Assembly (NCBI GenBank): GCA_944388145.1 | Contig: CALXHQ010000015.1 | Location: forward strand, 1-51,074 | Direction: 5' to 3' | Origin: an uncultured Gemmiger sp. | Lineage (GTDB): Bacteria > Bacillota > Clostridia > Oscillospirales > Ruminococcaceae | Length of the DNA stretch: 51,074 nucleotides | In this document: positions 1-51,074 of the stretch, in pieces | Position numbering within the stretch: the first letter of the stretch is position 1 | Layout: each line of letters opens with the position of its first letter | Notes under the pieces: model-generated | Told to the model about the DNA's origin: nothing | What the model saw: only the letters and a program-made list of their open reading frames with translations | The model's database searches: none | Position numbers and translations under genes: made by a program

Positions 1-77
1 GTGCGCGGGAGAGTCCCTGGAGGTGCACCAATAAGCGCTCTGCTGGAATGGCAGGGCGCTTTTCTTATATTTATTCT
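1..77 (+). repeat. 77-bp direct repeat, copy 1
   Basis: This 77-nt segment is identical to 177-253. It holds a GGTGCACC palindrome (23-30) and ends in a terminator hairpin. The left edge of the window cuts off whatever precedes it, so the true repeat may be longer. No protein is supported here. It looks like an intergenic element or the 3' end of a small structured RNA, but I recognise no family. Confidence 0.85.
34..64 (+). terminator. Intrinsic terminator in repeat copy 1
   Basis: The stem AGCGCTCTGC / GCAGGGCGCT (one G-U pair) has a short TGGAATG loop and is followed by TTTCTTAT. It would end plus-strand transcription entering from the left. Confidence 0.7.
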
Positions 78-148
78 GCCGGAAAGCAAAACCTGGTGCA
101 CCGCAAGGGAGGAGAACAGCACGTCCGGCCGCCTTGCGTCCCGGCCGG

Positions 149-175
149 TTCGAACAGTCCAGCGGACTGTTCGAA
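149..175. repeat. 12-bp perfect inverted repeat before repeat copy 2
   Basis: TTCGAACAGTCC and GGACTGTTCGAA are separated by AGC, giving a 12-bp stem that ends 1 nt before repeat copy 2. Its GGACT could instead pair with AGTCC inside the repeat (187-191), so two mutually exclusive folds are possible. Confidence 0.7.
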
Positions 176-176
176 A

Positions 177-253
177 GTGCGCGGGAGAGTCCCTGGAGGT
201 GCACCAATAAGCGCTCTGCTGGAATGGCAGGGCGCTTTTCTTATATTTATTCT
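177..253 (+). repeat. 77-bp direct repeat, copy 2
   Basis: Identical over 77 nt to 1-77 and offset by 176 bp. It carries its own terminator hairpin at 210-240. The interval between copies (78-176) contains the hairpin at 149-175 and a second GGTGCACC palindrome, but no convincing gene. Confidence 0.85.
210..240 (+). terminator. Intrinsic terminator in repeat copy 2
   Basis: The same hairpin and T-rich tail as at 34-64. It lies upstream of the promoter at 297-325 and would insulate the next gene from read-through. Confidence 0.7.
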
Positions 254-296
254 ACACTCCCCGCATCCGCGCCCCGAGGCCGGCGGCGAAAGGGAA

Positions 297-325
297 TTGA
301 CAATTGCCCTGGTGTCTGCTACCAT
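297..325 (+). promoter_or_regulatory. Promoter for the 822-aa protein gene
   Basis: A perfect -35 TTGACA is followed by a 17-bp spacer and TACCAT as -10 (4 of 6 matches). The predicted start near 332 leaves a leader of about 48 nt before the ATG at 380. Confidence 0.55.
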
Positions 326-379
326 GGGACAAACGCCGGGCAAAAGCCCGTATTCCCCCGCCGCCACAGGAGGCAATCT

Positions 380-2848
380 ATGGCAGAAAAAAGCTGTACC
401 ATCGTCAATATCTACAACTTTATCCGGATGTCTCACCAGGAACCCAGCGTGTTTTTGCAGGCGGATTTTGACACCATCGCCCGGCAGATCCGGCTGCTGA
501 AACAGTATGGCCTGCCCTCCACCTATGCACTCAAGTACGACGCACTGATGGACCCCCGCTACCAGCAACTGCTGCGCAGCGAGACCGGCCCCGCCGATGA
601 GATTGCCGCCTGGTGGGAAATCACCGAGCCCCTCTGCCGCCGGGCCGGGGTGCCCTTCCCCGATCCAAAGACCGACGAGTTTGACGAGCGGGTGGACAGT
701 GCATACAGCGTGGGGTACGACCCCGACCAGCGCCGTGCCCTGGTGGATGCCTATATGCAGGACTTTGCCGCGGTGTTCGGCAGGTATCCCCGCACCATCG
801 GCGCCTGGGTGCTGGACCCGGTGACCATCGCCTACGCCGCTGAGCGGTATGGTGTGATCGGCGCCGCCATCTGCCGGGATCAGATAGGCACCGACGGCTT
901 TACCCTGTGGGGCGGCTACCCCAACGGCATCTATTTTCCCAGCCGCCGCAACGAGTATCTGCCCGCACAAACCCCGGACGGGCAAATCCCTGTGGCCATG
1001 TTCCGGCTTCTCTCCCCCGACCCGGTCTATTCCTTTGCCCAGGAGGTCCGGCCGGGACTGTCCGGCGTTTACACGCTGGAACCCTGCTGCACCAATGGCC
1101 GGGACCCGGCGCGGATCGGGTGGTACTTTTCCTGTTTGACCGACACCGACCGCTGCGGCGTGGGCTATGCCCAGGTGGGGCAGGAAAATAACTTTTTGTG
1201 GGAGAACATCCGCCCCGGCTTTGCGCCGCAGCTGCAGCAGCTGGCACGGCTGGCCGGGCAGGGCAAGGTGCGGGTGGAGACAATGGCTGAATCGGCGGCC
1301 TGGTTTGCAGGCAAATATGCCTTGACGCCGCCGGTGTCCTGGCCCGCTGTCACCGACTGGCAGGGCAGCCCCGCCGGCCAGCCGGACGCGCCCAGCCCCG
1401 GCGCCCTGTGGTATGCGGGGTCAAACTATCGGGTCGGCCTGCTGGCTGAGCAGGGCCTCCTGCGTATCCGGGACTGGTTTGTCTATGACCAGGACTACCC
1501 CTCCCGTTATCTGGAGGCCGGGCTGCGCACCCAGCGCCAGCGGGCGGCGGATGAACACCGCCCGCTGCCCCCGGCAGCCAGCGTCAGCGATGCGCTGCCG
1601 CTGATGTTCCCCCAGCAATGGATGGCCGATGCCGCGGCGGCAGGCCGGCCGATGCCCCGCCCCTTTGTGCGGCTGCTGGCAGACGGCACCGAGCCGGCGG
1701 GCCAGATCCGGTTTTCCGCCCCTGACCAGTGGACGGGGCAGGCGATGCTGCAGGGGCCGCAGGGAACCTTCACCCTGACCTTCCGGCCCCGGCAGTTGCG
1801 CATCACCTGGACCGGCGGGGGAAAGGACCTGGCACTGCGCTTCGACGCACTGCCCACCCTGGCCGGCATCCATGGGCGGCAGGTGGAGCTTTGCCATCGG
1901 GGCTTTGGCTACCGGCTGCAGGTGGAAACCGGCCGCCCGGCATTGGACGCAGCCGGCCGCCTGGTGCTGTGGGCCGAAGACAACACACTGGTGCTGGGGC
2001 TGGCTGCCCACCCACAGCCGGGCTTGCCGGAGGCCATTCTCACCGATGCATACCGCTGCAACCCTGTCCCCCTGGACGGTTACCGGCCCCGATGGCAGCG
2101 CATGGCGCCGGACAAAGCCCAGACCCCGGTGGCTGAGCCTGTCTTTGCCCCGGCAGACAGCGTTTTTCCGGCGGGGGAACAGGCGGTTGTCACCATCACT
2201 GCCCCGGCAGGGGCCGGGCTCCGCATTGCCCGGGACGGCGGTCTCCCCGATGGGGCGGCTTCTCTGCGGCAAAGTCCGCTGACATTGACCCTGACCGGGG
2301 ATACCTGCCTTACGGTGCAGGCGGTGGAAGGGCGGCGGACCAGCGAACCGGTCACCGCCGAGTACCGCTTTGGCTGGAAGGACGTGACGCTGACCAGCCC
2401 CACGGTGTTTGACCGGCGGCCGGTCTTTTGCGGCGGCGGTGCAGCGGCATTGCTGTGGCCGCAGCGGGGCAGCCTGGACTATCAGGACGGCCGCTGGCTG
2501 GCCACCCTGCAGGACCTGGATGTGACCTGCCGCCTGCCGCAGCAGCGGCTGATCCGCCAGGTAGCGCTGGGCTTTCTCAGCCATCACCGCAGCGGCATCA
2601 TCTTTCCCCGGCAGCTGGAACTCTATCTGGGGCCCGACGAGCAGAACCTGACCCTGGCCGACACACTGGAACTGCCCTGCCGGCCTGCCGAGCGGGAAAT
2701 TTGCCGGGGGATCTTTGGGTTCACCCCAAACCGGGCGGCCCGCTGCGTGCGCATTGTGGCGCGGCGGTACGACCGCATGCCCGGCTGGTGCTGTTACAAG
2801 GGGGTGCCGGATGTGTTCACCCTGGCAGACTGCCTGATCCTGCGCTGA
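380..2848 (+). CDS. Putative deacetylase/glycosidase-like protein with C-terminal beta domains
   Basis: The 822-aa product starts at ATG 380 behind CAGGAGG; in-frame codons further upstream lack a ribosome site. Residues 5-200 read like a NodB/GH57-type alpha/beta barrel: MSHQEPSVFLQADFD leads into a helix, a short strand (STYALKYDAL) and GAWVLDPVTIAYAAERYGV. I cannot identify the metal-binding His/Asp set of classical deacetylases. The last 250 residues are beta-rich and resemble the chitobiase C-terminal and discoidin-like segments attached to GH2 and GH20 enzymes. There is no signal peptide. It is probably a cytoplasmic carbohydrate-active enzyme, but its substrate and even its activity are unknown. 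It stands alone, with its own promoter. Confidence 0.6.
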   Translation: MAEKSCTIVNIYNFIRMSHQEPSVFLQADFDTIARQIRLLKQYGLPSTYALKYDALMDPRYQQLLRSETGPADEIAAWWEITEPLCRRAGVPFPDPKTDEFDERVDSAYSVGYDPDQRRALVDAYMQDFAAVFGRYPRTIGAWVLDPVTIAYAAERYGVIGAAICRDQIGTDGFTLWGGYPNGIYFPSRRNEYLPAQTPDGQIPVAMFRLLSPDPVYSFAQEVRPGLSGVYTLEPCCTNGRDPARIGWYFSCLTDTDRCGVGYAQVGQENNFLWENIRPGFAPQLQQLARLAGQGKVRVETMAESAAWFAGKYALTPPVSWPAVTDWQGSPAGQPDAPSPGALWYAGSNYRVGLLAEQGLLRIRDWFVYDQDYPSRYLEAGLRTQRQRAADEHRPLPPAASVSDALPLMFPQQWMADAAAAGRPMPRPFVRLLADGTEPAGQIRFSAPDQWTGQAMLQGPQGTFTLTFRPRQLRITWTGGGKDLALRFDALPTLAGIHGRQVELCHRGFGYRLQVETGRPALDAAGRLVLWAEDNTLVLGLAAHPQPGLPEAILTDAYRCNPVPLDGYRPRWQRMAPDKAQTPVAEPVFAPADSVFPAGEQAVVTITAPAGAGLRIARDGGLPDGAASLRQSPLTLTLTGDTCLTVQAVEGRRTSEPVTAEYRFGWKDVTLTSPTVFDRRPVFCGGGAAALLWPQRGSLDYQDGRWLATLQDLDVTCRLPQQRLIRQVALGFLSHHRSGIIFPRQLELYLGPDEQNLTLADTLELPCRPAEREICRGIFGFTPNRAARCVRIVARRYDRMPGWCCYKGVPDVFTLADCLILR

Positions 2849-2880
2849 ACGCAGCCCGCACAGCACAACCCCGAAAAAAT

Positions 2881-3621
2881 TCAGGTCCCGGGCAGCAGCA
2901 CCCGCAACGCGGCAATCACCGCCAGGTGCCCCGGATAGAACAGGTAAAAGCCATATTTGGCCAGCGCCGGGTGGGCCAGAGCAAAGGCCGAGCGCCGCCC
3001 GCTGTACCCCAGCAGGATCACCGCCCCGGCAGCCAAGATGCCCAGGCAGCTCAGCCCCGCGTGCAGCGCCGCCGGACCCGCCGCCCAGCCCGCATAGCTG
3101 TAATTGCTGTAATTGAAGGCAAAGAACAGCACCGCCGCCATGGCAAAGCACAGCGCTGTCCAACCCCGGCCCAGCTGCCCGCACAGCGCAAACAGCAGGG
3201 TAAACCCGGCGGCCAGGATAGGCCAGTCGCACCAGGCGGTTACCAGTACCAGCGCAGCCACCACCGGCAGCCGCAGCCGGTGCCCCTGCAGGCGGTCCAG
3301 CGCCCAGAGCAGCAGAAAGCAGAAAAACAGTGTGAACATCATGTTTGCCTGATCCACGCCCAGCGCCAGCCAATAGACCGGCTGGCTGACCACACCGCAG
3401 AGCGCCAGCCGCAGCGCGTACCGCCGCCGGCTGCGGGTGTAGCGGTACCCCTCCACCAGAAAATAGCACATGGTCACGGCGGTAAAGTAGCCGATATCCA
3501 CCAGGGCTTCCCGCGCGGGGGTGCCGGCGGGCAGCAATGCCTGAGCGGCGTGGTTGCAGGCCATGGCGGCCATCGCCAGCAGCTTGATGGCCTCACGGCT
3601 GAGGGGCTTTCGGGTGGGCAT
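2881..3621 (-). CDS. TraX-family integral membrane protein
   Basis: 246 aa starting at ATG 3621 behind GGAAAGGAG. The protein is mostly membrane helices (about 8), with a hydrophilic start followed by IKLLAMAAMACNHAAQAL. A first-helix Asn-His and the closing YGFYLFYPGHLAVIAAL are typical of the TraX family. TraX of the F plasmid N-acetylates pilin; chromosomal homologues in Firmicutes are acyltransferase-like and of unknown substrate. It converges on the 822-aa gene (stops 32 bp apart) and is divergent from the thioesterase gene. Nothing nearby suggests conjugation, so a surface acylation role is only an inference. Confidence 0.8.
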   Translation of the reverse strand: MPTRKPLSREAIKLLAMAAMACNHAAQALLPAGTPAREALVDIGYFTAVTMCYFLVEGYRYTRSRRRYALRLALCGVVSQPVYWLALGVDQANMMFTLFFCFLLLWALDRLQGHRLRLPVVAALVLVTAWCDWPILAAGFTLLFALCGQLGRGWTALCFAMAAVLFFAFNYSNYSYAGWAAGPAALHAGLSCLGILAAGAVILLGYSGRRSAFALAHPALAKYGFYLFYPGHLAVIAALRVLLPGT

Positions 3622-3728
3622 GGGGCAGATCTCCTTTCCAAGGGGGGCAGCCCGGGCGGGGCCGCAGCGGTATACCGGGTGTGCCGGAATACACCCCGGC
3701 ACAGAACACAAAGCAAGGGGGAATCCCA

Positions 3729-4118
3729 ATGTTGAAAATCGGAATCCAGGGCCGGGCTGTCTGCCCGGTGACCGAAGCGAACACAGCCGCCGCCATGGGT
3801 AGCGGCGCGCTGCCGGTGCTTGCCACCCCGGCGGTGGCAGCGCTGGTGGAGCAGGCCGCCTGGCAGAGCGTTCAGCCTGAGCTGGAAGCTGGCCAGGGCA
3901 CGGTGGGCACACGGCTGCAGCTGGACCACACCGCCGCCACCCCGGTGGGCGTCTCCGTCACCGCAGAGACCGAGCTGGTGGAAATCGACCGCCGGCGGCT
4001 GGTGTTCCGCTTTGCCGTGCGGGACGGTGCCGGCGAGATCGCCAGCGGTATCCACGAGCGGTTTGTGGTGACAAACGATAAATTTCTGGCCAAGGCGCAG
4101 GCCCGCGCCGGGGCATAA
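3729..4118 (+). CDS. FlK-like hotdog-fold thioesterase
   Basis: 129 aa starting at ATG 3729 behind AAGGGGGAA. The sequence matches the fluoroacetyl-CoA thioesterase (FlK) pattern: an ATP..VALVEQAAW segment, then GTRLQLDHTAATPVGVSV, then a C-terminal GIHERFVV. The Thr, Glu and His that make up the FlK catalytic set have equivalents in ATP, VEQAA and LDHTAATP. Family members in gut Firmicutes are common and probably hydrolyse short acyl-CoAs as housekeeping; use of fluoroacetate is not implied. It is divergent from the TraX gene and followed by a strong bidirectional terminator. Confidence 0.85.
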   Translation: MLKIGIQGRAVCPVTEANTAAAMGSGALPVLATPAVAALVEQAAWQSVQPELEAGQGTVGTRLQLDHTAATPVGVSVTAETELVEIDRRRLVFRFAVRDGAGEIASGIHERFVVTNDKFLAKAQARAGA

Positions 4119-4121
4119 GCG

Positions 4122-4171
4122 AAAAAGGCGGAAGGTTTTCCACAATATGGTGGAAAACCTTCCGCCTTTTT
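4122..4171. terminator. Bidirectional terminator
   Basis: A stem of about 21 bp reads AAAAAGGCGGAAGGTTTTCCA on one arm and its complement on the other, with a short loop. A-run and T-run flanks make it work on both strands. It closes the thioesterase gene (plus) and the HAD phosphatase gene (minus), and its edge touches the HAD stop codon. Confidence 0.9.
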
Positions 4172-4740
4172 CAGAACTGATCAATGGCAAACACCGCCGC
4201 GCCGGTGGCCCGGGCGGCCTGCAGGCCGGGGGCGGAATCCTCAAAAATCATGGTGTGGGCGGCGTCCATGCCAAAGTGGGCCATGGCGGCCAGGTAACCC
4301 TCCGGGTCGGGCTTGTTGCGGGTCACGTCCTCCGAGGTCAGGATCAGCTCAAACCAGTCCCGGCAGTGGAAATAGTCCAAAATTTCGGTGGCATTGCGGC
4401 GGCTGCCGGTGGTCACCAGCGCCAGATGGGCGGTGGGGCGCATGGCGTCCAGCAGGGCAAACAGCGCCTCGTTTTTGCGGGCGGCACCCAGGCAGGCTGC
4501 ATACAGCGCCTTTTTGCGGTCATGGACCTGTTCCACCAGCGCGGGGTCCGGGCAGCCGCCCAGCAGCGGCTGCAAAAACGATTTGTAATATCCGCCGTTA
4601 CAATACTTTCCGTAATATTCGTCGGTGACGGTGGACCCCACCTCCTCCAGCGCGGCCCGATAGCTGGCGGCGTTCACCGCCACCGTATCAAACAGCGTGC
4701 CGTCCAGGTCCACCAGGATCAGTCTTGTCTTTTTGCTCAC
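4171..4740 (-). CDS. HAD-superfamily phosphatase (beta-phosphoglucomutase-like)
   Basis: 189 aa. The start is GTG at 4740, with GAAAGGA upstream. HAD motif I is VDLDGTLFDT (nucleophile Asp11, acid/base Asp13), motif II is the TTGS strand, and motifs III/IV are KPDPEGY and FEDSAPGL. Length and the helical cap between motifs I and II fit subfamily I phosphatases such as phosphoglycolate phosphatase and beta-phosphoglucomutase; the substrate cannot be read from sequence. It is the last gene of the minus-strand glycan cluster, 30 bp after the GT-D-like gene, so a sugar phosphate is a reasonable guess. Confidence 0.85.
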   Translation of the reverse strand: MSKKTRLILVDLDGTLFDTVAVNAASYRAALEEVGSTVTDEYYGKYCNGGYYKSFLQPLLGGCPDPALVEQVHDRKKALYAACLGAARKNEALFALLDAMRPTAHLALVTTGSRRNATEILDYFHCRDWFELILTSEDVTRNKPDPEGYLAAMAHFGMDAAHTMIFEDSAPGLQAARATGAAVFAIDQF

Positions 4741-4770
4741 GTTGCGGGTCCTTTCTTCCGTGGGCGGGGC

Positions 4771-5706
4771 TTACCAGTAGCTGCCGCCCTCCACGGCGTC
4801 CTTGTTTTGGATTCCCTCGCTGTCGCCGGGGCGCACCCAGGCATCGTTGTACAGCTTGGAGATCACCGGGTGGCTGTCCCACCGCTTGCCCCGGATGCCA
4901 AACAGCAGCTGGGTGGCGCCGGCCATCTGCACAGCCTGGCGGCGCAGCTCCCGGGCACAGTAGGCGGCCAGCGGCAGGCCGTAGGCCCCCGCCCCGATGA
5001 TGGCCACATCAAAGGGGTGTGCGGCGATCTGGTGCTGCATCCAGTCCAACGCGTCAAACCAGGTGGCGTAGCCGGTCTTCTGCCCGCCCAGGCCCTGCAC
5101 GGCGGGCACCACCCGCAGGCTGGCAAATTCCGGCAGGATATCCGGGTTTGCAAACAGTTTGTCCCGGCGGGCGTACTGGCGGCGGATGGTGTCGGCAAAG
5201 GGATGCACCACCAACACCCGCTTGCCCGCCAGCGCGGCGGTCCAGGGCCGGGCGTGATAGTAAGGCTCCAGCGCCCGCAGCTTGGTAAAGCGGGTGTCCG
5301 GCCCGCAGCCGCGGATCACCTCCCGCTCGGCGCCCACATCCCACAAAGCAAGCAGATCGGCGCCCTGGGCGGCTTCGGCGTACAGTTTACAAAAGCGGGT
5401 CAGCGTGCCGTCATCGGTGGGAAACATGCCGGACAGGTTGCGCATCTCGCTGCGGATTTTTGGGGAAAACCGGTCCTCCCGGCTGGTGTCGGCGGTCCGG
5501 CGGGCGGCCAGATACTCGGCCATGCAGCGCATCTCGGTGGCGCCGCACCGCCCGGCGTAGAAGGGGTGCCCCCACCGGATACACTGGGCAATGTAATCGT
5601 TGCCGGCGGCGGCCTCCATCACCGGCACGCCCCGGTATTTCCAGCCAAAGCGCAGCCCTTTGTACAGGTCGCGGGCTTTTTGCAGCAGCTTGGCGTCGTT
5701 ATCCAC
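4771..5706 (-). CDS. Putative glycosyltransferase, possibly GT-D fold
   Basis: 311 aa starting with GTG at 5706; the start overlaps the end of the upstream GT4 gene by 8 bp (GTGGATAA), which suggests translational coupling. Residues 45-70 (HPFYAGRCGATEMRCMAEYL) resemble the RxGxxE-type signature of the DUF1792/GT-D glycosyltransferases, and the C-terminal half holds a Rossmann-like strand and turn (VAIIGAGAYGLPLAAYC). There are no membrane segments. The position inside a glycosyltransferase operon supports a role in building a surface glycan. The family call rests on a short motif and context. Confidence 0.5.
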   Translation of the reverse strand: MDNDAKLLQKARDLYKGLRFGWKYRGVPVMEAAAGNDYIAQCIRWGHPFYAGRCGATEMRCMAEYLAARRTADTSREDRFSPKIRSEMRNLSGMFPTDDGTLTRFCKLYAEAAQGADLLALWDVGAEREVIRGCGPDTRFTKLRALEPYYHARPWTAALAGKRVLVVHPFADTIRRQYARRDKLFANPDILPEFASLRVVPAVQGLGGQKTGYATWFDALDWMQHQIAAHPFDVAIIGAGAYGLPLAAYCARELRRQAVQMAGATQLLFGIRGKRWDSHPVISKLYNDAWVRPGDSEGIQNKDAVEGGSYW

Positions 5707-6817
5707 GGCCGTGCACCCCCTCCCGGGCCAGCAGGTCCAGCGCCTTCTCGGCGCTGCTGCCCCACAAAAACTCGTCGTTTACCCTCTGCTGGGCGGCACG
5801 CCCCATGGCGGGGCTGGCGGCGGCGCGGCACACCGCCGCGGGCAGGGCGCCGTCACTGTCGGCCAGAATACCGCTCACGCCATCCTGGATGATCAGCTCG
5901 GGGCCGGGGGCGCGGCGGGCCACCGGCGGGCAGCCGGCGTACATGGCCTCCAGCAGGCTCATGCCAAAAATCTCCCGGTCGTTTAGGTTGACAAACACGT
6001 CGCAGGCGTGGTAGTAGGCATGTACCGCCGTGTTGGGCAGTTTGGGAATGCGCCGGTACCGATCGCCCAGCGGGGCAAGCGCCGCGTCCAGCGCGCCGGC
6101 CTGGCTGCCCTGGCCGATGACGATCAGCCGCCAGTCCGGCTCCAGCGCCTGCATCAGCGGTACCAGGGCCATGGGCCGCTTGTAAGGATCGATGCGCCCC
6201 ACAAACAGCAGATACTTTGTCCCCCGCACCAGGCCCAGTTCGGCGCGGATGTCGGCCTTCTCGCCGGGGATGGCAGGGATGATGGCGGTATCCAGGCCCA
6301 CCGGCAGCACCCCGGCGCAGGGCACGCCCAGGCTTTGCAGCTCGGCGGCGGCGGCGGGGGTCTTGGCAAAGGCGGGGGTCTTTCGGTAGACGGCCAGGTT
6401 GCGGCGCAGCAGCAGATTCATCACCAGGCGGGCGGCAGCCGAGTTGCTGGCGCTTTTCAGCGCGCCCAGCTGGCTGTAAAAGTAGATGCCGTGCCGTCTG
6501 CAAAAACGGTAGAGCCCCGGCACGCCCAGCGAATTGTCGCCCATCACATGGACGGCGTCGATTTTCTCGTCCAGGAGCGGCTGCCAGCTTTTGTAGAAGG
6601 CATGGTCGCCCAGCGCCCGGGCGGGCAGATACAGCACCCGGACCAGGGGTTCCAGGTCCTCGGTTTTCGGTGCGGTGAGGGAAGGGTCCGGGTAGATGGC
6701 CACCGCCCGGCAGCCCAGCGAGGCAAAGGCCCGGGCCAGGCCAACCTCCTGGCGGTTGTAAGCGCCCTTTTGGCCGGATGCGCCGCAGTACAGCTGCGGG
6801 ATGCCGATGGTGAGCAT
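5699..6817 (-). CDS. GT4-family glycosyltransferase
   Basis: 372 aa starting at ATG 6817 behind AAAGGAGG. This is a GT-B fold enzyme: the N-terminal acceptor domain begins MLTIGIPQLYCG, and the C-terminal donor domain contains KYLLFVGRIDPYKRP and the retaining E-x7-E motif in EIFGMSLLEAMYAG. Family members transfer a sugar from a nucleotide-sugar donor onto a growing glycan at the cytoplasmic face. The donor and acceptor are unknown. It is cotranscribed with the overlapping gene downstream; the 166 bp upstream hold a small GGCGGC/GCCGCC hairpin (6937-6953) and no gene. Confidence 0.88.
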   Translation of the reverse strand: MLTIGIPQLYCGASGQKGAYNRQEVGLARAFASLGCRAVAIYPDPSLTAPKTEDLEPLVRVLYLPARALGDHAFYKSWQPLLDEKIDAVHVMGDNSLGVPGLYRFCRRHGIYFYSQLGALKSASNSAAARLVMNLLLRRNLAVYRKTPAFAKTPAAAAELQSLGVPCAGVLPVGLDTAIIPAIPGEKADIRAELGLVRGTKYLLFVGRIDPYKRPMALVPLMQALEPDWRLIVIGQGSQAGALDAALAPLGDRYRRIPKLPNTAVHAYYHACDVFVNLNDREIFGMSLLEAMYAGCPPVARRAPGPELIIQDGVSGILADSDGALPAAVCRAAASPAMGRAAQQRVNDEFLWGSSAEKALDLLAREGVHGRG

Positions 6818-6983
6818 GGGGGCCTCCTTTGTGAGCGGGGAAATGGGAAGTCAGCGGGGCAACCAGGAATGGAGGATCTGCACGCTGCCGCGTGCGCAAA
6901 AGAGCGCGGGCAAGGCGGAGTTTGGAGAGTTTTGGAGGCGGCTGCAAGCCGCCGGACCAGCCAAATGCCGCATTTCCTCCCCC

Positions 6984-7964
6984 TCATTCCCCCTGCGCCG
7001 GCGGCCGGGGTGGCTGGGGCAGCCGGGCCAGGTAGCGGGCGTCGATGATCTCAAAGGTATCGTCCCGGCAGTAGGTGTGGATGCCCACCACGTCCTCCGG
7101 GTCCAGGCCGGCGATCTGCACAATGTGGGGCTCTGCGGCGCAAAGCGGCACTTCGCTGGCGCCCCGGCGGGCAAAAAATTGCAGATAAACGCCGTAATCC
7201 ACCTTGGTGGACACCTGGGTGGGATGGATGACCTGTCCGCCCAGTGTAAACAGCGGCCCCGCATTGCGAAAGCCCAGGCCGTATTCCCGGTGCTGCAGAT
7301 TGAAGGGCTCGTCCGGTTCCAGCACAAAGGCGCCGGATTCCACCTCGTCACCGGTGCCCAGCTCGCCGGCCGGGCGGGCGCGGCGCAGCACAAAGCGGCG
7401 GTAACGGGTGTAGAGCTGGTTTTCGGGGCGGGTCTCGCTGCACAGCAGAGTCAAAGCGTCGGCTGTGGAGGAGAGCAAGATGGTATCGCACAGCTCGCAC
7501 CCCACTGCAAAGCTGGCGGCCTGCTCCCATTTCCCGGGGAACTCGGCGCAGCGGTAGAGGGTGAGGGCGTGGGTGGCGCTGCATTCAGGCAGCATCCAAG
7601 TCTCTCCGTTCCAGTCAAACACGGTGGGAAAGGACAGATGGCTGCCGGTGGACAGCACCACCTGCGGCACACCGAAACGGCCGGTGTCGGACAGGGGAAT
7701 GACCGCAATGTCCCCCCGCCCGGCATCCAGGTTGAACGCCTCGCAAAAGAGATAGCGGCTGTCCCCCCGGGTGTAGAGCAGCGGGTCGGCATACCAGGTT
7801 TTGCCGTCGAAGGGCAGGGGAACAAAGGCACCCTCGCCCAGGGCGGGCAGCGGGGCATCGGCCGGAATGCGCCGCACCGCAATGGTGTAGATCTCCTTCT
7901 GGCCGGAAAGTTTTTTCAAAAGCCGCCGGGGCGGCATATGCAAAGCGCGATAAAGCTGGTTCAT
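6984..7964 (-). CDS. GINT1-like beta-propeller protein of the glycan cluster
   Basis: 326 aa starting at ATG 7964 behind GTAAGGT. The sequence repeats beta-propeller blades: TWYADPLLY..DSRYLFCEAF, HLSFPTVFDWNGETWMLPE and GLGFRNAGPLFTLGGQVIHPTQ. These match the N-terminal domain named after plant glucosamine inositolphosphorylceramide transferase 1 (GINT1), which in bacteria is often found in polysaccharide clusters, alone or fused to formyltransferase-like domains. There is no signal peptide or membrane helix. It may bind or modify a sugar intermediate; no catalytic residues can be assigned. It lies between two GT4 genes on the same strand. Confidence 0.65.
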   Translation of the reverse strand: MNQLYRALHMPPRRLLKKLSGQKEIYTIAVRRIPADAPLPALGEGAFVPLPFDGKTWYADPLLYTRGDSRYLFCEAFNLDAGRGDIAVIPLSDTGRFGVPQVVLSTGSHLSFPTVFDWNGETWMLPECSATHALTLYRCAEFPGKWEQAASFAVGCELCDTILLSSTADALTLLCSETRPENQLYTRYRRFVLRRARPAGELGTGDEVESGAFVLEPDEPFNLQHREYGLGFRNAGPLFTLGGQVIHPTQVSTKVDYGVYLQFFARRGASEVPLCAAEPHIVQIAGLDPEDVVGIHTYCRDDTFEIIDARYLARLPQPPRPPAQGE

Positions 7965-8024
7965 GGCAGTACCTTACAGTGACAAATTGACAGTAGCAAA
8001 TTTTAAAGATCAGGGGGCGCATCC

Positions 8025-9257
8025 TTATCCTTCCGCCGCCAATACCCGGCGGTACCCATCCATCAGCCGGCGGTAATCGGCCTCCGGCCCGCCGCCGTAG
8101 CGTTCCAGCGCCGCGGCCCGGATGGCTTCCGGGTCATACTGGCCGCGGTCTGCGGCAAGGGCGGCCACAGCCTCCGCCAGGGCGTGCGGGTCGCCGGGGG
8201 CAAAGCGTGCGCCATCCTCGCCGGGGGTCACGGCGGCCCCCACGTTGCCAATGCCGCTGGCCAGCACCGGTGTGCCCAACAGGTGGGCCTCGGCGGGCAC
8301 CAGGGCAAATGTCTCATAACACAGGCTGGCGGCCACCACGGCCAGGCTGCGGGCCATCTCGGCGTGCAGTGCATCGGGGGCCAGCCGGCCCAAAAATTCC
8401 ACGTTTGGGCCGGCGCTGTCCTTGGCCCAGGCATCCAGCGGGCCATCCCCGGCGATCAGCAGCCGGGGGGCGGCGGGGTCGGCTTCCAGCAGTTTCCAGG
8501 CGGCCAGGACAGTGCGCAGACCCTTCAGTTCCTCCAGCCGCCCGGCATAGAGCACCTGATTTTGCCGTGCTGCCATGGGCAGCGGCGCGGTCAGCTCGCC
8601 GGGCAGCGGCGCCGATACCGGGTTCGGCTTAACAAACAGCCGGTCCGGGTCAAACACCCGGTGCCGGGCGTTGCATTCCAGCAGCTTCTGCCGGTCAAAC
8701 TCGGTGGGGGTGAACAGCGTCACCTTTTTATACGTGCCCAGCAGCCGGTGAAATCCGTATACAAAAGCGCACACCGCGCTTTGCAGCAGGCTGCCCCGGT
8801 AACACCGGTGCCTTACGGCGCACAGCAGGCTGTGCCGGGGGCAGTCCTCGCAGACATTGCCTTCCCGAAGAAAGACGCCATTGGGGCAAAACAGCCGGAA
8901 ATTGTGCAGGGTCTGCACCACCGGGACCCGCTCGGCAAAGCAGGCCCAAAATACCGCGGGGCTTGTCACCAGCAGGGTATTGTGCACATGCACCAGCTGG
9001 ATGTTGTTTTTGCGGATCAGCGCCCGAACCTCCCGCCGGGTCCTTCGGCTGTACACCGCCCGCAGCGGCAGCAGCAGCTTCTGCCACAGGCTGGCGTCCG
9101 CCTCGGTGTTGGACCGCTCGTAGACGGTTACCGTGTGGCCGTGGGCTTCCAGCAGCTGCCGCTCGGCGGCAAAGACGGTGTCCTCGCCGCCGGACAGCCG
9201 GTAATGGGTGTGCACCAGCAGGATGCGCCGGGGCAGGGGAATGTTTTGGCCTGCCAT
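8025..9257 (-). CDS. GT4-family glycosyltransferase with Cys-rich insert
   Basis: 410 aa starting at ATG 9257 behind GGAGGTGG; an in-frame extension to 9311 lacks a ribosome site. The N-terminal motif RILLVHTHYRLSGGEDTV and the long acceptor domain are typical of GT4 enzymes whose loop FCPNGVF..NVCEDCP..C holds four to five cysteines, probably a metal site. The donor domain carries VLYAGRLEELKG, ETFALVPAEAHLLGTPV (E-x7-E) and a C-terminal helix. It is the first gene of the minus-strand glycan cluster, with a promoter about 110 bp upstream. Substrates are unknown. Confidence 0.88.
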   Translation of the reverse strand: MAGQNIPLPRRILLVHTHYRLSGGEDTVFAAERQLLEAHGHTVTVYERSNTEADASLWQKLLLPLRAVYSRRTRREVRALIRKNNIQLVHVHNTLLVTSPAVFWACFAERVPVVQTLHNFRLFCPNGVFLREGNVCEDCPRHSLLCAVRHRCYRGSLLQSAVCAFVYGFHRLLGTYKKVTLFTPTEFDRQKLLECNARHRVFDPDRLFVKPNPVSAPLPGELTAPLPMAARQNQVLYAGRLEELKGLRTVLAAWKLLEADPAAPRLLIAGDGPLDAWAKDSAGPNVEFLGRLAPDALHAEMARSLAVVAASLCYETFALVPAEAHLLGTPVLASGIGNVGAAVTPGEDGARFAPGDPHALAEAVAALAADRGQYDPEAIRAAALERYGGGPEADYRRLMDGYRRVLAAEG

Positions 9258-9363
9258 GCGCCCACCTCCTGCAAAATAGAAAAAACACGGTTGTGTTCCG
9301 CCCGCCGGCATCGCCGGACACCGCCGCGGATGCGGCAGACCGGCCCCGGAACAGGCTGGGTTT

Positions 9364-9391
9364 ATTATACCCTTTCACGCCGCAAAAGAAA
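9364..9391 (-). promoter_or_regulatory. Promoter of the glycan-cluster operon
   Basis: On the minus strand a perfect -10 TATAAT (9364-9369) follows a poor T-rich -35 (TTTCTT, 16-bp spacer). The leader to the first GT4 start is about 100 nt and contains a small CCGGC/GCCGG hairpin. With the promoter at 9544-9572, it accounts for the 462-bp gene-free interval between the two divergent loci. Confidence 0.5.
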
Positions 9392-9543
9392 AGCCCCGCC
9401 CCGCCGCTGCAATCTCCCCGCTCAAAATCTTGCAGATTCGTGCCATTCGTTTCGTTTTTGTGGAAACTGCACAAATTACACAAAATTTTCTGCGCGTGGT
9501 AAAACCACTTAGGTCGTTTTTGTCGCCACTTATGAAAATACCA

Positions 9544-9572
9544 TTGATATTGTGTGTCCAAAATGTTAAATT
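9544..9572 (+). promoter_or_regulatory. Promoter of the GH2-GH3-GPH locus
   Basis: -35 TTGATA, a 17-bp spacer and -10 TAAATT. The predicted start near 9579 gives a leader of about 140 nt. The AT-rich stretch just upstream (9470-9545) stands out from the GC-rich surroundings and is where a regulator would bind, but no clear operator palindrome is visible. Confidence 0.6.
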
Positions 9573-9719
9573 AGAGATACTAACAATCTGTCAGTGTGCG
9601 GCAGCCGCCGTGGAGCCGCACCCCCACCCGGGCAAAACGCCGCGGGATTTTGCACCGTGAAATCGCCAGAAGTCGTCTGCCCGTCACGCTGCCAAGAGCA
9701 GGGTAAGGAGAAGAAAGCC

Positions 9720-11642
9720 ATGCGCAATAAAATCAGCATCAACAAGGGCTGGAGTTTCTGCGGCCCGGACAAGTCGGTCACTACCGTCGATGTGCCCCAT
9801 ACCTGGAACAACATTGACGGCCAGGACGGCGGCAATGACTACTGGCGCGGCAGCTGCACTTACACCAAAACCTTTGACAAGCCGGCCTTTGATCCGGCTG
9901 CTCAGGTGGTCTACCTGGAGTTCGAGGGCGTCAACGCCTCGGCGGATGTGACCCTCAACGGCCAGAAGGTCATCCATCACGACGGCGGCTATTCCACCTT
10001 CCGCGCCGATGTCACCGCCCTGCTGAAGGACAAAAACACGCTGGAGGTTGTGGCCGACAACAGCCGCAACGACCGCGTCTACCCCCAGAAGGCCGACTTC
10101 ACCTTCTACGGCGGCATCTACCGTGACGCCTGGCTGGTGGTGGTCAGCAAGGACCACTTTGATATGGATTATTTCGGTGGTCCCGGCTTCCAGGTAACCC
10201 CCACTGTGGACGGCAAAAACGGCAAGGTCCGCGTGCAGAGCTGGACCAATGTCCAGAACCCGGATGTCACCGTCGCCCTGACCGACGCTTCCGGCAAGGT
10301 TGTCGCCGCCGGCAAGGGAACCGATGTGGAGCTCACCATCCCCCAGGTCCACCTGTGGGACGGCGTGGAGGACCCCTACCTGTACACCGCCACCCTGCAG
10401 CTGATGGAGAACGGTCAGCCGGTGGATGAGGTCAGCTGCCGCTTCGGCGTGCGCAGCTTCCGCGTGGACCCCAAGGAGGGCTTTTTCCTCAATGGCCGGC
10501 GGTATCCGCTGCACGGCGTGTCCCGCCATCAGGACCGCAAGGGCATCGGCAACGCGCTGACCAGGGAGATGCACAAGGAGGATATGGACCTGATCCGTGA
10601 GATCGGCGCCAACACCATCCGCCTGGCCCACTATCAGCACGCCCAGTATTTCTACGACCTCTGCGACGAGTACGGCATGATTGTCTGGGCCGAGATCCCC
10701 TACATCTCGGAGCATATGCCCAACGGCCGCGAGAACACCATCAGCCAGATGAAAGAGCTGATTACCCAGAACTACAACCACCCCTCCATCGTCTGCTGGG
10801 GCGTCTCCAACGAGATCACCATCTCCACCAAGGACAAGGCCGACATGCTGGACAACCACCGGGTGCTCAACGACCTCTGCCACGAGATGGACAAGACCCG
10901 CCCCACCACCCTGGCCTGCTACGCCATGTGCGGCCCCTTCAACAAGGTGGCCCACCTGACCGACCTGGTCAGCTGGAACCTGTACCTGGGCTGGTATGTG
11001 CCCGGTCTGTTTTTGAACGACTGGTGGATCAATTTCTTCCACCTGTGCTACCCCAACCGCTGCCTGGGCTACTCTGAGTACGGCTGCGAGGCCATGCCCA
11101 ACCTGCATTCCTCCCACCCGCACCGGGGCGACCACACCGAGGAATACCAGGCCATCTACCACGAGTTCATGCTCAAGTGCTTTGAGCGTCACCCCTATAT
11201 GTGGAGCACCCACGTGTGGAATATGTTTGACTTTGCCGCCGACGCCCGCGACCAGGGCGGCGAGCCGGGCATGAACCACAAGGGCCTGGTCACCTTTGAC
11301 CGCAAGATCAAAAAGGACGCCTTCTACGCCTACAAGGCCTACTGGAGCAAGGAACCGTTTGTCCACATCTGCGGCAAGCGCTATGCCGACCGCCCCGAGG
11401 CCGAAACCACCGTCAAGGTATACACCAACCAGCCGGAAGTGTCGCTGTACAAGGACGGCCAGCTGGTGGAGACCAAACAGGGCGACAAGGTGTTTGAGTT
11501 CAAGGTCAGCCTGAACCCGGAGACCCACCTGGAAGCCAAGGCCGGCGCCTGCACCGACACCGCCGTGCTGCACAAGGTGGATACCCCCAACCCCAATTAT
11601 GTGCTGAAGGGCAAGAGCTCCAACAGCGCCAACTGGGTGTAA
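9720..11642 (+). CDS. GH2 glycoside hydrolase (beta-galactosidase/glucuronidase class)
   Basis: 640 aa starting at ATG 9720 behind AAGGAG. Three GH2 parts are seen in order: a sugar-binding jelly roll (residues 8-150, with VPHTWN and GSCTYTKTF), an Ig-like sandwich (about 155-250), and the TIM barrel (from 255) with GVSRHQD. Glu365 in GVSNEI is the acid/base and Glu453 in YSEYG is the nucleophile. The compact length and missing LacZ C-terminal domain point to a small beta-galactosidase type; I do not see the NxK motif that marks glucuronidases. There is no signal peptide, so it acts in the cytoplasm on oligosaccharides probably imported by the GPH transporter downstream. Confidence 0.85.
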   Translation: MRNKISINKGWSFCGPDKSVTTVDVPHTWNNIDGQDGGNDYWRGSCTYTKTFDKPAFDPAAQVVYLEFEGVNASADVTLNGQKVIHHDGGYSTFRADVTALLKDKNTLEVVADNSRNDRVYPQKADFTFYGGIYRDAWLVVVSKDHFDMDYFGGPGFQVTPTVDGKNGKVRVQSWTNVQNPDVTVALTDASGKVVAAGKGTDVELTIPQVHLWDGVEDPYLYTATLQLMENGQPVDEVSCRFGVRSFRVDPKEGFFLNGRRYPLHGVSRHQDRKGIGNALTREMHKEDMDLIREIGANTIRLAHYQHAQYFYDLCDEYGMIVWAEIPYISEHMPNGRENTISQMKELITQNYNHPSIVCWGVSNEITISTKDKADMLDNHRVLNDLCHEMDKTRPTTLACYAMCGPFNKVAHLTDLVSWNLYLGWYVPGLFLNDWWINFFHLCYPNRCLGYSEYGCEAMPNLHSSHPHRGDHTEEYQAIYHEFMLKCFERHPYMWSTHVWNMFDFAADARDQGGEPGMNHKGLVTFDRKIKKDAFYAYKAYWSKEPFVHICGKRYADRPEAETTVKVYTNQPEVSLYKDGQLVETKQGDKVFEFKVSLNPETHLEAKAGACTDTAVLHKVDTPNPNYVLKGKSSNSANWV

Positions 11643-11647
11643 GGGGC

Positions 11648-11668
11648 GGCGCACCGCACGGGTGCGCC
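11648..11668. other. Intercistronic hairpin between GH2 and GH3 genes
   Basis: GGCGCACC and GGTGCGCC pair around GCACG, 5 bp after the GH2 stop. No T-run follows, so it is more likely an mRNA-stabilising or processing hairpin than a terminator. A second imperfect stem lies at 11684-11717. Confidence 0.5.
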
Positions 11669-11804
11669 AACTGCAAATTTGTTTATCCCTGCCCGGCGGC
11701 CGACAGCCGGCAGGATAAAGGGGACGGCAGCCGGTCCCGGCGGGCCTCACGCCGGGGTACAGGATACCGCCCGAAAAATGACGTATGGAAGAGAGGATAA
11801 CACT

Positions 11805-14786
11805 ATGCAGAAAAAGCCGAAAGTTACATTGTGGTCGATCCTGACCGCATTGTGCGCGGTTTTGACAGTCGCGGCACTGGTCGCCACCTTCATTGTGGCG
11901 CCCATGTACGAGACCACTGTCAACGTTGCGCTGAATGCGGCGACCTATCGCATCATCAAGGGCGATACCGACGAGGACACCAACTACTTCACCAGCGACT
12001 TTGCCTCCAATGAGGAGCGCGAAGCCTACGAGGCAGAGCTCTGCGCCACCGTTGAGGCCGAGGGCGCCGCTCTGCTGATGAACAACAACAGCGCACTGCC
12101 CCTGGCCAGCGGCGCAAAGGTCAGCCTGTTTGCCCGCGGTTCCGTCGACCTGATGTACGGCGGCACCGGCTCCGGCTCGGTGGACACCAGCGCTGCTCCC
12201 ACCCTGAAGGATGCCCTGGAGGCTCAGGGCATCGAGGTCAACCCCACCCTGTGGGACTGGTACACCTCTGAGAGTGTTGCCGGCAAGTACAGCCGTGTGA
12301 CCCCCGCCGCCATCTCCGACGCACTGGCTGCCAACAGCGAGTACGACGTGAACGAGGCCCCCTGGTCCGAGGTGGAGAGCAACACCTCCTCCAGCTTTGC
12401 CGACTACGGCGACGCTGCCATCGTCGTGTTCTCCCGCTCCGGCGGTGAGGGCGCTGACCTGCCCAGCGGCGACAACGGCTCCGGCGTCGAGTGGACCGGC
12501 CCCGCAAACTATCTGGAACTCTCCCAGGAGGAGAAGGACCTGCTGGCCGGCCTGAAGGCCCTGAAGGACGCAGGCACCTTCAAGAGCATTGTCGTGCTGC
12601 TCAACACCTCCAACGCTCTGGAGCTGGACTTCCTGAACCCCGAAATCTGCGGCACCGATTACGGCATTGACGCCTGCCTGTGGGTGGGCGACGTGGGCCA
12701 GACCGGCGCCAACGGCGTCGGCCAGATCCTGTCCGGCGCGGCCAACCCCTCCGGCAGCATCGTCGATACCTTCTGGTACGACAACCTGGCCAACCCCGCT
12801 GTCACCAACTTCTACAGCCGTCCCTACCCCAACAATGCCGACTACGGCTTTATTGCTGACGACAAGGACAACGGCAACCAGGGCTACTACGTCGTCTATC
12901 AGGAGGGCGTCTACCTGGGCTACCGCTACGCCGAGACCCGCTACGAGGACTATGTCATGGGCACCGGCAACGCCGGCAATTACAGCTACGGCACCACCGT
13001 CGCCTATCCCTTCGGCTACGGCACCAGCTACACCACCTTTGACCTGTCCAACTACACTGTGACCGACAACGGCGACGCCTTTGAGGTCAATGTCACTGTC
13101 ACCAACACCGGTTCCGTGGCTGGCAAAAAGACCGTCCAGGTCTACTTCCAGTCCCCCTACACCCAGTACGACAAGGACAACGGCATCGAGAAGGCCAGCG
13201 CTGAGCTGTGCGGCTTCGACAAGACCGAGATCCTGGAGCCCGGCGCTTCCGAGACCCTGACCATCTCGGTCCCGAAGAGCGAGCTGCGCACCTACGATGC
13301 CAACGGCGCCAAGACCTACATCCTGGATGCCGGCGACTACTACTTCACCGTTGCCAACGGCGCGCACGAGGCTGTCAACAACATCCTGGCCGCCAAGGGC
13401 TACACCGTTGAGAGCACCGAAGGCCGCATGGATGCCGACGGCAACGCCAACCTGACCTGGAAGTGGACCAACGCTGCGCTGGACACCACCACCTTCGCCA
13501 CCAGCGAGGCCACCGGCAATGCCATCACCAACCTGTTTGACGATGCCGACCCCAACAAGGTCAGCTATTCTCCCGGCCAGGTCACCTGGCTGAGCCGCTC
13601 CGACTGGACCGGCACCTATCCCACCGGCACCTTCGATTTCGCGCTGAACGATGACCTGGCTGCGGCGCTGGCCAACACCCAGTACGACGGCAGCGAGGCT
13701 TCCAGCGTGGAGATGCCCACCACCGGCGCGGACGGCGACCTGACCCTGGCCTCCATGATCGGCGCCGACTACGATGATCCCCAGTGGGAAAGCCTGCTGG
13801 ACCAGGTTACCTTCGATGAGATGAACCTGCTGATCACCCAGGGCTTCCACAACACCAAGGCCGTTGCCTCCATCGGCAAGACCGCCACCAAGGACGAGAA
13901 CGGTCCCCAGGGCCTGACTGCTGCCCTGACCGGCGGCGCTTCCGCCATGTGCTACACCTCTGAGGACGTCATGGCCGCCACCTTCAACACCGACCTGATC
14001 AACGATGTGGGCCGCTGCATCGGCGAGGACTGCCTGGCCATGGGTTACTCCGGCCTGTACGGCCCCGGCATCAACATGCATCGCACCCCCTACTCCGGCC
14101 GTAACTTCGAGTATTACTCCGAGGATCCCTTCATCGCCGGCACCATCTGCGCCGCCGAGGTTCAGGGCATCCAGTCCAAGGGCGTCTATGTCTACCTGAA
14201 GCACGTCGCCCTGAACGACTCCGAGTCCAGCCGTATGGGTGTCAACACCTGGCTGAACGAGCAGACCGCCCGCGAGATCTACCTGGAAGTTGCCGACAAG
14301 GCCGTTGTTGACGGCGGCGCCTGGTGCACCATGTCCGGCTTCAACCGCTGGGGCGCCACCTGGTGCGGCAAGTACCAGAACCTGCAGACCGACTACCTGC
14401 GCGGTGAGCTGGGTATGCGCGGCATGTCCATCACCGACTACTCCGGCGGCAGCCACTACATGGATTCCACCGACGCGCTGATTGCCGGCACCGAGATCTG
14501 GGACAGCCCCACCCCGCTGCACACCGAGATCCTGGCCAACTACGAGAACGATGCCTACATCGTCAGCATGATGCGGGAGGCCACCCACAAGATCCTGTAC
14601 ACCGTTGCCAACTCCAACGCCATGAACGGCTGGTCCAGTGCCGACCGTCTGGAAGTGATCATCCCGTGGTGGAAGCTGGCAGCCTGGGCAATGTGCGCTG
14701 TGCTGGCCGTGCTGACCGTCATCTGCGCTGTGATGCTGAAGGGCGCTTTGAAGAAAAAGCGCGCCAACACCAACAAGGCGTCCTGA
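11805..14786 (+). CDS. Membrane-tethered GH3 beta-glucosidase with swapped domain order
   Basis: 993 aa starting at ATG 11805 behind GAGAGGA. A membrane helix (residues about 8-35) comes first. The part that is normally C-terminal in GH3 follows: a Rossmann-like domain with ALLMNNNSALPLA, then an Fn3-like domain with VTVTNTGSVAGKKTVQVYF. The catalytic barrel comes last, with LKHVALND and the nucleophile Asp878 in SITDYSGG. A second helix (about 953-980) and a basic tail (KGALKKKR) close the protein. Basic ends on both sides mean both termini should lie inside and the enzyme outside. It probably trims beta-linked glycans at the cell surface for the GPH transporter. Ser-Asp, usual at the nucleophile, is Thr-Asp here. 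Confidence 0.88.
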   Translation: MQKKPKVTLWSILTALCAVLTVAALVATFIVAPMYETTVNVALNAATYRIIKGDTDEDTNYFTSDFASNEEREAYEAELCATVEAEGAALLMNNNSALPLASGAKVSLFARGSVDLMYGGTGSGSVDTSAAPTLKDALEAQGIEVNPTLWDWYTSESVAGKYSRVTPAAISDALAANSEYDVNEAPWSEVESNTSSSFADYGDAAIVVFSRSGGEGADLPSGDNGSGVEWTGPANYLELSQEEKDLLAGLKALKDAGTFKSIVVLLNTSNALELDFLNPEICGTDYGIDACLWVGDVGQTGANGVGQILSGAANPSGSIVDTFWYDNLANPAVTNFYSRPYPNNADYGFIADDKDNGNQGYYVVYQEGVYLGYRYAETRYEDYVMGTGNAGNYSYGTTVAYPFGYGTSYTTFDLSNYTVTDNGDAFEVNVTVTNTGSVAGKKTVQVYFQSPYTQYDKDNGIEKASAELCGFDKTEILEPGASETLTISVPKSELRTYDANGAKTYILDAGDYYFTVANGAHEAVNNILAAKGYTVESTEGRMDADGNANLTWKWTNAALDTTTFATSEATGNAITNLFDDADPNKVSYSPGQVTWLSRSDWTGTYPTGTFDFALNDDLAAALANTQYDGSEASSVEMPTTGADGDLTLASMIGADYDDPQWESLLDQVTFDEMNLLITQGFHNTKAVASIGKTATKDENGPQGLTAALTGGASAMCYTSEDVMAATFNTDLINDVGRCIGEDCLAMGYSGLYGPGINMHRTPYSGRNFEYYSEDPFIAGTICAAEVQGIQSKGVYVYLKHVALNDSESSRMGVNTWLNEQTAREIYLEVADKAVVDGGAWCTMSGFNRWGATWCGKYQNLQTDYLRGELGMRGMSITDYSGGSHYMDSTDALIAGTEIWDSPTPLHTEILANYENDAYIVSMMREATHKILYTVANSNAMNGWSSADRLEVIIPWWKLAAWAMCAVLAVLTVICAVMLKGALKKKRANTNKAS

Positions 14787-14914
14787 CCGGAAACGTCCGC
14801 AAAAAAACTTTCACTTGTTCCTTTTCAGGGTGTAACGTCGCACTGTAAACTGCGGCAGACAAGAAACCGCATACCGGAAGCCAGGGCTGTTGCACCGTAA
14901 GTTTGTACCCGAAA

Positions 14915-14961
14915 GCAGGCCGCCCCGCACGCACTTTGCGGGCGGGGCGCCTGCCCTTTTT
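14915..14961 (+). terminator. Terminator/attenuator hairpin just before the GPH gene
   Basis: GCAGGCCGCCCCGCACGCA pairs imperfectly with TGCGGGCGGGGCGCCTGC and is followed by CCTTTTT. It ends only about 8 nt before the GGAG of the transporter gene, so read-through from GH3 would be reduced and the transporter may also use a local promoter (a weak candidate lies around 14810-14850). Confidence 0.75.
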
Positions 14962-14981
14962 ATAAAAAGGAGAAAATGCAT

Positions 14982-16598
14982 ATGAGTGAAACAAAAACCG
15001 TAGGCTCCGGGCATCACAGCAGTTACAACCGCGCAAAGATGTATCAGCTGGTGTTGTTCCCGATGAACAACGGCGCGACCAACGTTTATTTCGTACTGAT
15101 TCTTTCCTATGTAGCGCAGTTTGGTTCCAGCGTGCTGGAACTGGGCATCTTTGCCTCCATCATGGTCACCGTGATGCGTATCGCTGATGCGGTGACCGAC
15201 CCCATCATTGGCGCGCTGATGGACCGTACAAACACCAGAATTGGTAAATTCCGGCCCTTTATGATCATCGGCAGCATTATTATGGCGATCAGCGTGATTG
15301 CTCTGTACGTGCTGCTGCCGTTCATCCCCAACACCATGATGCCCATGCGGTATGTTGGCTTTGTGGTGGTCTATTTCGTCTGGGTCATTGGCTACACCTT
15401 CCAGACTTCCGTCACCCGTGCTGGCCAGACCGTTCTGACCAATGATCCCAACCAGCGCCCGCTGTTTACAATCTTTAACACCATCGGCTCCATGTTGGGT
15501 ATGGGTGTTATGCAGCTGCTGATCCCGCTGTTGAAAAACATGTATAACATCTACGATGATCAAGGTGAGCTGCTGGTTTCCGGCTATGCGCGGCCGGAAT
15601 TGTACCGTGTCATCGCTCCGGTGGGCATCCTTGTTTCCGTCGCGCTGACGATCCTGGCCATTATCGGCATTGCCGGTAAGGACCGGCCCGAGTTTTACGG
15701 CCTGGGTGGCAGCCAGGAAAAGGTCAAGATTTCCGAATATGTGGAGATCATCAAGAGCAATAAGCCCATGCAGCGGCTGATGGTGGCCGGCGCCGGCTGC
15801 AAGCTGGCCCTGGCCATCGCCACCAACACCACGGTCCTGTTGGCCCTGTACGGTATTGTTATGGGCAACTACGACAGCCTGTATCTGCCCATGATGATTT
15901 TGGGCTATGTCTTTGCTGTTCCGTTCTTCCTGCTTTCGGTTCGTACTTCGCAGAAGCAGGGACAAAAGGCATCGTTGATGCGGTATGTCTCTGTGGCATT
16001 TATCTGCTACATTGGCGTGCTGGTGCTGCTGATCGTTTGCGACCATACGGCTGGCAGTGCCCTGACACTCTCCTTCCCGTTCAAAGGCGGCGGAGCCATT
16101 AACATTTATACCATCCTGTTCATCCTGTTCTTCGGTATCGGCTACGGCGCCTACTACGCCACCGCCGATATGCCCATCCCCATGGTGGCTGACTGCTCCG
16201 ACTACGAGACCTATCGTTCCGGTAAGTACATCCCCGGCATTATGGGCACGCTGTTCTCCCTCGTGGACAAGCTGGTTTCCTCTCTGGCCCAGACCCTGGT
16301 CGCCTTCATCTTCCTGGCCTGCGCCGGCCTGAGCGAACTGCCTGACGACGCAACGCCCTACTCTGACGGCCTGAAGATCGCAGTCATCATCATGTTCTGC
16401 ATCATCCCGCTGATCGCCTGGGCCGCTACTCTGATCGCCATGAAGAATTACAGCCTGACCGGCGCCCGCATGAAGGAAATCCAGGCCGTCAACGCCTGCC
16501 GCAAGGACGCCATCGCCGATGGCATGTCTCTGGAAGAGGCCATGAAGAAGTGGACCAAGGTGGAGGACCTGCCCGCGGAATACCGCGAGAATGCCTGA
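14982..16598 (+). CDS. GPH-family sugar:cation symporter
   Basis: 538 aa. Two ATGs are possible (14976 and 14982); the second sits 9 nt from GGAG and is preferred. The protein has 12 predicted membrane helices of the MFS fold and the GPH signatures ADAVTDPIIGALMDRTNTRIGKFRPF, where the cation-binding acidic residues and the loop 2-3 motif lie, and MVADCSDYETYRSGKYIPG in the second half. GPH proteins import glycosides, pentosides or hexuronides with Na+ or H+. Following a surface GH3 and a cytoplasmic GH2, the likely cargo is a small beta-glycoside or disaccharide. Confidence 0.9.
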   Translation: MSETKTVGSGHHSSYNRAKMYQLVLFPMNNGATNVYFVLILSYVAQFGSSVLELGIFASIMVTVMRIADAVTDPIIGALMDRTNTRIGKFRPFMIIGSIIMAISVIALYVLLPFIPNTMMPMRYVGFVVVYFVWVIGYTFQTSVTRAGQTVLTNDPNQRPLFTIFNTIGSMLGMGVMQLLIPLLKNMYNIYDDQGELLVSGYARPELYRVIAPVGILVSVALTILAIIGIAGKDRPEFYGLGGSQEKVKISEYVEIIKSNKPMQRLMVAGAGCKLALAIATNTTVLLALYGIVMGNYDSLYLPMMILGYVFAVPFFLLSVRTSQKQGQKASLMRYVSVAFICYIGVLVLLIVCDHTAGSALTLSFPFKGGGAINIYTILFILFFGIGYGAYYATADMPIPMVADCSDYETYRSGKYIPGIMGTLFSLVDKLVSSLAQTLVAFIFLACAGLSELPDDATPYSDGLKIAVIIMFCIIPLIAWAATLIAMKNYSLTGARMKEIQAVNACRKDAIADGMSLEEAMKKWTKVEDLPAEYRENA

Positions 16599-16653
16599 AC
16601 CCTCTGATCATGTAAGCCCGCTCCGGGCCCAATCGCAACTATCCTGAAACAAG

Positions 16654-16702
16654 AACATCCCCCCGCTGCGCCGGCTGTCTGCCGGTCTGGCGGGGGGATG
16701 TT
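16654..16702. terminator. Bidirectional terminator between GPH and response regulator genes
   Basis: A 13-bp stem, AACATCCCCCCGC / GCGGGGGGATGTT, encloses a second CCGGC/GCCGG stem. It separates the convergent transporter and response-regulator genes. Confidence 0.8.
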
Positions 16703-16741
16703 TGGTGTAATGGCCGGGGCAGGGGAGCGCGCGCCCCGCCC

Positions 16742-17404
16742 TCAGCGGATCATATGATAGACCAGGCAGGGACGCCCGCCGGTGGAGTAATCCATCTCGC
16801 CGGCCACCAGGTGATGCTCCAGCAGATAGGCCATATACCGGCGCACCGTCACGGCGGAAAGCCCCGCTGCGGCGGCAATGGCCTCGCCGGTCAGCGGCTT
16901 GCCGGCCTTGCGCAGGCAGTCCAGGATGCGTTCCAGCGTGGGGGGTTGCAGCCCCTTGGGCAGTGCAGTGGGGATGGTATCGTGCAGCAGGCTGTCCAGC
17001 GCGCTCTGGTCCAGGTTGCCGCCGCTGCGCATGGCCTCCCGCCGGCGGCAAAAGCTGTCCAGCGCCTGGCAGAACCGCTCGTAGGCAAAGGGCTTGACCA
17101 GATAATCCACAATGCCCAGCCGGGTCAGCGCCTCCACCGTGGCGGCGTCGTTGGCGGCGGTGATCATGATCACGTCAGAGGCGATGCCCGCCGCCCGCAC
17201 GGCCTGCAAAAAGGCCAGGCCGTTCATCTGCGGCATATAAAAGTCCAGAATAACCAGGTCGGCGGGGTGGCGGTGCAGCCAGTCCAGCGCCGGCCGGGGC
17301 GCCGTGAAGCATTGTACCGGCCCAAAGCGACCGTCCTTTTCCACATAGCGGCGGTTCAGCTCGGCGATCATGGGATCATCCTCGACGATCACAACGGAAT
17401 ACAT
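16742..17404 (-). CDS. CitB/DcuR-type response regulator
   Basis: 220 aa starting at ATG 17404 behind GGAAAGGAG. The receiver domain (1-120) has the acidic pair Glu8-Asp10, phosphoacceptor Asp54 in LVILDFYMP and Lys104 in YLVKPF. The C-terminal part is an HTH of the CitB/DcuR class: LDCLRKAGKPLTGEAIAAAAGLSAVTVRRYMAYL. This class pairs with CitA/DcuS kinases, as here, and normally controls uptake or use of citrate, fumarate or other small carboxylates. No such transporter lies in the window, so its targets are elsewhere. It is 17 bp downstream of the kinase gene and cotranscribed. Confidence 0.93.
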   Translation of the reverse strand: MYSVVIVEDDPMIAELNRRYVEKDGRFGPVQCFTAPRPALDWLHRHPADLVILDFYMPQMNGLAFLQAVRAAGIASDVIMITAANDAATVEALTRLGIVDYLVKPFAYERFCQALDSFCRRREAMRSGGNLDQSALDSLLHDTIPTALPKGLQPPTLERILDCLRKAGKPLTGEAIAAAAGLSAVTVRRYMAYLLEHHLVAGEMDYSTGGRPCLVYHMIR

Positions 17405-17421
17405 GGGCGGCTCCTTTCCTG

Positions 17422-19059
17422 TCAGGGGATGGGGTTGACGGCCTCCTGGCCTGCGTCGGGGCGGCGGAAGCTGATGATGAAGGAAGTGCCCACCCCTTGG
17501 GCGGACTCCACCCGCACCTCACCATGGTAGGCCTCCACAATGCTGTGCACCAGATACAGGCCGGTGCCATGGCCCTCGCCCTTGGTGGTAATGCCCCGCT
17601 CAAACACATGTTCGGCCAGCTCGGGGGGCATACCGGGGCCGTTGTCATCCACGCTCATCAGCAGGCCGTCCCCGCTCTCCCGCACGCTCACATCTACCTC
17701 ATAGCCGCTGGCGGCGGGCATCCGGCGGAATGCGTCAAAGGCATTTTCGATCAGATTGCCCAGCACCGTGATCAGCGCCGAGGCGGGCAGGCAGGCGGGC
17801 TCGGCCGAAAGGTGGCTCTCCGGGTCCAGGGTCATCCGCACCCCCAGCTCGGCGGCACGGCAGCTCTTGCCGATCAGCAGCGCCGCCACCGAGGGCTCAG
17901 CGATGCACTCGGCAATCTTACCGGTGGACAGCGCCCGGGCCTGGGTCAGCTGCAGCACATACTCCTCCGCCCGGGCGCTCTCTCCCAGCTGCAGCAGGCC
18001 CAAAATCACGTGCAGCTTGTTCATAAATTCGTGGGTGTAGGCGCGCATAGCCTCCACAATGTGCTGTACGCCGGTCAGTTCCCGGGCCAGGCGGGCCAGC
18101 TCGGTGCGGTTGCGGAAGATGGCCACTGCCCCCACAATGCGGCCGTCCCGCCGTACCGGCATCCGGTCGGACAGTACCTGAATGTGGCGGCGGGTCTGCA
18201 CGCTGACGCCGTACTCCGGCTGCCCTGTGCGCAGGACTTGGGGAATGGTGGATTCGGGGCGGACCTCCGCCAGCGGCCGCCCCACCGCCGTCGTTTTGTC
18301 CAGCGAGAGCAGTTCTGCCGCCGCCCGGTTCAGATAGATGACCCGGCTGTCTTTGTCAATGGCCAGCAACCCCTCATCCAGGGCGTCCAGCAGCTCCATG
18401 CGGCGCAAAAACAGATCCCGGAAGGCGTCCGGCTCATAGCCCAGCAGCTCGGTCTTGATGCGCTTGGCCAGCTGCATACTCAGCACGGCGCCCACCGCCA
18501 ACGCGGCAGCGCCCACCAACAGATAGGCCAGCAGCGTGGAGAGCACGGTCTGCCGGATGGACCGCAGATAGATCCCGGCCATCACATAGCCGGTCACCGA
18601 ACCTTCGGGGGTGCGCACCGCCGCATAGGCGCAGTGGTCGGCGCCCCGGGGGGCCTGGCTGTCATCCAGCAGGGCACCCTCTCCGGCGGCAATGCGGGCC
18701 ATCAGGCCGCTGTCCAGCGGCGCCAGCAGGGCCGGGTCGCTCTCGGCGGAGAGACTGTCGTAGAAGGCGTCGGGGTTGCCGTCCAGCCCATAGTAGGCGA
18801 ACAGGTCCACGTCGGGGATGGTCTTGACCAGCATCTCCACATAGGCGGCGGCCTCCTCGTCGCTGGAGGGGGCCGCTGTCCGGGGGGCGCCGGCGGCGGC
18901 CAGTACCGCGGTGGTCAGGGTGCGGTCACGGCTGTTGGCCTCCTGGGCCAGGTTCAGGGCCAGCGCCGCGCCCAGTGCCAGTACCAGTGTGACCAGAATG
19001 CCGGTGACTGATACATGGCGGGTCTGCCGGTAGATGCCGCCTGTCTGCTGCTTTGCCAT
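17422..19059 (-). CDS. CitA/DcuS-type sensor histidine kinase
   Basis: 545 aa starting at ATG 19059 behind AGGGGGG. Order: membrane helix (about 18-38), a periplasmic-type sensor domain of about 130 residues, second helix (about 172-195), PAS domain (about 220-315), a dimerisation helix with the Spo0B-like box YTHEFMNKLHVILGL (His343), and a HATPase domain with NLIENAFDA (N box), DDNGPGMPP (G1) and GEGHGTGLYLV (G2). The sensor is shorter and more Ala-rich than enterobacterial DcuS, and I cannot see its Arg-Xn-His-Arg-Xn ligand motif clearly, so the signal is unknown. A promoter with an extended -10 lies just upstream. Confidence 0.92.
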   Translation of the reverse strand: MAKQQTGGIYRQTRHVSVTGILVTLVLALGAALALNLAQEANSRDRTLTTAVLAAAGAPRTAAPSSDEEAAAYVEMLVKTIPDVDLFAYYGLDGNPDAFYDSLSAESDPALLAPLDSGLMARIAAGEGALLDDSQAPRGADHCAYAAVRTPEGSVTGYVMAGIYLRSIRQTVLSTLLAYLLVGAAALAVGAVLSMQLAKRIKTELLGYEPDAFRDLFLRRMELLDALDEGLLAIDKDSRVIYLNRAAAELLSLDKTTAVGRPLAEVRPESTIPQVLRTGQPEYGVSVQTRRHIQVLSDRMPVRRDGRIVGAVAIFRNRTELARLARELTGVQHIVEAMRAYTHEFMNKLHVILGLLQLGESARAEEYVLQLTQARALSTGKIAECIAEPSVAALLIGKSCRAAELGVRMTLDPESHLSAEPACLPASALITVLGNLIENAFDAFRRMPAASGYEVDVSVRESGDGLLMSVDDNGPGMPPELAEHVFERGITTKGEGHGTGLYLVHSIVEAYHGEVRVESAQGVGTSFIISFRRPDAGQEAVNPIP

Positions 19060-19089
19060 GCTGTGCCCCCCTGTTGCTTTGATGGCTCC

Positions 19090-19119
19090 AGTATACCACA
19101 AACCGGGCCGCGTACGCAA
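19090..19119 (-). promoter_or_regulatory. Promoter of the two-component operon
   Basis: On the minus strand, -35 TTGCGT, an 18-bp spacer and -10 TATACT. The -35 overlaps the T-run of the thioredoxin terminator, so the two units are packed directly against each other. Confidence 0.55.
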
Positions 19120-19154
19120 AAAAGCGGCGCCCCGCAAATATGCGGGACGCCGCC
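19118..19154 (-). terminator. Terminator of trxA
   Basis: On the minus strand GCGGCGTCCCGCA pairs with TGCGGGGCGCCGC (one mismatch) and is followed by TTTTTT. It separates trxA from the downstream kinase gene. Confidence 0.85.
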
Positions 19155-19182
19155 GAAGAACCGGGCGGGGAGGAGGGGGCGG

Positions 19183-19506
19183 TTACAGGGCGCCGCACTG
19201 GCGCAGAAAATCCAGCACCGCACCCTTGGGCTTGGCGCCCAGGCTTTCGCCCACATTCTGGCCGTTCTTGATCACGATCAGGGTGGGGATGCTCTGCACG
19301 CCGAACTGGGCGGCCAGGGCAGGCTGCTCGTCCACATTGACCTTGCCCACCTTGATGGCGGGGGTGGTCTCGGCAATGTCATCCACCACGGGGCTCATCA
19401 TGCGGCAGGGGCCGCACCAGCTGGCCCAGAAGTCGATCAGCACGGGCTTGTCGCTGCCAAGAACTTCGGATGCAAAATTGTCTTTGGTAATGGTCAAAAC
19501 TGCCAT
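19183..19506 (-). CDS. trxA: Thioredoxin
   Basis: 107 aa, the usual thioredoxin length, starting at ATG 19506 behind AAAGGAG. The active site is WCGPC (Cys31, Cys34) in DFWASWCGPCRMM, with the buried Asp25 and the cis-Pro in QSIPTLIVI. It reduces protein disulfides in the cytoplasm using thioredoxin reductase, which is not in this window. It is monocistronic: a terminator follows, and TACAAT on the minus strand at 19564-19569 may be its -10. Confidence 0.97.
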   Translation of the reverse strand: MAVLTITKDNFASEVLGSDKPVLIDFWASWCGPCRMMSPVVDDIAETTPAIKVGKVNVDEQPALAAQFGVQSIPTLIVIKNGQNVGESLGAKPKGAVLDFLRQCGAL

Positions 19507-19901
19507 GGTACACTCTCCTTTGCTTACAGCTTGGTTGGGGGAAAAGTTTCTTTGTCTGACTGTATTGTACCCCGGCGGCGCCGGCTATTCTGTGGCCGTG
19601 GCAACGAAATTGCAGGGCGTCCCCCGGGCCGGCTTTGCTGCCAGAAATTGCCCTGTTCCCCTTACCGCTATTGTAACAAGCTGCCCCCGCTCCGTCAACG
19701 AAAACGTGCCGCCGAAGATACAGTGCTGCGGACTTTGTGGGCAATCCCGGCGGGATGGAAAAGCCGGGATACCGCTGTCCGATCAAGAATATTCCGATTT
19801 GGACTACTCTGGCAAATTTAACGGTTTGTATTTTCTGCAAAAAGCGCAGACCAACAGGTGTCCTTCAGCTGCGTTGGATGGAAGCAGAGCCGGGCGGCAG
19901 T
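19507..19901. other. 395-bp interval without a gene
   Basis: The right part of the trxA upstream region (TACAAT at 19564-19569, minus) is the only promoter-like element. An ATCCCGGC/GCCGGGAT hairpin lies at 19744-19770. I see no ribosome-site-backed reading frame and no recognisable remnant of a gene. The base composition is more AT-rich towards 19790-19850. Confidence 0.5.
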
Positions 19902-20441
19902 TTACTGCACGGCGAGCATTGGGCCGGCCTGCTGTTCCGCCCATTCCTCCCGCAGCAGCCCGTACAAATGCAGATCGGCCGGGCGGCCGTCCGGCAGGAC
20001 AACCTGCATGCGCTGCACGCCCTCCCGCCGCATGCCCAGCCTGCGCATCAATGGTACCGAGCGGGCAGGGTCGGCAGTCTCAGCAAAGATCTTGCGGGCG
20101 CCCAGCCGGTCGAAGGCCGCATCAATCACGGTGCGGCAGCTCTCGAGGGCATAGCCCTGCCGCCAAACCGCCCGGTTGAAAAACCAACCGATCTCGTACA
20201 CGGCGGGGGCGGTTTCGTGCAGCAGCAGGTAGCCGATCAGCTTGCCGTCCGCCCGGCGCACCACCGCCAGCCCGCCCTGCCGCCGGATGCAAAATTCACG
20301 CATAAAATTTTCCGTCTGCGCCCGGGTGCTGGGCGGCTGGCTGAAGCGCATGGTTTCGGCGTCGCCCAGGATCTCCTGCAAACCGTCCAGGTCTTCCGGC
20401 ACAAACGGGCGCACGGTGGTGCGCGGTGTTTCCAGGTTCAT
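19902..20441 (-). CDS. GNAT-family N-acetyltransferase (RimJ/RimL type)
   Basis: 179 aa. Of two adjacent ATGs (20447 and 20441), the second is 7 nt from AAAGGAG and is preferred. The fold order is typical of RimJ/RimL-like enzymes: TTVRPFVPEDLDGL at the start, GKLIGYLLLH, YEIGWFFNRAVWRQGYALESC (acetyl-CoA loop region, with the Q/RxxG motif as RQGYA) and the closing KIFAETADPARSVPLMRRLGMRREG. It transfers acetyl from acetyl-CoA to an amine; the substrate may be a protein N-terminus, a polyamine or an antibiotic. It is divergent from gdhA. Confidence 0.85.
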   Translation of the reverse strand: MNLETPRTTVRPFVPEDLDGLQEILGDAETMRFSQPPSTRAQTENFMREFCIRRQGGLAVVRRADGKLIGYLLLHETAPAVYEIGWFFNRAVWRQGYALESCRTVIDAAFDRLGARKIFAETADPARSVPLMRRLGMRREGVQRMQVVLPDGRPADLHLYGLLREEWAEQQAGPMLAVQ

Positions 20442-20603
20442 ATCCATTCTCCTTTGCGGGCGGTTACGCCCGCCGTGTTGCCACCAGCATACCATATCTG
20501 GCACAAAATTGCATCCTGTGCATAGAGTTGCAGAATATACATTTAGCTGTGCCTGCACTGAAAACAAATGACGCCAAAATGCGGACGTTTTTCGGATTTT
20601 CTC

Positions 20604-20632
20604 TTGCACAATGGCCTGTCTCGTTGTAAAAT
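20604..20632 (+). promoter_or_regulatory. Promoter of gdhA
   Basis: -35 TTGCAC, 17-bp spacer and -10 TAAAAT. The predicted start near 20640 gives a leader of about 150 nt, most of it in stable secondary structure. It lies in the 350-bp interval between the GNAT and gdhA genes. Confidence 0.75.
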
Positions 20633-20649
20633 AAATATTGTGTAGCAAA

Positions 20650-20770
20650 GGCGCTGCGCCATGGGTCAGCCGTACCGGTACGAGGGGTGCGGCTGCGGGG
20701 CGGCCGCCCTTGCAAAGTGAACCTGGCGCAGCGCCGCTCCCTTCCAAAGGCGGCGAAGTGCCGCCAATTT
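20650..20770 (+). promoter_or_regulatory. Structured gdhA leader with possible attenuator
   Basis: GGCGCTGCGCCA (20650-20661) pairs perfectly with TGGCGCAGCGCC (20724-20735). This 12-bp closing stem encloses at least two smaller hairpins, with AGCCG/CGGCT arms at 20668-20694 and a GGCGGCCGCC palindrome. A GGCGGC-GAAGT-GCCGCC hairpin followed by AATTTT (20749-20770) looks like a terminator just before the ribosome site. GCCGCC at 20703-20708 could instead pair with GGCGGC at 20749-20754 and break that terminator. This layout is that of a riboswitch or attenuator, but I recognise no family. Confidence 0.5.
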
Positions 20771-20773
20771 TAA

Positions 20774-22138
<1,365 letters not shown>

Positions 22139-22179
22139 TGCAGCCGGCCTGACACAGCCGCACAAACCGCCACAGCGCA

Positions 22180-22222
22180 AGCAGCCCCGCCCGCATTTTT
22201 GTGGGCGGGGCTGCTCCTTTTT
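22180..22222 (+). terminator. Terminator of gdhA
   Basis: AGCAGCCCCGCCCGC pairs with GTGGGCGGGGCTGCT around an AT-rich loop and is followed by CCTTTTTCC. Confidence 0.88.
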
Positions 22223-22268
22223 CCGGCAAGGAGGCGGCCGGCTGCGGTGCACAAAAACATAGAGGGAT

Positions 22269-22313
22269 AAAAAAGCGGCCCTGCCGCCGGGAAATTCCGG
22301 CGGCAGGGCCGCT
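22269..22313 (-). terminator. Terminator of the ABC exporter operon
   Basis: A perfect 17-bp stem (AGCGGCCCTGCCGCCGG and its complement) with a 6-nt loop is followed on the minus strand by TTTTTT. It ends the marR-ABC unit 43 bp after its last stop. Confidence 0.93.
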
Positions 22314-22355
22314 GCTTGGTTGTACGCACCGTTGGTCACGGGGCGATGGAGGGGA

Positions 22356-24302
22356 TCAATCCAGCTCCAGCGCGCCGGTGTACAGCTGATAGTAGGTGCC
22401 GTGCAGGGCAATCAGCTGCTCGTGGGTGCCGCGCTCGATGATGCGGCCGTGGTCCAAAACCATGATCGCGTCGGCGTTCTGCACCGTGGACAGGCGGTGG
22501 GCGATGACAAAGGTGGTGCGGCCGGTCATCAGGGCGTCCATGCCCCGCTGGACAATGGCCTCGGTGTGGGTGTCAATGGAGGAGGTTGCCTCGTCCATGA
22601 TCATAACCGGGGGATCCGCCACGGCCGCGCGGGCGATGGCCAGCAGCTGGCGCTGGCCCTGGCTCAGGTTGGCGCCGTTGCCGGTCAGCATGGTGTTGTA
22701 GCCATCGGGCAGGCGGCTGATAAAGTCATCCGCGCCGGCCAGCTTGGCGGCGGCGATGCACTCCTCGTCATGGGCTTCCAGGTTGCCGTAGCGGATGTTC
22801 TCCATCACGGTGCCGGTGAACAGGTTGGTGTCCTGCAGGACGATGCCCAGCGAGTGGCGCAGGTCGGCCTTTTTGATCTTCTTGATGTTGATGCCGTCGT
22901 ACCGGATCTTGCCGTCGGTGATATCGTAGAAGCGGTTGATCAGGTTGGTGATGGTTGTCTTGCCGGCGCCGGTGGAACCGACAAAGGCCACCTTCTGGCC
23001 CGGCTTGGCGTACAGCGAGATGTCATGCAGCACCGTCTTTTCGGGCACATAGCCGAAGTCCACATCGTAGAAGCGGACATCGCCGCGCAGGCGGGTGTAG
23101 GTGATGGTGCCGTCGTGGTGGGGGTGCTTCCAGGCCCAGACGTTGGTGCGCTCGGGGTACTCTTCCAGGGTGCCGTCGGCCTTCTCGCGGGCGTTGACCA
23201 GGGTGACGTAACCGTCGTCCTGCTCCGGCTCCTCGTCCAGCAGGGCGAAGATACGGTGGGCGCCGGCCAGGCCCATGACCACCATGTTGACCTGGTTGGA
23301 AACCTGGCCGATGGCGCCGGCAAACTGCTTGGTCATGTTCAGGAAAGGCACCACGATGGAGATGCTGAACGCCATGCCGGAAATGCTCACGTTGGGCGCG
23401 CCGCTCAGCAGCAGCGCACCACCGGCCAGGGCGACCACAACGTACATGACGTTGCCGACATTGCTCAGCAGGGGCATCAGGATGTTGGCAAACCGGTTGC
23501 CGTTGCGGGCGTTGTAGAAGATTTCGCCGTTGACCTTATCAAAGTCGGACTTGGCGGCCTCCTCATGGCAGAAAACCTTGATGACCTTCTGGCCGGTCAT
23601 CATCTCTTCCATGAACGCCTCGGCGTGGGCCAGGGTGATCTGCTGGCGCAGGAAGTACTTGGAGGAAAGGGAGGTGATTGCGCGGGCAGCAAACGCCATG
23701 CAGACAACGCCGACCACCACAATCAGCGCCAGGATGGCGCTGTAATACACCATGATGCAGAACACCGAGAACAGCGTGATGGCGGAAATGGTGATCTGGG
23801 GCAGGCTCTGGCTGATGAGCTGGCGCAGGGTATCCACGTCGTTGGTGTAATAGCTCATGATATCGCCATGGCCGTTGGTGTCAAAGTATTTGATGGGCAG
23901 GTCCTGCATGTGGTCGAACATCTTCTCGCGAAGTTTCTTCAGCGAGCCCTGGGTGATGATGGCCATCAGCTGGGTGTAAAGGGTACCGGCGATCAGGCTG
24001 ATGACGTACATCACAGCCAGGATCACGACAAGGCCCATGATCTGGCCGGCAACGCCGCTCCAGTCGCCGCTCTTATAATTGTCATCCACCACCTGGATGA
24101 CGTTCTGCATAAAGACCGAGGGAACCGAGCTGACAACCGCGTTGATCACGATGCACACCATTGTGACAGGCAGCAGCACCGGGTAAAATTCAAACAGCGT
24201 GCGCAGCAGGCGGCGCAAAACGCCTTTGGGGGCGCGCTTGCCGCGCTGGGTTGTGGTGTGGGGATTCACAGACGGGGTGGAACTGGTCTGATTATTGGGC
24301 AT
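22356..24302 (-). CDS. Heterodimeric ABC exporter, canonical half
   Basis: 648 aa. ATG 24302 is preferred (GGTGATC close upstream); a GTG three codons earlier is possible. The start overlaps the partner's stop by 11 bp. Six membrane helices (about 40-345) are followed by a linker of about 45 residues that is longer than usual (about 360-405), then the ATPase: Walker A GSTGAGKTT (442-450), signature LSQGQ (546-550), Walker B MIMDEATSSID with catalytic Glu571, and switch His602 (IAHRLSTV). With the degenerate partner it forms a type IV exporter of multidrug or lipid type; the substrate is unknown. A MarR regulator heads the operon. Confidence 0.93.
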   Translation of the reverse strand: MPNNQTSSTPSVNPHTTTQRGKRAPKGVLRRLLRTLFEFYPVLLPVTMVCIVINAVVSSVPSVFMQNVIQVVDDNYKSGDWSGVAGQIMGLVVILAVMYVISLIAGTLYTQLMAIITQGSLKKLREKMFDHMQDLPIKYFDTNGHGDIMSYYTNDVDTLRQLISQSLPQITISAITLFSVFCIMVYYSAILALIVVVGVVCMAFAARAITSLSSKYFLRQQITLAHAEAFMEEMMTGQKVIKVFCHEEAAKSDFDKVNGEIFYNARNGNRFANILMPLLSNVGNVMYVVVALAGGALLLSGAPNVSISGMAFSISIVVPFLNMTKQFAGAIGQVSNQVNMVVMGLAGAHRIFALLDEEPEQDDGYVTLVNAREKADGTLEEYPERTNVWAWKHPHHDGTITYTRLRGDVRFYDVDFGYVPEKTVLHDISLYAKPGQKVAFVGSTGAGKTTITNLINRFYDITDGKIRYDGINIKKIKKADLRHSLGIVLQDTNLFTGTVMENIRYGNLEAHDEECIAAAKLAGADDFISRLPDGYNTMLTGNGANLSQGQRQLLAIARAAVADPPVMIMDEATSSIDTHTEAIVQRGMDALMTGRTTFVIAHRLSTVQNADAIMVLDHGRIIERGTHEQLIALHGTYYQLYTGALELD

Positions 24303-26037
24303 CTTGATCACCTGCCTTATTCTGGGAAGTATAGACCTCGCGGTAGATATCGCTGGTCTTCATCAGCTCTTCATGGGTGCCGATGGCGCTGATGCGGCCG
24401 CCGTCCATCACGATGATGCGGTCGGCGTCCTGCACGCTGGCAACACGCTGGGCAATGATGATCTTGGTGGTATCCGGGATAAACTCGCGGAAGCCCTTGC
24501 GGATCATCGCATCGGTTTTGGTATCAACGGCGCTGGTGGAGTCGTCCAGGATCAGGATCTTGGGCTTCTTCAGCAGGGCGCGGGCAATGCACAGGCGCTG
24601 CTTCTGGCCGCCGGATACGTTGGAGCCGCCCTGCTCGATCCAGGTGTCGTACTTATCCGGGAACTGCTGGATAAATTCGTCCGCCTGGGCCAGCTTGCAG
24701 GCTTCCTCCATCTCGGCGTCGGTGGCGTTGGGGTTGCCCCAGCGCAGGTTGTCCTTGATGGTGCCGCTGAACAGCACGTTCTTCTGCAGCACCACAGCCA
24801 CCTGGTTGCGCAGGGCCTCCAGGTCATACTCCCGCACGTCGTGGCCGCCCACCTTGACCGAGCCCTCGGTCACGTCGTACAGGCGGGGAATCAGCTGGAC
24901 CAGCGTGCTCTTGGAGGAGCCGGTGCCGCCCATGATACCGATGACCTCGCCGGACTTGATGTGCAGGTTCACACCGGACAGCGCATCGCGCTCCGCCTTT
25001 TTGGAATACTTGAAGCTGACGTTGTCAAAGTCGATGGAGCCGTCCTTCACCTCGGTGAGAGCATTCGCCGGGCTGGTCAGGCTGCTCTTTTCGCTCATCA
25101 CCTCGACAATACGCTCGGCAGATTCCTGGGACATACTGATCATGGTGAACACCATGGACAGCATCATCAGGCTCATCAGGATCTGGAAGCTGTAAGTCAG
25201 GATGGAGGACATCTGGCCAACGTTGATCCCGACACCCTTGCTGGTGATGACCGCGTAGGAGCCGAAAGTCATGACAAACACCACGCCGGCATAGACACAG
25301 AACTGCATCATCGGGCTGTTGAGCGCCATGATGCGCTCGGCCTTGGTAAAGTCCTTGCAGACATCCTCGGCCGCCGCGGCAAACTTCTTTTTCTCGTAGT
25401 CCTCACGCACATAGCTCTTGACCACGCGCATGGCCTGGACGTTCTCCTGCACCGAGTCGTTCAGCGCGTCGTACTTGCGGAAGACGCGGCGGAAGATCGG
25501 TGTTGCGGCGCGGATAACCAGGACCAGGCCAATGGCCAGCAGCGGGATGGTGACCAGGAAGATCATGGCCAGGCGGCCGCCCATGGCAAAGCCCATGGTG
25601 AAGGAGAAAATCAGCATCAGCGGGCTGCGGATGGCAATGCGGATGATCATCATGAAGGACATCTGCACGTTGACCACGTCGGTGGTCATACGGGTGACCA
25701 GGCTGGAAACCGAGAATTTGTCGATGTTCTCAAACGAATAGTCCTGGATACGATAGAACATATCCTTGCGCAGGTTTTTGGCGAAACCGGTGGAAGCGGT
25801 GGCGCAGGTATTGCCTGCGGCCACGCCGAATACCAGCGAGATCACCGCCATAATCAGCAGCTCGATGCCGTAGCGGACGATCACATCCATACCGCAGCCG
25901 GCCTGCATTTCGTTGACCAGATTGGCGATTACAAAGGGGAGCGCGCACTCCATGATAACCTCCACCGTCACCAGCAGAGGCGTCAGGATCGTGAGCCGCT
26001 TGTACTCGCGAATACTGCGGGCCAAAGTTTTTATCAT
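24292..26037 (-). CDS. Heterodimeric ABC exporter, degenerate-site half
   Basis: 581 aa. ATG 26037 is 10 nt from AGGAGG; ATG 26046, almost touching it, is less likely. Six membrane helices are followed by an ATPase domain with several departures from consensus: Walker A reads GGTGSSKST (370-378; Ser for the last Gly), the Walker B carboxylate is Asp499 rather than Glu (ILILDDSTSAVD), and the switch His is Gln530 (IIAQRVASV). The signature VSGGQKQR is intact, so it completes the working site with the partner's Walker motifs. This asymmetry is the standard pattern of heterodimers such as TM287/288 and BmrCD. Confidence 0.93.
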   Translation of the reverse strand: MIKTLARSIREYKRLTILTPLLVTVEVIMECALPFVIANLVNEMQAGCGMDVIVRYGIELLIMAVISLVFGVAAGNTCATASTGFAKNLRKDMFYRIQDYSFENIDKFSVSSLVTRMTTDVVNVQMSFMMIIRIAIRSPLMLIFSFTMGFAMGGRLAMIFLVTIPLLAIGLVLVIRAATPIFRRVFRKYDALNDSVQENVQAMRVVKSYVREDYEKKKFAAAAEDVCKDFTKAERIMALNSPMMQFCVYAGVVFVMTFGSYAVITSKGVGINVGQMSSILTYSFQILMSLMMLSMVFTMISMSQESAERIVEVMSEKSSLTSPANALTEVKDGSIDFDNVSFKYSKKAERDALSGVNLHIKSGEVIGIMGGTGSSKSTLVQLIPRLYDVTEGSVKVGGHDVREYDLEALRNQVAVVLQKNVLFSGTIKDNLRWGNPNATDAEMEEACKLAQADEFIQQFPDKYDTWIEQGGSNVSGGQKQRLCIARALLKKPKILILDDSTSAVDTKTDAMIRKGFREFIPDTTKIIIAQRVASVQDADRIIVMDGGRISAIGTHEELMKTSDIYREVYTSQNKAGDQDAQ

Positions 26038-26199
26038 TGGTGACATTCCTCCTTTTCCCTTTTACAAAATAGAATCTTTCACGGCACAGTTTCCTGTGCA
26101 GGGATCAACGCAGCCGGGACAGATCCAAGCAAAAATCTGCCGACGGCGGATACCACATTTTGTTATGCTGCGAACTTTTTAACAAGTTTTCACAGGCGC

Positions 26200-26679
26200 T
26201 CACGGCGCGCTATGGCCGGCGGTCTCGGCGCAGCAGTCCGCAGGCCGGCAGTTCCAGTCATCCAGGTTCTGCGACATTTTTGCCGCAATCTCCTTGAACA
26301 GCTGCACCTGACCCTCCGACAGGCCACGGGTCAGCTGGCGGTCATTGGCGCGCAGGCACTCCCGCACCTGGGCGTCCAGCTCGGCGGCATGGGGAGTGGG
26401 CACCAGGCTTTTCAGCCGGGCGTCGCTGGCCACGCTCTCCTTGCGGATAATCCCGTTGCGCTCCATCAGCTGCAAAATGCCGGTGGCGGTGGAGCGGCTC
26501 AGGCCGAAGGCGTTCTCGATGTCCCGCTGGAACACCGGCCCGTCCTTGCAGTGGACCAGAATATAGTAGATCACCCGGCTTTGCACGCCGGTGATGCCCA
26601 GGTTTTGCAAGGTGGCGTTCAGCCGTTGTTTGACCTTGTGTGACAGCAGGTTGATCCATGCCCCGCAGTCCTTTTCCAC
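26200..26679 (-). CDS. MarR-family transcriptional regulator
   Basis: 159 aa. GTG 26679 is chosen because earlier in-frame codons lie across the promoter and operator; GGGGGTGAG is upstream. The winged helix is seen in TGVQSRVIYYILVHCKDGPVFQRDIENAFGLSRSTATGILQLMERNGIIRKESVASDARLKSL. MarR proteins usually repress their own operon and lose DNA binding on meeting a small ligand or oxidant. The C-terminus has two close cysteines (CRPADCC), which could sense redox state. It lies 163 bp upstream of the exporter genes and probably controls them through the palindrome at 26723-26736. Confidence 0.92.
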   Translation of the reverse strand: MEKDCGAWINLLSHKVKQRLNATLQNLGITGVQSRVIYYILVHCKDGPVFQRDIENAFGLSRSTATGILQLMERNGIIRKESVASDARLKSLVPTPHAAELDAQVRECLRANDRQLTRGLSEGQVQLFKEIAAKMSQNLDDWNCRPADCCAETAGHSAP

Positions 26680-26722
26680 GTCAGTCTCACCCCCGCTCTT
26701 GCACAATGCACCAATATATTTA

Positions 26723-26736
26723 GTTCGTATACGAAC
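26723..26736. promoter_or_regulatory. MarR operator palindrome
   Basis: GTTCGTATACGAAC is a perfect 14-bp palindrome starting 4 bp downstream of the -10, where the marR transcript should begin. A dimeric repressor bound here would block transcription, so autoregulation is expected. Confidence 0.75.
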
Positions 26737-26739
26737 AGT

Positions 26740-26769
26740 ATGATACGACGTTTTGTCTCCCCTTGTCAA
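26740..26769 (-). promoter_or_regulatory. Promoter of marR-ABC operon
   Basis: On the minus strand, perfect -35 TTGACA, 18-bp spacer and -10 TATCAT (5 of 6). The predicted start near 26733 is inside the operator palindrome. Confidence 0.85.
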
Positions 26770-26860
26770 GAGCGAAGGCAGGATTTTTCATATTTTTCAC
26801 ACAGAGGTGCCCTGCCGCAAAAAAATGTCTGCGGCGGGGCTTTTCCCGGCGGTTTGGGTA

Positions 26861-26869
26861 TGCTATACT
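26861..26869 (+). promoter_or_regulatory. Extended -10 promoter of the D-lactate dehydrogenase gene
   Basis: TGCTATACT, with no good -35, lies 60 bp before the ATG. The leader is about 50 nt. Confidence 0.55.
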
Positions 26870-26928
26870 GAGAGAGCAAATCATACAAAAACAGTATGGT
26901 ATAAACCCGCCCACAAGGAGGTACCCAA

Positions 26929-27927
26929 ATGAAAATCATCTTCTACGGCACCCGAGAGTATGACCATTATTATTTCGACGTGCTGGCCGCCGACCCGGAC
27001 TACGGCTGCGAGATCAAGTTCCTGGCCGCCAATCTGGACGCGGACACCGCCCCGCTGGCCAGGGGCGGCGACGCCGTGTGCGCCTTTGTCAATGCCGACT
27101 GCTCCGCCCCGGTGCTGGAGTGCCTGGCCAAAAACGGCATCCGGCTGCTGCTGCTGCGCTGTGCCGGTTTCAACAATGTGGACCTGGCCGCCGCCGACCG
27201 GCTGGGGATGACGGTGCTGCGGGTGCCGGGGTACAGCCCCGAGGCGGTGGCCGAGCACGCCATGGCGCTGGCCCTGGCCGCCAACCGGCGTATCTGCAAG
27301 GCGTATGTCAAGGTGCGCAACAACAACTTCTCGCTGGATGGGCTGTTGGGGTACAACCTGTACGGGTCCTCGGCGGGCATTGTGGGCACCGGGCGCATCG
27401 GCGCGGCCATGGCCCGCATCTGCCACGGCTTTGGCATGACGGTGCTTGCCTATGACCAGTACCAAAACCCCGCGCTGGAAAACATTGTCCGCTATGTGGG
27501 GCTGGAGGAGCTGCTGCGCGGGTCCGATCTGATCAGCCTGCATTGCCCCCTGACCGCCGAAACCCACCACATGATCGGCGAAAAGACCCTGCCCCTCATC
27601 CGGGATTCGGCCATTCTGGTCAACACCAGCCGGGGCGGCCTGATCGACACCGGTGCGCTGATCGCCGCGCTGCGCCGGGGCAAATTTGCGGGCGTGGGGC
27701 TGGATGTCTACGAGGATGAGAACGGCCAGGTGTTTGAGGATTTTTCCAACGAGGTGCTGCAAAACGAGGTGGTACCCATCCTGACCAGTTTCCCCAATGT
27801 GGTGGTCACCAGCCACCAGGCGTTTTTCACCCGCACGGCGCTGCAAAGCATCGCCATCACCACCATGGAAAACGCCCGCGCCTTTGCCCGGGGCGAACCG
27901 CTGGTCAATCAGCTTCACGCCAATTGA
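26929..27927 (+). CDS. D-lactate dehydrogenase (D-2-hydroxyacid dehydrogenase family)
   Basis: 332 aa starting at ATG 26929 behind AAGGAGGTAC. The NAD site is GIVGTGRIG (150-158). The substrate and catalytic residues are Arg235 (NTSRGGLID), Glu264 (or Glu262) in DVYEDENG and His296 (TSHQAFFT). The N-terminal MKIIFYGTREYD and the RCAGFNNVDL segment are those of fermentative D-LDHs, which reduce pyruvate to D-lactate with NADH. This would let the cell regenerate NAD+ in fermentation. It is a single-gene unit with its own promoter and terminator. Confidence 0.92.
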   Translation: MKIIFYGTREYDHYYFDVLAADPDYGCEIKFLAANLDADTAPLARGGDAVCAFVNADCSAPVLECLAKNGIRLLLLRCAGFNNVDLAAADRLGMTVLRVPGYSPEAVAEHAMALALAANRRICKAYVKVRNNNFSLDGLLGYNLYGSSAGIVGTGRIGAAMARICHGFGMTVLAYDQYQNPALENIVRYVGLEELLRGSDLISLHCPLTAETHHMIGEKTLPLIRDSAILVNTSRGGLIDTGALIAALRRGKFAGVGLDVYEDENGQVFEDFSNEVLQNEVVPILTSFPNVVVTSHQAFFTRTALQSIAITTMENARAFARGEPLVNQLHAN

Positions 27928-27940
27928 CGGTACAACTGTG

Positions 27941-27977
27941 AAAAATGGCGCCTGCCTCTCCCGGCGGCGCCATTTTT
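27941..27977. terminator. Bidirectional terminator after the D-LDH gene
   Basis: AAAAATGGCGCC pairs with GGCGCCATTTTT around a 13-nt loop. The T-run runs straight into the next promoter's -10. Confidence 0.88.
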
Positions 27978-27978
27978 G

Positions 27979-27987
27979 TGCTATAAT
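27979..27987 (+). promoter_or_regulatory. Extended -10 element upstream of the M23 gene
   Basis: TGCTATAAT (perfect extended -10), 211 bp before the M23 start. A second cluster, TATACT-A-TATAAT at 28124-28136 with TTACAA upstream (28099), is closer to the gene. Both may be used. Confidence 0.5.
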
Positions 27988-28098
27988 CAAAACGTTGGGG
28001 TGTGCCTGAACCGGCTCCGGCATCTGTTCGGGGCGTCGGGGCACAAAGGTCCCGGCCCGCCGTGCGGCGAAACCGTCTGCCGGGAAGGCAGACTCCTG

Positions 28099-28136
28099 TT
28101 ACAACTTCGTTACAAGCAGGTGCTATACTATATAAT
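28099..28136 (+). promoter_or_regulatory. Second promoter of the M23 gene
   Basis: TTACAA at 28099-28104 and again at 28110-28115, with TATACT and TATAAT -10 hexamers at 28124-28129 and 28131-28136. Spacing is imperfect (19 or 15 bp). Confidence 0.4.
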
Positions 28137-28197
28137 ATTTCTATCCTGCATTTTCCTGCATTTTTTGGCACAGACAGAAAGGAAACGATCCGACAAG

Positions 28198-29418
28198 ATG
28201 AAACGCAAGACCATTCGGCTGGCAGGGATGCTGCTGGCCGTTGCATTGCTGGCCGGCCAGGCGGCGCCCGGCGCGCTGGCCGCCACCAAAGGGCAGCTGC
28301 AGCAGAACGTGGAGGACGCCCAGAACGCGTACGACCAGGCCCAGCAGGACCTGGAAAACCAGCAGCAGGCGGTGGACAATGCCCAGGGCCAGGTGGACGC
28401 CATCCAGGGGCAGATCGACTCGGTCCAGGGGCAGATGAACCAGGTATACGACAATTTGCAGCAGATCGGCGCCCAGCTGGCCGCCGCCCAGCAGGCCCAG
28501 GCCCAGGCCGAGGCCGACCTGGAGGCCAAGCAGGCGGAGTACGACCAGACCTGGCAGGATACCAAGGGCATGATGCGCGCGCTGCAAAAGATGCACGACG
28601 GCGGCAGCATTGCGCTGCTCAGCCAGGCCACCAACCTGTATGAGCTGCTCTCCTTCTCCAACGTGATGGGGGAGGTCAATGACAAGTGCCAGTCGATGCT
28701 GGACGAGCTGGAGCAGCAGGCCAGCGAGCTGGACGCCCAGCGCCAGCAGGCCGCCGACGCCGCCAGTCAGCTGGCTGCCGCCCAGGAGGCATTGCAGCAG
28801 CAGCAGGACCAGCTGACCACCCTGCAGGGGCAGCTGAGCGAGGCCTACCAGGCCGCTGACGCCACCCTGAGCAGCGAGCAGGCCGACCTGCAGGCCCAGC
28901 AGGAATTGACCGAGGCCGCCAAGAAAAAGCTGGATGAGGCCGAGGCCCAGCTGGACGCCTACGTGACCAGCCAGAACAACCAGTACACCACCCCGTCCAT
29001 CCATTGCAGCCTGGATTTCCGCTGCCCGCTGGACAGTTACAGCAGCATCACCACCCAGTTTGGCGGCAGCGACCCCTGGGGCCGCGGCCACAACGGCACC
29101 GACTTTGCCGCGGCGGGCGGCACCCCCATCTACGCCGCGGCGGACGGCGTGGTCAGCGTGGCAACCAGCCATTACAGCTACGGCAACTATGTGCAGATCA
29201 GCCACGGCACTGCCGATGACGGCAAAACCTACGCCACCCTCTACGCCCACATGAGCCGCTATGTGGTCAGCGTGGGCCAGACAGTCACCAAGGGTCAGGT
29301 GATCGGCTACGTGGGCAACACCGGCGAGGTTTACGGCAAGTACGGCGGCTACCATCTGCATTTGGAGCTGCGCGTCAATGGGGTTCGCACCAACCCCCTC
29401 AGCTACATCCCGCACTGA
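28198..29418 (+). CDS. Secreted coiled-coil M23 peptidase (EnvC/PcsB-like murein hydrolase)
   Basis: 406 aa starting at ATG 28198; the AAAGGA upstream is 10 nt or more away. A Sec signal peptide (1-28, ending GALA-A) leads into a long Gln/Ala-rich coiled coil (about 30-275), then a LytM domain. The zinc ligands are His298 and Asp302 (HNGTDFAAAGG) and His388 of YHLHLEL, with His351 (YAHMS) and His386 at the active site. All are present, so the peptidase should be active, unlike EnvC/NlpD-type activators that lack them. It cuts peptidoglycan cross-bridges at the cell surface, and coiled coils in this family usually regulate it via FtsEX; no ftsEX is nearby. Confidence 0.9.
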   Translation: MKRKTIRLAGMLLAVALLAGQAAPGALAATKGQLQQNVEDAQNAYDQAQQDLENQQQAVDNAQGQVDAIQGQIDSVQGQMNQVYDNLQQIGAQLAAAQQAQAQAEADLEAKQAEYDQTWQDTKGMMRALQKMHDGGSIALLSQATNLYELLSFSNVMGEVNDKCQSMLDELEQQASELDAQRQQAADAASQLAAAQEALQQQQDQLTTLQGQLSEAYQAADATLSSEQADLQAQQELTEAAKKKLDEAEAQLDAYVTSQNNQYTTPSIHCSLDFRCPLDSYSSITTQFGGSDPWGRGHNGTDFAAAGGTPIYAAADGVVSVATSHYSYGNYVQISHGTADDGKTYATLYAHMSRYVVSVGQTVTKGQVIGYVGNTGEVYGKYGGYHLHLELRVNGVRTNPLSYIPH

Positions 29419-29440
29419 CCGCCCGCCCCGATAACACCTG

Positions 29441-29497
29441 AAAAGACAGCAGGCGCCTGCCCGGCGTTTTCCCGGGCAAAGGCGCCTGCTGTCTTTT
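29441..29497. terminator. Bidirectional terminator
   Basis: A very long stem, AAAAGACAGCAGGCGCC / GGCGCCTGCTGTCTTTT with an inner CCCGG/CCGGG, separates the convergent M23 and lipoprotein genes. Confidence 0.93.
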
Positions 29498-29526
29498 GTG
29501 CAAATTTACAGGCTTTGTGCGGGGGG

Positions 29527-30342
29527 TTACCCGGCGTTCTTCATCACGCCCAGCAGCTCTCGGTCCAGGTCGGAGAAGTTGGCGGGCAGGTGGGACATAT
29601 CGCCGGTGTATCCGCCGTAGGCGCAGCGGCTGCCGTCCTCCAGCTCAAACACCAGCCGCCACCGGAAGGAACCGGTGGTGGGCTGCTCCTCGCCCTGGCA
29701 GTAGGGCTCCCAGCCGGGCACTCCCCAGCGGTCGGCCGTCCCCTTCAGCAGGCCGGTCTGCTCCGTGGTCAGGGGGTGGGCGGTGGCATCGTCCAGGTAG
29801 TACACCCCGTTTGCCAGGTCGAATACCATCCGCTGCCGCAGGGCGCCGACATTGCGGTAGTAGCCGATGCGCTGCACCGCGGCGCCCTCGGGCAGGCCGC
29901 CCTCCTCAGCGGTGTCCAGCAGGGCGTACAGCTCGGTGGTGCCGTCGTCCTGGTAGATGTCCCGGTTGCGCCGCAAAAAGCCCTGGACCTTCTCGGCCGG
30001 ATAGTCCCGCGTGCGCAGTTGATAGTCGGCGATAAAGCGGGTCAGGTCGATGCCCTCCAGCTGGTCGGCGGTAAAGCCGTACTGATCCATCAAAAACTGC
30101 CGGTTTTCCTCACGGGAATAGAGATTGTTGTCTGTCATGGTTGACACCTCTTTCGCTTCGCTGTCTGTCTGGCTGCTTGCCGGATGGTCTGCCCGGCCGC
30201 CAGGGGCGGTGCCGCATCCGCACAGGCAAAGCGCTGCTGCCAACAGGCAAAACAGCAGCCCTGCCCGGCGCGCCGGGCGTTGTTGCGGCCGTACCGGGGC
30301 GCACGCGCCGCCGGGGCGATCCGCCGGTTCAGTACACCGCAT
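29527..30342 (-). CDS. Putative lipoprotein, candidate immunity protein
   Basis: 271 aa from ATG 30342, 9 nt from GGAGG and overlapping the preceding gene by 14 bp; ATG 30348 is also possible. Residues about 25-42 (RRAGLLFCLLAAALCLCGC) form a signal peptide with a lipobox cysteine, followed by a Ser/Asp-rich linker. A second start, ATG 30138, has its own good ribosome site (AAAGAGGTG) and would give a 203-aa cytoplasmic form without the lipid anchor. The body (YGFTADQLEGIDLTRFI...) belongs to no family I recognise. Its coupling to a likely secreted metallopeptidase suggests an immunity or partner role, which is inference only. Confidence 0.65.
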   Translation of the reverse strand: MRCTEPADRPGGACAPVRPQQRPARRAGLLFCLLAAALCLCGCGTAPGGRADHPASSQTDSEAKEVSTMTDNNLYSREENRQFLMDQYGFTADQLEGIDLTRFIADYQLRTRDYPAEKVQGFLRRNRDIYQDDGTTELYALLDTAEEGGLPEGAAVQRIGYYRNVGALRQRMVFDLANGVYYLDDATAHPLTTEQTGLLKGTADRWGVPGWEPYCQGEEQPTTGSFRWRLVFELEDGSRCAYGGYTGDMSHLPANFSDLDRELLGVMKNAG

Positions 30343-31567
30343 AGGCATATTCCTCCAGTACCTTGTACGACTCGGGATAATACTCCCGCATGATGGCCAG
30401 GGCTTTCTCGTCGCCGGTCATGTTGTTGGCGAAAAACTCGGCCCAGAGTTCCTTCTCCGTGCGGGTCGGGTCCTCCACCCAGTAATCGTTGCCGTGCCCC
30501 CAGCCGGTGCGCAGCGCATTGTGAGAGACACTGCCATACACATCGGAGACCGCCATATAGGTTGCGGATGTGTCGGTAACCCTGCGGTATTGGTTGAGCA
30601 CGTCCCGGTAGAGGGCAAGGTCGTCGTTGCTCAGAGTTTTGGGGTCGGTGCCGTTCTGGAGGGCCCGGATCACCGCGTCTGTGCTGCCGTCCGCCCCGTC
30701 CTGCTTCAGCGCTTCGGCAATGCTGGTGATGCTGTTCGGGTTGTCGCGGTTGTAGTAGACATCGTATTGGATGGCTTCGCGCAGGGTGATGTCCTTGCCC
30801 AGCTTTTCGCTGTATGCGGTAAAGCTCCCGGTATCGTATCCATCCTCTTCAGTCACATTGCTGCAGTCGTCAATGGCGTGGCCGCCCTCATGGAAAAGGG
30901 TATTGTAGTCCCCGCGGGGATCCTTGCCAAAACTGTTGGGGTACGAGAGGTTGATTCCGCCCTGGGCGGGATTGTAATTTCCCCCGTCCGCGTTCACGTC
31001 CTGGTTGATGCTCACGATGGTGTATTGGGACAGCGACCGCAGATAGATTGAGCGGTAGGGCTCCTTGGCGGTGTAGGCCATGTACTTGATGCGGAAGATG
31101 TCCTCCTCGGTCAGGCACTGCGCCACCTCCGAGCTCAAAAACTCGTTCAGACGCCGGGCGTCCTCGGGGTTGGCCTGCTCATAATTGCGGATGAGTTCCT
31201 CCGCCTCCCGCCGGTGCTTTTCCCGGATCCATTTGAGCACTTCCAGAGGATTCAGAAGATTCAAAATTTGCAGGATGTCCGGCAGGTGGGACGCGCTGTC
31301 CAGCAGGTCCTCTTCCGTCTGGCGGTACAACTCCGCAATCTGCCGCCCTGTGGTGACCATCCGGCCTAGGGCATCACGCTGAGCGGTCAGGTCATCGGCA
31401 ATACCGGACAGGTACTGGTTGACCAGCAGCCGCTGCAGCAGATGAAAATTCAGGTCCCGCTTGACGGCAAGCACCTCACTGGCGCTTTTTCTCAGCAGCA
31501 CGGCAAGGCGTTCATACTCGTCCATGGTCCGCTGCATTCCCGCCAGGTTCACAGAAAATTCGCTCAT
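30329..31567 (-). CDS. HEXXH metallopeptidase with WXG100/LXG-like helical N-terminus, candidate secreted toxin
   Basis: 412 aa starting at ATG 31567 behind AAAGGAGG. Residues 1-100 are a long, hydrophilic helical hairpin with no signal peptide, like ESX/LXG targeting domains. A helical linker (about 100-180) follows. The C-terminal half has the zinc motif FHEGGH (His226, Glu227, His230) and a likely third ligand Glu377 in ELWAEFFANN, plus a conserved-looking block SVSHNALRTGWGHGNDYW. This is the layout of type VII-secreted toxins: helical delivery domain plus peptidase effector. The downstream gene overlaps it by 14 bp. Neither family is certain; a phage or developmental peptidase is the main alternative. 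Confidence 0.65.
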   Translation of the reverse strand: MSEFSVNLAGMQRTMDEYERLAVLLRKSASEVLAVKRDLNFHLLQRLLVNQYLSGIADDLTAQRDALGRMVTTGRQIAELYRQTEEDLLDSASHLPDILQILNLLNPLEVLKWIREKHRREAEELIRNYEQANPEDARRLNEFLSSEVAQCLTEEDIFRIKYMAYTAKEPYRSIYLRSLSQYTIVSINQDVNADGGNYNPAQGGINLSYPNSFGKDPRGDYNTLFHEGGHAIDDCSNVTEEDGYDTGSFTAYSEKLGKDITLREAIQYDVYYNRDNPNSITSIAEALKQDGADGSTDAVIRALQNGTDPKTLSNDDLALYRDVLNQYRRVTDTSATYMAVSDVYGSVSHNALRTGWGHGNDYWVEDPTRTEKELWAEFFANNMTGDEKALAIMREYYPESYKVLEEYAYAVY

Positions 31568-31737
31568 TGTCAGGCCCCTCCTTTGCCCGCGTTCTGTCCG
31601 GAATCCGGCGCTTGGTGCCGGATGTTTGATCTGTACCCAGTATAGCCTGCCGGGATGCAAAACGGGGGAAAAAGGGGATAAAACGTCATCGAATCGGGAT
31701 AAACGGCAACACCGGCGGTCCGGCGCCGGGCCGCCCT

Positions 31738-32877
31738 TCAGCGGCGGGTTTCCACCTCCACGCAGACCACCTCGGTGCGGCCTTCGGTGCGCAGGCGGTA
31801 GCCCCAGGTGCCGGCGCCGGCCGATACGATGGCCGTTGCGCCGCCGATCTTCCGGCTGCCGTAGTTCAGCTCGTTAAAACGGAACAGCCGCGCCACCAGC
31901 CCCACCGGCCACAGCTGGCCCGCGTGGGTGTGCCCGCACAGGATCAGGTCGGCGCCGGCGGCGGCAGCCTCCTTCAGTTCCCGCGGTTCATGGTCCAGCC
32001 AAAGGGTGAACACGCTGTCCGGCCCGCCCAGCAGCTTGCCGGCAGGGCAGCGACGCCCCTCGCAGAACAGCCAGTCCTTGCGGCCCACAATGCGCAGCAG
32101 CCCGCCGCCGGTGGGCACCGTCACCGCCACGTCCTCCAGTACCCGCACGCCGGCAGCGGCCATCGCCGCCTCAAAGTCGGCGCGGGTAAAGCTGGCCTTG
32201 CCGAAATACTGCCCCAGGTCGTGGTTGCCGTAGACAAAATATTTGCCGTACCGGGCCTTTGCCCCGGCAAACACCTGGTTGTAAGCCTCAAAGTCCGGCC
32301 GGGGCGTGGTCTCGTCGTAGATGTCGCCGGTCAGCACCAGCAGGTCGGGGTCCAGGGCGTCCAGCCGGGCGGCCAGCTCTGCCGCCCGGGCCGCATTCAT
32401 GGTGGACCCGGCGTGCAGGTCGCTCACCTGCACGATGCGCAGCCGCCCGCCCGGCAGCGGCTTGGAGGTCGTTACCCGATAGGCGGTGGTGCACAGCTTT
32501 TGCGCCCGCCGCCAGCCGTAGACCAGCCAGCCTAGCGTCAGCACCCAGGCCAGCAGCCCGCCCATCCAGACGGTGCGCCACACCTGGTACACCCTGCCGC
32601 CGATGGCCCAAAACCCAACACCCGCCAGGTCCAGCACCACATACACGCCGGCCAGCACGCCGGCCCACACCATACCCACCCCCAGGGGATTGCGGGCAAA
32701 CCACAGCACACCCGCCGCCAACGCCAGCGGCAGCAGCCAGTAGAGCACCGGCAGGCTGTCCCGAAAGACCGCCACAAAGGGCAGCTGCAAAAAGTTCAGA
32801 TACAGCAAAAGCGCCACCAGGCCCTGCCCGATGCGGGGGATGGTGAACTGGATAAAATGGCTGTACAAGGTCCCCAT
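31738..32877 (-). CDS. Membrane-anchored metallophosphoesterase (YkuE-like)
   Basis: 379 aa. About four membrane helices (residues 1-120) precede a calcineurin-like domain with all metal-binding motifs: VSDLHAG, LTGDIYD, YGNHDLG, LDHEP and CGHTHAGQLW. The ATG at 32877 abuts GGAGG with no spacing, while the TTG three codons later is 9 nt away and may be the true start. YkuE-type enzymes are membrane phosphoesterases, some acting on UDP-sugar or lipid-linked phosphates; the substrate here is open. It lies 24 bp after panE on the same strand. Confidence 0.88.
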   Translation of the reverse strand: MGTLYSHFIQFTIPRIGQGLVALLLYLNFLQLPFVAVFRDSLPVLYWLLPLALAAGVLWFARNPLGVGMVWAGVLAGVYVVLDLAGVGFWAIGGRVYQVWRTVWMGGLLAWVLTLGWLVYGWRRAQKLCTTAYRVTTSKPLPGGRLRIVQVSDLHAGSTMNAARAAELAARLDALDPDLLVLTGDIYDETTPRPDFEAYNQVFAGAKARYGKYFVYGNHDLGQYFGKASFTRADFEAAMAAAGVRVLEDVAVTVPTGGGLLRIVGRKDWLFCEGRRCPAGKLLGGPDSVFTLWLDHEPRELKEAAAAGADLILCGHTHAGQLWPVGLVARLFRFNELNYGSRKIGGATAIVSAGAGTWGYRLRTEGRTEVVCVEVETRR

Positions 32878-32901
32878 CCTCCAATCCGTGGCTGCGGTGG
32901 A

Positions 32902-33816
32902 TCACCAGCGCTGCTCAATCTCCCGCAGACGCTGATAGAAAAAGTCGTTGACCGGGGTGGGCACGCCGTGCTTGCGCCCCAGCCGGCGGATCACACCGGC
33001 AAACTGTTCCACCTCGGTGGGGCGGTGGGCCAGCACGTCCTGGCGCATGCTGGGCATGGCATCAGCGGCAAAGCGGGGCATCATCTCCCGCAGCCAGGTC
33101 TCGGGGGCGTCATCCGGCAGGGCAATGCCCTCCCTGTGCGCCACCGCAACCACCTCGTGCATCGCCTGCATCATTTTGTCCCGGGCGGGACCGGGCCGGC
33201 GCAGCCCGCCGTAGGTCAGATCAAACACCGCCGCGGCCTGGTTCAGGCCATCGTTCATCATCAGCTTGTGCCACTGCTTGTACAGGATGTCGGTGCAGAC
33301 CTCCACCGCGATGCCGCAGCCGGACAGATAGTCCGCCGCCGCCCGCAGCCGGGGGGTGACGCTGCCGTCCCGCTCGCCCAGCTGGAGGCAGCCCGGCGTC
33401 TTGCAGACCAGGCTGCGGCCGTCCCGGGTGGCGTCCATGCCCAGCGCCACGCTCCACAGCAGCCGCCCCGGGTAGAGGGCGGACAGCGTCTCCTCGCTGG
33501 AGATGCCGTTGAGCACGCTGACGATCACCGTGTCCGGCCCCACAAAGGGGCGGATCTCCCGGGCGGCGTCGTCCAGGGCGGTGGCCTTCACCGCCACCAG
33601 CAGAAAGTCCACCGGTTTGCCCTGGGCAGGGGTGCAGTAGCAAAAACGGCAGGTTTGGCCGTTGTACAGGGTGGGGATGGCCTGATACCGGCGGATGCGG
33701 GCCTCGTCGGCAATCACGGCAAACCCGTCCCGCGGGGGATGGCACTGCATCGGCCACCCGAACAAAATGCCCAGCGCTCCCAGGCCGATGAGTGCGGAAG
33801 AACGAATGTCCTGCAT
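32902..33816 (-). CDS. panE: Ketopantoate reductase family protein
   Basis: 304 aa starting at ATG 33816 behind AGGAGG. The NADP motif is LIGLGALG near the start; VAVKATAL holds the conserved Lys region and WHKLMMNDGLNQ is the helix with the catalytic Lys and Asn. PSMRQDVLAHRPTEVEQFAG is the standard ketopantoate-binding end. It should reduce 2-dehydropantoate to pantoate in coenzyme A synthesis. No other pan genes lie nearby, and many ApbA/PanE paralogues act on other 2-oxo acids, so the symbol is tentative. It has an extended -10 promoter upstream. Confidence 0.82.
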   Translation of the reverse strand: MQDIRSSALIGLGALGILFGWPMQCHPPRDGFAVIADEARIRRYQAIPTLYNGQTCRFCYCTPAQGKPVDFLLVAVKATALDDAAREIRPFVGPDTVIVSVLNGISSEETLSALYPGRLLWSVALGMDATRDGRSLVCKTPGCLQLGERDGSVTPRLRAAADYLSGCGIAVEVCTDILYKQWHKLMMNDGLNQAAAVFDLTYGGLRRPGPARDKMMQAMHEVVAVAHREGIALPDDAPETWLREMMPRFAADAMPSMRQDVLAHRPTEVEQFAGVIRRLGRKHGVPTPVNDFFYQRLREIEQRW

Positions 33817-33861
33817 GGCAAAACCTCCTGTGCGCAGCCTGCGGCCGCGTCTCTTGCCCTT

Positions 33862-33889
33862 ATCATACCACAAAATGCGGCAAAATGCA
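33862..33889 (-). promoter_or_regulatory. Promoter of panE
   Basis: On the minus strand, extended -10 TGGTATGAT with TGCATT as a weak -35 and a 16-bp spacer. Confidence 0.45.
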
Positions 33890-33896
33890 GGCAGAG

Positions 33897-33943
33897 AAAC
33901 GCCGCGGCCGGGCAGGGGAACGTCCCCGACCCGGTCGCGGCGC
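33897..33943 (-). terminator. Hairpin after mreB
   Basis: A CGCCGCG/CGCGGCG stem encloses a CCGGG(T)/CCCGG and GGGGA/TCCCC arm. It lies 22 bp beyond the mreB stop and is followed by TTTCTC on the minus strand, a poor T-run. Confidence 0.6.
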
Positions 33944-33965
33944 AGATTTTGTTTTACGGCAGGCG

Positions 33966-34985
33966 TTACAGATAGCTGGGCTCCTCCCGGCGGTGCCCGG
34001 CCAGAGCCGGATTGTCCAGCACGGCGCCGGCACCCAGCACCACGCAGTCCAGCGGGCTTTCGGCCACATGGACCTCAATGCCGGTTTCGCTCTGCACCAG
34101 CTGGTCCAGCCCCCGCAGCAGCGCGCCGCCGCCTGACAGCGTGATGCCCCGGTCGATGATATCGCTGGACAATTCCGGCGGGGTGCGCTCCAGCGTGTCC
34201 TTGATGGCGTCCACGATGCGCAGCAGGCTCTCGCTCATGGCCTCGCGGACCTCCTCGGAGCGGATGACGATGTCCTTGGGCAGGCCGTCCACCAGGTTGC
34301 GGCCCTTGACCTCCATGGTTGCCTCCGGGTCCATGGGGGAGGCGGAGCCGATCTCGATCTTGATCTGCTCGGCGGTGCGCTCGCCCACCAGCAGGTTGTA
34401 CTTGCGCTTGATAAAGGCGATGATGCTCTGGTCCAGCGTGTCGCCGGCGCAGCGGATGCTCTGGCTGGCCACGATGCCGGACAGGCTGATGACCGCCACC
34501 TCGGCCGTGCCGCCGCCAATGTCCACGATCATGCTGCCCACCGGCTCGGTGGTGGGCAGGCCCGCGCCGATGGCGGCGGCCATCGGCTCCTCAATCACCA
34601 TCACCTGGCGTGCGCCGGCGCGCATGGCGGCCTGGCGCACCGCGCGGCGCTCCACCTCGGTCACGCCGGAGGGCACGCAGATCACCACCCGCGGGCGGCT
34701 GAAAATGCCGCGGCCGCAGGCCTGGCGGATAAAGCTTTGCAGCATGGCGGCGGTCACGTCAAAGTCGGCGATGACGCCGTCCTTCAGCGGGCGCACCGCC
34801 ACAATGGAGCCCGGCGCCCGGCCGATGACCGCCTTGGCCTCATGCCCGACACTGCGCACCCGCAGCTCGTCGGTTTTGGTGTCCACCGCCACCACGCTGG
34901 GCTCCCGCATGATGATGCCGCGGCCCTTCATGTAGACAAGCGTGTTGGCGGTGCCAAGGTCGATGCCGATGTCTTTCTGGAACAT
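33966..34985 (-). CDS. mreB: Rod-shape actin MreB
   Basis: 339 aa, the usual MreB length. ATG 34985 precedes MFQKDIGIDLGTANTLVYMKG, which is the phosphate-1 loop; GSMIVDIGGGTAEVAVISL is phosphate-2, and GITLSGGGALLRGLDQ is the adenosine motif. It is an ATP-dependent actin-like filament under the membrane that guides elongasome wall synthesis. It lies at the end of a maf-mreB unit. mreC and mreD, which normally follow mreB, are absent, so the gene may be a second MreB paralogue (MreBH or Mbl-like) or the mre operon may be split. Confidence 0.95.
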   Translation of the reverse strand: MFQKDIGIDLGTANTLVYMKGRGIIMREPSVVAVDTKTDELRVRSVGHEAKAVIGRAPGSIVAVRPLKDGVIADFDVTAAMLQSFIRQACGRGIFSRPRVVICVPSGVTEVERRAVRQAAMRAGARQVMVIEEPMAAAIGAGLPTTEPVGSMIVDIGGGTAEVAVISLSGIVASQSIRCAGDTLDQSIIAFIKRKYNLLVGERTAEQIKIEIGSASPMDPEATMEVKGRNLVDGLPKDIVIRSEEVREAMSESLLRIVDAIKDTLERTPPELSSDIIDRGITLSGGGALLRGLDQLVQSETGIEVHVAESPLDCVVLGAGAVLDNPALAGHRREEPSYL

Positions 34986-35081
34986 AGTGCGAAATCTCCC
35001 GGTAAAAAATGCGTAAATGCGTGAAACAATGCCCATTTGTCTGCTCCCCCGGTGCCGGATGGGCCGGCACGGCGGCGCCGG

Positions 35082-35645
35082 TCACAGCGGCAGGCCGAAG
35101 GCAGCCAGCAGCTGGGCGGTGCGGTGAACGGGCAGGCCCATGATGTTGTAGTAGCATCCCTCAATGCCGCTGCACCACACCGCCGCCCGGCCCTGGATGG
35201 CGTAGGCGCCCGCCTTGTCGTAGGGTTCGTCGGTGTCGGCGTAAGCTTGCAGCTGCGGTTCGGGGATGGGGGCAAAATGCACCGTGGTGGTCTCCACCGT
35301 GGCGGCCGTGCGGCCGCCTGCGCAGACGCACAGCCCGGTGTGGACCCTGTGTGCCCGGCCGGACAGTGCCCGCAGCATGCGCAGGGCGTCCGCCCGGTCG
35401 CGGGGCTTGCCGAACACCTGGCCGTCACAGTCCACCACGGTGTCGCTGCCCAGCACAATGTCATCCGGGCAGGCGGCCGCCACGTCCCGGGCCTTGGCGG
35501 CTGCCAAAGCCCGGGCCAGCAGGGCGGGGGTGGGGGCGGTGATGCGGCTTTCGTCAACGGTGCTGGGCCGGACGGTGAAGTCCGGTGTGACCAGCGCCAG
35601 CAGCTCCCGCCGGCGGGGGCTGCCCGATGCAAGGATCAGTGCCAT
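35082..35645 (-). CDS. maf: Maf nucleotide pyrophosphatase
   Basis: 187 aa starting at ATG 35645 with GAAAGG upstream. Motifs: LASGSPRRRELL (start), SDTVVDCDG, KPRDRADALRML and YDKAGAYAIQGRA, all standard for Maf. It hydrolyses dTTP/UTP or modified nucleotides and is tied to septum control. The neighbours mreB downstream and dut upstream match a role in nucleotide cleaning near the division and shape genes. Ninety-six bp separate it from mreB. Confidence 0.95.
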   Translation of the reverse strand: MALILASGSPRRRELLALVTPDFTVRPSTVDESRITAPTPALLARALAAAKARDVAAACPDDIVLGSDTVVDCDGQVFGKPRDRADALRMLRALSGRAHRVHTGLCVCAGGRTAATVETTTVHFAPIPEPQLQAYADTDEPYDKAGAYAIQGRAAVWCSGIEGCYYNIMGLPVHRTAQLLAAFGLPL

Positions 35646-35768
35646 AGTGTATCTTGCCTTTCGTGAAACAGTATACGGGGGCATCCTGCGCGAAAGAGCG
35701 CAGAAACGGACGAGTATGGAAAATTTTTCCAATTTTACTTTTTGGCACCGCTGGGGGCCGTAGCGGCG

Positions 35769-36218
35769 TTACAGCCTGCCGGTGGAGCCAAACCCGCCCT
35801 CGCCGCGGGCGGTGCCGCCCAGCTCGTCGGCCTGCACAAAGGCGGCCTGCCACACCGGCGTGATGCACAGCTGGCCGATGCGCTCGCCGGGGGCGATGGT
35901 GTAGGGGGCGTCGCCCAGATTGACAAGCCCCACGCGGATCTCGCCGCGATAGTCGCTGTCGATGACGCCCACACAGTTGGACAGCGTCAGCCCGTGCTTG
36001 ATGGCCAGACCGCTGCGGGCATACAGCAGCGCCACGCAGTTTGCGTCCGGCAGTTCAATGGCAATGCCGGTGGGAACCGTGGCCCTCTGGCCGGGGGCCA
36101 ATGTCAGCGGAGCGTCCAGCAGGGCGCACAGGTCGGCGGCGGCAGCCCCCGCCGTGGCGTAGGCGGGCGCCTTGGCCCGGGGGTCCAGAACTTTGTATTT
36201 GACGGTTTTGGCTTCCAT
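35769..36218 (-). CDS. dut: dUTP diphosphatase
   Basis: 149 aa starting at ATG 36218 behind TAAGGAG. The five trimeric-dUTPase motifs are present: AAAADLCAL (1), YARSGLAIKHG (2), GVIDSDYRGEIRV (3), ERIGQLCI (4) and RGEGGFGSTGR (5). It splits dUTP into dUMP and pyrophosphate, keeping uracil out of DNA. It lies 11 bp after the small membrane protein gene in the same minus-strand series. Confidence 0.96.
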   Translation of the reverse strand: MEAKTVKYKVLDPRAKAPAYATAGAAAADLCALLDAPLTLAPGQRATVPTGIAIELPDANCVALLYARSGLAIKHGLTLSNCVGVIDSDYRGEIRVGLVNLGDAPYTIAPGERIGQLCITPVWQAAFVQADELGGTARGEGGFGSTGRL

Positions 36219-36229
36219 GAAAAAACTCC

Positions 36230-36511
36230 TTATTGGTTGGTGTTGTCCTCACCGGCGGTTTCGGCGCCGCCTTCCTCATAGTGGATGGTGTACACCGGCT
36301 CCCCGCTGCGGTTGGGGGTGTTGGCCAGGCCCAGCAGGGCGGCAGCGCCGGCTGCGGCCAGCAGCACGCCCAGGCAGGCGGCCACGGCGCGTTCCAGCAC
36401 CAGGTAGACGCGCGTCAGCCAACGGGGCGGACGGATGGCCAGCACAGCGATCCCCATGCCCAGCACCATCAGCAGAATGCTGTTTTTCTGTTTGTCGTTC
36501 AGATGCTTCAT
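36230..36511 (-). CDS. Small membrane protein of unknown function
   Basis: 93 aa starting at ATG 36511, with GGAGG about 7 nt upstream. Two membrane helices (about 10-28 and 36-62) are followed by an acidic tail. No family is recognised. It sits between dut and the U32 gene with short gaps (11 and 60 bp), so it is probably cotranscribed. Confidence 0.7.
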   Translation of the reverse strand: MKHLNDKQKNSILLMVLGMGIAVLAIRPPRWLTRVYLVLERAVAACLGVLLAAAGAAALLGLANTPNRSGEPVYTIHYEEGGAETAGEDNTNQ

Positions 36512-36571
36512 CAGAAAGGGCCTCCCCTCAAAACAGGTATCGCGGGACAGGCGGCCGCAGCGCGGCGGCGG

Positions 36572-38689
36572 TTATCCCTTGGCGGGTTCATTATAGTATA
36601 GCCCGCGGGTAAAGTCGCCGTCAAAGGGCCTGACGGCACAAATGGCTGCCAATATCTGGGCGGCGCGGGCTTTCGTCTCAATGGTAAAGGCGGCCACCGC
36701 CCAGTCGGCGGGCAGTTCCCGCAGCCGGTCGCCCATGTACAGTGGCACCGGGTTGTAGATGGTGCGCACGCCGTTGTCCGGCAGGGCGCACCGCACCGGG
36801 AAATCTTTGCCCTTGCGGTCCCGCAGCCGGCCGGCATGGCTGCACCCGGCGCAGCTGGCGTGGTCGGGACGGTTTTTCAGCGGGCAGGCACGGGTCAGCA
36901 TCAGCGGAATGTGGCCGTAGCACAGCGCTGCCGCAGGCCCCTGGCCCGCGATGCCCGCCATGTCCCGCAGCGGGGTTTCGGGGTGGATCAAAAGCCCCTC
37001 GGCCCCCAGCTGGCGGCAGCGCTGTGCGGCCAGCGGGTTGGTCACATTCAGCCCCAACCCGCCGTACAGCGGCAGCCCCAGCCCTTTGGCAAACCGGAAC
37101 TGGGCCAGGTTGTTCACCACAAAACCGGCAAACCCCTGGCCGGCAGCAGCCCGGGTCCGGCGGCGGACAACCTCCTCCCCGCCGGGGGCGAACATCACCC
37201 GGGGCAGCTCCAGCAGTGTTTTGCCGCGCAGCGGCTGCGGCACCAGGTCCGCCTGGGCCAGCGGCAAAATCAGCAGCGCCAGCCCGGCGGCGGCGTCCGG
37301 CATTTGCTCCGCCCGCTCAAAGCGGGCGGCCAGTTTCGGCGGGGCAGCGGGCGCCCGGCGGGGAAAGTCCGGCAGTTCGGCCGGGTGGATGGCATAGGGC
37401 ACCGGCACGCTGCGGGCGGCCAACAGGGCATCCAACGCCCGGCGGCGCAGCTCATTGGCGGCGCTGCCCGGCAAAAACCAGGGACCGCCCTGCTGCAAAA
37501 TCACCCGCTCCCCGGCCAGGAAGGGGGTGCCGCCGGTCTTGGCCAGGCTGCGGTCCAGGGCGGGGCCCGGGTCGCTGCGGGCGGGGGAGAGGGGCGCCCC
37601 CGCCGGGGTGGACACCGTGACAGTGTGCCCATCCCGGTCGGCGGCGGTCAGCCCGGCGCCGTCCTGCCGGACGGTCAGTGAAAAATCCACCGGTACCCGC
37701 TCATACTCCCGGCGGAACAGCTCCCGGGCTTTGGGGGTGGCAGCGCGGGTGCGGGCGGCGTCGGCCTCGGTGCGCACACCGAACATCCGGCCGTCGTTGC
37801 GGCCGGTGAAATAGCCGTCGGTGAAGCCGGAACGGGAGAAAATATCCCGCACCAGCGCCTCATCATAGGGCTGACCCGCCCGTGCCAGCCGGCAGGCGGT
37901 CACTGCGGCGGCGGCATACTCCGGCGTGCGCAGCCGGCCCTCAATCTTGACGCTGGCCACCCCGGCGGCCATGATGTCGGCCATGTGGGGGATCAGGTCC
38001 ATGTCCTTCAGACTCAGGTGGCAGGCCTTGCCCGGCTGGCCGGGGCGCAGGTCCCCGGCGTCGAAGGGCAGGCGGCAGGGGCCGGCGCAGGCGCCCCGGT
38101 TGCCGCTGCGCCCGCCCAGAAAGGCGCTCATCATGCACTGGCCGCTCACCGCCATGCACATGGCCCCGTGGATGAAGATTTCCGTCTCGATGGGGCTGGC
38201 CTGACAGATGGCGCGGATCTCCTCCAGCGAAAGCTCCCGGGCCAGGATCGCCCGCTCAAAGCCCATGTCGGCCAGCTGGCGGGCACCCTCGGGGGTGTGG
38301 ATGCTCATCTGGGTGCTGCCGTGCAGCGGCAGGTCGGGGGCAATCCGCTTTGCCAGTGCCGAGGTGGCCAGGTCGTCCACGATCAATGCGTCCACGCCGG
38401 CCCGGGCGGCGCAGCGGATAGCGTCGGCCAGGGCGGGCAGCTCACTCTCATAGACCAGGATGTTCAGCGCCGCGTGCACCCGCACCCCCCGCCCGTGGCA
38501 GAAGGCCACCGCGTCGGCCAGTGTATCGGGGGTGAAATTGCCGGCGGTGCGCCGGGCGTTGAAGCCGGCAAAGCCCAGGTATACAGCATCAGCGCCGCTG
38601 AAAACAGCGGCGCTGAGCATTTCCGCATTGCCGGCGGGGGCCAGAATTTCCGGCCGCAGCGCGCGCTGCGGCATACCCGCTGCCCCCAT
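36572..38689 (-). CDS. Peptidase U32 family protein
   Basis: 705 aa. ATG 38689 shares one base with the zapA stop (TGATG); ATG 38674 is an alternative. The N-terminal TIM barrel holds PEILAPAGNAEML and the U32 cluster MAVSGQCMMSAFLGGRSGNRGACAGPCR, whose cysteines bind iron-sulfur in relatives. A large extra domain (about 380-640) matches the long U32 form, where two more cysteines are seen (HASCAGCSH). Long U32 proteins include RlhA, which hydroxylates 23S rRNA, while short ones are called collagenase-like. Protease activity is doubtful. It follows zapA, as in many Firmicutes. Confidence 0.9.
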   Translation of the reverse strand: MGAAGMPQRALRPEILAPAGNAEMLSAAVFSGADAVYLGFAGFNARRTAGNFTPDTLADAVAFCHGRGVRVHAALNILVYESELPALADAIRCAARAGVDALIVDDLATSALAKRIAPDLPLHGSTQMSIHTPEGARQLADMGFERAILARELSLEEIRAICQASPIETEIFIHGAMCMAVSGQCMMSAFLGGRSGNRGACAGPCRLPFDAGDLRPGQPGKACHLSLKDMDLIPHMADIMAAGVASVKIEGRLRTPEYAAAAVTACRLARAGQPYDEALVRDIFSRSGFTDGYFTGRNDGRMFGVRTEADAARTRAATPKARELFRREYERVPVDFSLTVRQDGAGLTAADRDGHTVTVSTPAGAPLSPARSDPGPALDRSLAKTGGTPFLAGERVILQQGGPWFLPGSAANELRRRALDALLAARSVPVPYAIHPAELPDFPRRAPAAPPKLAARFERAEQMPDAAAGLALLILPLAQADLVPQPLRGKTLLELPRVMFAPGGEEVVRRRTRAAAGQGFAGFVVNNLAQFRFAKGLGLPLYGGLGLNVTNPLAAQRCRQLGAEGLLIHPETPLRDMAGIAGQGPAAALCYGHIPLMLTRACPLKNRPDHASCAGCSHAGRLRDRKGKDFPVRCALPDNGVRTIYNPVPLYMGDRLRELPADWAVAAFTIETKARAAQILAAICAVRPFDGDFTRGLYYNEPAKG

Positions 38690-39054
38690 CAGTCCGGGAT
38701 ATCCTGCCGCGTCTTCAGGCGGGCTTCCAGGTCGGCCACCCGCTTGCGCAGGGCTACGTTGTCCCGGCGCAGCTCCTCGGCGGCCATCTTGGCACTGGCG
38801 GCGTCCTCCAGATAATCCTTGATCTGGCGGCGCATATTGTCGGCGCTGCCGCTGGCCTTTTCCAGCTCGTCCCGGTAGCTCAGCGCCGTCATGACGGCGG
38901 CGGTGGTGATGGACACCGAGTTGGAGGAGCTCATCAGCTCGTTCATGTCCAGGTTCAGCCGGTCGGCCAGATTCTTCATATAATCTTCGCTCTCGCTGGT
39001 GGAGATCACATAGCTGGAGCCGCAGATGTTCAAACGTACTTTGCTGGTTGCCAT
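38689..39054 (-). CDS. zapA: Cell division protein ZapA
   Basis: 121 aa starting at ATG 39054 behind AAAGGAG. The N-terminal ZapA domain is KVRLNICGSSYVISTSESEDYMKNLADRLN, followed by a helix (RDELEKASGSADNMRRQIKDYL) and a C-terminal coiled coil. It bundles FtsZ filaments at the mid-cell ring. It is longer than E. coli ZapA because of the coiled-coil tail, as is usual in Firmicutes. It is coupled to the U32 gene by the overlapping TGATG, and a TATAAT promoter lies about 130 bp upstream. Confidence 0.9.
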   Translation of the reverse strand: MATSKVRLNICGSSYVISTSESEDYMKNLADRLNLDMNELMSSSNSVSITTAAVMTALSYRDELEKASGSADNMRRQIKDYLEDAASAKMAAEELRRDNVALRKRVADLEARLKTRQDIPD

Positions 39055-39181
39055 AATGTCACAACTCCTTTGATTCAAAATAACAAGATTCACAGAGTAC
39101 CGGTTTATACCCAAAGCGCGCAGACCCTGCCGCGCACAGAAACGCATTGCCATCCTGCCGAACAGGTGGGGATACACTATT

Positions 39182-39209
39182 ATTATACTATAAGAGACGG
39201 TTTTGAGAA
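39182..39209 (-). promoter_or_regulatory. Promoter of the zapA-U32 series
   Basis: On the minus strand, TTCTCA, a 16-bp spacer and a perfect -10 TATAAT. It lies in the 424-bp interval between the divergent zapA and glgP genes, the rest of which shows no gene. Confidence 0.6.
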
Positions 39210-39259
39210 AGACCTTTTGCCCGAAAAACAAAAAAATCTCGATTTATTGCCCGAATCTA

Positions 39260-39288
39260 TTGCAATGGCCCAAAAATTCATCTATAAT
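39260..39288 (+). promoter_or_regulatory. Promoter of glgP
   Basis: -35 TTGCAA, 17-bp spacer and a perfect -10 TATAAT. It leaves a leader of about 185 nt before the GTG start, in which a TCCGG/CCGGA inverted repeat lies near 39348-39378. Confidence 0.8.
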
Positions 39289-39478
39289 CGTGAAGATGGA
39301 ATAGAACAGAGATTTGTATTGCATCGGTCCGCATCCTGTTTGGCGGTATCCGGCCCGGAACACCGAAATGGTCCGGATACACCCTAGTTTACACCGGCAG
39401 TTCCCATGTTAAACCTGGACTCTGACTTTGCCAAAGCCCGTACCCCCGCCTCAAGCCGGCTATGAAGGAGAGAAAAAC

Positions 39479-41884
39479 GTGCTGAACTACACCAAAAAAG
39501 AATTTGACAAGATGCTGCGCGACAAGCTGACCAGCGAGTATGCCGTCACGCTGGAGGTTGCCTCCGACACGCAGATCTATCGCGCCCTGGCCATGATCAC
39601 CCGTGAGATCATGTCCGACCGCCAGAAAGTATTCCAGGCCAAGACCTTGGGCTCCGGCCACAAGCAGGTGTACTACCTGTGCATGGAGTTTTTGATGGGC
39701 CGCAGCCTGCGCACCAGCCTGTACAACCTTGGCCTGAACGAGGTGGCGGAGCAGGTGCTGGCCGACGCAGATATCTGCATTGACCAGGTTTATGACCAGG
39801 AGCCGGACGCCGGCCTGGGCAACGGCGGCCTGGGCCGCCTGGCTGCCTGCTATCTGGACGGCATGGCCACCGACTGCATCCCCGGTACCGGCTACTCGAT
39901 CCTGTATGAGTACGGCATCTTCAAGCAGAAGATTGTGGACGGCTGGCAGCAGGAAACCGCCGACAACTGGCTGCCCGGCGGCCAGGTCTGGATCAAGAGC
40001 CATCCCGACCAGGCCCAGGAGATCCGCTTTGACGGCCAGGCCATCGAGAGCTGGGACGGCGGCTTCCACCATGTGCGCTATGAAAACTATAACAGCGTCA
40101 TGGCCATCCCCAACGATATGTATGTGGCGGGCTACAACTCCAACGGCGTGTCCAAACTGCGCCTGTGGCAGGCCAAGGCCCCCAGCTTTGATATGAGCAG
40201 CTTCAATGCCGGCAACTATTCCACGGCCATCAGCCAGAGTGCCAGCGCCGAGCTGATCAGCAAGGTCCTTTACCCCAATGACAACCACACCGAGGGCAAG
40301 ATCCTGCGCCTGCGCCAGCAGTACTTCTTCTCCGCCGCCTCGGTGGCCGATATCCTGGGCATCCACCTGAGCCAGTACGGCACGCTGGACAACCTGCCCG
40401 ACAAGGTGGCCATCCAGCTCAACGATACCCATCCCACCCTGGCCATCCCCGAGATGATGCGCATCCTGCTGGATGAGTGCAGCTATGACTGGGATGCCGC
40501 CTTCGACATCTGCCGCCGCACCTTTGCCTACACCAACCACACCGTTATGAGCGAGGCGCTGGAAAAGTGGAATGTGGACATCTTCCGTTCCACCCTGCCC
40601 CGTATCTGGCAGATCGTCTGCGAGATGGACCGCCGCTGCCGCGCCGACCTGGAAAAGGTCTTCCCCGGCGACCAGGGCAAGATCAACTATATGGCCATTT
40701 TGGGCGACAACCAGGTCCGCATGGCCAACATCTGCTGCTACACCTGCCACGCCATCAACGGCGTGTCCAAGCTGCACAGCGAGATCATCAAGGACAGCGT
40801 CTTCCACGACTACTTCCTGTACAAGCCCCAGGCCTTCACCAACGTCACCAACGGCATCGCTTACCGCCGCTGGCTGCTGGCCCCCAACCCCGGCCTGACC
40901 AACCTGCTGTCCGACACCATCGGCGACGGCTTCAAGCAGGATGCCTCTGAGCTGAAAAAGTTCGAGAAGTTCGCCTCCGACAAGCAGGTGCTGAACCGCC
41001 TGGGCCAGGTCAAGCGGGAGAACAAGGCCATCTTTGCCGATTATCTCGCCAAGGCCACCGGCCAGGTTATTGACCCGGATTCCATCTTCGACTGCCAGGT
41101 CAAGCGCATGCATGAGTACAAGCGCCAGCACCTGAATGCGCTGAACATCGCCGCCCAGTACCTGTACCTGAAGGCCAACCCCAACGCCGACTTTATCCCC
41201 AAGACCTATATCTTCGGCGCCAAGGCGGCCCCCGGCTACTATATGGCCAAGCAGATGATCCGCCTGATCTGCAAGCTGGGCCAGCTGATTGACAGTGATC
41301 CCGCCGTCCGCGGCAAGCTGAGCGTTGTCTATCTGGAGGACTACTGCGTCAGCCTGTCCGAGCGGCTGATGCCCGCCAGCGAGGTTTCGGAGCAGATCAG
41401 CCTGGCCGGCACCGAGGCTTCCGGCACCGGCAACATGAAGTTCATGATCAGCGGCGCCGTGACCCTGGGGACCCTGGACGGCGCCAACGTGGAAATTGCC
41501 GACGCCGCCGGCCATGACAATGAGATCATCTTCGGTATGCTGACCCCCGAGGTCAACGCCCTGAAGGGCATGGGCTATCATCCCAGCAGCTTCATCTATG
41601 ACGACGACGTGGCCATGGCTGTGCTGGATATGCTGGAGAAGGGCTGGAACGGCGAGAATTTCAGCGAGATCACCAACAATCTGCGCAACTCCGACCCGTA
41701 TATGGTCATGGCGGACTTCAAGGATTACCGCCGTGCCCAGGCGGATGTACAGCGCCTGTATGCCGACCGTGACAAGTGGAACCGAATGAGCCTGATGAAC
41801 ATTGCCAATGCCGGCATCTTCTCGGCCGACCGCTCGGTCATGGATTATGCCCGCAACATCTGGGGCATCACCCCGGTCAAGTAA
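39479..41884 (+). CDS. glgP: Glycogen/maltodextrin phosphorylase
   Basis: 801 aa. GTG 39479 is 8 nt from AAGGAG and is the preferred start; the in-frame ATG at 39428 lacks a site. The family is clear from DAGLGNGGLGRLAACYLD, QLNDTHPTLAIPE, VKRMHEYKRQHLN and the PLP segment EASGTGNMKFMISG with the PLP lysine Lys654. It uses phosphate to release glucose-1-phosphate from the non-reducing ends of alpha-1,4-glucans. The GH13 gene 110 bp downstream should remove or shorten branches and dextrins, so the pair breaks down stored or imported maltodextrins. Confidence 0.97.
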   Translation: MLNYTKKEFDKMLRDKLTSEYAVTLEVASDTQIYRALAMITREIMSDRQKVFQAKTLGSGHKQVYYLCMEFLMGRSLRTSLYNLGLNEVAEQVLADADICIDQVYDQEPDAGLGNGGLGRLAACYLDGMATDCIPGTGYSILYEYGIFKQKIVDGWQQETADNWLPGGQVWIKSHPDQAQEIRFDGQAIESWDGGFHHVRYENYNSVMAIPNDMYVAGYNSNGVSKLRLWQAKAPSFDMSSFNAGNYSTAISQSASAELISKVLYPNDNHTEGKILRLRQQYFFSAASVADILGIHLSQYGTLDNLPDKVAIQLNDTHPTLAIPEMMRILLDECSYDWDAAFDICRRTFAYTNHTVMSEALEKWNVDIFRSTLPRIWQIVCEMDRRCRADLEKVFPGDQGKINYMAILGDNQVRMANICCYTCHAINGVSKLHSEIIKDSVFHDYFLYKPQAFTNVTNGIAYRRWLLAPNPGLTNLLSDTIGDGFKQDASELKKFEKFASDKQVLNRLGQVKRENKAIFADYLAKATGQVIDPDSIFDCQVKRMHEYKRQHLNALNIAAQYLYLKANPNADFIPKTYIFGAKAAPGYYMAKQMIRLICKLGQLIDSDPAVRGKLSVVYLEDYCVSLSERLMPASEVSEQISLAGTEASGTGNMKFMISGAVTLGTLDGANVEIADAAGHDNEIIFGMLTPEVNALKGMGYHPSSFIYDDDVAMAVLDMLEKGWNGENFSEITNNLRNSDPYMVMADFKDYRRAQADVQRLYADRDKWNRMSLMNIANAGIFSADRSVMDYARNIWGITPVK

Positions 41885-41918
41885 ATAAGGGGATCTACCG
41901 GCTGCCGGTCAGCCGGAC

Positions 41919-41975
41919 AGGCCGCTGCGGCGCGGCACGGGGCCTTTCCCCGCGCGGTGCCCGGCGGCCTTTTTT
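41919..41975 (+). terminator. Terminator between glgP and the GH13 gene
   Basis: AGGCCGC...GGGG pairs with CCCC...GCGGCCT and is followed by TTTTTT. It ends 18 nt before the GH13 start, so expression of GH13 should be lower than that of glgP. Confidence 0.8.
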
Positions 41976-41993
41976 GCAATGGAGGCGCAACAA

Positions 41994-43844
41994 ATGCAGC
42001 ATACCTTCTATAACAGCGCCGACCCGGCGTACAAAACGCCTTTTGGCGCCGTGCCGGCCAATACCGAGGTGGTCTTTCACCTGACCACCCCCGAAAGCCT
42101 TGGCTATGTGGACCCCCACCTGGTGCTGACCAAAGACCGGGAGGACCCGGTGCATTACCGCATGGAGTTTGACGGTCAAACCCCCGGCGTCAACCACTTT
42201 TCGGTGCGGGTGTGCCCCACCACCACCGGGCTTTACTTCTATTACTTTGACCTCTACACCGATTTCCGCAAGGTCATCCGCGGCAGCCATGGCGAGGGCG
42301 AACTGTCCTGGGTGGAGGGCCGCCAGTGGCAGCTGACAGTCTATGAGCCGGACTTCCAAACCCCGGCCTGGATCGAGAACGGTACCATGTACCAGATCTT
42401 CCCCGATCGCTTTTGCGAGGGGGTGCAGGGCAAGTCCATGGGCTTTGCCGACCGCATTTACCGGGAAAACAAGCAGGGGGAACCCTACTTCTGGCCCAAC
42501 GAACAGGAGGACGGTTACCTGAACCGGGACTACTTCGGCGGCGACTTTGAGGGCATCCGCCAAAAGCTGCCCTATCTGGCCGGCCTGGGCGTCACCTACA
42601 TCTACCTCAACCCCATCTTCGAGGCTCACTCCAACCACCGCTACAACACCGCAAATTATCTCAAACCCGACCCGCTTTTGGGCACGGCGGAGGACTTCAC
42701 CCGCCTGTGCACCGAGGCAAAGGCAAAGGGTATCCGCATCATTCTGGACGGCGTGTTCAGCCATACCGGCTCCGACTCGCTCTATTTTAACCGGGAGGGC
42801 CGTTACGGCCCCGGCGGCGCCTACCGCGACAAAAACTCCCCCTACCGCAGCTGGTATGACTTTGACTCCGGCTACCAGAGCGGCTACCGCAGCTGGTGGG
42901 GGTTCGAGTCACTGCCCGAGGTGCAGGAGGAAGACCCCTCCTACGTGAATTTTGTCTGCGGCAAGGGCGGTGTCATCGACACCTGGATGCAGCGCGGCGC
43001 CTCGGGGTTCCGGCTGGATGTGGCCGACGAATTGCCCGACGCCTTTATTGAGCGCATCCGCCAGGCGGTTAAGGCCCACGGTGAGGATAAGCTGCTCATC
43101 GGGGAAGTGTGGGAGGACGCCACCACCAAGGAGGCCTTTGGCCGGCGCCGCACCTATCTGCGGGGACATGGGCTGGACACCACCATGAACTATCCCTTCC
43201 GCAACCTGACCATCGACTACCTGCACGGGGCGGACCCGGCGGATGTGGCCGAGGGCCTGCTGGAAATTGTGGAAAACTACCCCAAACCTGCGGTGGACTG
43301 CCTGATGAACTTTCTCTCCACCCACGATACCGAGCGCGCCATGACCGCCATCTCCGGTGAGCCGGCCAATGGCCGCGACCGCTATTGGCAAAGCGGCAGG
43401 CGTATCCCCAGGGCGCTCTACGATCAGGCGGTCCAGCGCCTGCTGCTGGGCTACGCCATGATCTTCACGCTGCCCGGCGTACCCTGCATCTATTATGGCG
43501 ACGAGATCGCCATGCAGGGCTACCGTGATCCCTTCAACCGGGCCTACTATGACTGGAACAGCACCGAACAGCGGCTGCGGGGCCCGCTGCGCAATCTGGC
43601 AGCCCTGCGCAAAAGCTGCGACGCTTTCCAGGGCGGCCGGTTTGAGATCGTCCGTGCCGAGGGCGACCTGCTGCAGTATCGCCGGGTGGGGCGGACCCAG
43701 ACCGCCGAGATCGTGCTCAACCGCGGCCCGCACCTGCTGCTGACCCAGGCGTTCGGCAAATCCACCGAGGTCAACCCCGGCGGCTTCACCATCCTGGTGG
43801 AGGACAACCACCCCACCCATGTGGGATACTTCGCCATTTGCTGA
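41994..43844 (+). CDS. GH13 maltodextrin hydrolase (neopullulanase/cyclomaltodextrinase type)
   Basis: 616 aa. ATG 41994 is 8 nt from GGAGG; the ATG at 41979 overlaps that site. An N-terminal CBM34-like beta domain (about 1-115) precedes the TIM barrel, with DGVFSHTG (region II precursor), nucleophile Asp342 in GFRLDVADE, acid/base Glu371 in LLIGEVWED and transition-state Asp445 in LSTHDTER. There is no signal peptide, so it is cytoplasmic. The GH13_20-like layout suggests cleavage of maltodextrins, pullulan-like links or cyclodextrins, in support of glycogen phosphorylase. Confidence 0.92.
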   Translation: MQHTFYNSADPAYKTPFGAVPANTEVVFHLTTPESLGYVDPHLVLTKDREDPVHYRMEFDGQTPGVNHFSVRVCPTTTGLYFYYFDLYTDFRKVIRGSHGEGELSWVEGRQWQLTVYEPDFQTPAWIENGTMYQIFPDRFCEGVQGKSMGFADRIYRENKQGEPYFWPNEQEDGYLNRDYFGGDFEGIRQKLPYLAGLGVTYIYLNPIFEAHSNHRYNTANYLKPDPLLGTAEDFTRLCTEAKAKGIRIILDGVFSHTGSDSLYFNREGRYGPGGAYRDKNSPYRSWYDFDSGYQSGYRSWWGFESLPEVQEEDPSYVNFVCGKGGVIDTWMQRGASGFRLDVADELPDAFIERIRQAVKAHGEDKLLIGEVWEDATTKEAFGRRRTYLRGHGLDTTMNYPFRNLTIDYLHGADPADVAEGLLEIVENYPKPAVDCLMNFLSTHDTERAMTAISGEPANGRDRYWQSGRRIPRALYDQAVQRLLLGYAMIFTLPGVPCIYYGDEIAMQGYRDPFNRAYYDWNSTEQRLRGPLRNLAALRKSCDAFQGGRFEIVRAEGDLLQYRRVGRTQTAEIVLNRGPHLLLTQAFGKSTEVNPGGFTILVEDNHPTHVGYFAIC

Positions 43845-43879
43845 TCAGCTTGCCTGCGGGCAGCAAACCCGCTGTGATT

Positions 43880-43920
43880 GCCGGTTCGGCACGGGGCGTT
43901 TGCCCTGGTGCCGGACCGGC
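43880..43920 (+). terminator. Terminator after GH13 gene
   Basis: GCCGGTTCGGCAC pairs with GTGCCGGACCGGC (one G-U) and is followed by TTTCT. The rest of the 445-bp interval up to 44290 carries only the NfeD promoter and no gene. Confidence 0.75.
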
Positions 43921-44122
43921 TTTCTGTACCCTGCAGGGTGAAACGCCCGGCCCGCAGTGGCCTTCCTATAAAAAAACGACAGTTTTACCGGAAAGCTGCG
44001 CCCTTTTTACACGGCTTGCCCTTCTGTTCAAGCCCCAAACAGGATATTCTATACCAGCGCTGGCCACAGCAATGTGAAAAACCACAATATATAGTATAAT
44101 ACGGCATAAAAACCGGAAGATG

Positions 44123-44151
44123 TTGACTTTTTGTCGAGACTGTGTTAAAAT
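44123..44151 (+). promoter_or_regulatory. Promoter of the NfeD-SPFH operon
   Basis: -35 TTGACT, 17-bp spacer and -10 TAAAAT. The leader is about 130 nt. A second, weaker -10 (TATAAT at 44095-44100) lies just upstream. Confidence 0.8.
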
Positions 44152-44289
44152 GCTGACAATCTGGAACGGGGCGGACTGTCGCAGCCAAAACCTGCCCGAG
44201 GCAGATGCCCCGGCGCACGGTGCAAGGCGCCCCGCCCCGCTTCCAGCAAAACCGCCATTTCCGCAAAACCCCGCACAAGGAGGTGCCTT

Positions 44290-44730
44290 ATGGGAATGGA
44301 TACCTGGATCTGGCTGATCCTGGCCGTCGTCTTTCTGGTGGCCGAAGCCGCCACCACTGCGCTGATCTCCATCTGGTTTGCGGTCGGCGCGCTGGCGGCG
44401 CTGGTCGTCAGCATCTTCAACCCGTCACTTCCCCTTCAGATCCTTGCGTTTGCCATCGTCTCGGCAGTTACACTGGCCATCATGGTGCCGGTTCTGGCCC
44501 GCCGCCGCGCCAACAAAAAGCCCCCGGTCACCAACGGTTCTCAGCTGACGGTGGGCAAGCGGGGCGTGGTGCTCAAGGCCATCCTGCCCGGCGAGATCGG
44601 CCGTGTCCGCGTGGACGGGCTGGACTGGCAGGCCAGAGCCGACGCTGCCCTGCCCCAGGGCGTCCGCTGCCAGGTCACCGCCGCCGACGGTGCTGTGCTG
44701 ACCGTGACAGCGGTGAAAGAAAACGTCTGA
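44290..44730 (+). CDS. NfeD-family membrane protein
   Basis: 146 aa starting at ATG 44290 behind AAGGAGGTG. Two to three membrane helices (about 5-70) are followed by a C-terminal OB-fold (VGKRGVVLKAILPGEIGRVRVDGLDWQARAD), as in short NfeD proteins. These pair with SPFH proteins, here the next gene 64 bp on, and are thought to organise membrane microdomains and protect membranes under stress. Confidence 0.93.
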   Translation: MGMDTWIWLILAVVFLVAEAATTALISIWFAVGALAALVVSIFNPSLPLQILAFAIVSAVTLAIMVPVLARRRANKKPPVTNGSQLTVGKRGVVLKAILPGEIGRVRVDGLDWQARADAALPQGVRCQVTAADGAVLTVTAVKENV

Positions 44731-44794
44731 CCGCATCTTTTTGCACATCGATGTCAAAAATGTCCCAACCTGCCATAGCAAAGGAGGAACCGTT

Positions 44795-45697
44795 ATGCCG
44801 TTTGTGATTCTGGCTGTGATCCTGATTCTGGTGCTGCTGGTGCTGATCCGCTGCATCGTTATCGTGCCCCAGTCCAACGCCTTTGTGGTGGAGCGCCTGG
44901 GCGTCTACAAGACCACCTGGGAGGCCGGCCTGCACCTGAAGGTGCCTTTCCTGGAGCGGGTAGCCCGCCGCGTTTCCCTCAAGGAGGAAGTGGCCGACTT
45001 CCCGCCCCAGCCGGTCATCACCCGCGATAACGTCACCATGATGATCGACACCGTGGTGTTTTTCCAGGTGTTTGACGCCAAGGCCTACGCTTACGGCGTC
45101 AGCCGGCCCATCCAGGCCATCGAGAACCTGTCTGCCACCACACTGCGCGACATCATCGGCAGTATGTCGCTGGACGAGACGCTGACCAGCCGTGACGCCA
45201 TCAACACCAAGATCACCGCCACGCTGGATGATGCCACCGACCGCTGGGGCATCAAGGTCAACCGCATTGAGCTGAAAAACATTGAGCCCCCGGCCGAGAT
45301 CCGCCAGGCCATGGAAAAGCAGATGAAGGCCGACCGGGAAAAGCGCGCCAACATTCTGCTGGCCGAGGGCGAAAAGCAGGCGGCCATCACCCGTGCCGAG
45401 GGCGAAAAGGAGTCTGCCATCCTGAGGGCGGAAGCCGTCAAGCAGCAGCGCATCCGTGAGGCCGAGGGCGAGGCCCAGGCCCTGCTGCTGGTGCAGAAGG
45501 CCCAGGCCGATGCCATCCGCCTGATCAACGAGGCCGCCCCCACCCAGAGTATGCTGGCCCTGCGCAGCATGGAGGCGATGGAAAAGGTGGCCGACGGCAA
45601 AGCCACCAAGATCATTGTCCCCAGCGAGATGCAGAACCTGGCCGCCACCGTGTCCGCTATCCAGGGCATCGCCGGCGGCGCCCCCGCCGAAAAGTGA
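44795..45697 (+). CDS. SPFH/band 7 (stomatin-like) membrane protein
   Basis: 300 aa starting at ATG 44795 behind AAAGGAGG. An N-terminal membrane helix (3-22) is followed by an SPFH domain (VVERLGVYKTTWEAGLHLKVPF...) and a long Glu/Ala/Lys helix typical of QmcA/stomatin (KRANILLAEGEKQAAITRAEGEKESAILRAEA). It oligomerises as rings at the membrane with NfeD and supports membrane integrity or proteolysis. A terminator (45732-45768) follows. Confidence 0.95.
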   Translation: MPFVILAVILILVLLVLIRCIVIVPQSNAFVVERLGVYKTTWEAGLHLKVPFLERVARRVSLKEEVADFPPQPVITRDNVTMMIDTVVFFQVFDAKAYAYGVSRPIQAIENLSATTLRDIIGSMSLDETLTSRDAINTKITATLDDATDRWGIKVNRIELKNIEPPAEIRQAMEKQMKADREKRANILLAEGEKQAAITRAEGEKESAILRAEAVKQQRIREAEGEAQALLLVQKAQADAIRLINEAAPTQSMLALRSMEAMEKVADGKATKIIVPSEMQNLAATVSAIQGIAGGAPAEK

Positions 45698-45731
45698 CCC
45701 CCATCCCGATACAGAAACCTGTTTTCTCTGC

Positions 45732-45768
45732 CCCGCCGCGTCGAATTGCCCGATGCGGCGGGCCGTTT
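45732..45768 (+). terminator. Terminator of the SPFH operon
   Basis: CCCGCCGC pairs with GCGGCGGG and is followed by CCGTTTT. It separates the operon from the tRNA promoter. Confidence 0.8.
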
Positions 45769-45806
45769 TGCATCTCCCGGCGCCACCCGTGGCGGCAAAA
45801 AAAGAA

Positions 45807-45835
45807 TTGACGCGCCGCCCCAAATTTGCTATACT
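45807..45835 (+). promoter_or_regulatory. Promoter of the tRNA-Ser region
   Basis: -35 TTGACG, 17-bp spacer and -10 TATACT, near consensus. The predicted start near 45842 lies 37 nt before the first tRNA-half copy and about 420 nt before the intact tRNA. Confidence 0.85.
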
Positions 45836-45878
45836 ATACAAGTACGCTCGGCCGAATTTTCCGCCGCGGCGACCATAG

Positions 45879-46069
45879 GGAGATGTACTCAAGAGGTCGT
45901 AAGAGGGAGCACTCGAAAGTTTGCAGCCCGCTGGCCGATTCGTCCGCTAGGAATGGCGTGACGGCGGGATTTTCCCGGGGTATGCATCCGGTTATTATCC
46001 GCTTATCTTGCATCGAAATCTTGCATTTTTCCGAAAGGTTTGCAAGGCGGTGCTGGAAAAATTAAATAT
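45879..46069 (+). repeat. 191-bp unit 1 with a 40-nt tRNA-Ser 5' half
   Basis: The first 40 nt (GGAGATGTAC...CTCGAAA) are identical to the 5' half of the tRNA at 46261, through the acceptor strand, D arm, anticodon 5' stem and the 7-nt anticodon loop. The next 151 nt (GTTTGCAGCC...TAAATAT) are unrelated to the tRNA 3' half, so this copy cannot make a tRNA. It differs from unit 2 at 6 positions only, all in the middle of the spacer. The spacer has no gene and no ribosome site. Confidence 0.93.
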
Positions 46070-46260
46070 GGAGATGTACTCAAGAGGTCGTAAGAGGGAG
46101 CACTCGAAAGTTTGCAGCCCGCTGGCCGATTCGTCCGCCGCGAAAGGCGTGACGGTGGGATTTCCCCGGGGTATGCATCCGGTTATTATCCGCTTATCTT
46201 GCATCGAAATCTTGCATTTTTCCGAAAGGTTTGCAAGGCGGTGCTGGAAAAATTAAATAT
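46070..46260 (+). repeat. 191-bp unit 2 with a 40-nt tRNA-Ser 5' half
   Basis: A second unit of the same length directly follows the first; the intact tRNA starts exactly one period (191 bp) later. The tRNA half is again identical over 40 nt. At its end TTGCAA-17-TAAATA forms promoter-like hexamers right before the tRNA start, too close to give a full tRNA transcript. Four of the 6 differences from unit 1 fall in a 7-bp block (TAGGAAT versus CGCGAAA). Confidence 0.93.
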
Positions 46261-46352
46261 GGAGATGTACTCAAGAGGTCGTAAGAGGGAGCACTCGAAA
46301 TGCTTTAGGTCTCGAGAGAGGCGCGTGGGTTCGACTCCCACCATCTCCGCCA
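46261..46352 (+). tRNA. tRNA-Ser (anticodon CGA)
   Basis: GGAGATG pairs with CATCTCC as the acceptor stem, followed by G and an encoded CCA. The anticodon stem GAGCA/TGCTT holds the loop CTCGAAA (anticodon CGA, reads UCG). The T arm is GTGGG-TTCGACT-CCCAC. The long variable arm with TCTCGAGAGA is typical of serine tRNAs. Its 5' half is shared with the two upstream repeats; a terminator follows. Confidence 0.96.
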
Positions 46353-46355
46353 AAT

Positions 46356-46384
46356 CCCTCAGGAATCTTCCTGAGGGTATTTTT
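46356..46384 (+). terminator. Terminator of the tRNA-Ser gene
   Basis: CCCTCAGG pairs with CCTGAGGG around AATCTT and is followed by TATTTTT. It starts 4 nt after the CCA. Confidence 0.9.
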
Positions 46385-46428
46385 GTATTTTCACGGCAAG
46401 AGCCCCTTGCCGTTTGGGAGGAAGCGCT

Positions 46429-46989
46429 ATGCCGACATTTACCATCGTGGGCGGGGTCAACGGGGCAGGCAAGAGCAGCCTGTCCGGTGTGCTGAAGGAT
46501 TGCTTGGACGACTTGGGCGTTATCGTGGACCCCGACAGGCTGACCGCCCAGCACGGCGGCGATGAGTACGCCGGGGGCCAGGCTGCCGTTGCCAAACTGC
46601 AGGACTGCCTGGCCCAGGGCATCGACTTCACCGAGGAAAGCACCCTTTCGGGCAGCTTTTCCCGCAAAATGGCCCGCGCGGCCCGGGACAAGGGCTACAC
46701 CGTGCGGCTGTACTATGTGGGCCTGGATACCGCCGAGGAATCGGTCCGTCGGATCGCCAACCGGGTGGCCCGCGGTGGCCACGACATCCCGACCCAGGAC
46801 GTGGAACGCCGGTTTGCCCGGCGTTTCCGGGACCTGGGCAAGCTGCTGCCGCTGTGCAATGAAGCAACCTTCTATGACAACGACAATGGCTTCCGGGTGG
46901 TGGCTTTCTATCGCAACGGGGAACTGCTGCCCGCAACCGATACACCGCCTGTCTGGCTCACCGATCTGCGTCGGGAGCTCGCGCTCTGA
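46429..46989 (+). CDS. Zeta-toxin-like P-loop kinase
   Basis: 186 aa starting at ATG 46429 behind GGGAGG. The Walker A is GGVNGAGKSS (8-17); DPDR (34-37), EEST (69-72), a helix with SRKMARAARDKGYTVRLYYVGLD, and RGGHDIPTQDVERRFARRF with the lid arginines complete a zeta/PezT-like fold. Zeta toxins phosphorylate UDP-N-acetylglucosamine and are held off by an epsilon antitoxin. No epsilon gene is adjacent, so this may be a solitary, tamed family member. It sits between the tRNA and the integrase gene and may be cargo of the element. Confidence 0.78.
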   Translation: MPTFTIVGGVNGAGKSSLSGVLKDCLDDLGVIVDPDRLTAQHGGDEYAGGQAAVAKLQDCLAQGIDFTEESTLSGSFSRKMARAARDKGYTVRLYYVGLDTAEESVRRIANRVARGGHDIPTQDVERRFARRFRDLGKLLPLCNEATFYDNDNGFRVVAFYRNGELLPATDTPPVWLTDLRRELAL

Positions 46990-47001
46990 ACCAGTGTAGG
47001 A

Positions 47002-48189
47002 TTACCACCGGTTTTCGGGTAGCTCTTCCGGCAGCGGCAGTGCCTGTTCCATCGTGGCGGCGCTGAGCTGCTTGGACTGAGAATCCAGGTGGGCGTAGAT
47101 GTTGGCCGTGGTGGAGATGTCGCTGTGACCCAGCCATTCCTGGATCTGCTTCATCGGCACGCCCTGCTTCAGCAGCAGGCTGGCGCAGGAGTGGCGCAGA
47201 TCGTGGAACCGGATCTTCCGCAGGCTGTGGTCGGCCAGCAGCCTGGCAAATCCGTCGGTCACTGCGTTGGGGAGGACAAGATTGCCCATCTCATCCACGA
47301 ACAGGTAGCCCTTGTACTTCTGGTTGTAGCAGTTTCCGCAGAGTTTCTCGTTGTAGGCCTGCTGCTCCTTCAGCGCCCGCAGCCGCTGGGCGAAGCTGGC
47401 CACCAGAGGCAGGGTGCGCAGGCTAGATTTGGTCTTGGCCCGGTCGGCCTCCACCAGGACGTGTTTGCCCTCCAGGTTGGTGCTGGTCACGATGTGGCGG
47501 ATGGTTAAAGTGCCGGCCTCAAAGTCCACAGCGTCCCACCGCAGGCCCAGCACCTCGCCTCGGCGCAGCCCGTAGAAGGCTGCGAACTGGATGATCAGTT
47601 CCAGCCGGTGGCCCCGGGCCGCTTCAAACAGCTGCTCCATCTCCTCGGCGGTGTAGTAGGCGGCCAGATACTTCTCGGGCTTGGGCCGCTCCACCTTGTC
47701 CACCGGGTTGCCGGGGATCAGGTCCAGCTTCACGGCGTATTTCAGCGCCTTGTGCAGGTTGGCGTGCTGCCGCAGTACGCTGGTGGCTTTCAGCGTTTCC
47801 AGCTCGTGGAGATAGAAACTCTGGATGTGCCGTGCCTGCAGGCCGCCCAGCGTGATGCCGGTGGGCTCGAAGTAGGGGACGATGTGGTTCTTCACATTGA
47901 AGTTGTAGGAGGACCAGGTGGTTTCCTGCACGGCGGGGCGGATGATCTTCAGCCAGTAGAGCATATAGTCGCTGAACAGCATATCGGGGCTCAGTTCCTC
48001 TTTGCGGTTGGGTTTGGGCGGAGTGAAGCTGCGGCGCAGTTCCCGCAGCATCTCCTCCGCCCGCTTTTTGTTGCCCTTCACAGGCAGTCCGGTGGCGTGC
48101 CAGGGCTGTTTGCGCTTGCCGTCGGCACCGGTGTAGCTGAGCACCATGTAGTAATATCCGTTTTTCTCTTGCAGTCGGCCTGCTACCAT
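47002..48189 (-). CDS. Tyrosine recombinase (integrase)
   Basis: 395 aa. ATG 48189 is 8 nt from AAAGGAG; two in-frame ATGs upstream (48207 and 48195) overlap or abut it. Order: AP2-like arm-binding start (NGYYYMVLSYTGADGKRKQ), SAM-like core binding (about 70-170) and the catalytic domain with Arg209, Lys254, His329-x2-Arg332 (HDLRHS), His355 (LGHSD) and Tyr365. A CGNC pair (284-287) lies in the catalytic domain. It should catalyse site-specific integration and excision of the element beside the tRNA. It points to the tRNA, with the zeta-like gene between. Confidence 0.94.
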   Translation of the reverse strand: MVAGRLQEKNGYYYMVLSYTGADGKRKQPWHATGLPVKGNKKRAEEMLRELRRSFTPPKPNRKEELSPDMLFSDYMLYWLKIIRPAVQETTWSSYNFNVKNHIVPYFEPTGITLGGLQARHIQSFYLHELETLKATSVLRQHANLHKALKYAVKLDLIPGNPVDKVERPKPEKYLAAYYTAEEMEQLFEAARGHRLELIIQFAAFYGLRRGEVLGLRWDAVDFEAGTLTIRHIVTSTNLEGKHVLVEADRAKTKSSLRTLPLVASFAQRLRALKEQQAYNEKLCGNCYNQKYKGYLFVDEMGNLVLPNAVTDGFARLLADHSLRKIRFHDLRHSCASLLLKQGVPMKQIQEWLGHSDISTTANIYAHLDSQSKQLSAATMEQALPLPEELPENRW

Positions 48190-48319
48190 AGGCATTTCTC
48201 CTTTCATACTCGTTTGTACGGGTTTCCGGGTCCAACACAACAATACCCGGAATCCCCGGCAAAAGCTATTCACAAATCTACACAAGGATACGCCCTTGTC
48301 TTGGGTACGAATCTACCAA

Positions 48320-48356
48320 AGCGCCCGCACCGGGAACTTCCCGGCGCGGGCTTTTG
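48320..48356. terminator. Hairpin downstream of the relaxase gene
   Basis: GCCCGC and GCGGGC enclose a CCGGGAA/TTCCCGG palindrome. The plus-strand tail is TTTT and the minus-strand tail is a weak GCTTTGG, so it may be a terminator for either strand. The stretch from 48190 to 48369 holds no gene. Confidence 0.6.
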
Positions 48357-48369
48357 ATATGGTTGTGGT

Positions 48370-49749
48370 TCAGCGTTCCAGACCGCGGCGGCGCTTGCGG
48401 TGGCGGGCTTTTTCCTCGGCCCGCTGGCGGGCCTGTTCCTCCAGGGCCTTGCGGCAGGCGGTGGTGGCTCGTACCCTTCGGAGAATCCTGTCGCAGACTT
48501 CATCCTCGTGCCGCAGAGCCTTGATCTGGCGGGTCAGTTCAGCCCGGCGCTCAGCGGTGCCGGGCGGCGGGACCTTGTGCCGCAGCAGCCGGGCACAGTC
48601 GGCGCGCTCTTTGCAGAGAGCGTCAATCTGCGCCGCCAGTTCCCGGCGGTGGGCCTCCACCTCGTCGGTGGTGTGGAAATCCCGGTCAAAGCAGAGGTGC
48701 ATCTCCTCCAGCGTGCGCTCCACGTTGCGCCAGATCGCTTCGATCTCGGGCCAGTTGATGGACGCCCGGGGATTCGGCTTGACCTGCACCTTGTACCGGA
48801 AGTAGAGATACTGCCGGCCCAGGTGGGGCTTGCCGAAGAGTTCGTCCAGCAGTCCCTTGTACCGCACCTTGGCCCAGGAACGAAAGACCGGGCGCCTGGG
48901 ACGGTCATACCCGCCGAACAGGCTGTAATAGTGGGGGCCGAACTGGTAATAGTGGGCGTCCAGCACCCGGGCCAGCGCGGGCCAGTCGAACTCCGGGCCC
49001 AGGCGATGCACTCGCACCGGGCGGCCGCCGTCCACTGAGCGCAGCGTGGCGTACTTGCGGCCCTCCTCCCGCCGCCACAGATAGCCCATCTGCCGCAGGG
49101 CCAGGGCAAAGTCCTCCTCGGTGCTGGTCTGCTGGAGGGCGGAGCGCAGTGCCTCCCGCATCCGGTTGTACCGGGTGGGTTCGCCCCGGCGCTCCGCTTC
49201 GTAGAGGGGGCGCGGCGGGCTTTTGCCCAGGGGCTGTACCACTGACAGCCCCTGGGCCCGGCAGAGGGCGTCGGAGGCGCGGCGCAGTTCCCGGTACTGG
49301 CTGCGGCGCTGCTCGTACTTTTTGCCATCCACATAAGACACCGCGTTGATGACAAAGTGGTTGTGCAGGCAGTGGGTGTTCATGTGGGTGGCCACCAACA
49401 CTTGGAAACGCCCGCCCCACACCTGCCGGGCCAGCTCCACCCCGATGGCGTGGCACTGTTCCGGGGTTACCTCGCCGGGCTGGAAACTCTGGTAGGCGTG
49501 CATCGCCACCACGCCCTCGGTCTTGCCGAACTTCCGCTGCACCGCCCGCATATCCGCCCAGGCGGTTTCGGGGCGGCAGTGGATGCCGCTCACCAGTTTT
49601 GCGCTTTCCGGCAAGGTGGTCTTGGCGTCGTTCCCGGCGTAGTGCAGCGCCTGGGACAGGGCACCGTATTCGGTTTTTTCCGGGTTGGCGGCATAGTCCA
49701 CCACCCGGCGCAGGTTGTCCCGCACCGGCCAGATCTTGGTGACGGCCAG
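48370..49749 (-). CDS. MobP-type relaxase with an apparent CTG start
   Basis: 459 aa if translation begins at CTG 49749, which gives (M)AVTKIWPVRDNLRRVVDYAANPEKT, the conserved N-terminus of this family, 6 nt from AAGGAG. The first ATG/GTG choice, GTG 49725, would lose 8 conserved residues. The family shows a Tyr in VVDYAANPEKT and a His cluster THMNTHCLHNHF (His122, 126, 129 and 131) that binds the metal. It nicks oriT and pilots the strand for mobilization. An Arg/Lys-rich coiled tail (about 350-459) follows. It starts 3 nt after the mobC-like stop. Confidence 0.9.
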   Translation of the reverse strand: MAVTKIWPVRDNLRRVVDYAANPEKTEYGALSQALHYAGNDAKTTLPESAKLVSGIHCRPETAWADMRAVQRKFGKTEGVVAMHAYQSFQPGEVTPEQCHAIGVELARQVWGGRFQVLVATHMNTHCLHNHFVINAVSYVDGKKYEQRRSQYRELRRASDALCRAQGLSVVQPLGKSPPRPLYEAERRGEPTRYNRMREALRSALQQTSTEEDFALALRQMGYLWRREEGRKYATLRSVDGGRPVRVHRLGPEFDWPALARVLDAHYYQFGPHYYSLFGGYDRPRRPVFRSWAKVRYKGLLDELFGKPHLGRQYLYFRYKVQVKPNPRASINWPEIEAIWRNVERTLEEMHLCFDRDFHTTDEVEAHRRELAAQIDALCKERADCARLLRHKVPPPGTAERRAELTRQIKALRHEDEVCDRILRRVRATTACRKALEEQARQRAEEKARHRKRRRGLER

Positions 49750-49752
49750 AGA

Positions 49753-50022
49753 TTACTCCTTCGGCAGCAGGGCATCCCGGATCTGGTCTGTGGCCGCCCG
49801 GCAGGAGAGCGCGTCCCCGGGCGGCAGAAGGTCCGCCAGCGCGTCCAGTTCTTCAAGAGCGGAAAACAAAGACGCGGGCGGATGAAACTGCGGTGTGTAC
49901 CCCAGTGCCTGCTGCCGGAGATATTCCGACAGCGTCAGGCCGCAGCGACGGGCAGCGGATTCCATCCGGCGCTTTTCAGCCGGTGTCACCCGCACGTTGA
50001 TACCCACGGTGCGGTTTCTCAC
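49753..50022 (-). CDS. mobC: Ribbon-helix-helix mobilization protein (MobC-like)
   Basis: 89 aa from GTG 50022, which is 7 nt from GGGAGG and overlaps the upstream gene by 4 bp (GTGA). The start RNRTVGINVRVTPAEKRRMESAARRCGLTLSEYLRQQALG is the RHH plus helix pattern of MobC-type relaxase accessory proteins, which bind oriT and help open it. The tail (FSALEELDALADLLPPGD) is helical. The short gap to the relaxase, its site being within the mobC-like 3' end, suggests coupled translation. Confidence 0.82.
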   Translation of the reverse strand: MRNRTVGINVRVTPAEKRRMESAARRCGLTLSEYLRQQALGYTPQFHPPASLFSALEELDALADLLPPGDALSCRAATDQIRDALLPKE

Positions 50023-51074
50023 GAGGAAGCCTCCCGTGAGAAATCGGGGTTCGGGGCCGTCCCCGTAGGAGCGGCGGTGTCCGCCGCGGCGAAGGGGTGC
50101 CCGTCGGCAACACAAAGCCCATGCTCGCTACCGTGATGCGGCCCCGGTGACGGTGATGACGACGATGACGGTACGGGGGCCGCACCCTCTTCACCAGCCG
50201 GTACCGTACCAGACGGTAAAGGGGATCTGCCGGGATCATCGTCACTACCGTCATGACCGTCATCTTCGTCATAGATGAAGCACAGCAGCCGGGTGTTGGA
50301 GGTGCGCCGGGACTGGTAGCGGATGCCCTGCGGGGCAAACACCGTGTAGAAGTGCTCCACCAGTTTGCGTGTGAACTGATTGGGCAGCACATCGGTGATG
50401 CCCGCAGCGGTCAGCAGTTCGGTGGCGGTGCCTGTCCAGCTGCCGATGTGCTGGATAAAGTCCGCCGCCCGCCACAGATAGTCCGGGACGGCCTTTCGGA
50501 CCTGCTCCTCAGCGGATTCCTCCTCCAACAGCTGCCAGATGCAATCCCGGGTCTGCAGGTGGAGGGTGCAGCTGTCCATGTCACGGCCCGTCACCAGCAG
50601 CCGGGCCGTGTCGCTCATCCGCTGGCGCTGCAGCAGCCAAATGGTGTCGGCGGCGCCCATCAGGCCGTTGGACCCGGAAATCTGCTGGAACGGGTCGGAT
50701 GCGCCCTGTTTGCGCAGATGATGCACCAGCAGCAGCCCGATACCGCGGCGGTCCGCCAGGGATTTCAGCGCGCTCATATCCTGATAATCGCTGGCGTAAG
50801 CGCCGTTGTTCGGGTCGGCGGCGCGGACCTTCTGCAAGGTGTCGATGACCACCAGCCCGGTTTCGGGGTGTTGGGACAGAAATTTCTCGATCTGGAGTTC
50901 CAGCCCGTCCCCGATGGCGCAGCTTCCGGTCTGGAAGTACAACCGGCTGGGAACGGAGTCCTCGGTCAGGCGGAACAAACGCCCCTGGATGCGGGCATAG
51001 GTGTCCTCCAGACAGAGGTACAGTACAGTCTGTGGCTGGGTGGTGCGGCCCCAGATCTCGCCGCCCCGGGCCAG
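50019..51074 (-). CDS. RepA-like AAA/RecA-fold ATPase (partial)
   Basis: The window edge cuts off the N-terminus, including Walker A; 351 aa remain. Seen are LYLCLEDTYARIQGRL, the Walker B strand GLVVIDTLQKVR, LLLVHHLRKQ and SGSNGLMGAADTIWLLQR, as in RepA/hexameric helicase-type ATPases of integrative and mobilizable elements. The C-terminal 90 residues are acidic, then Ser/Pro/His-rich and of low complexity (DEDDGHDGSDDDP). RepA-type helicases unwind the element's origin after excision. It overlaps the mobC-like gene by 4 bp and is read as the first of a RepA-MobC-relaxase unit. Confidence 0.8.
   Translation of the reverse strand: MARGGEIWGRTTQPQTVLYLCLEDTYARIQGRLFRLTEDSVPSRLYFQTGSCAIGDGLELQIEKFLSQHPETGLVVIDTLQKVRAADPNNGAYASDYQDMSALKSLADRRGIGLLLVHHLRKQGASDPFQQISGSNGLMGAADTIWLLQRQRMSDTARLLVTGRDMDSCTLHLQTRDCIWQLLEEESAEEQVRKAVPDYLWRAADFIQHIGSWTGTATELLTAAGITDVLPNQFTRKLVEHFYTVFAPQGIRYQSRRTSNTRLLCFIYDEDDGHDGSDDDPGRSPLPSGTVPAGEEGAAPVPSSSSSPSPGPHHGSEHGLCVADGHPFAAADTAAPTGTAPNPDFSREASS

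Follow-up and report, generated by a model that had tools for sequence, protein, structure and literature searches.

tRNA-dependent lysogeny is known from actinobacteriophages (Guerrero-Bustamante & Hatfull 2024, PMC10865867), with common cores of 8-17 bp in the table of that paper. The tRNA of Fionnbharth has a strong promoter of its own. The authors consider cases beyond the actinobacteriophages plausible, naming Lj965 in Lactobacillus, and call for further study of prevalence. The archaeal pTN3-like integrases (PMC8371274) are likewise among the closest known systems. For the tRNA-targeted islands of Islander (PMC4383910), crossover in the anticodon loop, tandem arrays and 5′ tDNA fragments are all on record, and in ICE/IME accretion in Streptococcus suis (PMC7168690) mobilizable elements accumulate at a single tRNA-gene or protein-gene site.

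The tRNA-Ser(CGA) locus analysed here, taken together with its relatives, shares with tRNA-dependent lysogeny a tyrosine integrase, a short core, a resident tRNA that is destroyed and not rebuilt, an element-encoded cognate tRNA and putative arm-type sites flanking the core. It differs in that the carriers, in Gemmiger and its relatives, bear a relaxase and are not phages by the genes seen. The tRNA lies approximately 151 nt inside the left end and behind the resident promoter and, unlike that of Fionnbharth, shows no promoter of its own by consensus score; the imported tRNA would itself be the next target, giving nested 5′-half arrays. In Islander islands the fragment regenerates the same tRNA, whereas here a whole foreign tRNA gene is involved; the part of the S. 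suis paper cited here makes no mention of a replacement tRNA or a 5′-half array. tRNA-dependent lysogeny itself is already known; promoter capture, a self-renewing target and nested 5′-half arrays seem to be new. In a literature search that lay mostly outside subscription papers, no title or beginning of an abstract described such an array or an element-borne promoterless tRNA.

We read the array as the 5′ footprint of probably two, and at least one, relaxase-bearing elements nested in tRNA-Ser(CGA), and put the probability of this reading at about 0.88. Such an origin is well supported by sequence comparison with relatives, in which split cognate halves, a foreign whole tRNA, nesting, arm repeats and integrase linkage are all seen.

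The array and the element downstream

The window, that is, the whole 51,074-nt stretch analysed, contains two tandem units of 191 bp (45875-46065 and 46066-46256) that are 96% identical to each other and lie upstream of an intact tRNA-Ser(CGA) gene. As the preliminary description had it, each unit is made up of a 40-nt tRNA 5′ half and a 151-nt spacer, the intact gene supplies the third copy of the half (46261-46300), and the halves run to the end of the anticodon loop (CTCGAAA). All three halves are identical, and ARAGORN found a single tRNA in the window. The features, with the halves and spacers numbered in the tRNA register, are as follows.

45807-45835, + strand: sigma-70-type promoter-like site, TTGACG-17-TATACT (12.7 bits), taken as the resident tRNA promoter and expected to transcribe the whole array
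45879-45918, + strand: outermost orphan 5′ half of tRNA-Ser, with the insertion core CTCGAAA at its end (45912-45918)
45919-46069, + strand: spacer 1 (151 nt), read as the older element's attachment arm; direct repeats ATCTTGCAT at 46005-46013 and 46018-46026
46070-46109, + strand: second orphan tRNA-Ser 5′ half, read as the remnant of the older element's tRNA split by the newer element
46110-46260, + strand: spacer 2 (151 nt), read as the newest element's attachment arm; direct repeats ATCTTGCAT at 46196-46204 and 46209-46217
46261-46352, + strand: intact tRNA-Ser(CGA), interpreted as brought in by the element; no other tRNA-Ser(CGA) gene was found in the draft
46294-46300, + strand: anticodon loop of the intact tRNA-Ser(CGA), the would-be target for further insertions
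46356-46384, + strand: terminator-like hairpin with T run, 3′ of the tRNA, recognised in the sequence and also present in the predicted fold
46429-46989, + strand: zeta-toxin-like kinase gene carried as cargo by the newest element (PF06414, E 6.5e-12)
47002-48198, - strand: tyrosine integrase gene of the newest element, start codon approximate (PF00589, E 1e-28; PF14659)
48370-49725, - strand: MobA/VirD2-type relaxase (PF03432)
49753-50115, - strand: NikA-like mobilization protein (PF21983)
50019-50978, - strand: AAA_25 protein overlapping the NikA-like frame (319 aa, vs 448 aa in the G026 relative)

The genes downstream of the tRNA thus run in the order zeta-toxin-like kinase, tyrosine integrase, MobA/VirD2 relaxase, NikA-like protein and AAA_25 protein, and the element encodes its own integrase and relaxase, as IMEs do. 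The kinase gene directly follows the tRNA, and among the relatives examined its matches show 91-100% identity. Only the first 4.7 kb of the newest element is covered by the window assembly; contig C15 stops at 51074, and the far end of the element lies outside it. Exact patterns built from relatives found no orphan 3′ halves or right ends in the window genome. As the contig ends without 3′ halves, nesting in the window strain is read from relatives, and we infer that the same layout continues downstream of the contig. The first 5′ half in the window is of the element type and not of a visibly different resident type, so that a lost unit or a conversion is required.

An assembly error confined to the window draft is improbable, as two single-contig genomes, G026 and G034, carry arrays of this type. 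The tRNA-Ser genes found in the draft genome were one each for CGA, UGA, GGA and GCT. No tRNA for Ile or Asn was found in it; the draft tRNA set is therefore incomplete, and the genome may hold a second tRNA-Ser(CGA). In addition, tRNA-Ser(UGA) might also read UCG, so that the CGA tRNA may not be strictly required.

Split tRNAs and nested elements in relatives

The genus set comprised 35 Gemmiger genomes, of which G034 is one contig and G026 is one contig taken as circular. The window region matched many tRNA-Ser loci across these genomes. A pattern derived from the spacer recovered 22 stretches, with titles naming Gemmiger (16), Ruthenibacterium (2), Fournierella (2) or a wider name (2). Many of these relatives have the order 5′ half, spacer of approximately 150 nt, intact tRNA-Ser(CGA), and the upstream half is often from another tRNA-Ser than the intact gene. 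Searching relatives for the spacer and the half had been proposed at the outset; it revealed arrays at many Gemmiger loci, tied to integrase-bearing elements.

In G034 the order is promoter, 5′ half (GGAGCAT..), spacer, intact tRNA (GGAGATG), element and right end. The right end, 21.5 kb downstream of the intact tRNA, reads ACAAAA / CTCGAAA / TGCGATAGG..ATGCTCC, which is the 3′ half of the resident. The outer halves pair at 7/7 and 5/5 positions, whereas the resident 5′ half pairs with the 3′ half of the element's tRNA at only 4/7 and 3/5, and the intact tRNA differs from the split resident in both halves. With its cognate outer halves and its foreign whole tRNA, G034 shows a resident gene cut apart at the anticodon loop by an element that brought along a complete tRNA-Ser(CGA) of another type. 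The preliminary description had the element supply a 5′ half at each insertion; a half is supplied, but as part of a whole tRNA. Its proposal that a tyrosine-integrase element integrates at the anticodon loop is borne out by these relatives.

The right-end pattern ACAAAACTCGAAAT occurred at 10 places in 8 of the 35 genus genomes, and in every case a tRNA-Ser 3′ half follows. The full-length integrase most similar to that of the window (99% identical) is found in G010; there the right end lies approximately 26 kb from the intact tRNA, and the outer halves pair at 7/7 and 4/5 positions. The first of the right ends in G008 comes 16.4 kb downstream. Elements in related Gemmiger measure approximately 16-26 kb, and one of 43 kb holds another insert. 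The insertion core is the 8-nt ACTCGAAA, in relatives a shared stretch of 7-8 nt, and the resident tRNA is not rebuilt, its cognate halves being separated by the element. A classical tRNA-site island, whose attP contains a fragment of the tRNA that restores the resident gene, would share the tyrosine integrase and the anticodon-loop crossover, and islands leaving 5′ fragments do exist (159/3919 in Islander; PMC4383910), but the shared core of only 7-8 nt and the working tRNA of G034, foreign in both halves, speak against it. We regard such an island as extremely unlikely, contradicted as it is by G034.

A comparison with an empty tRNA-Ser(CGA) locus had also been proposed, and was achieved in part. 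Uninterrupted single tRNAs are present in G019, G023, G027, G028 and G029, and the left flank of G023 is 90% identical to that of G008 over 3.1 kb up to the tRNA, but none of the right flanks tested aligned with occupied genomes, leaving no clean empty site among them. The right flank of G023 contains element DNA.

Nesting is seen most fully in G026. Its 5′ halves are of h type, A type and A type, the last being intact, and three 3′ halves follow in the reverse order, with the A-type 3′ half 26 kb past the intact tRNA and the h-type 3′ half approximately 43 kb further on, across the record origin. This is the order expected if element 2 had inserted in the tRNA of element 1, and element 1 in the resident tRNA. 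The outer interval holds a further insert, and the middle 5′ half is chimeric, with an anticodon stem that matches its supposed partner at 3/5 positions. In G002, 5′ and 3′ halves number three each and are spread over three contigs. Two genomes depart from this scheme: in G008 two 5′ halves stand against three 3′ halves, of which the h-type one comes first, an order that is not simple nesting, and G022 has one 5′ half against two 3′ halves, in an array without a spacer. These exceptions would require loss of units by recombination between 5′ halves.

Unit number varied, as the preliminary description had asked to be counted: among 40 distinct intact loci scored by pattern, 13 had no unit, 18 had one, 7 had two and 2 had three. 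This count was restricted to loci with a fully paired innermost acceptor stem, so that intactness there is by selection, and the pattern undercounts, since the outermost 5′ half has decayed at L140, L142 and L144. The halves were not all identical in 23 of the 27 arrays with units, and the stems of 31/38 outer halves differ from those of the innermost tRNA. At L155 (G179 C29; 1033-1112) two orphan 5′ halves are only 39 nt apart, one attachment arm seemingly having been shortened.

These counts also bear on local tandem duplication, in which a single insertion would have left one unit that was then copied by unequal recombination. The three identical halves and the 96% identity of the units in the window would fit such a course; the window is among the 4/27 arrays in which all halves are identical, and recombination within arrays seems to occur, judging from the chimeric half in G026 and the spacerless array in G022. 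Against it stand the 23 mixed arrays, with four half types each in L012 and L152, and the spacers of the window itself. Two other genomes have spacers that are 2 nt away from spacer 1, and the G034 spacer is 4 nt from spacer 2, compared with 6 nt between the two window spacers. Each window spacer is therefore nearer to spacers of other genomes, which makes two insertions likelier than a duplication, although the margin for spacer 2 is small. We consider duplication unlikely as the origin of the array, and retain the reading of nested insertions.

The spacer and the promoter

The spacer is conserved at the DNA level, and its length is nearly constant, 29/38 spacers measuring 150-152 nt. Of 37 distinct spacers, 22 contain an exact direct repeat (7 nt or longer, period 13), which begins at position 86-87 in 21 of the 22; the remaining 15/37 had no exact period-13 repeat in this strict search. 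The repeat sequence is lineage-specific (ATCTTGCAT, GTTCTCTCC, GTTCTTTCC and TGTACGCCCT), and ATCTTGCA repeats reappear near the right end of Gemmiger elements. Paired repeats in the spacer and their recurrence near the right end are the layout expected of integrase arm sites, and the spacer probably serves the element as its attachment arm.

The preliminary description had raised a mini-element of about 191 bp duplicating itself at the tRNA, or a larger element reduced to 151 bp, and the near-fixed unit length would suit either. Constant length also fits an attachment arm, however, and in relatives integrase-bearing bodies lie just downstream of the intact tRNAs, with the missing 3′ halves at their far ends. 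Both forms of the idea are contradicted by G034 and G026, and their probability is next to negligible; the 151 nt look like an arm whose element body lies beyond the tRNA.

A single promoter shared by all copies had been proposed, and one promoter-like site does lie before the array, from which all copies would be transcribed. For 28 outermost halves, drawn from arrays that have a unit and 120 nt of sequence ahead of it, the median of the best sigma-70 score was 14.6 bits, against 6.9 in 36 spacers and 6.5 in shuffled spacers (95th percentile of the latter, 10.0); only 2/36 spacers exceeded 10 bits. The test value was 2e-10, but the rows are related, so that their independence is overstated. 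Upstream scores were low at two loci, L003 (7.7) and L154 (5.3); the L003 stretch is itself a spacer whose outer half was missed by the pattern, and L154 is unexplained. Since high scores are found before the outermost half and not in spacers, the imported tRNA probably captures the resident promoter. The simplest reading of these scores would be an imported tRNA without its own promoter, transcribed from the resident promoter through all the orphan halves.

In the predicted thermodynamic fold of the window transcript, the 3′ acceptor strand pairs with the intact 5′ half with a probability of 0.52 and with orphan half 1 with 0.47, and the intact anticodon stem forms with a probability of approximately 0.18. 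As orphan half 1 rivals the intact half for the acceptor strand in this fold, long arrays might tax tRNA maturation. The same competition, and the expected co-transcription of all copies behind one promoter, would suit repeats retained for an RNA function, such as 5′ tRNA-half RNAs or a processed leader, which had been offered as a further explanation. Unit number from 0 to 3, decay of the outermost halves at L140, L142 and L144, and the frequency of outer halves with other stems argue against such a function, as does, more weakly, the lack of an RNAalifold consensus structure in the one alignment tested, of 19 spacers. Identity of the halves beside drifted spacers, which had been pointed out, is real but carries little weight: the two window units differ at six positions, 0/40 in the 5′ half and 6/151 in the spacer, and six random changes over 191 nt would avoid the half with P=0.24, making its identity unremarkable. 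Retention for an RNA function is thus very unlikely.

The course of events that we propose under the reading of nested insertions is as follows. The element's tyrosine integrase would recombine its core with the anticodon loop of the resident tRNA-Ser(CGA), splitting that gene so that the 5′ half remains behind the promoter and the 3′ half is displaced to the element's far end. A complete and seemingly promoterless tRNA-Ser(CGA) would lie within the element near its left end, following the attachment arm of about 151 nt, and would be expressed by read-through from the resident promoter, with RNase P presumably trimming the long leader. The imported tRNA would then present a fresh target, so that elements nest, and each later insertion would add an orphan 5′ half and an arm upstream and an orphan 3′ half downstream.

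Carriers, distribution and significance

The inner element of G026 also has genes for type I restriction-modification and an IS21-like pair; a possible excisionase, an HTH_17 protein, is encoded close to its right end. No phage structural families were found in 19 scanned proteins of this one element, a set that does not take in every frame. Nor did these 19 proteins include a conjugative secretion system, five frames (one of 711 aa) and any gene spanning the join of the two stretches analysed being outside the scan. From their genes, the carriers seem not to be phages.

Integrase matches (E <= 1e-120) were found at 26 places in 24 of 297 sampled family genomes. An intact tRNA adjoins 20 of the 26 integrases, at a distance of 81-684 nt; 19 are tRNA-Ser(CGA) and one is tRNA-Leu(CAA). 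An orphan 5′ half accompanies 14 of these 20 tRNAs by pattern and four more by eye (L140, L142, L144 and L157, the last a tRNA-Leu half). Three integrases (L141, L146 and L156) have only an orphan 3′ half beside them, as expected of outer elements. The remaining three are L145, which is cut, L158, which is part of a split gene, and L148, which has no such tRNA.

At L157 (G150 C1, around 1376628) an integrase 49-51% identical adjoins the tRNA-Leu(CAA), with an orphan tRNA-Leu 5′ half, a spacer and one promoter-like site, and this architecture is that of the Ser(CGA)-type array at a different tRNA. In some of the elements another stretch of DNA interrupts the integrase gene, always at one point in the codons of the HDLRH catalytic motif, with an identical junction on the C-terminal side in four genomes (L033 13159-13348 with L053 11719-12726 in G026; L034 3830-4018; L043 126-314; L084 70-258). 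The other side was seen in G026 only, where the gene parts are approximately 23.6 kb apart; the segment may be an element that targets integrase genes.

Junctions of the circle type, running from right end through core to arm, are present in the faecal scaffold MT836946 and in contig C118 of G300; head-to-tail copies would fit them too. Continued mobility of the elements would be in keeping with our reading. The junction in MT836946.1 (L175, 3457-3879), a record labelled Bacteriophage sp., runs from a right-end-like arm through CTCGAAA and a spacer to an intact tRNA-Ser(CGA). Five such 'Bacteriophage sp.' faecal scaffolds were inspected and one had an attP-like junction; these records may be mobilizable elements labelled as phage. 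In the phage collection 2/2383 records matched at 60-80% identity, and in the plasmid collection all 665 matching records were below 60%. An IMG/VR scan with the integrase gave one match at 24% identity, which was not used as evidence.

At slightly better than even odds, we expect these elements to form a widespread class in gut bacteria that replaces tRNAs by promoter capture. The imported tRNA-Ser(CGA) would be silent until integrated behind a resident promoter, would then become the cell's sole copy and would recreate the landing site, so that the gene is perpetually owned by elements and swapped between them. Imprecise loss of the left end would be penalised much as a lost antidote is, and the array would be a history of insertions.

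With this finding, tRNA-dependent integration would reach beyond actinobacteriophages to take in relaxase-bearing elements of gut Oscillospiraceae, and would gain two features, promoter capture and a self-renewing target that permits nesting. The finding offers an explanation for odd tRNA fragments in annotation, and points to the integrase-plus-tRNA cassette as a possible integration vector for bacteria that resist manipulation. The family-wide set provides testable cases outside the actinobacteriophages, in which a housekeeping tRNA would be replaceable, repeatedly, by foreign copies.
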